NCBI GenBank assembly: GCA_013697735.1
Contig: JACCWH010000159.1
Coordinates: 1 to 45,593 of the forward strand
Reading direction: 5' to 3'
Origin: Trueperaceae bacterium
GTDB lineage: Bacteria; Deinococcota; Deinococci; Deinococcales; Trueperaceae
DNA length: 45,593 nucleotides
Under the pieces are notes generated by a model. That model saw only the letters and a list, made by a program, of their open reading frames with translations. It was not told the origin of the DNA and searched no databases. This document shows, one piece after another, positions 1 to 45,593 of the stretch; positions within the stretch are counted from its first letter, which is position 1; each line of letters opens with the position of its first letter. The translations under genes were made by a program, and so were the position numbers.

Positions 1-45
1 CGCCCGAGCGGGGGCAGGCGCGCCCGCCTCCGCACGGCGAGACGG

Positions 46-51
46 TACCGT
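46..51 (+). promoter_or_regulatory. TANNNT -10 element of tpiA (leaderless)
   Basis: TACCGT ends 6 nt before the tpiA ATG. At that distance transcription would begin at or next to the start codon, so the mRNA should be leaderless. No Shine-Dalgarno sequence is present. The same TANNNT-N5-9-start arrangement recurs at many genes in this window. Confidence 0.55.
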
Positions 52-57
52 GTCGCC

Positions 58-815
<758 letters not shown>

Positions 816-819
<4 letters not shown>

Positions 820-1931
820 GCCCCACCACCCCGAGCACCACCAAGGCTGCGGTACATAGCGCCGAGGGTGAACGCGCCCGCGTCCGCCTCGACGCCGTGC
901 GAGGCGCGCTCCAGGCGGTCGGCGCCGAGGCGCTGCTCGTGACGCAGAGCGCGAACGTCCGCTACCTCTCGAACTTCTCCTCACCCGACGACGGACGCGT
1001 GCTCGTCACACACGACGGTGCCTGGCTCGTCACCGACGGCCGCTACACCGTACAGGCCGAGGAGGAATCAGCGCTCGACGTCGAGATCACGCGCGAGTGG
1101 ATCGAATGGGTCGCGGCGCGGGCCGCCGATGCTCGGATCGCCGTCGAGGCCGAGAACTGCACGCTCGCGCGCTACGAGCGGCTCCGCGAGCTGACCGGGC
1201 GCGATCCGGTCGCCACGACCGCCCTCGTCGAGCGCGTGCGGACGGTCAAGGACGCCGATGAGATCGCCCTCCTGCGCGAGGCGGCTCGCATGACCGATCA
1301 CGCCTTCGCGCGGGTGCTCGACGGAACCCTGCGCGCAGGGGTGCGCGAGATCGACGTCGCCCTCGAGCTCGAGCGCGAGATGCGAGCCGCGGGGGCGGAC
1401 GGGATCGCGTTCGAGTTCATCGTCGCTTCCGGACCGCGCAGCGCCATGCCGCACGGCGTCGCCTCGACGCGCGTCATCGCGTCGGGCGACCTCGTGACCC
1501 TCGACTTCGGGGCGCGCGTCGCCGGGTACCACGCCGACATGACCCGCGCGGTAGCCGTGGGGCCGATCGCACCACGCCTGCGCGAACTCTTCGACGCCAC
1601 CCTCGCGGCGCAGGAAGCCGCCGTGGCGGCGATCCGACCGGGGATCACGGGCAGGGAGGCCGACGCCGTGGCGCGCGACCTCCTCGCCGAACGCGGGCTG
1701 GCCGATGCGTTCGCACACTCCCTCGGGCACGGCGTCGGGCTCGAGATCCACGAGGGACCGCGACTCTCCGGTCGCTCGGACGACGTCCTCGAACCGGGGA
1801 TGACGGTGACGGTCGAACCCGGCGTCTACCTCCCCGACGTGGGCGGCGTCCGCATCGAGGACCTGGTGCTCGTGACCGCCGACGGACACGACGTGCTCTC
1901 GAAGGCCCCCAAGGGCTACCGCGAGGTCTGA
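816..1931 (+). CDS. M24 family Xaa-Pro aminopeptidase
   Basis: Predicted cytoplasmic metallopeptidase that removes an N-terminal residue preceding proline. The 371-residue protein has an N-terminal creatinase-like domain (about residues 25-140) and a C-terminal pita-bread domain. Visible metal-ligand motifs are LDFGARVAGYHADMTR (two Asp), HSLGHGVGLEIHE (His), VEPGVY (Glu) and GGVRIED (Glu), the M24 set. The GTG at 816 overlaps the tpiA stop (GTGA). A longer open frame runs upstream inside tpiA, but it is Arg-rich antithetical-frame sequence and unlikely to be translated. The 3' end overlaps the convergent phosphohexomutase by 16 bp. Confidence 0.9.
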
Positions 1932-3361
1932 GGCGAGCGCGCCGCGCCCCCCGTGCCGTCGTGCAGCGCCACGAACGCCTCGGCGGCGTCGAGTGTACGC
2001 GCAACCGCTTCTCCGTCGGGCGCCTCACAGTAGAGCCGCAGGACGCGTTCGGTCCCCGACGCGCGAAACAGCACCCACCGGTCCCCCTCCAGGTCGAGGC
2101 GGACGCCGTCGAGCCGCTCCACGCCGACGACGCGCGCTCCCGCGAACGTGGCGGGGGCGTCGGCGAGCGCCGCCATCACCGCCGCGCCGGTCGAATCGTC
2201 GGCGACCTCCAGGTCGCGGCGATCGTAAGCGTGACGCCAGCGCGCTTCGCGCTCGAGCGCCGCGAAGCGCACGTCGAGGTCGCCGGCGCTCGCGAGGGCT
2301 TCCAGCACCAGTAGCGCGTTCAGAATGCCGTCGCGCTCGGGCACGTGGCCCCGAACGGCGAAGCCGCCCGACTCCTCGCCGGCGACCAGGACGTCACCGC
2401 GCAAGAGCTCGGCCACGAGGTGCTTGAAGCCGACGCCCGTCTGCGTGACCTCGAGGCCGCGAGCGCGTGCCAAGCGCGGAACCAACCTCGACACCGTCAC
2501 GGTGTGCACCACGCGCCCCGTACCACCGAGCCGTTGCAGGTGGTCCACGAGGAGCGCCAATACCTGATGCGACGTCCACACCCCGGAACCGGCGGTCACC
2601 ACGCCGAGGCGATCGCCGTCGCCGTCGGTCGCCACGCCGAGCGTGCGAGCGGGATCGGCGCCTCGGAGCCGGTCGCGCAGGGCGTGCAGCTGCGCGGGCA
2701 TCGGCTCGGGCTGGCCGCCGCCGAAGAGCGGATCGGGATCGGCGCGCATCGCCTCCACCGTGCACGGTAGCTCCGCCCAGCGTACGAAGTCGGCGATCCA
2801 ACCTGCCGCCGCACCGTGCATGGCGTCGTGCACGAGCGTTCCGCGCCACGCGCGCAGCACAGCGAGATCGAGCAGCGAGGCCACGTGCGCGAAGTAGTCC
2901 TCGCGGACGTCGAAGGGCGCGACGTCGCGCAGCGGTGCCCACTCGACGTCGTCGTCGACGATCGCGTTCGCGCGTCGCGCAACGTCCTCGTAGGTCGCCG
3001 TGTCGGCCGTTCCGCCGTACGGGCCCTTGAGCTTCACGCCGTTGTAGTCGGCGGTGTTGTGCGATGCGGTGAGCATCACCGCCCCCCGGGCTCCCAGGTG
3101 ACGGACCGCAAAGGAGAGCACGGGCGTGGGCAGCGGCCCGCGGTGCAGGCGAACCTCGTGCCCCGCACGGGTGAGGACCTCGGCAGCAGCGTGCGCGAAG
3201 CGCGCCCCACCGAAGCGGGTGTCGTGCGCCACGAGCACGAGGCCCGGTCCCTCCGCGAGCAGGTGGGCGGCGTACCCGTGGACGGCACGGCGCACCCGGG
3301 CGACCGTGAAGCCGTCGGCGATCACGTCGCGCCAGCCGTCCGTTCCGAACACGAGCAGCAT
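1916..3361 (-). CDS. Phosphoglucomutase/phosphomannomutase family protein
   Basis: Alpha-D-phosphohexomutase, 481 residues, predicted to move phosphate between C1 and C6 of a hexose phosphate in the cytoplasm. The four family landmarks are present in order: TASHN with the phosphoserine, DGDGDR for Mg2+ binding, GEESGGF for sugar binding, and RASGTE near the C-terminus for phosphate binding. It differs clearly from the glmM at 40993 and lacks the GlmM-specific start. Whether it prefers glucose or mannose phosphate cannot be read from the sequence. The ATG has GGAGG 7 nt upstream (3369-3373) and a TAGCGT -10 further up, so unlike many neighbours this mRNA has a short leader. It is divergent from argB. 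Confidence 0.88.
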   Translation of the reverse strand: MLLVFGTDGWRDVIADGFTVARVRRAVHGYAAHLLAEGPGLVLVAHDTRFGGARFAHAAAEVLTRAGHEVRLHRGPLPTPVLSFAVRHLGARGAVMLTASHNTADYNGVKLKGPYGGTADTATYEDVARRANAIVDDDVEWAPLRDVAPFDVREDYFAHVASLLDLAVLRAWRGTLVHDAMHGAAAGWIADFVRWAELPCTVEAMRADPDPLFGGGQPEPMPAQLHALRDRLRGADPARTLGVATDGDGDRLGVVTAGSGVWTSHQVLALLVDHLQRLGGTGRVVHTVTVSRLVPRLARARGLEVTQTGVGFKHLVAELLRGDVLVAGEESGGFAVRGHVPERDGILNALLVLEALASAGDLDVRFAALEREARWRHAYDRRDLEVADDSTGAAVMAALADAPATFAGARVVGVERLDGVRLDLEGDRWVLFRASGTERVLRLYCEAPDGEAVARTLDAAEAFVALHDGTGGAARSPQTSR

Positions 3362-3382
3362 GGTCGTCCCTCCAGGGGCGGC

Positions 3383-3410
3383 ACGCTACCACGCACCACC
3401 ACGGTAGGCT
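3383..3410. promoter_or_regulatory. Divergent -10 elements between the phosphohexomutase gene and argB
   Basis: On the minus strand TAGCGT (3383-3388) sits 21 nt before the mutase ATG, leaving room for a GGAGG Shine-Dalgarno. On the plus strand TAGGCT (3405-3410) ends 7 nt before the argB ATG, with no Shine-Dalgarno, as expected for a leaderless transcript. Good -35 hexamers are not evident for either. Confidence 0.45.
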
Positions 3411-3417
3411 CGCCCGC

Positions 3418-4191
3418 ATGACGGCCCCCTCCCCCACCTGGGTGATCAAGTACGGCGGCAACGCCATGACCGATGCGAACGCGCGTGCGCGCGTGCTGGC
3501 CGACGTCCGCGCCCTCGCGCCCGGTGGCATCCGACCGCTGCTGGTGCACGGTGGTGGCCCCTACATCGAGCAGGCACTCGCGCTCGCCGGCGTCGAATCG
3601 ACCGTCGTGCGAGGGCTCCGCGTCACCACACCCGCGAGCCTAGCGGTGATCGAACCTACCCTCACCATGCTCGGCAAGCGGCTCGCGGCCGAACTCGGGA
3701 ACGCGGTCGGCCTCACCGGTCGCGACGCGCGGCTCCTCGTCGCTGCGCGCGTCGATCCCGAGCTCGGCGAGGTCGGCACCGTCACGCGCGTGCGCCTGGA
3801 GCTGCTCGAAGCGCTCCTCGACGCCGGATTCACGCCCGTGATCGCCTGCCTCGCCGTCGACGAGGGCGGTGCACCCCTCAACGTGAACGCCGACGACGTC
3901 GCCGGAGGGGTGGCCGCCGCGCTGCGCGCACCGTGCGTCTTCCTCACCAACGTCGCGGGTGTACTCGACGACCCCGCCGACGCAGGCAGTCGCCTCCCCA
4001 CGCTCGATCGCGAGGAGGTGCGCGCGCGGGTCGAGGACGGGCGCGTGGCCGGGGGGATGATCCCCAAGGTCGAGGCCGCGCTCGCGGCACTCGCGCGCGG
4101 CGCGCCCTCGGCCGTCATCGCCGACGGGCGCGTGGCCGGGGAGCTCGAACGGGTCCGGTCGGGGGCGGCCGGCACGCGCATCGTGCCGTGA
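3418..4191 (+). CDS. argB: Acetylglutamate kinase
   Basis: Phosphorylates N-acetylglutamate in arginine biosynthesis; cytoplasmic member of the amino-acid kinase family. The 257-residue protein begins with VIKYGGNAM (phosphate-binding Lys and Gly-rich loop), then VHGGGPYI, NVNADDVAGG for substrate binding and a C-terminal GMIPKVEAA lysine segment, all typical of ArgB. The related LysW-dependent kinase LysZ shares the fold, but the KYGGNAM start resembles classical ArgB more. No other arginine genes lie nearby. The start has a TAGGCT box 7 nt upstream and looks leaderless. Confidence 0.88.
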   Translation: MTAPSPTWVIKYGGNAMTDANARARVLADVRALAPGGIRPLLVHGGGPYIEQALALAGVESTVVRGLRVTTPASLAVIEPTLTMLGKRLAAELGNAVGLTGRDARLLVAARVDPELGEVGTVTRVRLELLEALLDAGFTPVIACLAVDEGGAPLNVNADDVAGGVAAALRAPCVFLTNVAGVLDDPADAGSRLPTLDREEVRARVEDGRVAGGMIPKVEAALAALARGAPSAVIADGRVAGELERVRSGAAGTRIVP

Positions 4192-4315
4192 GCACGAGGC
4201 ACCGCCCGCAGGGCCCGGAGTGGCCGGTACCGTTCGTTTCGTCAACGTTCCGTAAGAGGCCTGCGCCTATCCTCACTCCAGCGACGAACGAACGTCGTGG
4301 CGAGAGGAGGGAACG

Positions 4316-4498
4316 ATGCACCACATCATCCAGGATCTATCGACGCCGAGCCTCGAACGCCTCGTGACCCTGCTCACGGCCCGAATCATCGCCGGCACCG
4401 CCAGCCACCACGACATCGAGAGCTACATGCGTATGCAGCTCGAGATCGCCGAGCGCACGGAGCCGTTCGCCGCCTTCTCGATCGAACCGCGCGACTGA
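4316..4498 (+). CDS. Small hypothetical protein, 60 aa
   Basis: A 60-residue protein of unknown function, not recognised as a known family. It is predicted mostly helical, with acidic and hydrophobic residues and two adjacent His at the N-terminus, and has no signal peptide or membrane segment. Translation is well supported: GAGGAGGG lies about 6-8 nt before the ATG, one of the best ribosome-binding sites in the window. TATCCT at 4268-4273 could be its -10. It stands alone between argB and the LysM/M23 gene. Confidence 0.6.
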   Translation: MHHIIQDLSTPSLERLVTLLTARIIAGTASHHDIESYMRMQLEIAERTEPFAAFSIEPRD

Positions 4499-4541
4499 CG
4501 TCACCGCCGCGCCATAGCGGTGCCGGCTACGATGTTCGTCC

Positions 4542-4658
4542 ATGTGCGGCAGTCGGATTCGCAACGCTCGGATGCAAGCGGCGCGCGGACGTGAACGGAG
4601 CGCAGAGCGTTCACGACCGCGCTGCGTAGGCTGGTCGTGGTCGCCGAGCACGTGGTAG
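4542..4658 (+). CDS. Possible leaderless upstream ORF, 38 aa
   Basis: TACGAT (4528-4533) ends 8 nt before an ATG that opens a 38-codon frame. Its stop TAG is the first half of the TAGCCT -10 box proposed for the LysM/M23 gene. The peptide is Arg-rich (MCGSRIRNAR at the start) and matches nothing known. It could be a leader peptide or only a chance open frame; the main reason to list it is the promoter spacing. Confidence 0.25.
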   Translation: MCGSRIRNARMQAARGRERSAERSRPRCVGWSWSPSTW

Positions 4659-4669
4659 CCTTTCGAGCA

Positions 4670-5890
4670 ATGCGGCTGACACGTGGTTCTCTGTTTGCAA
4701 TCGTTTTCTTCACATGCTGTTTTGCTCCCTCGTTCGCCCACGCGGGCGGCGTGACCGTTCGGGCCGGAGACTCCCTGTGGAGCCTCTCCCGTGCCCACGG
4801 CACCACGGTCGAGGCGCTGAAGAGAGCGAACGGCCTGACGACCGACCGGCTCGTTCCGGGCACGGTCCTCCGCCTCCCGGCGGACGCATTGGTGAGCGAG
4901 GGCGCCCAACCGACGACCTTCGAGAGCTACGTCGTTCGACCCGGCGACACGCTCTACGACATCGCCAACTTGCACGGTGTGGGCGTCGACGACCTGATCG
5001 CCTGGAACGACCTCGACGGAACGCTCATCCGACCCGGTCAGACGCTCTCGCTCCGCGCCCGCGCCGGCGAGACGCCCCCGGCGCCCCTCACCGTCACCGT
5101 GCAGCCCGGCCACAGCCTCTGGCAGCTCGCCCGAACACACGACACCACCGTCGCCGCCATTGCGACCGCGAACGGGATCTCGGTGAACGCCGTACTGACC
5201 GTCGGCCAGTCGCTCACCATCCCGGGGCGCTACGCCGCGGTAGGGGCGGTCGCGGGCACGGATTCAGAGTCAGGGCCCGATCTCGGCGGTCCAGCACCCG
5301 AGACGATCGTCGTGACACCGGGCGAGTCGCTCTGGCAGATCGCCCAGCGAAGCCGCACCAGCGTGAGCGAGATCATGGCGCTCAACGGCCTCCAGAGCGA
5401 CCGCCTGCACGTCGGGCAGTCCCTCCGGGTGCTCCCCACCGCCGCGCTCGGGCCCGCCCGCGAGATCGAGTTCACGCCGCGACCCGACGTCGGCGGTACG
5501 GCGATGGTCTGGCCGCTCGTGGGCAGCATCACGTCGCGCTTCGGGTATCGCCGACTTCGCATCGCCGGCACCAACATGCACTACGGACTCGACATCGACG
5601 GCAACGTCGGCGATCCAATCCGCTCCGCCAGCGCCGGCACCGTCACGTTCTCCGGCTGGCGCGGCGGGTTCGGCTACCTGGTGATCGTCGAGCAGGGAGA
5701 CACGGAGTACTACTACGCGCATGCCTCGGAGCTGCTGGTGAGCGAGGGCCAGTCCGTGGCGCCCGGTCAGGTGATCGCGCGCGTCGGCGCGACCGGCAAC
5801 GTCACCGGCCCCCACCTACATTTCGAGGTACGTGTCGACGGAACCGCCGTCGACCCCCTGCCCATCCTCGAGGCGCGCGCGAGCCGCTGA
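4670..5890 (+). CDS. Secreted LysM-repeat M23 (LytM) peptidoglycan endopeptidase
   Basis: Predicted exported murein hydrolase or activator. The 406-residue protein starts with a signal peptide (MRLTRGSLFAIVFF, cleavage after AHA), followed by four LysM repeats at about residues 28-70, 80-125, 140-185 and 212-255 (each with GDSLW, GDTLY, GHSLW or GESLW). A C-terminal M23 domain carries the zinc motifs HYGLD and HLHFEV plus the YYYAH segment, so it appears catalytically intact. ATG 4670 is preferred to the upstream GTG at 4637 because it directly precedes the signal peptide and TAGCCT (4656-4661) ends 8 nt before it. LysM would hold it on peptidoglycan. Confidence 0.92.
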   Translation: MRLTRGSLFAIVFFTCCFAPSFAHAGGVTVRAGDSLWSLSRAHGTTVEALKRANGLTTDRLVPGTVLRLPADALVSEGAQPTTFESYVVRPGDTLYDIANLHGVGVDDLIAWNDLDGTLIRPGQTLSLRARAGETPPAPLTVTVQPGHSLWQLARTHDTTVAAIATANGISVNAVLTVGQSLTIPGRYAAVGAVAGTDSESGPDLGGPAPETIVVTPGESLWQIAQRSRTSVSEIMALNGLQSDRLHVGQSLRVLPTAALGPAREIEFTPRPDVGGTAMVWPLVGSITSRFGYRRLRIAGTNMHYGLDIDGNVGDPIRSASAGTVTFSGWRGGFGYLVIVEQGDTEYYYAHASELLVSEGQSVAPGQVIARVGATGNVTGPHLHFEVRVDGTAVDPLPILEARASR

Positions 5891-5909
5891 CGCGCCGCGA
5901 GCATCCCCT

Positions 5910-6704
5910 TTGCATCTCGTCGTCATCGGTGACATCCACGCCCAATCCGGCAAGTTCTGGCGGATCCTGCGCGAGGCCGATCTGGCCGGCGACGACAAGC
6001 TACCAACGGATCGCCTGACGGGATCGGCCGACGTCCGGCTGGTGTTACTCGGCGATCTGGTGCACGCCAAGAGCCGCGAGCGCTACGGCGACCTCACGGG
6101 CGTCCGGCGCTACGACGAATACAATCCGCGCCACCTCGAGAAGGCGGAAGCCGCACAGGAGGTCTTCCTGCGTGAGGTGCTCGCCTTCCAGGAGCGCGTG
6201 CCCCCGGGGCGGATGACGATCCTGCTCGGCAACCACGACTACAACGCCATCGCCGACGATCAAGGACCGCTCCGCACCGACGACGTCTCTCATCTCGAAT
6301 GGAAAGCGAACTACGGCAACCCCCTCCCCGACGACCTACGGGCGTGGATCTCGGGCTGGGCCTCGGAGCACGTCATCGAGGGGCTCCACTTCGCCCACGT
6401 CGGGCCGCTGCCAGAACACAACACCTACGACAACGGCTTCTACCTCGAGAATCGTCGTCGCTGGATCTACGACGAGCGCGACTACCTCGACGGTACGCCG
6501 CACCGCCTCGGCGTCTACGGACACACCCCCGTTCGTGGCGGTGTCAACATCGCCTCGCAGGGGCGCGCAGTGCTGCTCGACACGAACGGCCAAGGCGACG
6601 AGTACGCCTACCTCGACCTCCAGGTGACGAAGGAAGGCTACCGTCTGCGGATGCGCGGGCTCTTCTTCGACGAGCTGATCGCGCGCGACCTGGCGCGGGG
6701 CTGA
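5910..6704 (+). CDS. Calcineurin-like metallophosphoesterase
   Basis: Member of the PPP/calcineurin-like phosphoesterase superfamily. Motifs in order are GDIH, GDLVH, GNHD and GHTP, giving the full dinuclear metal-binding set; no signal peptide is seen, so it is probably cytoplasmic. Residues 130-200 include an unusual aromatic and charged insert. The start is uncertain: TTG 5910 places the first beta-strand (LVVIGDIH) right at the N-terminus but lacks a clear ribosome-binding site, while a GTG at 5832 would overlap the M23 gene by 59 bp and add an unlikely Arg/Ser-rich stretch. The substrate cannot be told. It follows the LysM/M23 gene closely and may be cotranscribed. Confidence 0.8.
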   Translation: MHLVVIGDIHAQSGKFWRILREADLAGDDKLPTDRLTGSADVRLVLLGDLVHAKSRERYGDLTGVRRYDEYNPRHLEKAEAAQEVFLREVLAFQERVPPGRMTILLGNHDYNAIADDQGPLRTDDVSHLEWKANYGNPLPDDLRAWISGWASEHVIEGLHFAHVGPLPEHNTYDNGFYLENRRRWIYDERDYLDGTPHRLGVYGHTPVRGGVNIASQGRAVLLDTNGQGDEYAYLDLQVTKEGYRLRMRGLFFDELIARDLARG

Positions 6705-6711
6705 ACCGACA

Positions 6712-6726
6712 CGCGCGCAGCGCGCG
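6712..6726. terminator. GC hairpin between convergent genes
   Basis: CGCGCGC and GCGCGCG form a short perfect stem in the gap between the convergent phosphoesterase and TonB-like genes. It has no U-tract, so it is only a candidate bidirectional terminator. Confidence 0.25.
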
Positions 6727-6753
6727 GCGCCACGGCATCGAGCGATTCGAAGA

Positions 6754-8715
6754 TCAGGGCGCCGCGGGAGCGACCATCGGTGGCGCCCCCAGGATCGTGG
6801 TGCGCTCGAACGACGGCGTGAACACCACCCACGTCTTGAAGGGCTCGAGATCGATACCTCCGTCGGCGGTCCGGAACCGGATGCCCTGTCCCGCGCGCAT
6901 CTCCCAGAAGCCGCGCACGGCCTTCCCGCGCACGAACAGCGTGGCGTCGCCTCCGCGGAGCGGAATGTAGAGCCGCCCTTCGGCGTCGCCCGGGATGGCG
7001 CGGGCCTCGATCGACGCGACGAGCACCGCGTCGACGAGCACGGCTTCGCCGTTCGCGTCGCTGGCACCATCGCCGTTGCGGAGCCAGCGATAGGCGTTGA
7101 TGCCGCTCTCGTAGCGGAAACCGGTCTCATACGTTGCGCCGTAGCGTACGCGCAGCTCGGTAGCGTCGAAGAGCTCCTCGGCTGGGCGGAAGATGGTGCC
7201 CGTCACCGTTCGGCCTCGGCCCATGTCGATACGGTTGACGGCCGTGCGCAACGCGTCGCCGCCAGCGAAGAGGTTGTACGGTGCGCGGCCGTCGCTGCGG
7301 CTGAAGAGATCACCGCTGGTGAACGAGTTGATGGTGCGCGCGGCGGTCGTCTGGATCGACGTCATCGCCCCGGGAGAGCCGCCGTCGTGTACGAGAACCG
7401 CGTCCATGCTTCGCGCGAGTTCGACGAAGTAGTCGCGGGCGCTGCGCACGGGCCCGACGCGCTCGGGATCGGTGCGGTCGAAGACGAGCAACAGCCGTGT
7501 CAGCCCCCCCTCCACCGGCATCTCGTGGATTTGCGACGCCGGCCGAAGGCCGTGCTGTGGGTACCCCGCTACGTTGTCGACGAGCACCGCGAAGGGTCGG
7601 GCGAGCTCCTCGCGAAATGGTGCGCGCGGTGGAGCGGGCGATCCCGTCGGGTTCAGGCTCCCGTCGGGACTGGCCGCGGCGCCACGACCGACGGCCGCCT
7701 CGTCGATCGCGGGACCGGTCTGGCCGGCGCGAGGCGCGTCGCCGCCCGCGGGGGTGTCGAGATCACGCGTCGACCGCGTGGTCGTGGCAGCAGCGGCAGC
7801 GGCGGCATCGATCGTGGGCGCTTCCGTGGAGGGGATTGGGCCGATCACGTCGGCGCGGAGCTGCGGCGTGGGTACGGTCCGCGTGGCAGCGACGGACACC
7901 TGCGGCGTCACACCGACCTCGCGTCCGGGACTGACGCTCGCCTGCACGTCGGGGAGCGTCACGGGGCGCGACGCGGCGACCTGCGTCGACACCTGCGGCG
8001 TCGGCACGGGCGCCGCCTCCGCGACCGAAGCGCGTACGTTCGGGAGCGGGACCGCCTCGGCCGTCGCCACCGTCACCTGCGGCGTGGGTGCGATCGCGCG
8101 GACTTCGGGTACCACCGCGCTCACCGCCGGGGCCGGTACGGGGACGCGCTGCGCGAGTGGCGCCGGCTCGATCTCGGGGATGTCGATCTCGGGCAATGGT
8201 GTGGTGGGCACGTTCGCGACGGGCACCTCGGGTGCCGGAGCCGGGAGCGTCGGCTCCGGGCGCGGTGGCGTGGGAGCGGTCTCGGCCTGCTCCGGCGCCG
8301 CCGGTGCGGGCGCTGGGGTCGGCGGTTGCGCCGTCTGCGGCGTCGGATCGGGCGTCGCGGGCTCCGGCTCGGGGGCCGCGGCGGCTTGCGGCTCGCCGAC
8401 CTCGATGTCTTCGACCTGCGGGCGCGCCGTCTGCGGCGCGGCCTCCTCGGACGTCGGCGCCTCGACCGTCTCTTCGGCCAGGGCGGGCGTGCCGATGTCG
8501 ATCACCAGATAGGTCGGCGGCGCCACGAACGGCTGCGGACGGAGTAGCCACACGGCCAAGAGCAGCACGAGCAGGTGCAGCACGCTCGAGAGCAAGGCGG
8601 CGCGGCGGCGGTCACGATCACGCCACCATCGCCCCCACCACGCGCCCATGCCGACCCTCGCGGAGGCGAAGAGCTCACCCGCGGTCGGTCGGCGTGCCGG
8701 AGACGCGTTCGCCAT
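6754..8715 (-). CDS. TonB-like membrane-anchored protein with C-terminal DUF3048 domain
   Basis: A 653-residue protein encoded directly after exbB and exbD. Residues 39-60 form one transmembrane helix containing S43-x3-H47, the spacing of the conserved Ser/His pair in the TonB anchor that couples to ExbB/ExbD. Residues 75-370 are a long Pro/Ala/Glu-rich stretch with imperfect PTPQV and LPDVQASV-like repeats, resembling the TonB periplasm spanner. From residue 373 a DUF3048 (YerB-like) region begins with RPFAVLVDNV, followed by MPVEGG and GPVRSAR; it replaces the usual TonB C-terminal domain. Its biochemical role is unknown; DUF3048 proteins I know of are mostly lipoproteins. Inferred role: proton-motive-force-driven work on the envelope. 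The ATG has GAGGG 4 nt upstream. Confidence 0.85.
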   Translation of the reverse strand: MANASPARRPTAGELFASARVGMGAWWGRWWRDRDRRRAALLSSVLHLLVLLLAVWLLRPQPFVAPPTYLVIDIGTPALAEETVEAPTSEEAAPQTARPQVEDIEVGEPQAAAAPEPEPATPDPTPQTAQPPTPAPAPAAPEQAETAPTPPRPEPTLPAPAPEVPVANVPTTPLPEIDIPEIEPAPLAQRVPVPAPAVSAVVPEVRAIAPTPQVTVATAEAVPLPNVRASVAEAAPVPTPQVSTQVAASRPVTLPDVQASVSPGREVGVTPQVSVAATRTVPTPQLRADVIGPIPSTEAPTIDAAAAAAATTTRSTRDLDTPAGGDAPRAGQTGPAIDEAAVGRGAAASPDGSLNPTGSPAPPRAPFREELARPFAVLVDNVAGYPQHGLRPASQIHEMPVEGGLTRLLLVFDRTDPERVGPVRSARDYFVELARSMDAVLVHDGGSPGAMTSIQTTAARTINSFTSGDLFSRSDGRAPYNLFAGGDALRTAVNRIDMGRGRTVTGTIFRPAEELFDATELRVRYGATYETGFRYESGINAYRWLRNGDGASDANGEAVLVDAVLVASIEARAIPGDAEGRLYIPLRGGDATLFVRGKAVRGFWEMRAGQGIRFRTADGGIDLEPFKTWVVFTPSFERTTILGAPPMVAPAAP

Positions 8716-8722
8716 ACGACCC

Positions 8723-9142
8723 TCAGTTCCCCGCGGCGATGGCGATGCGCGTGGCGCCCGACTGCTTGATCAGGTCCATCACCCGCACCACCAGCGAGTG
8801 GGGAACGGTCCCGTCTGCGCGCAGCACCACCGCGCTCTGCCCACTCGCCTCGATGAGGTCGGCGAGGAGCGCGGGGAGCGTGTCGAGACCGACCGCAGCG
8901 CCGCCGACGAAGATCTGCTCGTCACGCGAGACGGTGACCGTCGGCCACTCCGTAGGCGTCGCCTCGGCGGTCTGCGCCTGCGGGAGGTCGACGGGGAGCC
9001 CGGTCTCGAGCGAGATGAACGTCGTGGAGACCATGAAGAAGATGATCAGGAGGAAGACCACGTCGACCATTGCGGTGAGGTCGAGACCCACCGGGTTGCG
9101 ACCGAACCGCGCCCGGGCGGGCGTGAAGCGTCGCGAAGCCAC
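8723..9142 (-). CDS. exbD: ExbD/TolR biopolymer transport protein
   Basis: Inner-membrane subunit of a proton-driven ExbB/ExbD-type motor. The 139-residue protein has a short cytoplasmic N-terminus, one transmembrane helix with the essential Asp in LTAMVDVVFLLIIFF (about residue 27), and a periplasmic domain. GTG 9142 begins right after the exbB stop and the gene ends 7 nt before the TonB-like gene, so the three form one operon. TolR and ExbD cannot be separated by sequence; no tolA, tolB or pal is present, and the TonB-like neighbour favours the ExbD label. Confidence 0.92.
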   Translation of the reverse strand: MASRRFTPARARFGRNPVGLDLTAMVDVVFLLIIFFMVSTTFISLETGLPVDLPQAQTAEATPTEWPTVTVSRDEQIFVGGAAVGLDTLPALLADLIEASGQSAVVLRADGTVPHSLVVRVMDLIKQSGATRIAIAAGN

Positions 9143-10093
9143 TCAGGCCTCCTCGTCGCGATCGCGCGGTACTCGGAGCGAGCGGACGTGCCGATCGATC
9201 TCCTCGTCGTTGGGTTCGCTGCCGAAGAGCGGCGCCGTGGGCTCGGCAGCTTCTGACCGCGTCGCATCGTGCGGCCGTGCCGGGGGCCGGGGCGTGGGCC
9301 GCGTGGCGTCGTACCCTGGACGGGCCGACCCGGTAGCCGCCCCGATGGGCGCGACGACGGGCGTCGAGCGCTCACGTACCCGGACGTGAGCGTCCGCGGG
9401 CGCCGCCGCGACCGGCGCAGCCTCGCCGACGCGCGGCGCCGGAGCCGATGCGGCCGCACCCTTCGCGGCGTCGTCCTTGTCCTTGCGCGAGGAGACGGTC
9501 TGCACCACGTTCGCCATGAGCTCTTCACGGCGCCGATCGACCTCGAGCAGGATGGTGTCGACGCGGCTCGCGAGGTAGTTCTGGCCGATCAGCGTCGGGA
9601 TCGCCACCACCAGACCGGCGGCGGTGGTGACGAGCGCCTGACCGATACCCCCGGCGAGCACCGCGGGATTTCCCGTGCCCGAGACACTGATCTCGCCGAA
9701 GGCGATGATCATCCCCGTCACGGTACCGAGAAGCCCCATCAGCGGCGCGACCTGCGCGATGGTGGCGAGCGGGCGGAGACCCTTCGTGAGGCGCTGCTCT
9801 TCTTGTAGCGACGCCTCCTGGAAGGCAGCCTCGACCGCCTGGCGCCCGTAGGGGAGCCGGAGGAGCGCAGCGTGCAACACACGAGCGACGGGGCCGCCGT
9901 GCTGCTCGCACGCGTCGAGCGCGAGTTCGAGATCGCGATCACGCACCGCGGCGTTCACGCGCGACATGAGCTGATCGGCGTCGAGTCGCTCGCGAGAGAG
10001 CTTGAAGAACCGGACCAGGAACAGGTACACGGCGTAGATCGACAGCAAGGCGATGGCCAGCAGGACGATGCCGCCGGAGATCAGAAGGTCCAT
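9143..10093 (-). CDS. exbB: ExbB/TolQ/MotA-family proton channel protein
   Basis: Membrane scaffold that forms the proton path with ExbD. The 316-residue protein has a first transmembrane segment at about residues 3-28, a cytoplasmic domain, then two helices at about 110-195 containing VAPLMGLLGTVTGMI and GIGQALVTTAAGLVVAIP, the MotA_ExbB signature. Unusually, about 110 residues of Ala/Pro/Arg-rich tail follow (205-316), predicted cytoplasmic and absent from most ExbB proteins. ATG 10093 is chosen over upstream starts because GGAG lies 7 nt before it and it directly precedes the first helix. First gene of exbB-exbD-TonB-like. Confidence 0.92.
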   Translation of the reverse strand: MDLLISGGIVLLAIALLSIYAVYLFLVRFFKLSRERLDADQLMSRVNAAVRDRDLELALDACEQHGGPVARVLHAALLRLPYGRQAVEAAFQEASLQEEQRLTKGLRPLATIAQVAPLMGLLGTVTGMIIAFGEISVSGTGNPAVLAGGIGQALVTTAAGLVVAIPTLIGQNYLASRVDTILLEVDRRREELMANVVQTVSSRKDKDDAAKGAAASAPAPRVGEAAPVAAAPADAHVRVRERSTPVVAPIGAATGSARPGYDATRPTPRPPARPHDATRSEAAEPTAPLFGSEPNDEEIDRHVRSLRVPRDRDEEA

Positions 10094-10167
10094 TGCACGC
10101 TCCCAGGGAAATGACGCATCCAAGCTCCAGCGTACGGAACGAGGCACTGAGCCGAATGAGAAGCCAT
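10081..10167 (-). CDS. Possible 28-aa small ORF overlapping the start of exbB
   Basis: An ATG with GGAGG 7 nt upstream (10175-10179) opens a 28-codon frame that ends 13 nt inside exbB. The peptide has two Trp and several His and ends GSVQWTF; no family is recognised. The strong ribosome-binding site and the overlap suggest translational coupling to exbB. It could equally be a chance frame: there is also an exbB-specific GGAG within it. Confidence 0.4.
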   Translation of the reverse strand: MASHSAQCLVPYAGAWMRHFPGSVQWTF

Positions 10168-10211
10168 GAAGGTTCCTCCATACTTCGTCCTGCGGGTGTA
10201 CGCAGCGCGCG

Positions 10212-13055
10212 TCATCCGGTGTTGCGCATCCCGGCGGAGACGCCCAGGAGGCTGACCAGCACGGTCTCCTCGAGCGACGTGCGCCCCTCGCCGGAGGTGA
10301 CGGGCTCCACCCCCTCGGCGGGTACGGCGCGCAGGCGCTGCAGGAGCTCGACCTGCAGGAACGAGAGCGGATCGATGTAGGGGTTGCGGAGCTCGATCGC
10401 GCGCTGCAAGGTGGAGTCGTGCTCGAACGGCGCCTTCCCCGTGGCGGCCGTGACCGCCGCCACGGTGCGCCGGTACTCCTCCTCGATGCGCGGCCAGAAC
10501 CGCGCTCGCAGCGCGTCCGGCACCAGGTCGAGATAGGCGCGGAAGATGCCGAGATCGGCCTTGGCGAGGCTCATCTGGGCGAAGTCGAGCACGGTGGTCA
10601 CGAACGGCCACTCGCGCACCATCTCGCGCAGCAACTCGGGGTCGATCGTGTCGAGTCCGCTCCCGAGACCGTACCAGCCGGGGAGGTTGGCGCGGCATTG
10701 GGTCCAGGAGAAAACCCACGGTATGGCGCGGAGATTGCCGAGGGCGCGGTCGCCCGGGCGCCGCGCGGGCCGGGATCCGATGTTGAGGCGGCTGATCTCC
10801 TCGATCGGCGTGACCGCGTGATAGAAATCGAGGAAACCGTCCGCTTCGAGCAGATCGCGGTAGCGCTCGCGCGCCGCTTCGGCCGCCGTGGCGAGCGCGG
10901 CACGGTAGTGCTCGGGGACGCCCGCGAGGGGCTTCGTGTCGCGCGCGGAGGCTCGCAGGAAGGCGTGGACGACCTGCTCGAGGTGCCGGTGGGCGAGGTC
11001 GGTGTCGGCGTAGCGGTCGGCGAGCGCCTCGCCTTGCTCGGTGAGGCGCATCCGACCGCCGAGTGACCCCGGAGGCTGCGCCAAGATGGCGGTGCCCGTC
11101 GGCCCGCCGCCGCGACCGATGGAGGTGCCGCGCCCGTGGAAGAGCCGGAGCGTGACCCCCGCCTCGCGGCAGACCGCAGCGAGCCCCTCCTGCGCCTCGT
11201 AGAGCGCCCAATTCGCAGCCAGGAAGCCGGCGTCCTTGTTCGAGTCCGAATACCCGATCATGACTTCCTGCACGCCGCGGCGCCGCACGTGTGTGCGGTA
11301 GGCGGGGACCTCGAAGAGGGTCGCCATGATGCGCGGCGCCGCTCGTAGGTCGGCCTCGGTCTCGAAGAGCGGCGTGACGTCGAGGTGGGGCACGCCGGCC
11401 TGCTTCGCCAACACGAGCACCTCGAGCACGTCGGAGACGCCTTCCGTCATGGAGACCACGTAGTTGCCGAAGGCGTCGTCACCGTGTCGCTGCCGCACGC
11501 GCCGCACTACCCGCAGCACGTCGAGCGCTCGTCGCGCCTCGTCGCCCATGGGGGCGTCGGGGCGGAGCAGGGGCCGCCGATCATCGAGTTCACGCGCCAG
11601 CGCCCCCACGCGCCCCGGCTCGTCGAGGGTGCCGTAGTCACTGCGCACACCCGCCCGCTCGAAGAGATCCGACACGGCCCGCTCGTGGACGGCGGAGTGC
11701 TCCCGCACGTCGAGCGGTGCGAGACCGAAGCGGAACGCCTGCGCGCGGTAGCGCACCGGCCGCACGAACGCGCGCGCGGCGCGCTCCCCCTGAGCGCGGT
11801 GGAGCGTCTGCTCGAGCAACGCGAGATCGGCAACGTACGCGTCGGCACCCCCCTCGTATGCGCCCGGCGCGACGCCGCGGCCAGGCTCCGCGCGCACCAC
11901 CTCCGAGCCTCGCTCGGCGAGGAGCGCAGCGTGCACGTGGAAGAGCCGTCGCCGGAAGGGCTCGCGCTCGAAGCGCGTCGCCGCGCCGTGCTCGGCCTCG
12001 ACCTCCGCGAGGTCGTCGCGGAACATGCGCGTGAGCGTCACGCGCCCCTCCCATTGCGAGAGGCGCTGCACGAGCCCATCGACGTCCTCGAGGTGGCGCT
12101 CGAGCGCCGCGTCGACCTGCAAGGCGTACGCCTCCGCCATCACCTCGGGGGTGACGTTCGGGTTGCCGTCGCGGTCGCCACCGATCCACGAGCGGAAGCG
12201 GAGCACCGGTGGGAAGGGATCGACCGTGGCGTCGTCGTAGTAGGTACGCAATGCGTCCTCGAGATCGCTCATCACCCGCGGGACCGCGTCGAGGAGCGAG
12301 CGGCGGAAGTAGTAGAGGGCGCTCTTGACCTCGTCGAGCACCGTGGGGCGCTCGTGCACCAGTTCGCGCGTCTGCCAGAGGGTGGCGATGTCGGCGCCGA
12401 CCTCGTCGAGGAGCGCCTGTCGGCCCTGCGGCGGGAGCTGCCGCTCACCGAGCGCACGCATCGACTCCGCGATGCGCTCGAGCTTGAGCCGCACCGTGTA
12501 GCGCTTCACCTCGGTGGGATGAGCGGTGATGGTGAGTTGGACGTCGAGCTCGGCGATGAAGCGGCGTACCTCCTCACGAGACCAGCCTTCGTCGACGAGC
12601 CCTTTGACGGCGGCCGCGATCGATTCACTCCGGGGCCGCTCCACCGTGGCGGCCCCCTCTCGGATGCGGTTCACACGCACGCGGTGGATCTCCTCGGCCA
12701 CGTTCGTGAGCTGGAAGAAGATCGAGAAGGCGCGCAGCACCCGCTCCGCGGTCGGCAGGTCCATGTCGGCGATGAGCTCGCGCAGCTCACGCGTGGCGGG
12801 CGTGGGGACCGCCAGCGCGCGTGGGCCCTCGTCGCGCTCCGCCGCCTCCTCTGCGCGCCGCCGCTTGGTGAGCGCCCGGACGCGCTCGACGATCTCGAAC
12901 ACGCGCTCCCCCTCGAGCTCCCGCACGATGTCACCGAGGGTGCTGGCGAGGAGGTCGACGTCGTGTCGGAGCTGTGTGAAGGCCGCCTCCTCGAGGGCGG
13001 CGAGCCCGGAGGGGTCCACGGGGGCGCCGTTCGCGGCGCCTGCTCCCTCGCTCAT
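10212..13055 (-). CDS. ppc: Phosphoenolpyruvate carboxylase
   Basis: Anaplerotic enzyme that adds bicarbonate to phosphoenolpyruvate to make oxaloacetate in the cytoplasm. The 947-residue protein has the usual bacterial length. Key motifs are TAHPTE with the catalytic His, GGDRDGNP, the glycine-rich HGRGTSIGRGGGPTG, GYSDSNKDAG, and the conserved C-terminal end MRNTG needed for activity. ATG 13055 overlaps the stop of the ymdB-type gene (ATGA), so it is probably translated by coupling from that upstream gene. The long complementary open frames are GC artefacts. Confidence 0.97.
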   Translation of the reverse strand: MSEGAGAANGAPVDPSGLAALEEAAFTQLRHDVDLLASTLGDIVRELEGERVFEIVERVRALTKRRRAEEAAERDEGPRALAVPTPATRELRELIADMDLPTAERVLRAFSIFFQLTNVAEEIHRVRVNRIREGAATVERPRSESIAAAVKGLVDEGWSREEVRRFIAELDVQLTITAHPTEVKRYTVRLKLERIAESMRALGERQLPPQGRQALLDEVGADIATLWQTRELVHERPTVLDEVKSALYYFRRSLLDAVPRVMSDLEDALRTYYDDATVDPFPPVLRFRSWIGGDRDGNPNVTPEVMAEAYALQVDAALERHLEDVDGLVQRLSQWEGRVTLTRMFRDDLAEVEAEHGAATRFEREPFRRRLFHVHAALLAERGSEVVRAEPGRGVAPGAYEGGADAYVADLALLEQTLHRAQGERAARAFVRPVRYRAQAFRFGLAPLDVREHSAVHERAVSDLFERAGVRSDYGTLDEPGRVGALARELDDRRPLLRPDAPMGDEARRALDVLRVVRRVRQRHGDDAFGNYVVSMTEGVSDVLEVLVLAKQAGVPHLDVTPLFETEADLRAAPRIMATLFEVPAYRTHVRRRGVQEVMIGYSDSNKDAGFLAANWALYEAQEGLAAVCREAGVTLRLFHGRGTSIGRGGGPTGTAILAQPPGSLGGRMRLTEQGEALADRYADTDLAHRHLEQVVHAFLRASARDTKPLAGVPEHYRAALATAAEAARERYRDLLEADGFLDFYHAVTPIEEISRLNIGSRPARRPGDRALGNLRAIPWVFSWTQCRANLPGWYGLGSGLDTIDPELLREMVREWPFVTTVLDFAQMSLAKADLGIFRAYLDLVPDALRARFWPRIEEEYRRTVAAVTAATGKAPFEHDSTLQRAIELRNPYIDPLSFLQVELLQRLRAVPAEGVEPVTSGEGRTSLEETVLVSLLGVSAGMRNTG

Positions 13056-13840
13056 GATTCATCCTCGCCGGCGACGCCGTTCGCGCGCCACTGGAGGCGC
13101 TCGATGTGCTTCGCGCGCCGACCCTCGATCTCGATGACCACGGCGCAGAGGGTGCCCGACCCCGTCGCCGGCTTGAAGCGTCGCGGGCGCTTCGTGAGCT
13201 GGCGCGCATGCACCTCCTCGAACTGGAGGCCGATCGAAGAGTGCTGCACACCGCTCATGCCGACGTCGGTGATGGAGGCGGTGCCGTCGACGACGATCTC
13301 GTCGGCCGTCTGCACGTGGGTGTGCGAACCGATCACCGCGCTCGCGCGCCCTTGGAGGTGGTAGGCCATCACCTTCTTCTCGCTCGTCGCCTCGGCGTGC
13401 ATCTCGATGATCACGGCGTCTTCCGGACCGGCGGCGTCGACGATCGCGTCGGCGGCTGCGAACGGATCGTCGCCGGCCTCGACGAAGACGCGGCCCATCA
13501 CCTGTCCCACGGTTGCGCGAGCACCGTTGCGTGCCTGCACGCTCACGTGTCCGAGTCCGGGCGTGCCCACCGGGTAGGTGGCGGGCCGGATGAGGCGCGG
13601 CGTCTCCTCGAGGAGCTCGGCCGCTTCCGCCTGGTCGAAGGCGTGATTCCCGAGAGTGACGACGTCGACGCCGGCGGTTCGCAACTCCTGGAAGTGCTTG
13701 CGCGTGATGCCGAAGCCGCCGGCCGTGTTCTCGCCGTTCGCGACGATCAGGTCGTACTCGGCGGCGTGCGCCTGTAGGTAGCGCTGCACCACGCGGATGC
13801 CGGGGGTGGCGAAGACGTCGCCGATGAAGAGAACGCGCAT
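13052..13840 (-). CDS. ymdB: YmdB-family (TIGR00282) metallophosphoesterase
   Basis: Predicted cytoplasmic cyclic-nucleotide-type phosphodiesterase of the family that includes B. subtilis YmdB and a Deinococcus radiodurans homologue. The 262-residue protein has GDVFATPG, ANGENTAGGFG, TLGNHAFD, HAEATSEK, SHTHVQTAD and TDVGMSG, covering all metal-binding positions. ATG 13840 is chosen because it starts the conserved MRVLFIGD and a TACCGT box lies 6 nt upstream; the open frame continues further upstream without support. It is coupled to ppc by a 4-nt overlap. The true substrate is not settled by sequence. Confidence 0.88.
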   Translation of the reverse strand: MRVLFIGDVFATPGIRVVQRYLQAHAAEYDLIVANGENTAGGFGITRKHFQELRTAGVDVVTLGNHAFDQAEAAELLEETPRLIRPATYPVGTPGLGHVSVQARNGARATVGQVMGRVFVEAGDDPFAAADAIVDAAGPEDAVIIEMHAEATSEKKVMAYHLQGRASAVIGSHTHVQTADEIVVDGTASITDVGMSGVQHSSIGLQFEEVHARQLTKRPRRFKPATGSGTLCAVVIEIEGRRAKHIERLQWRANGVAGEDES

Positions 13841-13846
13841 GCACGT

Positions 13847-13912
13847 ACGGTACCGCAGCCCGGCACGTCCCCTCGTCGAGCGCGTTCGGGCGGTACTGGA
13901 CGGTGTTAGCGT
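13847..13912. promoter_or_regulatory. Divergent leaderless promoters, ymdB/ppc and lrp
   Basis: Minus-strand TACCGT (13847-13852) ends 6 nt before the ymdB ATG; plus-strand TAGCGT (13907-13912) ends 7 nt before the lrp ATG. Neither gene has a Shine-Dalgarno sequence. The 79-bp gap between them is a natural place for Lrp autoregulation, but no clear Lrp palindrome is visible. Confidence 0.5.
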
Positions 13913-13919
13913 GTGTGCC

Positions 13920-14387
13920 ATGGACTTCGACGCCGTCGACCGGGCCATCCTCGAGCGCCTCCGCGTGGACGGTCGGGCGACGCACGCTCAGATCGCCAAG
14001 GAGGTCGGCCTCTCGGCGCCCGCGGTGGGTGAGCGGATCCGCAAGCTCGAGGCGGCCGGCGTGATCGTCGGCTACCGCGCCGTTCTCGACCCCGGCAGCG
14101 TGGGGCTCGGCATATGCGCCTTCGTGGCGATCTCGCCGCAGCCGCGCAAACCCGCCGCCGCACTCGTCGAGCGGCTGCTGGCGATGCCGGAGGTGGAGGA
14201 GCTCCATGCGGTGGCGGGCACGTACGCTTACGTCGCGAAGGTGCGCGTCACCGACACCCCCGCCCTCGATGCGTTCCTCGATCGGCTCTTCATGCTCGAC
14301 GGCGTCGAACGGACGGAGACGACGATGGTGTTGCGCACGAACGCCGAGCGCTCGCCCCACCTGCCGTTCGCGCCGGAGAGGTCGTGA
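13920..14387 (+). CDS. Lrp/AsnC-family transcriptional regulator
   Basis: A 155-residue regulator with an N-terminal winged helix-turn-helix (DAVDRAILERLRVDGRAT then LSAPAVGERIRKLEAAGVI, residues 4-50) and a C-terminal RAM/ligand-binding domain (about residues 65-140, including VEELHAVAGTYAY). It probably senses an amino acid or related metabolite as a dimer or octamer. The stop overlaps the GTG of the following Eis-like gene, so both are made together and the acetyltransferase is the likeliest target or partner. A TAGCGT box lies 7 nt before the ATG. Confidence 0.9.
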   Translation: MDFDAVDRAILERLRVDGRATHAQIAKEVGLSAPAVGERIRKLEAAGVIVGYRAVLDPGSVGLGICAFVAISPQPRKPAAALVERLLAMPEVEELHAVAGTYAYVAKVRVTDTPALDAFLDRLFMLDGVERTETTMVLRTNAERSPHLPFAPERS

Positions 14388-15580
14388 AGGGCGCCGGCCG
14401 CGACGTGATCGTACGGAGGCTCGTCGACGACGATGTGGAGCGCTACCTCGAGTTGCGAGACGTTTCCTTCGGGTACCCGGGCGGCGACGATATCCGTGCC
14501 GAAATCGCGGGGCGGATGGCGACCACGTGGGGGGCGTTTCGCGGAGACGCCTTGGCAGCGAGCCTCGCCGACCCGCGCTTCGAGGTGTACGTGGCGGGCG
14601 TGCGCGTGCCGATGGCCGGCGTGGCCGCCGTCCAGACGGCGCCCGAGCACCGTCGACTCGGCCTCGCCGCGCGGCTCCTGCGGCACGCACTCGAGATCGC
14701 GCGCGACGATGGCATCGGCTGGAGCCTCCTCTATCCCTTCGATCCTCGCTTCTACACCCGCTACGGCTGGCAGGGGTTGTCGACTGGCGTCACGCTGGAA
14801 ATGCCGCTCGAGCGCCTCGCTGGCGGCGCCCTCGCCGACGCCACGCGCGTCACGAGCGATCTGCGCGGCGCCTTCCAGGCGCTCTACGCCCGCTGCGCCG
14901 TCGGCTGGACGTTCGCGAACGCGCGCACGATCGGGCCGTGGGACGTCTGGGAGGATCTTCTCGCCGAACCTGGCCAGCAGGGGCTCGCGTACCGACTCGA
15001 TGATGCCTACGTGGTGCTGCAGCATCACTACGAGGACGACCAACACGGCCCCGTGCTCCGCGTTCGGGACCACGCTCACGCGAGTGCGAGTGGACGCCGC
15101 GCACTCCTCGCGCTGCTCGCGTCGTTCGCCGGGCAGTCGTCGAAGATCGTGATCGACGTTCCCGCGACCGATCCGCTGGCGTGGGACTGGTCGGGTTGGT
15201 ACGCGAAGCACGCCCGGAAGACGCTCATGGCTCGCGTCGCCGACGTACCGAGCGCGATCGCGCGCCTGCGTGCCCGGACGTCGACGGGCGAGCGTATCGA
15301 CCTCGACCCGTGCACCGTCACGATCCGCGACGCGTTCGCCCCCTGGAATGAAGGCTCCTGGCGCGTGACGCCCGGCCCCGACCGCTGCGTGGTGGCGCGC
15401 TCTGACCGCGCCATCACGACGCTCGACGTCCGCGGCCTCGCACTGCTGCTCTCCGGCGCGGTCACACCACGCACCGTGATACTCGCAGGACTCGCGGAGG
15501 GCGACCACGCCGCGCTCGACACCCTCGCGACCCTCGCGGCCGGCCGCACGCCGTACCAAGCCCCCGTCGACGCCTTCTAG
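14384..15580 (+). CDS. Eis-like GNAT-family N-acetyltransferase
   Basis: A 398-residue protein with an N-terminal GNAT fold (about residues 8-150), including the acetyl-CoA-binding segment VQTAPEHRRLGLAARLLRHA and LLYPFDPRFYTRYGW, a second divergent GNAT-like part, and a C-terminal sterol-carrier-like domain. This three-part layout matches the Eis/DUF4111-type acetyltransferases known to acylate amines on aminoglycosides and peptides in mycobacteria. Substrate here is unknown. GTG 14384 overlaps the lrp stop (GTGA). The stop shares a CTAG palindrome with the convergent helicase gene. Confidence 0.75.
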   Translation: MKGAGRDVIVRRLVDDDVERYLELRDVSFGYPGGDDIRAEIAGRMATTWGAFRGDALAASLADPRFEVYVAGVRVPMAGVAAVQTAPEHRRLGLAARLLRHALEIARDDGIGWSLLYPFDPRFYTRYGWQGLSTGVTLEMPLERLAGGALADATRVTSDLRGAFQALYARCAVGWTFANARTIGPWDVWEDLLAEPGQQGLAYRLDDAYVVLQHHYEDDQHGPVLRVRDHAHASASGRRALLALLASFAGQSSKIVIDVPATDPLAWDWSGWYAKHARKTLMARVADVPSAIARLRARTSTGERIDLDPCTVTIRDAFAPWNEGSWRVTPGPDRCVVARSDRAITTLDVRGLALLLSGAVTPRTVILAGLAEGDHAALDTLATLAAGRTPYQAPVDAF

Positions 15581-17145
15581 CGGGTCGCGGCTCGCTCCTG
15601 CGTCCGGACTGCCTCGAGAAACCATGGCGGCAGACGCGCCGCTTGCCGCGCGAGGAACGCCGGGGCGTCGGCGTCGAGCAGGTAGGTGACGGCGTGGTCG
15701 TCCTCGCTTCGCACCGCGCGCCCGTACGCCTGGACGAGCGTGAGGCAGGTACGCCAATCGTACCAGTGCGGGTCGCGCGCGCGGCGCGCGGCGACCTGCG
15801 GATCACCGAGGTAGGGGTACGGGATCTTGCAGATGACCTGGAAGCGCGCGAGGTCGTCGGCGAGGTCGAGCCCTTCCGTCATGGAGGGGGTGACCAGGAC
15901 GGTCGGCTCGGGCCGGGTGAGGTGGTCCTCGAGTGCCGACTGCCGACCACCGGCGTCGTAGTGGGTGATGGCGCGGCGCCGCAGTTCTCGCGGGAGCGCG
16001 TCGACGAGCGCACGCGCGATGCGGTAGGAGTGCGTGTGCACGATCCCCTTCTCGGCGTCGTGATCTTCGAGGATGGCGATCACGGCAGCCGCGAGCTTGG
16101 GCAATTCGCGCTCCTGGTGATGACGGGTGAGCCGGGCCGAGGGGCGCACGACGAGCGGCCGGCGTTCGGGGGGGAAGGTCGACGGGAGGCGCACCACGGC
16201 CGCTTCGTCTTCGTCCACCCCGAGCGACCGCAGGAACGTGGGGGCGTCGAGCACTGTGGCGGAGAGCATCAGGACCCGCTCTCCGATGCCGAGGAGGAGC
16301 TCGTCGGCGAGCGGCGCCACCTCCACCGGCTTCCACGACACGAAGGGGCCGCGGTCGCTCCGTCCGGTCTCGACCACCCATTCGACGCCGTCGCCGTGCG
16401 AGTCGACGAGCCAGCGGAGCCGCCGCACCTGCCCCGCCAACCACTGCAGGTCTTGGAGCTTGAGGAGGTCGCTACCCGTGGGCGTGGCGCGACGCGCGAT
16501 GCTCGACTCGAGGTCGACACGGCGCGCTGCGAGCCGAGGCAGCAGATCCTCCGCGATCTCGATCGCGTACTCCGGGTCGATGAAGGCCGGGAGTCGCTCC
16601 TCCACCCCGGCGCGTTCGAGTTCGAAGTCGCCGATGCGAACGTGCAGGTACGCCATGAGCATCGCCTCGGCGTTGTGGGCCTCGTCGAGCACCAGCAACT
16701 CGCGCGCCGCGAAGGGGCCACCGTCGTGGATCTGATGGAGGAATCCAGCGTAGTTCATGAGCGCGACACCCGACGCGAGTGCGTCGTCGCGGGCGACGAA
16801 GTAGTCGCAGGCATCGCGGAGGTGGCAGGGCCAGCCGGAGATGCACGGTCCGGCGGCGGCGTTCGCGGCGCCGACCTCGCAGCCGTAGGTCGCGCGCCCC
16901 TTGAGCAGGGCGAGTTCGGGGTAGTCGCGACCGTACTGATCCTGGAGGATCTTCTGTGCGGTGAGGATGTAGGCGCTCTTCGCGTCGCGCGCGAGTGTGA
17001 CGCCCAACGCACTCTTGCCCGCCCCGGTGGGGGCCTCGATCACCACCACGCGCGCACCGGCGTCGAAGGCCTCGCGAGCGGCGTCGAGCGCCTCGCGCTG
17101 CCCTGAGCGGAACGTGGCGAAGGGGAAGGCGGCGCGAGGCGGCAC
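15577..17145 (-). CDS. DinG/XPD-type Fe-S superfamily 2 helicase
   Basis: Predicted ATP-dependent 5'-3' DNA helicase for repair or structured-DNA processing. Starting at GTG 17145 it has 522 residues: Walker A APTGAGKS (about 39-46), four Cys between about residues 88 and 112 (TYGCE, GPCIS, WPCHLRDAC) that fit a 4Fe-4S cluster, DEAH box LVLDEAHN, then helicase C-terminal motifs VTPSMTEGLDL and LVQAYGRAVRSEDD. The open frame extends 28 codons further, but a TAGCGT box (17151-17156) ends 5 nt before GTG 17145 and the upstream part is Pro/Gly-rich, so the leaderless GTG is preferred. Confidence 0.87.
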   Translation of the reverse strand: MPPRAAFPFATFRSGQREALDAAREAFDAGARVVVIEAPTGAGKSALGVTLARDAKSAYILTAQKILQDQYGRDYPELALLKGRATYGCEVGAANAAAGPCISGWPCHLRDACDYFVARDDALASGVALMNYAGFLHQIHDGGPFAARELLVLDEAHNAEAMLMAYLHVRIGDFELERAGVEERLPAFIDPEYAIEIAEDLLPRLAARRVDLESSIARRATPTGSDLLKLQDLQWLAGQVRRLRWLVDSHGDGVEWVVETGRSDRGPFVSWKPVEVAPLADELLLGIGERVLMLSATVLDAPTFLRSLGVDEDEAAVVRLPSTFPPERRPLVVRPSARLTRHHQERELPKLAAAVIAILEDHDAEKGIVHTHSYRIARALVDALPRELRRRAITHYDAGGRQSALEDHLTRPEPTVLVTPSMTEGLDLADDLARFQVICKIPYPYLGDPQVAARRARDPHWYDWRTCLTLVQAYGRAVRSEDDHAVTYLLDADAPAFLARQAARLPPWFLEAVRTQERAATR

Positions 17146-17239
17146 GTCGCACGCTATCACGCGCTCGCCGGGGCCTTTCCCGCCGCCCGGTTCGGGCCGA
17201 GGGGACGTGCTGCACGCACGGCGCTCCACACCATGAGGA

Positions 17240-17261
17240 ACGGCCGACTCGCGTCGGCCGT
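17240..17261 (-). terminator. Hairpin downstream of tRNA-Leu
   Basis: A perfect 9-bp stem (ACGGCCGAC with GTCGGCCGT, 4-nt loop) starts 12 nt beyond the tRNA 3' end and is followed on the minus strand by a weak T-containing stretch. It probably ends the tRNA transcript before the helicase promoter. Confidence 0.55.
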
Positions 17262-17272
17262 CGTGTCGTGCG

Positions 17273-17359
17273 TGGTGCCGAGGAGGGGACTTGAACCCCT
17301 ACGACCTTGCGGCCACCAGCCCCTCAAGCTGGCGCGTCTACCAATTCCGCCACCTCGGC
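17273..17359 (-). tRNA. tRNA-Leu (anticodon GAG), CCA encoded
   Basis: Acceptor arms GCCGAGG and CCTCGGC pair, with discriminator A and an encoded CCA. The anticodon stem CCAGC/GCTGG encloses loop TTGAGGG, giving anticodon GAG, which reads CUC and CUU leucine codons. The T-arm contains GGTTCAAGTC, and a long variable arm (GTGGCCGCAAGGTCGT) marks it as a type II tRNA. The neighbouring trmH product modifies G18 of tRNAs. Confidence 0.95.
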
Positions 17360-17420
17360 GAACTCACATGCGAGCGGGAGCACACGCGACCGATCCCGGA
17401 AGGCTCGGGCGCGACTTGTG

Positions 17421-17448
17421 ATTCTAGCACCCTCACGCCCCCTGTCAA
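17421..17448 (-). promoter_or_regulatory. Consensus promoter of tRNA-Leu
   Basis: Read on the minus strand this is TTGACA (17443-17448), a 16-nt spacer, and TAGAAT (17421-17426). It is one of the two best vegetative promoters in the window and shows what the housekeeping sigma factor prefers here. Confidence 0.8.
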
Positions 17449-17471
17449 CGCGGTCGGGGCGTCATGGGCGG

Positions 17472-17477
17472 TACGCT
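17472..17477 (+). promoter_or_regulatory. TANNNT -10 element of the trmH micro-ORF
   Basis: TACGCT ends 6 nt before ATG 17484, not before the trmH ATG at 17498. Transcription would therefore begin at the micro-ORF start. Confidence 0.45.
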
Positions 17478-17483
17478 GACCCG

Positions 17484-17501
17484 ATGATCGGACGCACATG
17501 A
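17484..17501 (+). CDS. Leaderless 5-codon micro-ORF coupled to trmH
   Basis: Reads MIGRT then TGA. The stop overlaps the trmH ATG in an ATGA, and the start lies 6 nt after TACGCT. No Shine-Dalgarno precedes trmH, so a ribosome that finishes this micro-ORF could restart on trmH. The peptide itself need not have a function. The lipB gene shows the same layout. Confidence 0.4.
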   Translation: MIGRT

Positions 17502-18187
17502 CGCCGCTACGATGGCAGCGCATCGACGAGGTGCTCCGCCGCCGCCAGCCCGACCTCACGCTCCTCGCCGAGGACGTCTACAAGCCCCACAACCTCTCGG
17601 CCATGCTCCGCTCCGCGGACGCGGTCGGGATCGGCACCGTGCACGCGGTCACGCCCACGGGGGGCGTCCCCACCTTCAACGCCACGAGCGCGAGCGCCGA
17701 CAAGTGGGTCGCGCTCGTTGCGCACGCCACGCTCGCCGAGGGCCTCGAGCCCGTGCGCGGCGCCGGCATGCAGGTACTCGCCGCCCACTTCGCGAGCGAC
17801 GCGATCGATTTCCGCGACGTCGACTACACGCGCCCGACGTGCATCGTGCTCGGCAACGAGAAGCACGGTGTGAGCCTCGCCGCCGCCGACGCGGCCGACG
17901 CGCACGTGATCATCCCCATGCTCGGGATGGTGAGTTCGCTCAACGTCTCCGTCGCCACGGCGGTGATCCTCTTCGAGGCGCAGCGGCAACGGCGAGAGGC
18001 GGGCATGTACGACACCCCGACGCTGAGCGGGCGCGAACGCAACGATCAAGCCATCCGCTGGATGCATCCCCGTGTCGCCGCCCACTACGACGCCGCCGGG
18101 CTCACACTGCCGACGCTCGCGCCGGATGGATCACTCCCGGCCGGCGTCGCCGTCGCCTCCGGCGGCGACCACACCGACCCGGCATAG
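17498..18187 (+). CDS. trmH: tRNA (guanosine(18)-2'-O)-methyltransferase
   Basis: SPOUT-class, SAM-dependent enzyme predicted to 2'-O-methylate G18 in the D-loop of tRNAs. The 229-residue protein shows motif 1 NLSAMLRSADAVG, motif 2 IVLGNEKHGVS and motif 3 IPMLGMVSSLNVSVATAVIL, which form the trefoil knot and SAM pocket. The C-terminal GRERNDQAIRWMHPRVA region is the TrmH-specific extension. It is transcribed away from a tRNA-Leu gene. ATG 17498 overlaps the micro-ORF stop. Confidence 0.92.
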   Translation: MTPLRWQRIDEVLRRRQPDLTLLAEDVYKPHNLSAMLRSADAVGIGTVHAVTPTGGVPTFNATSASADKWVALVAHATLAEGLEPVRGAGMQVLAAHFASDAIDFRDVDYTRPTCIVLGNEKHGVSLAAADAADAHVIIPMLGMVSSLNVSVATAVILFEAQRQRREAGMYDTPTLSGRERNDQAIRWMHPRVAAHYDAAGLTLPTLAPDGSLPAGVAVASGGDHTDPA

Positions 18188-18273
18188 CGCTCTTCCGCGC
18201 GGGCGAAGCCAGCGGAGCTGACCAACGTCGGCCGCCATGCAGTCGCTCGGGCGGCCGCCGATTACCGTGACGC

Positions 18274-19425
18274 ATGCGACCGTCGCCCCCCCTCACCCAT
18301 GCACCCCGACGCCTCGTGAACATCGCCGTACTCCTTGCCGGTCTCGCGCTCACCTCCGCGGCCCCCGCGCAGCAGCTCGAGGTCGTGGCGAGCGGGTTCG
18401 AGCGCCCCCTGAGCATCACCCACGCAGGTGACGGCAGCGACCGCCTCTTCGTGCTCGAGCAGCGCGGGACCGTTCGGGTGCTGTCGGCCGAGCGGCACCT
18501 CGAAGATGACTTCTTCCTCGACCTACGCGACCGCACGCGGGCGCAGGGTGAGCGTGGGATGCTCGGGCTCGCCTTCCACCCGGACTTCGCGGCGAACGGC
18601 CGCCTCTTCGTGCACTACACCGACCACATCGGCACCTCCACGCTCTCGGAGCTCCGCTCTGCCGATCGCGCGAGCGTCGACGCCGCGACGGAGCGCGTGG
18701 TGTTGACGCAGTCGCAGCCCTTCGCCAACCACAACGGTGGCCAGATCGCCTTCGGTCCCGACGGGTACCTCTATCTTGCGCTGGGCGACGGCGGCTCGGG
18801 CGGCGATCCCGCGCGCGTCGGCCAGGATCTCGGGACGTGGCTCGGCACGCTGCTGCGCATCGACGTCGATCGCGCCGCACCCTACGAGGTCCCGGCAGAC
18901 AACCCGTTCGTGGCGACGGAGGGAGCGCGCCCGGAGATCTGGGCCTACGGACTGCGCAACCCGTGGCGCTTCTCCTTCGACGACGACACTGGCGACCTCT
19001 GGATCGCCGACGTGGGCCAGAGCGCCGTCGAGGAAGTGAACGTGCAGCCCGCGGACTCGAGCGGTGGCGAGAACTACGGGTGGCGCGTGATGGAGGGCGA
19101 TCGCTGCTTCGATCCACGACAGGGCTGCCCGACGGACGGCCTGGTGCTGCCGGTGATCGCGTACACCCACGCCAGTGGCTGGGGTCGCTCGATCACCGGC
19201 GGCTACCTCTACCGCGGCGACGACGTGCCAGCGTTGCACGGCGCCTACGTGTTCGGGGACTTCGTCAGTGGCCGGATCTTCGTCGCGGAGGGCTCCGGAA
19301 CGCAGTGGCAGGCGCGCCCGCTGCTCGACGCCGGCTTCGGCATCTCGACGTTCGGCCAAGACGAAGGCCGCGAGCTCTACATCGCCGACTACGGCGGCGG
19401 CCGCGTGCTCCGGTTCGTCGACTGA
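18274..19425 (+). CDS. Secreted PQQ-dependent sugar dehydrogenase-like protein (GSDH family)
   Basis: A 383-residue beta-propeller protein of the soluble glucose/sorbosone dehydrogenase family. An N-terminal signal peptide (about residues 13-32, ending near APA) suggests export. Family features include GERGMLGLAFHPDF, NHNGGQIAFGPDGYLYLALGDGG, the conserved GLRNPWRFSFD, and YGWRVMEG with two Cys. It may oxidise sugars in the envelope with PQQ, but no PQQ genes lie here and many relatives have no tested activity. TACCGT (18263-18268) ends 5 nt before the ATG, so the start is probably leaderless. Confidence 0.85.
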   Translation: MRPSPPLTHAPRRLVNIAVLLAGLALTSAAPAQQLEVVASGFERPLSITHAGDGSDRLFVLEQRGTVRVLSAERHLEDDFFLDLRDRTRAQGERGMLGLAFHPDFAANGRLFVHYTDHIGTSTLSELRSADRASVDAATERVVLTQSQPFANHNGGQIAFGPDGYLYLALGDGGSGGDPARVGQDLGTWLGTLLRIDVDRAAPYEVPADNPFVATEGARPEIWAYGLRNPWRFSFDDDTGDLWIADVGQSAVEEVNVQPADSSGGENYGWRVMEGDRCFDPRQGCPTDGLVLPVIAYTHASGWGRSITGGYLYRGDDVPALHGAYVFGDFVSGRIFVAEGSGTQWQARPLLDAGFGISTFGQDEGRELYIADYGGGRVLRFVD

Positions 19426-19493
19426 ACGCCTGCGCCGCATCTCGTGCGACCCGTCTCGTGCGCCGACCGACGGGGGCGACTGGGGGCCCGGGA

Positions 19494-19499
19494 TAGAAT
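19494..19499 (+). promoter_or_regulatory. TAGAAT -10 element upstream of lipB
   Basis: TAGAAT ends 6 nt before the GTG of a 10-codon micro-ORF and 35 nt before the lipB GTG. It matches the -10 of the tRNA-Leu and glmM promoters. Confidence 0.5.
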
Positions 19500-19505
19500 C
19501 CCGGC

Positions 19506-19538
19506 GTGAAGCACCTCGTCCCGAGGCACGTCCCGTGA
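19506..19538 (+). CDS. Leaderless 10-codon micro-ORF coupled to lipB
   Basis: GTG-initiated frame [10 protein letters not shown] ending in a TGA that overlaps the lipB GTG (GTGA). The start is 6 nt after TAGAAT. A GAGG 8 nt before the lipB start lies inside the micro-ORF, so lipB may also be initiated directly. Same design as the micro-ORF ahead of trmH. Confidence 0.35.
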
Positions 19539-20320
19539 GGTTCGAGTACGTCGTCCGCGATCTCGGTCGCCTCCCCTACCGCGACGCGTGGGACGTGCAG
19601 CTCCAGACGCACGCCGACGTCGCCGAAGGTCGGCTGCCGCCGACGCTCCTGCTCGTGGAGCACCCCCCCGTGATCACCTTCGGGCGAGGCGGTGGCCGCG
19701 AGCACCTACTCGAGAGCGAGGAGCACCTCCGCGAGCGCGGCTTCGATCTGGTCGACGTCGAGCGCGGCGGCGACGTCACGTACCACGGTCCCGGGCAACT
19801 CGTCGGCTACCCGATCTTCCCCGTCGGGCGGCGCGTGCGCTCCTACCTGCGCTCTCTCGAGGCGGCCATGATCCGGACCTTCGCCGCGTTCGGGATTCCG
19901 ACCTACGGCACCCCGGGCTACGCCGGCGTCTGGGCGGGCGACGAGAAACTCGTCGCCATCGGCGTCGCGATCAAGCGCAACGTCGCCTTCCACGGCTTCG
20001 CCGTGAACGTCCACACCGATCTCGCGCACTTCGGAGCGATCGTGCCGTGCGGGCTCCACGACAAGGGCGTGACGAGCCTGAGCGCGCGCCTCGGCCGGCA
20101 CGTCACCCTCTTCGAGGTCGTCAGCCCCCTCCTGCACGCCCTCCGCGAGGAGTTCGACCCGGCGTACGCGGCTCTGGATGCCTCGCCCACCCACGACCCG
20201 ATGGCGGCGGCAGCCGAAGCTCCGCTCGACGCGGCGGAAGCAGCCTTCGTGGTGCCGTTCGACCCGCAAGGCCCTACTGCAGGGGCGGCGGCGGCACGTG
20301 CGGAGGGCGCCGCGCCATGA
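19535..20320 (+). CDS. lipB: Octanoyl-[acyl carrier protein]:protein octanoyltransferase
   Basis: Moves octanoyl groups from ACP to lipoyl domains in the cytoplasm, the first step of lipoate synthesis. The 261-residue protein carries [30 protein letters not shown], the lysine-containing [22 protein letters not shown] and [13 protein letters not shown] with the catalytic Cys. The C-terminal 45 residues are an Ala-rich extension past the usual family end. GTG 19535 is the start that keeps the conserved N-terminus and has GAGG upstream. It overlaps lipA by 4 nt. Confidence 0.92.
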
Positions 20321-21294
20321 GCGACGCACGCCCGTCGAAGGTCGTCAAGAACGGCATCGCCACGCCGCGCAGCGAACGCGGTGGTGCATCGGTCCGTGCG
20401 GCGAGGCAGCCGAAGCCCGACTGGCTGCGCGTGAAGCTCCCGACCGGCGGCAAGTATCAGGACGTCAAGGAAAACGTGCGTGCGCACGGGCTCTCCACGG
20501 TGTGCGAAGAGGCGATGTGCCCGAACATCGCCGAGTGCTGGACGGCGGGCACGGCGACCATCATGCTGATGGGCTCGGTCTGCACGCGCGCCTGCCGCTT
20601 CTGCGCCGTCGACACCGGGAACCCGCGCGGGCGCCTCGATCCCGACGAACCACGGCTCGCTGCCGAATCGGTTCGGCTCATGGGGCTCTCCTACATCGTG
20701 CTCACGTCGGTCGACCGCGACGATCTCCCCGACGGCGGTGCGAGCCACTATGCGCGCTGCGTACGGGAGATCAAGCGCGTCAATCCCGCCACTGCAGTGG
20801 AGGCGCTCACCCCAGACTTCCAGGGCGTCACCGACCACGTGCAGCTGGTGCTCGATTCAGGCATCGAGGTCTACGCGCAGAACGTCGAGACGGTCCGACG
20901 CCTCACCCACCCCGTGCGCGATCCGCGCGCTTCGTACGACCAGACCCTGGCGGTGCTCGCCTACGCCAAGCGCGCCCGCCCCGACGTGCTCACGAAGACG
21001 AGCCTCATGCTCGGTCTGGGCGAATCCGACGACGAGATCATGGAGGCGTTGCGCGACCTGCGTGCGATCGGCGTCGACATCGTCACCTTCGGGCAGTACC
21101 TGCGACCGACGTCGGCGCACCTCGCGGTCGAGCGCTGGGTCACGCCGTCGGAATTCGACGCCTACCGCGTGGCGGGCCTCGAGCTCGGCTTCCTCGAGAT
21201 CGTCTCCGGACCGCTCGTGCGCTCGAGCTACCGCGCGGAGCGCGCGCTCGAGAAGAACAACGTCGGCCTCGCCGGCTCCGCCGTGGGCGGCTGA
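20317..21294 (+). CDS. lipA: Lipoyl synthase
   Basis: Radical-SAM enzyme that inserts two sulfurs into the octanoyl chain made by LipB. The 325-residue protein has the auxiliary-cluster motif [12 protein letters not shown] (Cx4Cx5C), the radical-SAM motif CTRACRFC (Cx3Cx2C), and the C-terminal [11 protein letters not shown] that provides the Ser ligand. ATG 20317 overlaps the lipB stop (ATGA), so both steps of lipoate assembly are coupled. An N-terminal extension of about 30 basic residues precedes the conserved PDWLRVKLP. Confidence 0.97.
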
Positions 21295-21306
21295 GGCTCG
21301 CACGAC

Positions 21307-21906
21307 TCAGCGCGGCGCGAGCTCGACGCTGCAGACTCGTTCGAGGAAGAGTTGGTGCAGGGCGTCGTCGCCCGCGAGTTCGGGATGGAAGACGGTCGCC
21401 AACACCCGATCCCCCAGCACAGCCACGGGATCGCCGTCGAAGGACGCGAGCGTGGCCACGCCGCTGCCGACACGTACGATCCGCGGTGCCCGAATGAAGA
21501 CGCCGTGGAACGGCGCGTCGAGGCCGTCGACGTCGAGATCGGCCTCGAACGACGCCACTTGCCGGCCGTAGGCGTTGCGCGCTACGCCGAGGTCGAGCAG
21601 ACCGAGCCGCGGCTGGTCGGGATGCCCCTCGATGTCGCGTGCGACGGCGATGGCGCCGGCGCACGTGCCCCAGACAGCGCCGCCCGCAGCGTGGAACGCG
21701 GGAATCGCCTGGTCGAGCCCGTAGGCACGCATCAGCTTCGCCATCGTGGTCGATTCGCCGCCGGGTATGACGAGGCCGCCGATCCCGTCGAGGTGGGCGG
21801 GCTTGCGTACCTCCACCACGCGCGCGCCGCGGCGCTCGAAGGCGCGTCGATGCTCACGGAATGCGCCCTGGAGCGCGAGGACGCCGACGACGGGCGTGGT
21901 GGTCAC
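21307..21906 (-). CDS. pdxT: Pyridoxal 5'-phosphate synthase glutaminase subunit
   Basis: Releases ammonia from glutamine for PdxS in the deoxyxylulose-independent PLP pathway. The 199-residue class I-type glutaminase has GVLALQGAFREH at the N-terminus, IPGGESTT, the nucleophile Cys82 in WGTCAGA, and a C-terminal FHPEL supplying His and Glu. GTG 21906 overlaps the S58 peptidase stop. Its partner pdxS lies 3.3 kb upstream on the same strand, separated by two unrelated genes. Confidence 0.95.
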   Translation of the reverse strand: MTTTPVVGVLALQGAFREHRRAFERRGARVVEVRKPAHLDGIGGLVIPGGESTTMAKLMRAYGLDQAIPAFHAAGGAVWGTCAGAIAVARDIEGHPDQPRLGLLDLGVARNAYGRQVASFEADLDVDGLDAPFHGVFIRAPRIVRVGSGVATLASFDGDPVAVLGDRVLATVFHPELAGDDALHQLFLERVCSVELAPR

Positions 21907-22823
21907 TGCGAGGGCGCTTGGACGGCGCGCACGCCGCGGAGGAGGGCGCGTGCGACGACCTCCTGGACGGCGACGGAGAGCGCGCCGAGCTCGACGAGCG
22001 GACCGAGCGCCGTAGTCGCAACGTAGGCCGTGTCGCCGTCGAAGACCGTGTGTGATGGGCGGGTCACGCGTGCGATGCCGATGTGGGCCGAGAGCGACAG
22101 GGCGTTCGCCTGCGCCTTCGTGAGCGGCGCGTCGGTGACCACGGCGACGAGCGTGGTGTTCACGCCGTTCGGCGGGGCGAACTGCGCGAGCACCGCTTCG
22201 GGATCGGTGCCGAGTCCGCAGCCGGCGACGATCGTGCCCGTGGCAGGATCGACGATGTCGCCCACGGCGTTGCTGATCGCGATCGCGCCGACCAGGGCGC
22301 CGCGTACCCGCATGAGCGCACTCCCGAGCCCGGAACGCTGCGCGCCCTCGAAGCCCGCGATCTTCCCCACCATCGCGCCCGTCCCCGCGCCGACCGCGCC
22401 CTCCTCCACGGGGTCGGCGCTCGCCCGCGCGGCGGCGGTCTCACCGTCGGCGGCGGTGGGTCGCACCGACGCGTTGCCGCTCGTGAGGTCGTATATCACC
22501 GCCGCTGGCACGATCGGCACGATGCCACCCGGCGTCACGTAGCCCACGCCGCGGGCCTCGAGCCAGCGCATCACGCCGTCGGCAGCGGCCAAGCCGAACG
22601 CCGAGCCACCGGTGAGGACGAGGGCGTGCGCGAGGTCGACCGTCTTCTCGGGTGAGAGCAGCGCCGATTCGCGCGATCCCGGCGATGGACCGAGGATCAG
22701 CCCGGAGGTGACCGCACCGGCGTCCGGCAGGAGGATCACGGTGCAGCCCGTGCGCGCGACCGCGTCGTGCCAATGGCCGACGCGCACGCCGAGAACGGCC
22801 GTGAGGGTCTCGTTGTAGGTCAC
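21903..22823 (-). CDS. P1/S58 family (DmpA/NylC-like) self-processing peptidase
   Basis: N-terminal-nucleophile hydrolase of the DmpA/NylC group, which acts on aminopeptide or amide bonds after autocleavage. The 306-residue precursor contains VLTGGSAFGLAAADGVMRWLE, GTGAMVGKI and the cleavage site GVNTTLVAVVTDA, where N222/T223 fit the known Asn-Thr scissile bond with Thr as nucleophile. GTG 22823 overlaps the PBP stop and the gene overlaps pdxT, so it belongs to the PBP-S58-pdxT transcription unit. Natural substrate unknown; no signal peptide seen. Confidence 0.88.
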   Translation of the reverse strand: MTYNETLTAVLGVRVGHWHDAVARTGCTVILLPDAGAVTSGLILGPSPGSRESALLSPEKTVDLAHALVLTGGSAFGLAAADGVMRWLEARGVGYVTPGGIVPIVPAAVIYDLTSGNASVRPTAADGETAAARASADPVEEGAVGAGTGAMVGKIAGFEGAQRSGLGSALMRVRGALVGAIAISNAVGDIVDPATGTIVAGCGLGTDPEAVLAQFAPPNGVNTTLVAVVTDAPLTKAQANALSLSAHIGIARVTRPSHTVFDGDTAYVATTALGPLVELGALSVAVQEVVARALLRGVRAVQAPSQ

Positions 22824-25066
22824 TGGCCGGGCTCCGGCGTGCCTTCACCCTCGACGCCCGGGAGATCGGCGGGGGCGCCGCCGAGGTACGCTCCGAGGTC
22901 CATGGGCAACACCTCGATCACCTCGAGGAACTCGAGCGGCGTGTTGGCGGTGGCGCGCGATCCGTCGCGGCCGTCGACCACGAGCTCGATCTTGAGTGAC
23001 GAACCGACCCCCACGTTGGTGATGTCGGTCGCCGCGCTGAAGGCGGCGCGCGTACCATTCGCCGAGATGGCGCCCGTGCGCCTATCGATGGTGTGGAACT
23101 CGACCCCCTCGGGTACCGGGAAGCCCTCGGCCGTGCTCGGCCGTCCCTGCAGTGCCCGCGTGACGAAGTCGTTGAACACGTAGATCGGCTGCCGTGAGCT
23201 GGTGACGGTCTCGCGCGTGCCGTCGGAGTTCGTCATGGTGCGGGGCATCGACGTCGAATCGTCGTTCCCCATCCAGACGAGCGCCGTCATCCCGGGGGTG
23301 GCGCCCACGAACCAGATGTCGCGATCGTCGTTGGTGGTGCCGGTCTTGCCGGTCACCCACCGCCCCGGCACGTCGACGCGCCAGGAGAGGGCGGTCGGGT
23401 TGCGATCGATCACGTTGCCGCGCAGGGTGTCGAGCATGACGTACGCCGTCTCCGGCGACCAGACCTGTTTCCGCCGGGGTTGAGCTTGGTAGAGCACGTT
23501 GCCGTCGGCATCCTCGACCCGCGTGACGAGGTGCGCCTCGACCTGCTCACCGGCGTTCGCGAAGGCGCCGAACGCGCTGGCGTGGGCGAGCGGCGTGACC
23601 TCGAAGGTACCGAGCGCGATCGAGTAGTAGGGTTGGATGTTGTACCCCAACTCACGCGCGCGCTCGGCGACGGCCTGGGCGGAGGCCGCCTCGAGCGCCT
23701 TCACGGCCGGGATGTTGCGCGATTGGTTGAGGTTCTCCCGGACCGTCTGCGCGCCCGAGAACGTGTTGTCCCAGTTGCGCGGCTCCCACGCCGGCTGGCC
23801 GCGCTGGAAGAAGGTCTCGGGCGCGTCGACGAGGACCGTCCCCTGATGCATGCCGCCGCGCTCCATCGCCGCCGCGTACACGATCGGCTTGAACGACGAA
23901 CCCGGCTGTCGCCGGGCCTGCGTCGCCCGGTTGAACTCACCCGAGGGGACGCCGTCGCGAAGTTTCTCCCCCACCATCGCGAGGATCCCGCCGGTGGCAT
24001 GATCGATCGCCACGATCGCCATCTGCGCACCCTCGGGCACCTCGGCGCGACGGGCAGCGTCGTTCGCGGCGCGCTGCGCCTGCACGTCGACCGTCGTGAA
24101 GACGCGCAGGCCCCCCTGGCCGAAGACGACCGCGTCTCCGAAGCGCGAGAGCAGGAAGCGTCGAACCTCGAAGAGCACGTGCCGCGAGAGGTCGGAGGAG
24201 ACGCTGGACTGCACCAGGACCTCTTCGCCCGTGCGAACCGTCTCGAGCACGCTCCCCTCACCGTCGTAGCGGACGCTCCAGCCGCGTGGCTGCAGCGGGT
24301 AGCGCCACGTCTGATCGGCGAGCCGCTGCGAGATGGTGCCCTGGCGGACCATCCGGTTGAGCACCTCGCGCATGCTCGCGCGCGAGCCGCTGAAGTCGTC
24401 GTGCCGGACGTTCGGCGCCGGAATGAGGCGGGCGAGGTAGAGCCCTTCGGCGAGGTTGAGTTCGCTCGGCTCCTTGCCGAAGTACGTCTGCGCTGCGGCT
24501 CGGATCCCGTAGACGTTCCCGCCCCAGAAGACGACGTTGACGTAGCGCTGCAGGATCTCGGCCTTCGTGAGCCGGCGCTCGAGCTCGATGGCGAGCATGA
24601 GCTCCTTGGCCTTGCGCTCCATCGAGCGGTCGCTGCGCAGGTCGTAGAGGACCGTATTCTTCACGACCTGCGTGGTGATGGTCGAGCCACCGCGGTCTGC
24701 GTCTCCGAGGAACTCCTCGTAGAACGCGCGCGCCACCGAGAGCGGATTGAAACCGAAGTGCGAGAAGTAGTCGAAGTCCTCGTAGGCGACGATCGCCTGC
24801 AGCGCGGCGGGCGAGATCTCGTCGAGACCGACGGGAATGCGGTTCGTGGACTCCCGATCCTCGCCGACCACGGGGACGATCTGGCCGATCTGCGTCCCGT
24901 CGCGCGCGAACACGAGCGACGTGGACGTGAACTCGAGTGCATCGAGACCCTCGAGGCTCGGAAGTTCCGCCGACCACTTCATCGCCGACGCACCGAACAG
25001 CGCCGTAACGCTGAGCACCAGCGTAAGCACGAGCAGAAACGCGCCTTGCAGCAGCTTCCGTGTCAT
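22820..25066 (-). CDS. Class A penicillin-binding protein (bifunctional transglycosylase/transpeptidase)
   Basis: Inner-membrane enzyme that polymerises and cross-links peptidoglycan. The 748-residue protein begins with a transmembrane anchor (LLQGAFLLVLTLVLSVTALF), then a GT51 domain with AYEDFDYFSHFGF, RGGSTITTQVVKN and ERRLTKAEILQRYVN, and a transpeptidase domain with GSSFKP (SxxK), QSRN (SxN) and KTGTT. ATG 25066 is preferred because TACGAT (25074-25079) ends 7 nt upstream; the next ATG at 25075 lies inside that box. The C-terminus is a short Pro/Gly/Glu-rich tail. Confidence 0.95.
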   Translation of the reverse strand: MTRKLLQGAFLLVLTLVLSVTALFGASAMKWSAELPSLEGLDALEFTSTSLVFARDGTQIGQIVPVVGEDRESTNRIPVGLDEISPAALQAIVAYEDFDYFSHFGFNPLSVARAFYEEFLGDADRGGSTITTQVVKNTVLYDLRSDRSMERKAKELMLAIELERRLTKAEILQRYVNVVFWGGNVYGIRAAAQTYFGKEPSELNLAEGLYLARLIPAPNVRHDDFSGSRASMREVLNRMVRQGTISQRLADQTWRYPLQPRGWSVRYDGEGSVLETVRTGEEVLVQSSVSSDLSRHVLFEVRRFLLSRFGDAVVFGQGGLRVFTTVDVQAQRAANDAARRAEVPEGAQMAIVAIDHATGGILAMVGEKLRDGVPSGEFNRATQARRQPGSSFKPIVYAAAMERGGMHQGTVLVDAPETFFQRGQPAWEPRNWDNTFSGAQTVRENLNQSRNIPAVKALEAASAQAVAERARELGYNIQPYYSIALGTFEVTPLAHASAFGAFANAGEQVEAHLVTRVEDADGNVLYQAQPRRKQVWSPETAYVMLDTLRGNVIDRNPTALSWRVDVPGRWVTGKTGTTNDDRDIWFVGATPGMTALVWMGNDDSTSMPRTMTNSDGTRETVTSSRQPIYVFNDFVTRALQGRPSTAEGFPVPEGVEFHTIDRRTGAISANGTRAAFSAATDITNVGVGSSLKIELVVDGRDGSRATANTPLEFLEVIEVLPMDLGAYLGGAPADLPGVEGEGTPEPGQ

Positions 25067-25153
25067 ATACCGCATCGTACCAGCGACACCCACCCCGACC
25101 GACCCCCGAGGCAACGCTCCACCGCGCCCCCTACGCCCACTCCCCTCCCAACC

Positions 25154-25234
25154 GCGGCGCGGCGTCCCCCACGGAGGGGGATCGGCGCCCCAGCGCCGGC
25201 CGCAGGCCCCCCTCCGTGGGGGACGCCGCGCCGC
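25154..25234. repeat. Large perfect inverted repeat with nested hairpins
   Basis: Two 27-nt arms (25154-25180 and 25208-25234) are perfect reverse complements around a 27-nt centre. Each arm also contains its own small hairpin, TCCCCC-ACGGA-GGGGGA, so the element is two mirror-image hairpins, like paired REP units. It starts 7 nt past the pdxS stop and could end or protect that transcript, though it has no U-tract. The rest of the 174-bp gap to the PBP gene holds only the PBP -10 element. Confidence 0.8.
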
Positions 25235-25240
25235 CCGCGC

Positions 25241-26164
25241 TCACCAGCCCCGAACAGCCAACAGCTCGTCATCCCGCAGCGTATCGATGTTGATGCCGAC
25301 CATCGCCTCGCCGAGACCGCGCGAGATCTTGGCGAGCTCGTCGGGGTCGTTGTAGTGGGTCACGGCCTTGACGATCGCCTCGGCGCGACCGAACCAGGCC
25401 CGCTCCCGCTCACCCTTCTCGGTGACGCCGGGGGCGCTCTTGAAGATCCCGGAGCCCACGAAGACGCCATCGAGTCCGAGCTGCATCATCATGGCGGCGT
25501 CGGCGGGGGTGGCGATCCCGCCGGCAGCGAAGTTGACCACCGGGAGCGAGCCGTGTTCGTGCACGTAGACCACCAGGTCGTAGGGGGCGCCGTGGTGCTT
25601 TGCGAACGTCATGAGCTCTTCGCGCGGCAGCGCCTGCAGTGCGCGGATGGCGCCGAGCACGGAGCGCGCGTGCCGGACTGCTTCGACCACGTTGCCGGTG
25701 CCGGCTTCGCCCTTGGTGCGGATCATGGCGGCGCCTTCACCGATGCGCCGAAGCGCCTCGCCGATCTCGGTCGCGCCGCACACGAACGGCACGGTGAAGG
25801 CCTGCTTGTCGATGTGGTACGACTCGTCGGCCGGCGTGAGCACCTCGGACTCGTCGATGTAGTCGACCCCGAGCGCCTGCAGGATCTGCGCCTCCACGAA
25901 GTGGCCGATGCGCACCTTGGCCATCACCGGGATGTCGACCTCGTCCATGATGGCCGAGATCATGTCGGGGTCGGACATGCGGGCCACGCCGCCCTGCACG
26001 CGGATATCGGCGGGAACACGCTCGAGGGCCATAACGGCGGTTGCGCCGGCGTCCTCGGCGATGCGCGCTTGTTCCCTGGTGACGACGTCCATGATGACGC
26101 CGCCCTTGAACATGTCCGCGAACCCGGTCTTGACCGTCGCTGTTCCGAATAGCTTGTCGCTCAT
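25241..26164 (-). CDS. pdxS: Pyridoxal 5'-phosphate synthase lyase subunit
   Basis: Makes PLP from ribose 5-phosphate, glyceraldehyde 3-phosphate and ammonia from PdxT, in a cytoplasmic 12+12 complex. The 307-residue protein is highly conserved: [33 protein letters not shown] with the Schiff-base Lys, [28 protein letters not shown] and [14 protein letters not shown] 26164 is chosen because GGAGGAG lies about 9-12 nt upstream and a longer start adds nothing conserved. The gene is separated from pdxT by the PBP and S58 genes. Confidence 0.97.
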
Positions 26165-26279
26165 GAGTGCTCGCTCCTCCACGACTCGGGTGCTACGACG
26201 TGCCGACCCGGATCGTCATCCGCTCCATGGTGCCATAGCGCGGCGCCATGAGCGCGGTGGACGCGACGCTTTCGGGATC

Positions 26280-26295
26280 ACGCGCATCGGCGCGT
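26280..26295. terminator. Short hairpin at the end of trpD
   Basis: ACGCGC-ATCG-GCGCGT overlaps the trpD stop. The stem is perfect but short and without a U-tract, so it is a weak candidate terminator for the trp operon ahead of pdxS. Confidence 0.25.
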
Positions 26296-27371
26296 CAGGT
26301 CGCGGCGGGCGCCGCTCGTCGGGTGAAGGCGGCGTAGCGCTCCAGGAGTTCGAGCCCCGCACCGCTGGCGATCACGTCCAGCGCGTGCGTGACGCCGAGC
26401 GGCAGGTCGTCCGCGGCGTCCGCGAGATAGAGCGCGGCGCCGGCAGCGAGGGCGACCACGTCGCGGTGCGCACGCGGGCCACGTCCAGCGAGCACCGCGC
26501 GCGCGGCGGCGGCGTTCTCGTCGGGGCCGCCACCGGCGATCGCGTCGCGCGGCGCCCGCTCGACGCCGAGCTCCTCGGGTGTCACGCGACGCGTGTGTAC
26601 GGAGCCGTCGCGCGCGAGCTCGCTCACCACGCTCTCGCCGCTCACGGCGAGGTCGTCGAGGCCGTCGCCGTGGACCACGAGTGCGCGCTCGAGACCGAGA
26701 CCGCGGAGCACCTCGGCGAGCATCTCGGTGTGGGCAGCGTCGTAGACGCCCATCAGGTGTCGGCGCGCGTCGGCGGGGTTGGTGAGCGGGCCGAGGTTGT
26801 TGAACACCGTGCGCGCCTGCAGGTCGGCCCGGATCGGCGCCACGAAGCGCATCGCAGGGTGATGGTGGCGGGCGAACACGAAGCCGACGCCGAGCGTGGC
26901 GATCGCCTCCGACACCGCCTCCGGGGGAATGTCGACGCGGACGCCGAGGGCCTCGAGCACGTCGGCCGAGCCGGAGCGTTTCGTGACGCCGCGGTTGCCG
27001 TGCTTGGCGACGCGCACGCCGCCCGCCGCAGCCACGAACATGGCGGTGGTCGATACGTTGATGGTCGAGACACCCGTGCCGCCGGTCCCGCAGGTGTCGA
27101 CCACGGGCCCTTCCCACGTGATGGGTACGCGCACCGCTCGCTCCCGCATCGCCCGGGCGAAGCCGACGATCTCGTCGACGGTCTCGCCGCGTGTTCGCAG
27201 CGCGGCGAGGAGGGCGGCCGCCTGGACGGCGGAGAGTTCACCGTCCATGAGTCGCCCCATCACGCCGCGCGCCTCCTCGGCGTCGAGGCGCTCGCCGTCG
27301 AACACGCGGGCGAGCAGGCGGCCGATCTCCTGCGGGTCGTGGGGGCTCGCGTCGTTCGGGCGCTCGTTCAC
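26295..27371 (-). CDS. trpD: Anthranilate phosphoribosyltransferase
   Basis: Transfers phosphoribose from PRPP to anthranilate, the second step of tryptophan synthesis. The 358-residue protein shows the helical N-domain with LMDGELSAVQAAALLAALR, the PRPP motif DTCGTGGTG, KHGNRGVTKRSGSADVLE, FVFARHHHPAMRFVAP and NNLGPLTNPA, all diagnostic. GTG 27371 overlaps the stop of the upstream glycosyltransferase (GTGA). It is the last gene of trpE-trpG-GT2-GT2-trpD. Confidence 0.96.
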   Translation of the reverse strand: MNERPNDASPHDPQEIGRLLARVFDGERLDAEEARGVMGRLMDGELSAVQAAALLAALRTRGETVDEIVGFARAMRERAVRVPITWEGPVVDTCGTGGTGVSTINVSTTAMFVAAAGGVRVAKHGNRGVTKRSGSADVLEALGVRVDIPPEAVSEAIATLGVGFVFARHHHPAMRFVAPIRADLQARTVFNNLGPLTNPADARRHLMGVYDAAHTEMLAEVLRGLGLERALVVHGDGLDDLAVSGESVVSELARDGSVHTRRVTPEELGVERAPRDAIAGGGPDENAAAARAVLAGRGPRAHRDVVALAAGAALYLADAADDLPLGVTHALDVIASGAGLELLERYAAFTRRAAPAAT

Positions 27372-28336
27372 GTCTCGACCTCCGTGTCGGTGGTGTGTCG
27401 CTCGCCGGCACCATGTCGCGCACCGCGAGCGTAGGCTCCTTCGAGTACGGCGTGCAGGTCGCGCTCGAACGCCGTCGAGAGCGGCTCCTCGACGCTCTCG
27501 GCCCGGTGCGCGATGCGCGCTCGCGCCGCCGCTCCCCGCCGCTCGACGCCGAGGAGCGCCTTGCCGGCTCGAATCGGTCCCCACGTACCCGTCCAGATGC
27601 GAACGGGGAGCCGTGGTTGCCGCGCCACGAATGCCCACCCCTGCCGGCCGAGCGATTCGTACTTCCGCTCGAGGGCGTCGAGCGTGACGGGGTCGGCGTG
27701 CCAGACCTCGATTCCGCGGGCGAGGCGCGAGCGCACGCCGCGCCGGCGCAAGCGGTACCCGAGCTCCATGTCTTCCCAGCCGTAGGCCGCGAGTCCCTCG
27801 TCGAAGCGTTCGGTACCGAGGTGCGCCCTCTCGACCAACAGCGCGGCGAACCAGAACCCTCCTGCGCCGAAGGCGTGGCCGTCGCGCCAGCGGCGCGGCC
27901 CCGACTCGAGGCGCTCGCGCCACGCCCTCTGCGTGAGCGTCACCGCCGCTTCGCTCGGCACGCGCATACGCGGGACCCAGGCGCCGCCCGCGTCGCGCAC
28001 GCGCGTCCACCACCGTGCGACCGTGGTCTCGTCGACGGGGGCGACGTCGTCGTCGGCGAAGAGGATCCAATCGCCACGCGCTCGTGCCAGCCCGGCGTTG
28101 CGGGCGCTCGCGGCCCCCCGGTTGGGTTGGCGCACGGGCACGATGCGACCGTCGTGAGCGGCGAGGCGCTCGAGGCGCTCGTAGGTGTCGTCGGGGGAGC
28201 CGTCGTCGACCACGACGACCTCGAAGGGGGCGTCGAGGCGCTGCGCGACCCACGCGTGCACCGCGCGCTCCACGCCGTCGGGGCGCCCATACGTCGGCAC
28301 CACCACGCTCAGTCGGGGACGCGCCGCGCCGCTCAC
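27368..28336 (-). CDS. Family 2 glycosyltransferase (second of two in the trp operon)
   Basis: A 322-residue GT-A fold enzyme. The N-terminus has LSVVVPTYGRPDGVERAV, the nucleotide-binding EVVVVDDGSPDDT, RNAGLARARGDWILFADDD with the metal-binding Asp set, and a later GWEDMELGYRLRRRG segment (ED base motif). No membrane helices, so it is cytoplasmic or peripheral. The sugar donor and acceptor cannot be told. GTG 28336 overlaps the first glycosyltransferase and its own stop overlaps trpD. Confidence 0.87.
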   Translation of the reverse strand: MSGAARPRLSVVVPTYGRPDGVERAVHAWVAQRLDAPFEVVVVDDGSPDDTYERLERLAAHDGRIVPVRQPNRGAASARNAGLARARGDWILFADDDVAPVDETTVARWWTRVRDAGGAWVPRMRVPSEAAVTLTQRAWRERLESGPRRWRDGHAFGAGGFWFAALLVERAHLGTERFDEGLAAYGWEDMELGYRLRRRGVRSRLARGIEVWHADPVTLDALERKYESLGRQGWAFVARQPRLPVRIWTGTWGPIRAGKALLGVERRGAAARARIAHRAESVEEPLSTAFERDLHAVLEGAYARGARHGAGERHTTDTEVET

Positions 28337-29207
28337 GTCGCTCCCTCGCCCCTCCGTCTCGCCTCGAGCGCACCTTCGAGGTAGGCCCGCTCGTAGCGAA
28401 AGGTCGGGTGCCGCACGAGCGCGCCCACGGCTCGATTGAGCACCAGGCGCTTCACCGCCATGAGCGCCGGATGGATGCCGAGCGCCCACGCGATGCGGGC
28501 GTCGCCGTGCTTGCGCCAGACGCGGACGTGCGCACGGCCGGCCGAACGCGCCTTCGCCTCGTACTCGCCTGCGAAGGCCTCGTCCCAGTGCTCGGCCGTG
28601 GCGTGTGGGAGGAAGAGGAACGAGGCACCGGCGCGCAGGAGCCGGTAGCCGAGGTCGGGATCTTCGCCGCCGTAGGTCGTGAAGGAGGGATCGTAGCCGC
28701 CGACCTCGTGGAAGAGATCGGACGTGAGACTGGTCGAGCGGCCGTTCACGTTCCACCACCAGACGGGACCGCGGAGTTCCCCACCGCCGGTGAGGTGCGC
28801 GGGGAGCACCTGGCGGCTGAGCCCGACCACGCGCGCGGTCTCGTGCGCGGCGAGGTTGCCCGCGAGCCAGCCAGGGAGCGAGACTACGTCGTCGTCGGAG
28901 AAGAGCAACACGCGCCCACGCGCGATCGACGCACCGCGATTGCGCGCGGTGGCCGCGTGCGTACCGGGCGTGGTCGTCCAGCGCAGCGGGTAGGGGGGTC
29001 GGTAGCCATCGAGGAAGGCCTCGGTGTCGTCGCGGCAGGCGTCGGCGACCACGATCACCTCGAAGTCGATCTGCTCCGCCTCCAGCGCGCGGAGCTTGCG
29101 CTCGAGGAGGGGGCGCCGGTCGTGGGTCGGTATGACCACCGAGATCGCGACCATGTCGCTCGCGGGCCCGTCGCCGCGCACGGCCGCGGGCGCGCCCGTC
29201 GGCACGT

Positions 29208-29211
<4 letters not shown>
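28333..29211 (-). CDS. Family 2 glycosyltransferase (first of two in the trp operon)
   Basis: A 292-residue GT-A enzyme related to the next gene. Motifs are ISVVIPTHDRRPLLERKL, FEVIVVADACRDDT, ARNRGASIARGRVLLFSDDD and GGEDPDLGYRLLRAG. The C-terminal part is basic and aromatic. GTG 29211 overlaps the trpG stop (GTGA); an alternative ATG about 20 codons later (MVAISVV) would fit the conserved core, but loses the overlap. The pair probably arose by duplication or serves one glycan path. Confidence 0.85.
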
Positions 29212-29779
<568 letters not shown>

Positions 29780-29783
<4 letters not shown>

Positions 29784-31267
29784 GCCAGCCCCTCCGCGGC
29801 GAGCTCCACGGCGCGCCGCAAGGCGGCGAGCTTGTTGAGCGACTCCTGGTACTCGGTCTGCGGATCGCTGTCGGCCACGATGCCGCTCCCGGCCTGGAGG
29901 TGGAGTCGCCCCCGTGCGACCACCATGGTCCGGAGGGTGAGCGCCATGTCCATCTCGCCCCCCACCGACAGGTAGCCGAACGCGCCGGCGTAGGGGCCAC
30001 GCCGGACGCTCTCGAGCTCGTCGATGATCTCCATCGCGCGGATCTTGGGCGCCCCCGACGCCGTCCCCATGGGGAGGGTCGACGAGAGCGCGTCGAGCGG
30101 CGTCTTCCCTTCCGCGAGCTCTCCCTCCACGCGCGAGACGATGTGCATCACGTGCGAGTAGCGCTCGACGCTCATCAGGTCGGTGACCCGGACGCTGCCG
30201 AAGCGGCAGACGCGGCCGAGATCGTTGCGGCCGAGATCGACGAGCATCACGTGTTCGGCGCGTTCCTTCTCGTCGGCGATGAGCTCGGCCGCGAGTGCGT
30301 CGTCCTCTTCTGGGGTGGCGCCACGCGGGCGGGTGCCGGCGAGCGGGCACGTCTCGACGCGCCGTCCGTCGGACCGCACCAGACTCTCGGGCGACGAGGC
30401 GACGAGCGTGACGGGGCCGAGGTCGAGGTAGCCGAGATAGGGGCTCGGGTTGACGGTCCGGAGCGCTCGGTAGACCGCGAACGGGTGCACGCCGAGGTCG
30501 GCGGAGAGGCGTTGGCTGGGCACCACCTGGAAGACGTCGCCGGCGCGCACGTATTCGACCGCGCGCTCGACCGCGGCCTTGAAGCCCGCTTCGGTGAAGT
30601 TGGAGACGAACTCGGTGCGCGTGCCGGCCCGGTCTCCGGGGACGCCACCGAGCGGACCGCGGAGGCGCGCGTACGTGGCGTCGACCACGGCCCGTGCACG
30701 AGCACGGTCGACGTCGTCACCCGTGCGCGCGGGAGCGACGATCGTGAGCTTCCGGCGGAGGTGGTCGAACACGAGGAGCACCTCGGGCTCGACGAAGAGC
30801 ATGTCGGGAACGTCGAGTTCGTCGTGGTTGTCGTCGGGCAGCGTCTCGTAGAGGCGGATGAGGTCGTAGCTGGCGTACCCCACCACGCCGGCCCAGAAGG
30901 GTGGCAGCGACGCCGAGGCGGCGTGGTCGTCGACGGGTCGGACCGTGCGGTCCCAGAGCACACGGAGGGGGTCGCGGGTGGTGATCGACTCGACACGATC
31001 GCCGGTGGTGATCGTCATCTGGTCGCCGCGCGCTTCGAATCGGCGGCGCTGGCCGGTGCCGATGAAGCTGTAGCGCGCCACACGCTCCCCTTGCTCGACC
31101 GATTCGAGCAGGAACGACGGTTGCCCCGCCACCTTCAGGTAGGCGGTGAGTGGCGTTTCGAGATCGGCGAGGAGTTCGCGATAGACGGGGGTGACGCTCG
31201 ACGTCGTCTCGTCGCGCTCGGGCGACGACGCCGCATCGGATGCGCTCGTGTGGGTGCGTGCTGCCAT
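29780..31267 (-). CDS. trpE: Anthranilate synthase component I
   Basis: Converts chorismate and ammonia to anthranilate, the committed step of tryptophan synthesis. The 495-residue protein has an N-terminal domain with LLESVEQGERVARYSFIG (the LLES feedback-site element) and a chorismate-binding domain with FQVVPSQRL, PSPYLGYLDLG, CPLAGTRPRG, DLGRNDLGRV, and LPMGTASGAPKIRAMEII. The ATG has GGGAG about 6 nt upstream. A leaderless ORF begins 167 nt upstream and overlaps the trpE start in another frame, which may matter for regulation. Confidence 0.95.
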
Positions 31268-31434
31268 GCTGACTCCCGGCGTGGTGCGGTCGATGACCGC
31301 GAGAGGGGGTGGTGGACGACCGGACGGTGCGCTTTAGGCCGCCATCGTCCGGACGCACCGGTCCATGCGTGCTGCGCGCGCGGTACACGCGGCGACGGTG
31401 CACGCGGAGACGGGACCCACGTCGGTTCGAGCAT
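31135..31434 (-). CDS. Possible leaderless leader ORF overlapping the start of trpE
   Basis: TAGACT (31440-31445) ends 5 nt before ATG 31434, which opens a 99-codon frame running 133 nt into trpE. The peptide starts MLEPTW and has four Trp (positions 6, 24, 31 and about 57), but no tandem Trp run as in classic attenuators. Within the leader, CGGTGCG and CGCACCG could pair, and GGACGA could pair with TCGTCC further on, giving alternative folds. It may be a transcript start without a translated peptide. The 210-bp gap from the phosphotransferase to trpE holds nothing else recognisable. Confidence 0.3.
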   Translation of the reverse strand: MLEPTWVPSPRAPSPRVPRAQHAWTGASGRWRPKAHRPVVHHPLSRSSTAPRRESAWQHAPTRAHPMRRRRPSATRRRRASPPSIANSSPISKRHSPPT

Positions 31435-31439
31435 GCGCG

Positions 31440-31445
31440 AGTCTA
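31440..31445 (-). promoter_or_regulatory. TAGACT -10 element of the trp operon
   Basis: TAGACT on the minus strand, 33 nt beyond the phosphotransferase stop. It would place the trp transcript start at or near ATG 31434 and give trpE a 5' region of about 165 nt. No good -35 is seen. Confidence 0.4.
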
Positions 31446-31477
31446 GCAGACGACGCAGCGCCCGGAGCGAAGCCCGC

Positions 31478-32446
31478 TCAGGGCGCGCGCACCCCGTGGG
31501 GACCGGGGAGGCGAGCGAACGCCTCCGCCACCCGCGGCAGCGTCTCGAGCATGAAGGAGCGCTCCTGGGGCCGCGTGGCGAGGAAGGCGAGGTTGTCGAG
31601 GTGGGCCATGGCGGTGAAGAGGTGCTCGTGCTCGACGAACTCCGGCGGGAGCGGCCGGACGCGCGCGTAGCCGGCGAGGAAGGCCTCGCGCTGCGGCGCC
31701 TCGACTTCGAGCGCGATGGCGATGTCGAGCGCATGGAAGCCGACGCCGCAACGACCGAAGTCGATCACGCGGAATGCGTCGCCGTGAATGAGGTAGTTGC
31801 CGGCGTGGAAGTCGCCGTGCAGCATACCGAACGACGACGCGCGCCGCGGCAGTCCGTCCAGGAGCGCCGTTATCGCCCGCGTCCCGTGCGCCAGCGCGTC
31901 CGACTGCTGGGCGTCGAGCGCATCGCCGTACACCGACACGATTCCGCTCAGGCAGCGCGAGGCGTGCACGGCGTCGAAGCGGCGGCGCACGAAGTCGGGC
32001 GGTGGATCGAATCGCGATCCGTGCAGACGCGCCATCACGCTACCGGCCTCTTCGAGAAACCGATCCTGCAGCGCTCCGGAGGGCGGCTCCCCCTCGACCC
32101 AGACCACGAGCGTGCACGGGCGAGCGCGGCGCGGTGGGAAGCGCACCATCGACACGTGCTCGCCCTGCAGGTCTCGAACGGGGCGCGGCAGCACGAGGTC
32201 GGTGTCGAGAGCGAGGTGGTCGAGCCACGCGAGCGAGAGCGCGATCGCGCGGGGATCGTGCCGTGCGAGATCGTGGAGGCCGAGCACGTAGCACCCGCGC
32301 TCGCCGGCGTCGACGCGGAAGTTGATCGAGTCGAGACCGCCGAGAAGTTCGAGGGACACGGGATCGATTCCGAAGGCAGCGAGCGCGGCCCGTGCCTCGG
32401 CCGCGACCGCGTCGCCATCGAGGCGCGACGTGTCGGTGTCGGACAT
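31478..32446 (-). CDS. Aminoglycoside phosphotransferase-fold kinase
   Basis: A 322-residue protein of the APH/choline kinase/HSK-II fold. The catalytic loop HGDFHAGNYLI and the metal-binding IDFGRCG are intact; an N-lobe precedes with GLDSINFRVDAG and LVVWVEG. Such kinases act on small molecules such as homoserine, choline, methylthioribose, sugars or aminoglycosides, and the sequence does not say which. It begins 8 nt after fabI on the same strand, so it is probably cotranscribed with it. Confidence 0.8.
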   Translation of the reverse strand: MSDTDTSRLDGDAVAAEARAALAAFGIDPVSLELLGGLDSINFRVDAGERGCYVLGLHDLARHDPRAIALSLAWLDHLALDTDLVLPRPVRDLQGEHVSMVRFPPRRARPCTLVVWVEGEPPSGALQDRFLEEAGSVMARLHGSRFDPPPDFVRRRFDAVHASRCLSGIVSVYGDALDAQQSDALAHGTRAITALLDGLPRRASSFGMLHGDFHAGNYLIHGDAFRVIDFGRCGVGFHALDIAIALEVEAPQREAFLAGYARVRPLPPEFVEHEHLFTAMAHLDNLAFLATRPQERSFMLETLPRVAEAFARLPGPHGVRAP

Positions 32447-32454
32447 GGCGACGC

Positions 32455-33252
32455 TTACAGCTCGTATCCGTCCGGCACGAACATACCGATGGAGTGGAAG
32501 CCTGCGTCGACGTAGAGCGTCGCGCCGGTGACGCCGCTGCCGAGCTGCTCGCAGAGGAGCGCCAGCGCCATGCCACCGACTTCGGAGGCTTCGATGTTGC
32601 GCTTCATCATCGATGAGCGCCCGGCTTCGGTGAACATGTCGCCGAAACCGCTGATCGAGCGGGCCGCCACCGTCCGGACGGGTCCGGCCGACAGGGCATT
32701 CACGCGGATGCCCGAAGGGCCGAGGTTATAGGCGAGATAGCGGACCGACGCCTCGAGTGCGGCCTTGGCGACACCCATCATGTTGTAGTTCGGCACCACC
32801 CGCTCCCCGGCGAGGTAGGAGAGCGTGAGGATGCTGCCGCCATCGGGCATGATGCCGGCGGCACGCTGCGACACGGCCACGAGCGAGTAGGCGGAGACGT
32901 CCATGGCCGTGCGCCAGTCCTCGCGGCTCACCTCGATGAAGGGGCGCTCGAAGGTCACGCGCGGTGCGAATGCGAGCGCATGCACCACGAAATCGATCTT
33001 CCCGTAGTCCTCTGCGAGCGTCGCGAAGAGGGCGTCGAGGTCGTCGTCCTTCGTGACGTCGCACTCGATGAGTGTGGCGTCCTGCCCTGCGGTGAGCTCT
33101 TGGAGGCCCGGTAGGATGCGCTCGCCCTGGTAACTGTAGGCGAGTCGGGCGCCAGAGAGCGCGAGCGGCTGGGCGATCGCCCATGCGAGCGATCGCGCGT
33201 TCGCGACGCCCATGACGAGCCCCGTCTTGCCGCTCAGGTCGATGTTGTACAT
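32455..33252 (-). CDS. fabI: Enoyl-[acyl carrier protein] reductase (NADH)
   Basis: Last reductive step of each fatty-acid elongation cycle. The 265-residue SDR has the FabI-type cofactor loop MGVANARSLAWAIA, then the catalytic pair YNMMGVAKAALE (Tyr-x6-Lys, diagnostic for FabI), and LGPSGIRVNALSAGPVRT. ATG 33252 has GGAGG 8 nt upstream and a TACCGT -10 (33280-33285), so this transcript has a leader of about 20 nt. The open frame extends upstream but without support. Confidence 0.95.
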   Translation of the reverse strand: MYNIDLSGKTGLVMGVANARSLAWAIAQPLALSGARLAYSYQGERILPGLQELTAGQDATLIECDVTKDDDLDALFATLAEDYGKIDFVVHALAFAPRVTFERPFIEVSREDWRTAMDVSAYSLVAVSQRAAGIMPDGGSILTLSYLAGERVVPNYNMMGVAKAALEASVRYLAYNLGPSGIRVNALSAGPVRTVAARSISGFGDMFTEAGRSSMMKRNIEASEVGGMALALLCEQLGSGVTGATLYVDAGFHSIGMFVPDGYEL

Positions 33253-33279
33253 GCTTCGGTCCTCCGATGCCGTCCTCGG

Positions 33280-33285
33280 ACGGTA
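33280..33285 (-). promoter_or_regulatory. TACCGT -10 element of fabI
   Basis: On the minus strand TACCGT lies 27 nt before the fabI ATG, leaving space for the GGAGG ribosome-binding site. It lies in the 52-bp gap after the regulator gene. Confidence 0.4.
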
Positions 33286-33304
33286 TGTAGTCGGTCTGGT
33301 GCGC

Positions 33305-34354
33305 TCAGCCGTCGTCCATGAGTCGCTCGAAGCGCGCACGCGCTTCGGCAGCGCGGGCGCGATCGCCCCGTCGCTCCCAGGCGTCGGCGAGCCCCTCCCA
33401 TGCGGTCTCGGAGTACGGCTCGTGATCGGCCATCGCCTGGTAGATGCCGGTCGCGACGACGAGGTCGTCCTCGGCCAACGCCGCTTCGGCCGCCTCTTGG
33501 AGGAGCGTCAGGTGCTCGGCCTGGAGGTTGGCGCGCAGGTTCTCGATCCAGATCGAGTCGAATCCGGTGAGGAAGTGCCCTGCGTACGGGGCGAGCGCCG
33601 ACCTGAAGTCGGCCACGCTGCGGCTCTCGCGAGCGCGCTGGCTCCGCTGCCGATAGAGATCGGCGTCGTACTCGATCGTGAACTTCCGGTGCAGATAGTA
33701 GCGCCGGTTCGCCGACTCCACGAGCTCGCCGCCCATCACCTTCCGGAGTCGGTAGAGCGTCGTGTGGAACGACGACGACGCCTTCGACTCGGTCTTGCCG
33801 GGCCAGAGCGCCTCCGCGACTTCGAACGTGGTCACGCCGCTACGGTGCTCGAGGAGGTAGAAGAGCAACTCGAGCGCCTTGAGCGAGTCCCAGTCGAGGC
33901 GCTCACCGTTCTTCTCGACCACTGGATGGCCGAAGGCGCGGGCGGCGACGACGCCCTCGAGCGGCCGCCGCAGCTCCGCGATGCGCCGGAGGCGGACTTC
34001 CACGGCGTCGATGAGCTCGCCACGGTCGAACGGCTTCGTGAGGTAGTCGTCGGCGCCGAGCGCCATCCCCTTGCGCATGCTGGCGCGGTCCTCGAGCGCG
34101 GTCAGGAACAAGAAGGGAACGCCGCGAAGTTCACCGATTTCTCGCACCCGCGCGTAGAACTCGTACCCGTCCATGCTCGGCATGTGGATGTCGGAGACGA
34201 TGACGTCGGGGCGTAGCCCCTCGGTCATCTCCTCGAGCGCATCGCGTGCATCGTCGAAGGTGAGGACGGAGTAGCCCGCCGACAGCAGGCTCATCTCGGT
34301 CACCTTCAGCAATGCAGGTTCGTCGTCGACTGCCAAGACCAGTGTCGTGGACAT
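33305..34354 (-). CDS. Orphan response regulator: REC plus SARP/BTAD output
   Basis: A 349-residue regulator. The receiver domain (residues 4-120) has D10/D11, phosphoacceptor D55 in VSDIHMPSMDG and the Lys in YLTKPF. A winged-helix DNA-binding domain follows (about 140-215, ALELLFYLLEHRSGVTTFEVAEALWPG) and a BTAD-like helical repeat domain completes it, as in SARP/AfsR regulators. No histidine kinase is adjacent. Targets unknown. TAGACT (34363-34368) ends 8 nt before ATG 34354, so it is probably leaderless. It lies upstream of fabI on the same strand, which is a possible target or cotranscribed gene. Confidence 0.85.
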   Translation of the reverse strand: MSTTLVLAVDDEPALLKVTEMSLLSAGYSVLTFDDARDALEEMTEGLRPDVIVSDIHMPSMDGYEFYARVREIGELRGVPFLFLTALEDRASMRKGMALGADDYLTKPFDRGELIDAVEVRLRRIAELRRPLEGVVAARAFGHPVVEKNGERLDWDSLKALELLFYLLEHRSGVTTFEVAEALWPGKTESKASSSFHTTLYRLRKVMGGELVESANRRYYLHRKFTIEYDADLYRQRSQRARESRSVADFRSALAPYAGHFLTGFDSIWIENLRANLQAEHLTLLQEAAEAALAEDDLVVATGIYQAMADHEPYSETAWEGLADAWERRGDRARAAEARARFERLMDDG

Positions 34355-34422
34355 GCTCGGGCAGTCTACCCCGTCGGGAGCGACGTGCTGCGCGGTCGGC
34401 AGCGGCGCCGGCGCCCTCTGGT

Positions 34423-34614
34423 TCAGCTCCAGGCTTCGGCCTTCTGGTACTGCACGAGCGCGGAGTACTCCACCGACTCGCCGACCGCACACGTCTGGAA
34501 CGAGACCTCCACCACGACCTCGTCGCGATCGAGGCTCTCGATGAACTCGTTCAGGCGCTCTTCGAAGCGGTCGAACGCGGTCGAGGTGACGACCTTGAAC
34601 TTCGGCGTGATCAT
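34423..34614 (-). CDS. Small Cse60-like protein, 63 aa
   Basis: A 63-residue protein with the pattern of the spore-coat-associated Cse60 family: a basic start, FDRFEERLNEFIESL, then VVEVSFQ and YSALVQYQK. In Bacillus such proteins are expressed in sporulation, but relatives exist in non-sporulators with unknown function. ATG 34614 overlaps the GDPD stop (ATGA), so it is coupled to that gene. Family assignment is from memory of the pattern. Confidence 0.6.
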   Translation of the reverse strand: MITPKFKVVTSTAFDRFEERLNEFIESLDRDEVVVEVSFQTCAVGESVEYSALVQYQKAEAWS

Positions 34615-35414
34615 GACGGACCTCCCGACGTGGCCACGAGCAGGACGTGCGGATCGTCGCCGACGATACCGTTCGCGCCGAGGTCGCGGAGCTGGCGCGC
34701 GAGTGCGACGTCGTTCACGGTCCATACGTTCACCAGTAGTCCACGGGCGCTCGCGAGCGCGAGCAGCTCGGTGTCGACGGCGCTCGCATGGGGATGGAGG
34801 GCGTCGACGTGCAACCAGCCGGCCGGCCACGGCGTCCGTAGTGGCCGCGGTACGCCGGCGCCGCCGGTCCAGAGGTAGGCGGTGCGGAGTTCTGGCGCCG
34901 CGAGCCGGAACCAGGCGAGCGCCGCGGGATTGAAGCTCGACACGATCACGCGTCCGGCGAGGCCGCGCACGCGGATCGCTCGCGCAGTCGCCCACGCCAG
35001 CCGCCAGGACCGCAGGCGCTGCGTCTTGAGCTCGAGGTTGATGAGCGTGCCGGGGTAGCGCTCGGCGAGGTCGAGCAGGTCGTCGAGCCGAATCAGGTGG
35101 GGCACGTGCGCCGTGAGCGCCTCGAAGGTCGTATCGCACACGCGCACACCCGCCACCACGTCGTCGTGCACGAGTACGAGCACGCCGTCACGAGTGCGTT
35201 GGACGTCGGTCTCGATCCCGTCGAGGGGCGCCTCGAACGCGAGGCGGAAGGCCGCGAGGCTGTTCTCCGGCACCGGGCCGATCACACCGCGGTGCCCGAT
35301 CCGCAGCGGGTGTGGCCGGGTGACGCCGCTCAGGGAGCGGCCGCGCCAGAGGGGGCCGCGCCAGAGCGCGAGGAGCGCGACCACCACGAGGATCGCGAGC
35401 ACGACGTCGGCCAT
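34611..35414 (-). CDS. Glycerophosphodiester phosphodiesterase
   Basis: Hydrolyses glycerophosphodiesters from phospholipids to glycerol 3-phosphate and an alcohol. The 267-residue protein starts with one N-terminal membrane helix (VVLAILVVVALLAL), then the GDPD TIM barrel with IGHRGVIGPVPENSLAAF, GIETDVQRTRDGVLVLVHDD, LINLELKTQ and VNVWTVND, keeping the catalytic His pair and acidic metal ligands. ATG 35414 is supported by TATGCT (35422-35427) 7 nt upstream. It is divergent from a CDP-alcohol phosphotransferase, another phospholipid gene. Confidence 0.9.
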   Translation of the reverse strand: MADVVLAILVVVALLALWRGPLWRGRSLSGVTRPHPLRIGHRGVIGPVPENSLAAFRLAFEAPLDGIETDVQRTRDGVLVLVHDDVVAGVRVCDTTFEALTAHVPHLIRLDDLLDLAERYPGTLINLELKTQRLRSWRLAWATARAIRVRGLAGRVIVSSFNPAALAWFRLAAPELRTAYLWTGGAGVPRPLRTPWPAGWLHVDALHPHASAVDTELLALASARGLLVNVWTVNDVALARQLRDLGANGIVGDDPHVLLVATSGGPS

Positions 35415-35421
35415 GCCGCGC

Positions 35422-35516
35422 AGCATAGCCCGCGCCCCCACGCGGCCGCGCGGCTCCCGGAAACGGTCCGCAACCAGGTACGGGGCCACGGTGGTTCGAC
35501 CTGGCTCTGCTAGCCT
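35422..35516. promoter_or_regulatory. Divergent leaderless promoters, GDPD and CDP-alcohol phosphotransferase
   Basis: Minus-strand TATGCT (35422-35427) ends 7 nt before the GDPD ATG. Plus-strand TAGCCT (35511-35516) ends 7 nt before the GTG of the phosphotransferase. Neither start has a Shine-Dalgarno sequence. Two opposing lipid genes from one 109-bp gap suggests joint control. Confidence 0.5.
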
Positions 35517-35523
35517 GCGTGGC

Positions 35524-36396
35524 GTGAGTGCGAACTCCCCCGTCGCGACGCTCGTCGAGGCGCCAACACCGATCAAGCCCCGGCCACGCTCGGAGGTCCT
35601 GATGCGCCTGGTGCAACCCCTGGCTGGCGTGCTCATCCGCGGACTCGGGCGGACGCCCGTCGACCCACAAGCGATCGTCTGGACGCACGCAACGGTCGGC
35701 GCCGTCGCCGCGCTGCTCGTGGCCACGGGGGGCACCGCTGCACTCGTCGTCGCGGCCGCCGCGCTCCAGGTGCGAACACTCCTCGACAACGTCGATGGTG
35801 GGCTGGCGCGCGCCACGGGCCGGGTCACCCGCATGGGGCGCTACCTCGACAGCGTCCTCGACACGATCGTGAACGCGCTCCTCTTCGTGGCGCTGGCCGT
35901 GCACGGTCCCGGAGTCTGGGCCTGGCCACTCGCGGCGCTGGCGTTCGCGGTGCTGATGCTCGTGCTGTCGCTCGACTACAACCTCGAGCGGCGCTACGCG
36001 GAGGTCCGCGCGACGCGCAATCCGTCTCGCGTCGACGAGCCTCCCATCGGCGCACCTCCCGCCCTCTTCGCGCTCGTGAAGGGTGCCTACGACCTACTTC
36101 TCGCCCCGCAGGATCGCCTCATCGCTCGCGCCGACGATGCGCTCTTCGCGCTCGCGCACCGGCGCGCCGGTGGCGGCGCCGTGGAGCTCGAGCACCGCCT
36201 CGCGTGGTCCGATCTCTTCTCGAGCGCCTCGCTGGTCAACCTCGGGCTCGCGACGCAGATGCTCGTGCTGAGCGTCTGCCTCGTGCTCGGCGTGCCGTTC
36301 GTCTTCGTGCTGTTCGTGCTCTCGCAAGCGCTCTACGTCGGGGTCGTCCAGGCGCTACGCGTCGCGAGGTACGGCCGCTACCGGCGCGGCGCATGA
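35524..36396 (+). CDS. CDP-alcohol phosphatidyltransferase family membrane protein
   Basis: Integral membrane enzyme that links a CDP-activated lipid or polyol to an alcohol. The 290-residue protein contains the full signature DNVDGGLARATGRVTRMGR then YLDSVLD (Dx2DGx2ARx8Gx3Dx3D), with about six hydrophobic helices before and after it. The acceptor (glycerol phosphate, inositol phosphate or other) is unknown. GTG 35524 is the start at TAGCCT-N7. It leads a run with NUDIX (4-nt overlap), SDR and methyltransferase genes. Confidence 0.88.
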   Translation: MSANSPVATLVEAPTPIKPRPRSEVLMRLVQPLAGVLIRGLGRTPVDPQAIVWTHATVGAVAALLVATGGTAALVVAAAALQVRTLLDNVDGGLARATGRVTRMGRYLDSVLDTIVNALLFVALAVHGPGVWAWPLAALAFAVLMLVLSLDYNLERRYAEVRATRNPSRVDEPPIGAPPALFALVKGAYDLLLAPQDRLIARADDALFALAHRRAGGGAVELEHRLAWSDLFSSASLVNLGLATQMLVLSVCLVLGVPFVFVLFVLSQALYVGVVQALRVARYGRYRRGA

Positions 36397-36962
36397 GCGG
36401 CGCGCCGGGCGCGACCGAGCGAGCCGACGACGGTGCACCACGCGCTCCGGACGGCGCCACGCCTGCCGGCGCCCTGGCGGAGCCCGGGCGTCGCTACCCG
36501 TTGACGACGGTGGGGGCGTTAGTGGTCTCCCCCAGCGACCGGCTGCTGTTCATCCGGACCCACAAGTGGGGGGACCGCTGGGGGGTCCCCGGTGGCAAGG
36601 TCGAGTGGGGCGAGTCGCTGCTCGAGGCCGTCCATCGCGAGGTACGTGAGGAGACGTGCCTGCTGCTCGACGAGGTCCGCTGGGGGCCCGTGCAGGAGGC
36701 GGTCCTACACCCCGAGTTCCACCGCCCGGCGCACTTCGTGCTCGTCAACGTGATCGCGCGCGCACGCTCGGAGGCCGTTACGCTGAACGACGAAGCGCAA
36801 GCGTTCCTCTGGTGCACGCCCGAGGAGGGCGCAGCGCTCGACCTGAACGAGCCCACTGAGCGGCTGCTCGCGCACTACCGCGCGCACGGCTTCGACACGC
36901 CGCCACTCACGCCACCCCCGGTGCGTGGTCGCCTCGCAACGGGCGATGGAGCACATCGATGA
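36393..36962 (+). CDS. NUDIX hydrolase
   Basis: A 189-residue pyrophosphohydrolase of NUDIX type. The box runs GGKVEWGESLLEAVHREVREET and then CLLL; it fits Gx5Ex7REUxEExGU except that Cys replaces the last Gly. The catalytic Glu residues are all present, so activity is likely. A disordered Ala/Gly-rich N-terminus of about 30 residues precedes the domain, which starts YPLTTVGALVVSP. Sequence resembles the GDP-mannose/ADP-ribose-type group, but the substrate is uncertain. ATG 36393 overlaps the phosphotransferase stop. Confidence 0.85.
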   Translation: MSGAPGATERADDGAPRAPDGATPAGALAEPGRRYPLTTVGALVVSPSDRLLFIRTHKWGDRWGVPGGKVEWGESLLEAVHREVREETCLLLDEVRWGPVQEAVLHPEFHRPAHFVLVNVIARARSEAVTLNDEAQAFLWCTPEEGAALDLNEPTERLLAHYRAHGFDTPPLTPPPVRGRLATGDGAHR

Positions 36963-36972
36963 AAGGGCCGGG

Positions 36973-37710
36973 ATGAAGGGGCGGGCATACGCCGGGCGCG
37001 GTGGTGCCCTGGTGACGGGGTCGAGCACGGGCATCGGCCGCGCGATCGCGCTCGCGCTCGCCGAAGACGCCTTCGACGTGGCGATCCACTACCGCTCGTC
37101 GCGCGAGGCGGCCGAAGTCGTGGCGACGGAGGTGCGGGAGCGCTTCGGCGTGCGCGCCGTGGTGCTCCAAGCAGACGTCACGCACGAGGACGAGGCGCGC
37201 GCACTGGTCGACGATGCCTCGGAGGCGCTCGGCGGTCTGCGTGTGGTGGTGAACAACGTCGGTGACTACCACCACGGTCCGGTGGCGGAACTCGACGCCG
37301 AGACGTGGCACCGCATGCTCGCGAGCAACCTGCACAGCGTCTTCTACGTCTGTCAGCGCGCCGTGGCGATCATGCGCGAAGCCGGCGGCGGGCGGGTGGT
37401 GAACATCGGCTATACCGGCGCGGAGATCATCAAGGCGCGCCCCGGGATCGTCGCCTATCAGATCGCCAAGACGGGTGTGATCATCTATTCCAAGGCGCTC
37501 GCCCGGAGCGAGGCTGCGCACGGCGTCACGGTGAACGTGGTCAGCCCCGGTGTCATGGAGAACAGCGTCACGAAGCCGCACGACGAGCTCCCGATGGGGC
37601 GGACGGGCCGGCTCGACGAGATCGCGGGCGCAGTGCGCTACTTCGTCTCGCCCGAGGCCGCCTACGTGACCGGCACGCACCTCGAGGTGGCGGGCGGCTG
37701 GAACTTGTGA
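36973..37710 (+). CDS. Short-chain dehydrogenase/reductase
   Basis: A 245-residue classical-length SDR with the cofactor motif TGSSTGIGRAIA, NNVGDYHHG (NNAG variant) and YQIAK (YxxxK). The catalytic Ser expected 13 residues before the Tyr is not there: the segment reads NIGYTGAEIIK, with Gly at that place and Thr and Tyr nearby, so the enzyme may use another residue or belong to an atypical subgroup. ATG 36973 has a weak GGG-rich site upstream; earlier in-frame starts (36925, 36946) fall in the NUDIX gene. Substrate unknown. Confidence 0.82.
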   Translation: MKGRAYAGRGGALVTGSSTGIGRAIALALAEDAFDVAIHYRSSREAAEVVATEVRERFGVRAVVLQADVTHEDEARALVDDASEALGGLRVVVNNVGDYHHGPVAELDAETWHRMLASNLHSVFYVCQRAVAIMREAGGGRVVNIGYTGAEIIKARPGIVAYQIAKTGVIIYSKALARSEAAHGVTVNVVSPGVMENSVTKPHDELPMGRTGRLDEIAGAVRYFVSPEAAYVTGTHLEVAGGWNL

Positions 37711-37720
37711 CTCCCACGCC

Positions 37721-38470
37721 GTGAGCGGCCCGGCGCAGTGGAGCAACCATCTCCGCCTCACGGCGCGGCTCTACGAGCCCCTCTGGCGCGGCCGGAGCAT
37801 CGGCGTGCTCACCGGAGGGAGCTACTCGACGGAGCGGGAGCTCGAGGCGATGATCGAACGCCTCGCCCTGCCGGTACCGAGCACGGTGATCGATCTCGGT
37901 TGCTCGGCCGGGCTCTACGCCCGTCGGCTGGCGGCGCTGGGGCACGACGTCGTTGGCGTCGACGTCTCACGAGCGTTTCTCGTCGAGGGGGAGCGGCTCG
38001 CGGCCGACGAGGGGGTGGCGGTGCACTTCGTGCACGCCGATGTGCACGCGCTCCCCTTCCCCGACGCCTCGTTCGACGCGGCGGTGTGCGGCGGCAGCCT
38101 CAACGAATTCGCCGACGCGCCGCGCGCGCTGCGGGAGGCGGCGCGCGTGCTACGCCCCGGAGCGCCGCTGTGGCTCATGTACGTGGGGCGCGCCGAGGGG
38201 GCCTTCGGCCGAGTGCCGCAGGTCCTCCTGCGTGCGAGCGGGCTCCGGTTCCCGCGCGCCGTCGACGTCGCCGCGTGGTGCAGCGATGCCGGCTTGACGG
38301 GTGAGCGCTCGGTGCGGCGCGGCCCCCTGGTGCTGGCGTCCTATCGCAAGGGATCGGGCCTCGCACCGGTCGCGGCGTCGTCGCCGGCAGCAGCCTGGGA
38401 CGGCCCGACGCCGCTGCGCAACCGCCGCTTCAATTGGGAGCGGCACGGGTCGCGCGACCCGCAGCGCTGA
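37721..38470 (+). CDS. SAM-dependent class I methyltransferase
   Basis: A 249-residue Rossmann-type methyltransferase. Motif I is VIDLGCSAGLYARRLAALG, motif II region VVGVDVSRAFL, then HADVHALPFPDASFDAAVCGG and a Methyltransf_11-type LREAARVLRPGAPLWLM. The N-terminal WSNHLRLTARLYEPLWR and a basic C-terminal tail are outside the core. It probably methylates a small molecule, quinone or lipid. GTG 37721 lies 10 nt after the SDR gene, the last of the CDP-alcohol-NUDIX-SDR run. Confidence 0.82.
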   Translation: MSGPAQWSNHLRLTARLYEPLWRGRSIGVLTGGSYSTERELEAMIERLALPVPSTVIDLGCSAGLYARRLAALGHDVVGVDVSRAFLVEGERLAADEGVAVHFVHADVHALPFPDASFDAAVCGGSLNEFADAPRALREAARVLRPGAPLWLMYVGRAEGAFGRVPQVLLRASGLRFPRAVDVAAWCSDAGLTGERSVRRGPLVLASYRKGSGLAPVAASSPAAAWDGPTPLRNRRFNWERHGSRDPQR

Positions 38471-38488
38471 CGCCGCTCGCCGAGTTAA

Positions 38489-38846
38489 CCTGCATGAATC
38501 ACGTGGCTTAAGAAGAGAAGGCTTCTCGTGTGGTAGGAAGTGTGTATCAGACGCACTTTCTGCGCAACGGAGGCCTTCTTGTGATGGACGAAGGCACGAC
38601 CGTCGCGGTTCTGTTCGATGGTTGGTTCACGAGCCTTTCGCAGCGCGGTTCGAACAGACCAATAGCTCCGCAGATGCCGGCGCCGTTCTCCTGGGCGGGC
38701 TCGATGAGCGGCTCGGCCCGACGCACGAAATGGCGACGGCACTCGATGATCGCCATGACGATACGAGGGGGCGGCACTCGCGGGAGGACGCCTTTCAAAC
38801 GGCCTCGCAGCCTTGTAATGGGTACGGAATAACCACGCTCACTTAG
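38489..38846 (+). mobile_element. Decayed IS1380-like transposase remnant (N-terminal part)
   Basis: From 38637 a frame reads FAARFEQTNSSADAGAVLLG then LDERLG and RHSREDAFQ, which matches the conserved N-terminal pattern of IS1380-family transposases (RFD..HSSSDAGA-LL..D..LG). The preceding stretch (38583-38640) is in another frame (VLFDGWF), so a frameshift has occurred, and a stop at 38844-38846 truncates the rest. Sequence CCTGCATGAATCACGTGG at 38489 may be the left end; no matching right end is found. The remaining bases of the 38471-38980 gap hold only a terminator. Family call is from pattern memory. Confidence 0.5.
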
Positions 38847-38905
38847 TTCTCAAGCGCACAAATCAGGCAAAGGAGCATTGACCGAGCCCGAGCCAAACAG
38901 CGCAT

Positions 38906-38932
38906 GAAAAAGGGGCGCAACATGCCGCCCCT
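38906..38932 (-). terminator. Rho-independent terminator of the secreted hypothetical gene
   Basis: Read on the minus strand, AGGGGCG and CGCCCCT form a 7-bp stem with an 8-nt loop, followed at once by TTTTT. It lies 49 nt after the stop of the 190-aa gene. It is the only textbook intrinsic terminator in the window. Confidence 0.8.
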
Positions 38933-38980
38933 GCTGAGGTTCTTTCGCTTCCACCCCACACCCATTACCTCAGTGGTACA

Positions 38981-39553
38981 TCATGGGTGGACTTCGTCGC
39001 CCGATATAGGCACCATGATGTGCGCGTAGGGCGTATCTGGCCACATCACGGAAGGCCCCCCGCTCGCGTGGTCGGTCGAAATGCCTTCGTAGTTCAAGCC
39101 AGGCATGAGCAGCATGATGTGCGGACCCGCCACATACCACTCGTTGCCATCGGTCGGTCCGGTTGCGGTCGGATCGATGTTGCTCGTGCCCGCGTCGCCT
39201 CGCAGCATGTACGCAATGCCAAGCCGCTCAATCGTGGGGCTTTCTCCTGCCAGCAAGGCTTCGATCCACCCTTGCCACACCTCATCCAGGCACATGGGAT
39301 CCTCGTCGCCCTCCGCGACGACAAGCGGGTTCGAGGGATAGCAAACCCAGCCGTTGGTGCCCTCGCGGAGCACGGTCATTTCGGCCCCTTCGGCGTTGGG
39401 CCAGTCGATGATAGTGGCGTTCTCGGCAATCGAGGCCGGACCGGCGCTCATGGCGTCAGCGATCTTACTGTTGGCGTCACCTTGAGCGAGGGTGATCAGG
39501 GTCAGCCCAACGAGGAGCGGGAGGAGAACGAAAACCAATCTTGTGGGTTTCAT
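38981..39553 (-). CDS. Secreted hypothetical protein, 190 aa
   Basis: A 190-residue protein with a clear signal peptide (MKPTRLVFVLLPLLVGLTLI, cleavage near AQG). The mature part has ATIIDWPNAEG, VLREGTNGWVCYP, DPMCLDEVWQGW, IAYMLRGDAG and SGGPSVMW plus a C-terminal AHIMVPI, and two Cys that could pair. It resembles an uncharacterised family of exported proteins in Proteobacteria; no function is known to me. Base composition is less GC-rich than its neighbours. It has AGGAG 7 nt before the ATG, its own strong promoter and an intrinsic terminator, so it is an independent single-gene unit between transposase remnants. Confidence 0.8.
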   Translation of the reverse strand: MKPTRLVFVLLPLLVGLTLITLAQGDANSKIADAMSAGPASIAENATIIDWPNAEGAEMTVLREGTNGWVCYPSNPLVVAEGDEDPMCLDEVWQGWIEALLAGESPTIERLGIAYMLRGDAGTSNIDPTATGPTDGNEWYVAGPHIMLLMPGLNYEGISTDHASGGPSVMWPDTPYAHIMVPISGDEVHP

Positions 39554-39693
39554 ACTGCACTCCTAAGTACTCGTGATTCCCAATGCGGGAAGGCTGCGTG
39601 CCGAGCGTGCAAGTCGCAAGTGGAAGGGTGTGGGGATTAGGCAACGAGAGCGGCTTGTGGGCAGGGCTGCCCGCTTTCCCGTCTGGGGAAACG

Positions 39694-39722
39694 AGCATAG
39701 GCTCTTTTCCTGCTCTTGTAAA
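39694..39722 (-). promoter_or_regulatory. Near-consensus promoter of the secreted hypothetical gene
   Basis: On the minus strand: TTTACA (39717-39722), 17-nt spacer, TATGCT (39694-39699). The start would leave a leader of about 134 nt, which contains a small GGGCAG-CCCTGCCC hairpin. Unlike the leaderless genes it uses a standard -35/-10 with a Shine-Dalgarno. Confidence 0.65.
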
Positions 39723-39780
39723 TGCCCCTTGGTCATACGACCGCGGATCACTGCAAAACAGCCGACTTCCTTAGGACGCC

Positions 39781-39906
39781 TCACCGCGTCTTTTTCTGGT
39801 GCTCATTGCCTGGCGTGAAATTGCCCGTGGCCCGCTGAAGAACCCGCTGCGTCTGTTCGGCGTTCGCACTCGCCAATTTCTTGGCCAGCGCTCGTCCAAT
39901 ATCTGG
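39781..39906 (-). pseudogene. Start-less ORF fragment of unknown origin
   Basis: An open stretch without a start codon reads DIGRALAKKLASANAEQTQR then VLQRATGNFTPGNEHQKKTR and a stop. Its amphipathic helix pattern looks like real protein rather than GC noise, and an in-frame TAG lies just before it. It may be the tail of a broken gene carried with the IS remnants. No family recognised. Confidence 0.3.
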
Positions 39907-39937
39907 CTAGAAGAACTTGCCTCAACGTCACCGCCGC

Positions 39938-40269
39938 TCACTTAAGGATTGTGATGGCTTCGTCGGGATGCCTAGTGGGTTGTGGCCAATTGACGTGCTT
40001 GGCGCGCTTCAATGGGTAGTAGGTTACTGCGCGCTCGAGGACGCGTGGGTTGGCGCGCAAGCGCGATTTGGTCTATTCCTCGCTGACCTCGATGATGGCC
40101 TCATCGATCAGTGTGGTCGATCTCGTCGGGGGGAAAAGCTCTCCAGTCGCGAGAGCTTGCGCCGCCTGGCGCGCAGGCCGCTTGTGGAGGAGAGCCGATC
40201 GGGTTCCACGCCTACGCCGAGCGCCGCCTGGTGCAGCAGCCATCGGATGGCGTAGTGGACGTTTAGGAG
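39938..40269 (-). mobile_element. Decayed IS4-type transposase remnant (C-terminal part)
   Basis: On the minus strand, a frame with YAIRWLLHQAALGVGVEPDRLS is followed, after a frameshift near 40110, by LIDEAIIEVSEE, an in-frame TAG, and then RLRANPRVLERA, YYPLKRAKHVNWPQPT and the final AITILK with a stop at 39938. These are the C-terminal landmarks of IS4-type DDE transposases (NPRVVKRKMS..PLKRP..). The catalytic N-terminal two thirds is missing. At least one frameshift and one nonsense codon show it is dead. Open frames on the plus strand here are not convincing. Confidence 0.75.
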
Positions 40270-40339
40270 CCGTACATCGGCACACTCCACCCTACGGGCA
40301 CCGACCCACGTTGCCAAGCCTAAGTGAACAGCATTCATG

Positions 40340-40891
40340 CTACGAGCGGCCGTCGCGTTCGTCGAAGATGCCGCCCACGAGGCGGAGGTTGACGCTCACG
40401 TGCTCGTGTTCGCGCACGAGGGCGCCTCTGGGGTTGCGCTCGCCGTCCGCCGCCGGGCGCTCCACGCGGACGTCGTGGAGGGTCAGGAACGGCTTCGTGT
40501 GCATGATTTGGCCGAGCGCGTCCGAAAGGCGCAACTCGGGACGTATGGGCGCCGTGCCTCGGAGCAGGTAGTCGGCGTAGAGGAGCGTGATGCGCCGCAT
40601 CACGCGCCCTTGCCCGGAGAGCGTCCGGTCGAGGTCGCCCCCCGCCACCCAAAGGATCCGCCCCTTGGGGATGGCGAGGAAGGCCGGTTCGTGGAGGAGT
40701 CCGGCGCGTTCGACTGGCTCGTCGATGGAGGCGGCGTGGACCTTCGCTTGTGTGACCGTGAGCGACGGGCGATCCTCGGCGTTGAGGAGCCACGCCGTCC
40801 CTGTGTTCGCGCGCAGGTGGACGTTCCCGAACACCCTGAAATCGACGGTGTGGACCTCGGCCGGGAGCGGCCGGACGCCGGCGTTGAGCAT
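40340..40891 (-). CDS. Hypothetical protein, 183 aa
   Basis: A 183-residue protein I do not recognise with confidence. It has no signal peptide or membrane segment. It contains two beta-rich blocks (VDFRVFGNVHLRANTG and HEHVSVNLRLVGGIFDERD) around a middle part with RILWVAGG and a charged Arg-rich stretch. The start is well supported by TAGCCT (40898-40903) ending 6 nt before the ATG, leaderless. Codon usage resembles the host, not the IS region next to it. It is divergent from glmM. Confidence 0.7.
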   Translation of the reverse strand: MLNAGVRPLPAEVHTVDFRVFGNVHLRANTGTAWLLNAEDRPSLTVTQAKVHAASIDEPVERAGLLHEPAFLAIPKGRILWVAGGDLDRTLSGQGRVMRRITLLYADYLLRGTAPIRPELRLSDALGQIMHTKPFLTLHDVRVERPAADGERNPRGALVREHEHVSVNLRLVGGIFDERDGRS

Positions 40892-40897
40892 GCGGGG

Positions 40898-40983
40898 AGG
40901 CTACCAGAGTGATGCTCCTCCAACGGCCGGCTCCCGGCCGCAGCCGACGTTTCGACCGGGAGCGCCTCGCGCCGGGATAGAAT
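40898..40983. promoter_or_regulatory. Divergent promoters of the 183-aa gene and glmM
   Basis: Minus-strand TAGCCT (40898-40903) ends 6 nt before ATG 40891. Plus-strand TAGAAT (40978-40983) ends 9 nt before the glmM ATG. Neither gene has a Shine-Dalgarno sequence. Confidence 0.5.
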
Positions 40984-40992
40984 GCCACACGT

Positions 40993-42390
40993 ATGTCAGA
41001 GCGCCGCTTCTTCGGTACCGATGGGGTCAGGGGTCGGGCTGGCGAGGCTCCCATGACCGGCTTGTTCGCCTTCACACTCGGCGTCGCCACGGCCGAGCAT
41101 CTCCGCTCCGAAAGCGACTCGGTGCCGACGATCCTCGTCGGCACCGATACCCGTCGCTCCTCGGCGATGTTGGCGGCCGCGGTCACGGCCGGCCTCTCCT
41201 CGCGCGGCGTCGACGTGATCGCCCTCGGGGTGACGCCGACGCCCGGCGTCGCCCACCTCGTGGTGGCGCTCGGCGCGGCCGCGGGCGTGGTCGTGAGTGC
41301 GTCGCACAACCCCTACGACGACAACGGCCTCAAGCTCTTCGGCGCGAACGGGCAGAAGATGACCGACGCCGAGGAGCTTGCGATCGAGGCCCAGATCGAC
41401 CGCCTCGATCTCGCCGACGCGACGCTCGGCCTCCCGCCTCGCACGCACGAAGCGATCGGCGACGTGGTGCGCTACCGCTACGAGGAGGGGCACTACTTCG
41501 CGCACCTGCTCGCGCACGCCCCCTACCTCGACGGCCTCAGGGTCGGCCTCGACTGCGCGAACGGCGCCGCGTCGCTGGTGGCGCCGCGCGTGTTCAAGCA
41601 GATCGGTGCGCGCCTCGACGTGATCCACGCCGCACCCAACGGCGTCAACATCAACGTCTCGTGCGGGAGCACCCATCCGGCCGCCATCACGGCGCGCGTG
41701 CGATCGGCCGGGCTCGACGTCGGCATCGCGTTCGATGGCGATGCCGACCGCGCCTTGATGGTCGATCGCCACGGGCGACTCGTGAGCGGCGACCACATGC
41801 TCGCGATCTGCGCGGTCGTGCGCGGCGAGAAGACGGTGGTCGCTACGTCGATGACCAATCTCGGCGTCGAGCGCTGGCTCGCCTCGAAGGGGATCGCCCT
41901 CGAACGGGTCCAGGTCGGCGATCGCTACGTGCACGAGCGTCTGATCGAACGCGGGCTCAAGCTCGGTGGCGAACAGTCCGGGCACCTGCTCTTCCTCGAT
42001 CGCGCGACCACCGGGGACGGCGTGCTGACGTCGCTGCAGGTGCTGTCGGCCTGCCGGAAGTCGGGCGTAGCACTCGAAGCATGGATGGATCAGATCCCGA
42101 GCTACCCCCAGGTGATCGTGAACGTCCCGGTCCCCAACGGCGCCAAGGCCGCGATCGTGGAGCTCCCGGCGGTCGCGGCTGCACTGCTCGAAGCACGACG
42201 CCAGTTCGGCGAGGAGGGGCGCGTGGTGCTCCGCCCGTCGGGCACCGAACCGCTCGTGCGGGTGATGGTGGAGGGACCCGATCAGGCGCAGGTCACGCGC
42301 GTGGGGGACGAGATCGCGCGGGCAGTCCGCGACGCGGCGTCGCCCGAGCGTGAGGTCGCGGCGTCGCCCGAGCGCGAGGTCGCGGAGTGA
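40993..42390 (+). CDS. glmM: Phosphoglucosamine mutase
   Basis: Converts glucosamine 6-phosphate to glucosamine 1-phosphate for UDP-GlcNAc, peptidoglycan and outer-envelope synthesis. The 465-residue protein starts with the GlmM hallmark RRFFGTDGVRG and has VSASHNPYDDNGLK with the phosphoserine, FDGDADRA for Mg2+, LGGEQSGHLLF and RPSGTEPLVRVMVEG. The C-terminus is extended by two copies of ASPEREVA. It overlaps kynB by 4 nt (GTGA). Confidence 0.96.
   Translation: MSERRFFGTDGVRGRAGEAPMTGLFAFTLGVATAEHLRSESDSVPTILVGTDTRRSSAMLAAAVTAGLSSRGVDVIALGVTPTPGVAHLVVALGAAAGVVVSASHNPYDDNGLKLFGANGQKMTDAEELAIEAQIDRLDLADATLGLPPRTHEAIGDVVRYRYEEGHYFAHLLAHAPYLDGLRVGLDCANGAASLVAPRVFKQIGARLDVIHAAPNGVNINVSCGSTHPAAITARVRSAGLDVGIAFDGDADRALMVDRHGRLVSGDHMLAICAVVRGEKTVVATSMTNLGVERWLASKGIALERVQVGDRYVHERLIERGLKLGGEQSGHLLFLDRATTGDGVLTSLQVLSACRKSGVALEAWMDQIPSYPQVIVNVPVPNGAKAAIVELPAVAAALLEARRQFGEEGRVVLRPSGTEPLVRVMVEGPDQAQVTRVGDEIARAVRDAASPEREVAASPEREVAE
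42337..42384 (+). repeat. 24-bp tandem repeat in the glmM C-terminal tail
   Basis: Two direct copies of a 24-bp unit (42337-42360 and 42361-42384) differ by one base and encode ASPEREVA twice. A third, partial match (GCGGCGTCCGAGCGCG) begins the next gene, kynB. Likely a recent in-frame duplication. Confidence 0.85.
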
Positions 42391-43040
42391 CGGCGGCGTC
42401 CGAGCGCGCCATCATCGACGTCACCCGCGCGCTCTACGACGGGCATCCGACGTGGCCCGGCGACGACCCATTCAGTCTCACGCAGGTGGCCCACATCGCG
42501 CGCGGCGACAGCGTGAACGTGATGCGGCTCGAGACGAGCAATCACGTCGGTACGCACCTCGACGCCCCGTATCACTACGACGACGGCGGTGCCCGGCTCC
42601 AGGGTGTACCGCTCACGTGGCTCGTGGGCGAGTGCCTGGTGATCGACGCGCCGGGCGACGGCGCGGTGGGGGCCGAGGTGGCGACGAGCCTCGGCCCGCT
42701 CGGGGGTGGCTCCGTCCCGCCACGCGTGCTCATCCGCACGGGTGAGCCCGACCGGTGGGAGACGTTCCCGGCCGACTTCCGTCCGCTGAGCGTGGCGCTC
42801 GTCGACGCGCTCGCCGATCTCGGGGTCGTCCTCGTCGGCACCGACGCGCCGAGCGTCGACGTGCTCGACTCCAAGGACCTAGCCGTGCACGCCGCCTTCG
42901 CTCGGCGCGGCCTCGTCATCGTGGAGGGGCTGGCGCTCGACGCCGTGACGCCCGGCCGGTACGAGCTGGTGTGCCTCCCCCTGCGGCTCCACGACGCCGA
43001 CGCTTCGCCCGTGCGCGCCGTGCTGCGCCCACTGGACTGA
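42387..43040 (+). CDS. kynB: Kynurenine formamidase (cyclase family)
   Basis: Predicted to hydrolyse N-formylkynurenine to kynurenine in tryptophan breakdown. The 217-residue protein has the metal motif SNHVGTHLDAPYHY (HxGTHxDxPxH) and the later VLVGTDAPSVD plus IVEGLALD, typical of the KynB/cyclase family. GTG 42387 overlaps the glmM stop. The assignment to kynurenine is reinforced by kynU 12 nt downstream; no tryptophan 2,3-dioxygenase (kynA) is in the window. Confidence 0.88.
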   Translation: MTAASERAIIDVTRALYDGHPTWPGDDPFSLTQVAHIARGDSVNVMRLETSNHVGTHLDAPYHYDDGGARLQGVPLTWLVGECLVIDAPGDGAVGAEVATSLGPLGGGSVPPRVLIRTGEPDRWETFPADFRPLSVALVDALADLGVVLVGTDAPSVDVLDSKDLAVHAAFARRGLVIVEGLALDAVTPGRYELVCLPLRLHDADASPVRAVLRPLD

Positions 43041-43052
43041 GGGCGCGCGGTC

Positions 43053-44258
43053 GTGCCCGATCCGACCCAGCTCCCGCGGCTCGACGCCTTCGCGCTCCCG
43101 CGGGGCATCTACCTCGACGGCAACTCGCTCGGTCCCCTGCCGCTCGCAGCGCAGAACGCGATCGAGCGTCGGGTGCGTCAATGGCAGCATCACGCGGTGA
43201 CGGCCTGGGACGACTGGTTCGGCCTCGCCGAGCGCCTCGCGCCGGCGCTCGCCCGACTCGTGGGTGCGCACGCCGACGAGGTGGTGCCGACCGGGTCGAT
43301 CACCGTGAACCTCCATCAGCTGCTCGCGACCCTCTACCGTCCCGAGGGCGACCGCAGGGACCTCCTCGCCACCGCACTCGACTTCCCGACCGACGTGCAC
43401 GCGCTCCGCACGTGGGCCGAGCGGAGCGGCGGCAGGCTCCGCTTCGTCCCGTCGCGTGACGGACACACGGTCGACGAGGGCGACGTAGAAGACGCGCTCG
43501 GCTCAGGGGGCGTGGCGCTCATGCTCATGCCGAGCGTGCTGTATCGCTCGGGCCAGGCGCTCGACGTGCGACGTCTCACGAGCGCGGCGCACGCCGCCGG
43601 CGCGATCGCGATCTGGGACGCCGCGCACTCGATCGGCGCCATGCCGCACGCGCTCCACGACGACGGCGTCGACGCCGCGGTCTGGTGCTCGTACAAGTAC
43701 CTCAACGCCGGCCCCGGCGCTCCCGGCGGGCTCTTCCTCCACCGCCGTCACCACCAGCTCGCGCCGGGTCTGCAGGGGTGGTGGGGGAGCGACAAGGGGA
43801 CACAGTTCGCGATGGACCACACCTTCACGAAGGCCGACGGAGCCGGTGGGCTCCAGCTCGGTACGCCGTCGATCCTGGGACTCGCTGGGCTCGAGGGGGC
43901 GCTCGCGGTGTTCGAGGAGGTCGGGATCGAGCGTATCCGGGCGCGATCGCTCGAGCTCACCGAGGCCCTACTCGCCGCCGTCGACGCGCAGCTCCCGGAG
44001 TTCAAGACCGTTACGCCACGAGAGGCCGCGCGCCGTGGTGGCCACGTGGCGCTCGCGCATCCCGAGGCACGACGCATCACGCTCGCGCTCCGGGAGCGTG
44101 GCGTGATCGCCGACCATCGCCCGCCGGACGTGCTCCGTCTTGCGCCGGTGGCGCTCTACACGACCGACGCAGACATTTCGCACGCCGTCGCGCGAGTGCG
44201 CGATGTGCTCGACACCGGAGCGCACCTTGCGGTGGGCGCCGGCGGACTCGTCACCTGA
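43053..44258 (+). CDS. kynU: Kynureninase
   Basis: PLP enzyme that cleaves kynurenine to anthranilate and alanine. The 401-residue fold-type I protein has IYLDGNSLGPLP, VTAWDDWF, the cofactor-binding WDAAHSIGAMPHALHD and the Schiff-base Lys in CSYKYLNAGPGAPGG. LGTPSILGLAGLEGAL and a C-terminal domain follow. GTG 43053 lies 12 nt after kynB. The anthranilate made could feed back to TrpD, since trpD is also encoded here. Confidence 0.95.
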   Translation: MPDPTQLPRLDAFALPRGIYLDGNSLGPLPLAAQNAIERRVRQWQHHAVTAWDDWFGLAERLAPALARLVGAHADEVVPTGSITVNLHQLLATLYRPEGDRRDLLATALDFPTDVHALRTWAERSGGRLRFVPSRDGHTVDEGDVEDALGSGGVALMLMPSVLYRSGQALDVRRLTSAAHAAGAIAIWDAAHSIGAMPHALHDDGVDAAVWCSYKYLNAGPGAPGGLFLHRRHHQLAPGLQGWWGSDKGTQFAMDHTFTKADGAGGLQLGTPSILGLAGLEGALAVFEEVGIERIRARSLELTEALLAAVDAQLPEFKTVTPREAARRGGHVALAHPEARRITLALRERGVIADHRPPDVLRLAPVALYTTDADISHAVARVRDVLDTGAHLAVGAGGLVT

Positions 44259-44271
44259 CGCCTCTCGGCGC

Positions 44272-44664
44272 TCACGGGAGGCTCGCCACCTCGTAGCGCA
44301 GCACACGCGCATCGGTCGTCGCGAGCGGGACGCGCTCGGTGCGGGCCTGCGCGACGAGCATGCGATCGAACGGGTCGCTGTGGTGCGGCGGGAGCGCCGC
44401 CGCGGCCAACATGTGCTCGGCGGTGAGCGGGAGCTCGCTAGCACCGAGTCCAGCAACGTGCATATGGAAGCGGCGAACGAGTACCTCGTCGACCCGCAGC
44501 AAGCCGAGCGCGTGCTTCACGGCCATTTCCCACGCGGTCACGGCGCTCACGAGCAGCGCGACGTCGGGGTCGCGCAGCGCGTCGCGGAGTGCTACCGGAA
44601 GGCGCTCCGGTGCTGCGATCGCTTCGATGAACACGTGCGTGTCGAGCAGGACGGTCCTCTTCAC
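44272..44664 (-). CDS. PIN-domain (VapC-like) toxin
   Basis: Type II toxin, predicted Mg2+-dependent endoribonuclease. The 130-residue protein has the four PIN acids: D8 in LLDTHVF, E46 in WEMAVK, D100 in DPFDRMLVAQA and D118 in TTDARV. The WE..K and S-DPFDR patterns put it with the Phd-associated PIN group. ATG 44664 overlaps the antitoxin stop (ATGA), the usual coupling. RNA target unknown. Confidence 0.92.
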   Translation of the reverse strand: MKRTVLLDTHVFIEAIAAPERLPVALRDALRDPDVALLVSAVTAWEMAVKHALGLLRVDEVLVRRFHMHVAGLGASELPLTAEHMLAAAALPPHHSDPFDRMLVAQARTERVPLATTDARVLRYEVASLP

Positions 44665-44879
44665 CCGCTGCGGTCATCGTCCTCGAGCGGCAGCAGGTAC
44701 TCGTCGGGCAGATGGACGTCGAGGAATCCGAGCGCCCGGACGCGCGGCTCCTCGAGCGCCACCAGTCGGGCATAGGGCGTGCCCCCCTTGGCGATGACCA
44801 CCTCCTCTCCCTGATGAGCGAGTTCGAGCAACCGGGAGAGATGCGTCTTCGCCTGGTGCACGTTCACCTGTTTGGCCAT
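44661..44879 (-). CDS. Phd/YefM-type antitoxin
   Basis: A 72-residue antitoxin with the Phd/YefM fold: VNVHQAKTHLSRLLELAHQGEEVVIAKGGTPYARLV forms the DNA-binding dimer, and an acidic C-terminal tail (LPDEYLLPLEDDD) would cover the PIN toxin. It likely represses its own operon. TAGACT (44885-44890) ends 5 nt before ATG 44879, so it is leaderless, and a palindrome overlaps that box. Confidence 0.92.
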   Translation of the reverse strand: MAKQVNVHQAKTHLSRLLELAHQGEEVVIAKGGTPYARLVALEEPRVRALGFLDVHLPDEYLLPLEDDDRSG

Positions 44880-44882
44880 ATC

Positions 44883-44904
44883 TTAGTCTACTTGCATTGA
44901 CTAA
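44883..44904. promoter_or_regulatory. Operator-like palindrome over the antitoxin promoter
   Basis: TTAGTC (44883-44888) and GACTAA (44899-44904) are an inverted repeat with a 10-nt spacer. One arm overlaps the TAGACT -10 box of the toxin-antitoxin operon, so binding of the antitoxin dimer would block transcription. Confidence 0.6.
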
Positions 44905-44975
44905 CCTCGACGAGCGTCCGCCGCGCGTCCGCTACGACCACCGAGCGCGGTAGAGTCAGCCCAAGGAGGGAATGC

Positions 44976-45233
44976 ATGCGCGAACCCGAGTCGACCGGCT
45001 CGACGTCCTCCGTTGCGGATGGCACGACGATCGCAAGCCGGCCTCCGGCCGCCGACCCGCAAGTGATCGCCGGCTACGGCGTTGGGGTGGGCGCGGTCTT
45101 CGTCGCCACGCTCGGAATCTATTGGAACTACTGGCAGCCCGGCACGAGCCCCTGGCTGTGGGGCGGCGGCTCGTTCCTCATCGGTGGCGTGCTCGGTGCG
45201 GCGTGGGCCGCGCTCCGTCGCGCACGGGTCTAA
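44976..45233 (+). CDS. Small membrane protein, 85 aa
   Basis: An 85-residue protein of unknown family. A polar N-terminus of about 25 residues is followed by two transmembrane helices (about VIAGYGVGVGAVFVATLGIYW and WLWGGGSFLIGGVLGAAWAAL) and a basic end, a hairpin topology. ATG 44976 has AAGGAGGG 5 nt upstream and TAGAGT (44951-44956) as a likely -10, so it is a leadered transcript. It lies just upstream of two tRNA-Ser genes. Confidence 0.75.
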   Translation: MREPESTGSTSSVADGTTIASRPPAADPQVIAGYGVGVGAVFVATLGIYWNYWQPGTSPWLWGGGSFLIGGVLGAAWAALRRARV

Positions 45234-45281
45234 CGCCGCAGACGCCGAGTCGGAGCCGCCGAGCACCGTCCCGCACGCGCG

Positions 45282-45311
45282 TTGACACGACTTCTTCCGG
45301 GCTGATAGACT
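45282..45311 (+). promoter_or_regulatory. Consensus promoter of the tRNA-Ser pair
   Basis: TTGACA (45282-45287), 18-nt spacer, TAGACT (45306-45311). Transcription would begin near 45318, about 42 nt before the first tRNA. No second promoter is seen between the two tRNA genes. Confidence 0.75.
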
Positions 45312-45359
45312 CGCTGACGCTGACCGCGCGGGACCATCCCGCGCCTCGAAGTCCAACCC

Positions 45360-45450
45360 GGAGGGTTGGCTGAGTGGTTGAAAGCGGCGGTCTTGAAAAC
45401 CGTTAGCGGGCTCCGCCCGCTCGGGGGTTCGAATCCCTCACCCTCCGCCA
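45360..45450 (+). tRNA. tRNA-Ser (anticodon TGA), CCA encoded
   Basis: Acceptor arms GGAGGGT and ACCCTCC pair, with discriminator G and encoded CCA. The anticodon loop CTTGAAA carries TGA, reading UCA and related serine codons. A long variable arm (AGCGGGCTCCGCCCGCT) and T-arm GGGTTCGAATCCC complete a type II tRNA. Confidence 0.95.
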
Positions 45451-45484
45451 TCGGGGGAGCCGCGAACGACGGAAAGCACCACCT

Positions 45485-45577
45485 GGAGAGGTGGCCGAGC
45501 GGCTGAAGGCGCTCCCCTGCTAAGGGAGTATAGGGTTTAAACCCCTATCGAGGGTTCGAATCCCTCCCTCTCCGCCA
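45485..45577 (+). tRNA. tRNA-Ser (anticodon GCT), CCA encoded
   Basis: Acceptor arms GGAGAGG and CCTCTCC pair, discriminator G, encoded CCA. The anticodon loop CTGCTAA carries GCT, reading AGC and AGU. The variable arm is long and unusually A/T-rich (TATAGGGTTTAAACCCCTA). It is separated from the first tRNA-Ser by 34 nt and probably cotranscribed. Confidence 0.95.
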
Positions 45578-45593
45578 CCCTGGCCATCGCGCC

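Follow-up and report, generated by a model that had tools for sequence, protein, structure and literature searches.

The operon described here occupies positions 6754 to 10093 of a 45,593-nucleotide stretch of DNA (the whole of which is termed the window) from a Trueperaceae bacterium with a genome of 3.52 Mb. The nearest named relative is a Trueperaceae metagenome-assembled genome, at 82% identity, which places the window in the Deinococcota. The operon consists of exbB, exbD and a gene for a TonB-like arm, which follow one another in the same direction on the minus strand; exbB abuts exbD directly, and the arm gene follows exbD after seven bases. ExbB, ExbD and DUF3048 are each represented once in the source genome. 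The features of the operon and of the arm are:

9143..10093, minus strand: exbB, 316 aa, motor ring subunit (Pfam MotA_ExbB, E=1.4e-30)
8723..9142, minus strand: exbD, 139 aa, GTG start, motor axle subunit (Pfam ExbD, E=2.5e-28)
6754..8715, minus strand: tonB-like arm gene, 653 aa, comprising anchor, D-box-like strand, disordered spacer and DUF3048 head
8542..8601, minus strand: transmembrane anchor helix of the arm, approximately residues 39-58, carrying S43-x3-H47 (SHLS motif)
8485..8511, minus strand: D-box-like strand YLVIDIGTP, residues 69-77, proline-flanked, a predicted ExbD-binding handle
7624..8484, minus strand: Pro/Ala-rich spacer, residues 78-364, predicted to be disordered
7234..7605, minus strand: DUF3048 N-terminal domain (PF11258), residues 371-494 (Pfam E=5.6e-31)
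6826..7152, minus strand: DUF3048_C (PF17479), residues 522-630 (Pfam E=1.5e-9)

Asp27 of ExbD aligns with Asp25 of the E. coli protein, so that the proton-carrying aspartate is kept, and the periplasmic domain predicted to bind a D-box is present. ExbB retains the threonine-containing motifs GTVTG and VTTAAGL. It has Gln152 at the position of E. coli Glu176 (glutamine in the Trueperaceae, glutamate in the Marinithermaceae), and the Trp38 position appears not to be conserved. The initial annotation of this DNA had also pointed to a 110-residue Ala/Pro-rich cytoplasmic tail on ExbB. The tail (about 110 aa) is real in the window and is confined to it and its closest relatives, the tails of other relatives mostly being a few to about 45 residues long, and it was therefore rejected as a conserved element of the design.

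In TonB and TolA a Ser/His pair in the anchor contacts ExbB and TolQ, respectively (motif definition in PMC12215075). The TonB-style anchor S43-x3-H47 proposed in the initial annotation does lie in the transmembrane helix (its position was counted by eye), and Ser-x3-His was present in all 31 Trueperaceae anchors examined. Among the Marinithermaceae none of five anchors examined possessed it, from which it follows that docking on ExbB would differ there. Directly after the helix stands the strand YLVIDIGTP. The D-box of E. coli TonB, ISVTMVT, adds as a strand to the ExbD dimer (PMC10907165); the match of LVIDIGT to it is partial, with 5 of 7 positions fitting the hydrophobic/polar pattern by eye. 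A D-box-like strand is nevertheless recognisable in the arms of both DUF3048 families, including arms which lack the Ser/His pair. Judged from these sequences, the predicted coupling of the arm to ExbB-ExbD is well supported.

The proline-rich spanner of roughly 300 residues that had been recognized at the outset measures 289 aa in the window (21% Pro, 20% Ala), which we take to be about three times the length of the spacer in E. coli TonB. Across the arms the spacers vary from 258 to 464 residues and are Pro/Ala-rich and predicted to be disordered. In the Trueperaceae the last part of the spacer, adjoining the head, is a conserved linker, GG(D/N)A..GQTG...AA.PDG...TG.P (about residues 322-364 in the window). 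A 15-residue periodicity was detected across the Trueperaceae spacer set (0.21 vs a shuffle maximum of 0.03); that of the window's own spacer is not convincing, its best lag being 8 and matched by 21 of 300 shuffles. Since structure prediction returned a confident anchor helix and a confident head joined by a disordered spacer, and the window's own periodicity is unconvincing, a folded repeat was rejected.

The head had been assigned to DUF3048, residues 373-640, and profile searches placed it as predicted: Pfam matches cover residues 371-494 and 522-630, and with phmmer residues 372-641 match Bacillus subtilis YerB (2psb; E 2.1e-29). Only DUF3048 domains scored above the Pfam cut-off in the arm, in which no TonB or TolA C-terminal domain was found. 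The AlphaFold2 model of the head has a mean pLDDT of 92, and the only real neighbour that Foldseek returned from the PDB is again YerB (2psb; E 1.6e-25, TM 0.81), with no other below E 0.1 and nothing in a viral library. With YerB as its sole PDB neighbour this is an orphan fold, and an attempt to assign a function to DUF3048 on the basis of fold was abandoned. In the literature searched YerB appears only as a listed uncharacterised lipoprotein, twice in lists of sporulation-associated genes, and DUF3048 is named in a single paper out of 5.4 million, as a family of unassigned function.

A polar cluster (Asn17, Glu38, Arg43, Arg60 and Arg63, in domain numbering) is strongly conserved in both the arms and the stand-alone YerB-type proteins, which also have GPxR in common; because these residues are common to the two, the head probably keeps an ancestral site. 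Such a cluster would also suit an enzyme on an energised tether, that is, a hydrolase or transferase with wall polymers as its substrate, which the motor would sweep or activate. We consider this quite unlikely, as the PDB offers no catalytic fold neighbour, His79 is not retained in the Actinomycetota, and the serine of GPVRSAR is replaced by glycine in a paralogue in which a protease already supplies the catalysis. The latter, the second DUF3048 protein of one relative (G012), is a single 650-aa frame joining DUF3048 (E 9.6e-27) to a trypsin-like protease that is secreted (PF13365, E 1.6e-28), with no motor anchor, and this fusion favours a binding or targeting module over an enzyme.

The YerB/DUF3048 lipoproteins of the Bacillota and Actinomycetota have the same fold and the same conserved residues as the head. 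Unlike the arm, they are stand-alone, lipid-anchored proteins encoded by open frames of about 340-470 aa, without exbBD in two annotated neighbourhoods; in the arm a transmembrane anchor and a spacer of ~290 aa replace the lipobox. Plasmid matches to DUF3048 outside the Deinococcota are likewise stand-alone forms only, and those of Rossellomorea, Streptomyces, Nonomuraea and Subdoligranulum all begin with a lipobox-like segment (by eye), which indicates that DUF3048 works on the outer face of the membrane even in cells that have no outer membrane. Its stand-alone occurrence in monoderms, together with the protease fusion, fits a wall-facing binding or targeting module. We infer that the head may recognise a wall-associated ligand which these diderms share with Gram-positives. 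The wall-side location of DUF3048 in Gram-positives, and the long cytoplasmic ExbB tail of the window's close relatives, could alternatively be taken to mean that the head is a rigid wall anchor. This is unlikely: the head is carried on a TonB-type side arm and not on ExbD, the tail is not conserved, and a spacer of 258-464 residues would make a poor rigid anchor.

A survey of 111 Deinococcota genomes revealed 44 DUF3048 genes in 43 of them, all belonging to two families: f1, that of the window, which we take to represent the Trueperaceae (34 genomes), and f3, presumably the Marinithermaceae (9 genomes). Thirty-five of the 44 genes come third in an uninterrupted exbB-exbD-arm unit. Of the other nine, one still shows exbD before its contig runs out, seven are truncated at contig ends and one is the protease fusion; thus the operon is intact in 35 of the 36 loci with complete upstream context. 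At most one ExbD match was found in any genome searched, and none had a second. In the homologues, too, DUF3048 is joined to the anchor and lies together with exbBD, as these 35 complete operons show. The window comes from a metagenome-assembled genome, which raises the question whether the fusion is a functionless accident or an artefact of assembly. That explanation is scarcely credible and was rejected, for the same unit occurs at 35 loci, including the single-contig genomes G008, G014, G017 and G038, and divergence of the head among the arms is low.

In their ExbB plus ExbD sequences f1 and f3 fall into one group, separated with support 0.999 from families with other heads (f2 and f5). The three-gene unit is constant, but the genes around it vary between the families and between some genera. 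Recurrent neighbours are a LysM-M23 peptidase, a phosphoesterase, PEP carboxylase and YmdB; these were rejected as a functional clue, since they reflect general synteny and are lost in the Marinithermaceae and other genera in which the unit persists.

The tasks usually ascribed to ExbBD and TolQR motors are receptor-driven import and the mobilisation of Pal. No Plug domain of a TonB-dependent receptor was found in the source genome, and only two of 61 relatives have one. In one of these (G021) the Plug domains are probably on contaminant contigs, their GC content being 0.43-0.52 against about 0.69 (a congener's contig). The TonB C-terminal domain (PF03544) is absent from the arm and from the source genome; its sole occurrence in the 61 genomes is on one of the low-GC Plug contigs of G021. 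OmpA/Pal (PF00691) is also lacking in the source genome. An outer membrane is nonetheless to be expected, since the genome carries Omp85 as well as OmpM/SlpA-type SLH proteins. Classical Ton was therefore rejected for want of Plug and TonB_C, and classical Tol-Pal for want of OmpA: the usual forms of neither can run here, though the sole ExbBD pair has been kept. A TonB-like import system might still be imagined in which DUF3048 replaces TonB_C and opens a non-plug barrel, an unrecognised outer-membrane gate; it would account for the TonB-type anchor, the D-box-like strand and the Pro-rich spacer, and a large OmpM-type SLH protein is available. We hold this to be improbable because plug domains are absent from the genome, no outer-membrane gene was found linked to the operon, and the presence of DUF3048 in monoderms makes an outer-membrane gate unlikely as its basic ligand.

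On balance we lean towards a trans-envelope transducer, driven by the proton motive force, which would pull a wall or inner-envelope ligand by way of its DUF3048 head and would serve envelope upkeep rather than import. The observations on which this is based are gene order, domain content, conservation, the predicted fold of the head and the absence of receptors and OmpA/Pal; the ligand and the physiological role are what we infer. ExbB and ExbD would form the motor, on which the arm would dock twice: ExbB would receive the Ser/His face of its transmembrane helix, and the ExbD dimer the D-box-like strand. The disordered spacer of ~290 residues would let the head reach far into a wide periplasm and bind a cell-wall or inner-envelope ligand common to the Trueperaceae and Gram-positives, whose pull and release may serve the coordination of wall and outer membrane, in the manner of Tol and not of nutrient import. 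Against such a transducer stand the Marinithermaceae anchors without Ser-x3-His, the change of Glu176 to Gln in Trueperaceae ExbB, the apparent loss of Trp38 and the partial D-box. The loss of receptors could also point to an unrecognised protein of the outer membrane as the target.

Loci of a further type, families f2, f4 and f5, which we presume to be those of the Deinococcaceae and Thermaceae, resemble the window in that exbB and exbD share an operon with an arm gene. The arm is held by an anchor of the TonB type (Ser or Thr-x3-His), and its spacer is of low complexity; it ends in a different domain of ~115 aa (A2), unrelated to DUF3048, in four of six loci (L080, L081, L084, L085), the other two being cut by contig ends. 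Unlike in the window, a fourth gene, for a secreted protein, follows the A2-headed arms. Neither A2 nor the secreted protein has a Pfam match and A2 has none in the PDB, so that an attempt to name this head failed. No Plug or TonB_C was found in the genomes carrying A2 arms. The different C-terminal domain of these arms argues that heads have been swapped. A broader proposal is that this is a third functional class of ExbBD, neither Ton nor Tol, in which the head grips a wall polymer common to Gram-positives and the Deinococcota, the phylum having replaced Ton and Tol by motors whose heads can be exchanged (for the Trueperaceae and Marinithermaceae DUF3048, for the Deinococcaceae and Thermaceae another domain). 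We put it forward tentatively, our doubts at present outweighing its appeal.

With the Ton system the operon shares motor genes, an S-x3-H anchor, a strand resembling the D-box after the transmembrane helix and a Pro-rich spacer; it differs in having DUF3048 in place of TonB_C, in the lack of TonB-dependent receptors in the genome, and in that the DUF3048 arm always lies inside the exbBD operon. Like Tol-Pal it combines motor and arm in one operon of a diderm, with a likely role in envelope upkeep; unlike Tol-Pal, the genome lacks OmpA/Pal, the head is not the TolA C-terminal domain and the helical TolA domain II is absent. It is thus a variant of the ExbBD-driven force transducer, with the motor and anchor of a Ton system and without its head or receptors. 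The closest precedent is the vWA-headed motor-driven transducers of Williams-Jones et al. 2025 (PMC12204202), which likewise have an SHLS anchor, a disordered Pro-rich linker, a non-Ton head and adjacent motor genes; their head has the vWA fold, that of the window the YerB fold. The Ton survey in that paper used PF03544, PF16031, PF00593 and PF07715, so that a DUF3048 system would go unflagged, and neither "Deinococc-" nor "DUF" occurs in its main text (PMC12204202). The initial annotation's claim that no system of this design had been described consequently holds for a DUF3048 head, none having been found in the literature searched, and has to be qualified for the wider design in view of the vWA-headed sister case. 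Its central suggestion, that of an energised machine of the envelope whose TonB-like arm bears a DUF3048 head, is supported by 35 operons in genomes without receptor plugs or TonB_C; candidates for what the head would bind are peptidoglycan, another wall polymer and a receptor.

A whole lineage, then, keeps an ExbBD motor without import receptors or Pal, and the head that this motor now bears is also widespread in Gram-positives; having kept ExbBD without the transporters, it must pull something else with this motor. Cultured carriers of the operon appear to exist, presumably in Truepera, Marinithermus and Oceanithermus, and the system is therefore open to testing. Such a transducer would show that the heads of these motors are exchangeable, would suggest a way in which Terrabacterial diderms that lack Tol-Pal might energise their outer envelope, and would give DUF3048 its first functional setting.

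ExbD was found in 44 of the 61 sampled Deinococcota relatives of the Trueperaceae genome; despite its presence there, TonB-dependent receptor plugs and TonB_C domains are next to absent among these 61. Further features, by position:

window about 9640-9638: ExbB Gln152, aligned with E. coli ExbB Glu176
window 7624-7752: conserved linker GG(D/N)A..GQTG...AA.PDG...TG.P, immediately ahead of the DUF3048 head
L062:3089-5038 (contig C109 of the Trueperaceae MAG G012), minus strand: protease-DUF3048 fusion gene, 650-aa frame, PF13365 and DUF3048
window 4637-6704, plus strand: LysM-M23 peptidase (four LysM) and calcineurin-like phosphoesterase

At the Glu176 position all Trueperaceae have Gln and the Marinithermaceae Glu; in the latter the anchor Ser/His are lost and Thr replaces the Ser of ExbB TM1. 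The arm spacer (window 7624-8484 and homologues) is predicted to be disordered, notwithstanding a 15-residue periodicity (P.P.V.A.V..A) across the Trueperaceae set which the Marinithermaceae spacers lack.

In four exbBD operons of Deinococcaceae/Thermaceae type (L080, L081, L084, L085) the TonB-like arm ends in a different conserved domain of ca. 115 aa, without a match in Pfam or PDB, and a conserved secreted gene follows the arm gene. The G012 fusion, in a genome that carries a standard operon as well, joins a secreted trypsin-like protease to DUF3048, with Ser replaced by Gly in the GPVRSAR motif. The peptidase and phosphoesterase genes are convergent with the operon at about 20 Trueperaceae loci, an adjacency which probably represents general synteny.
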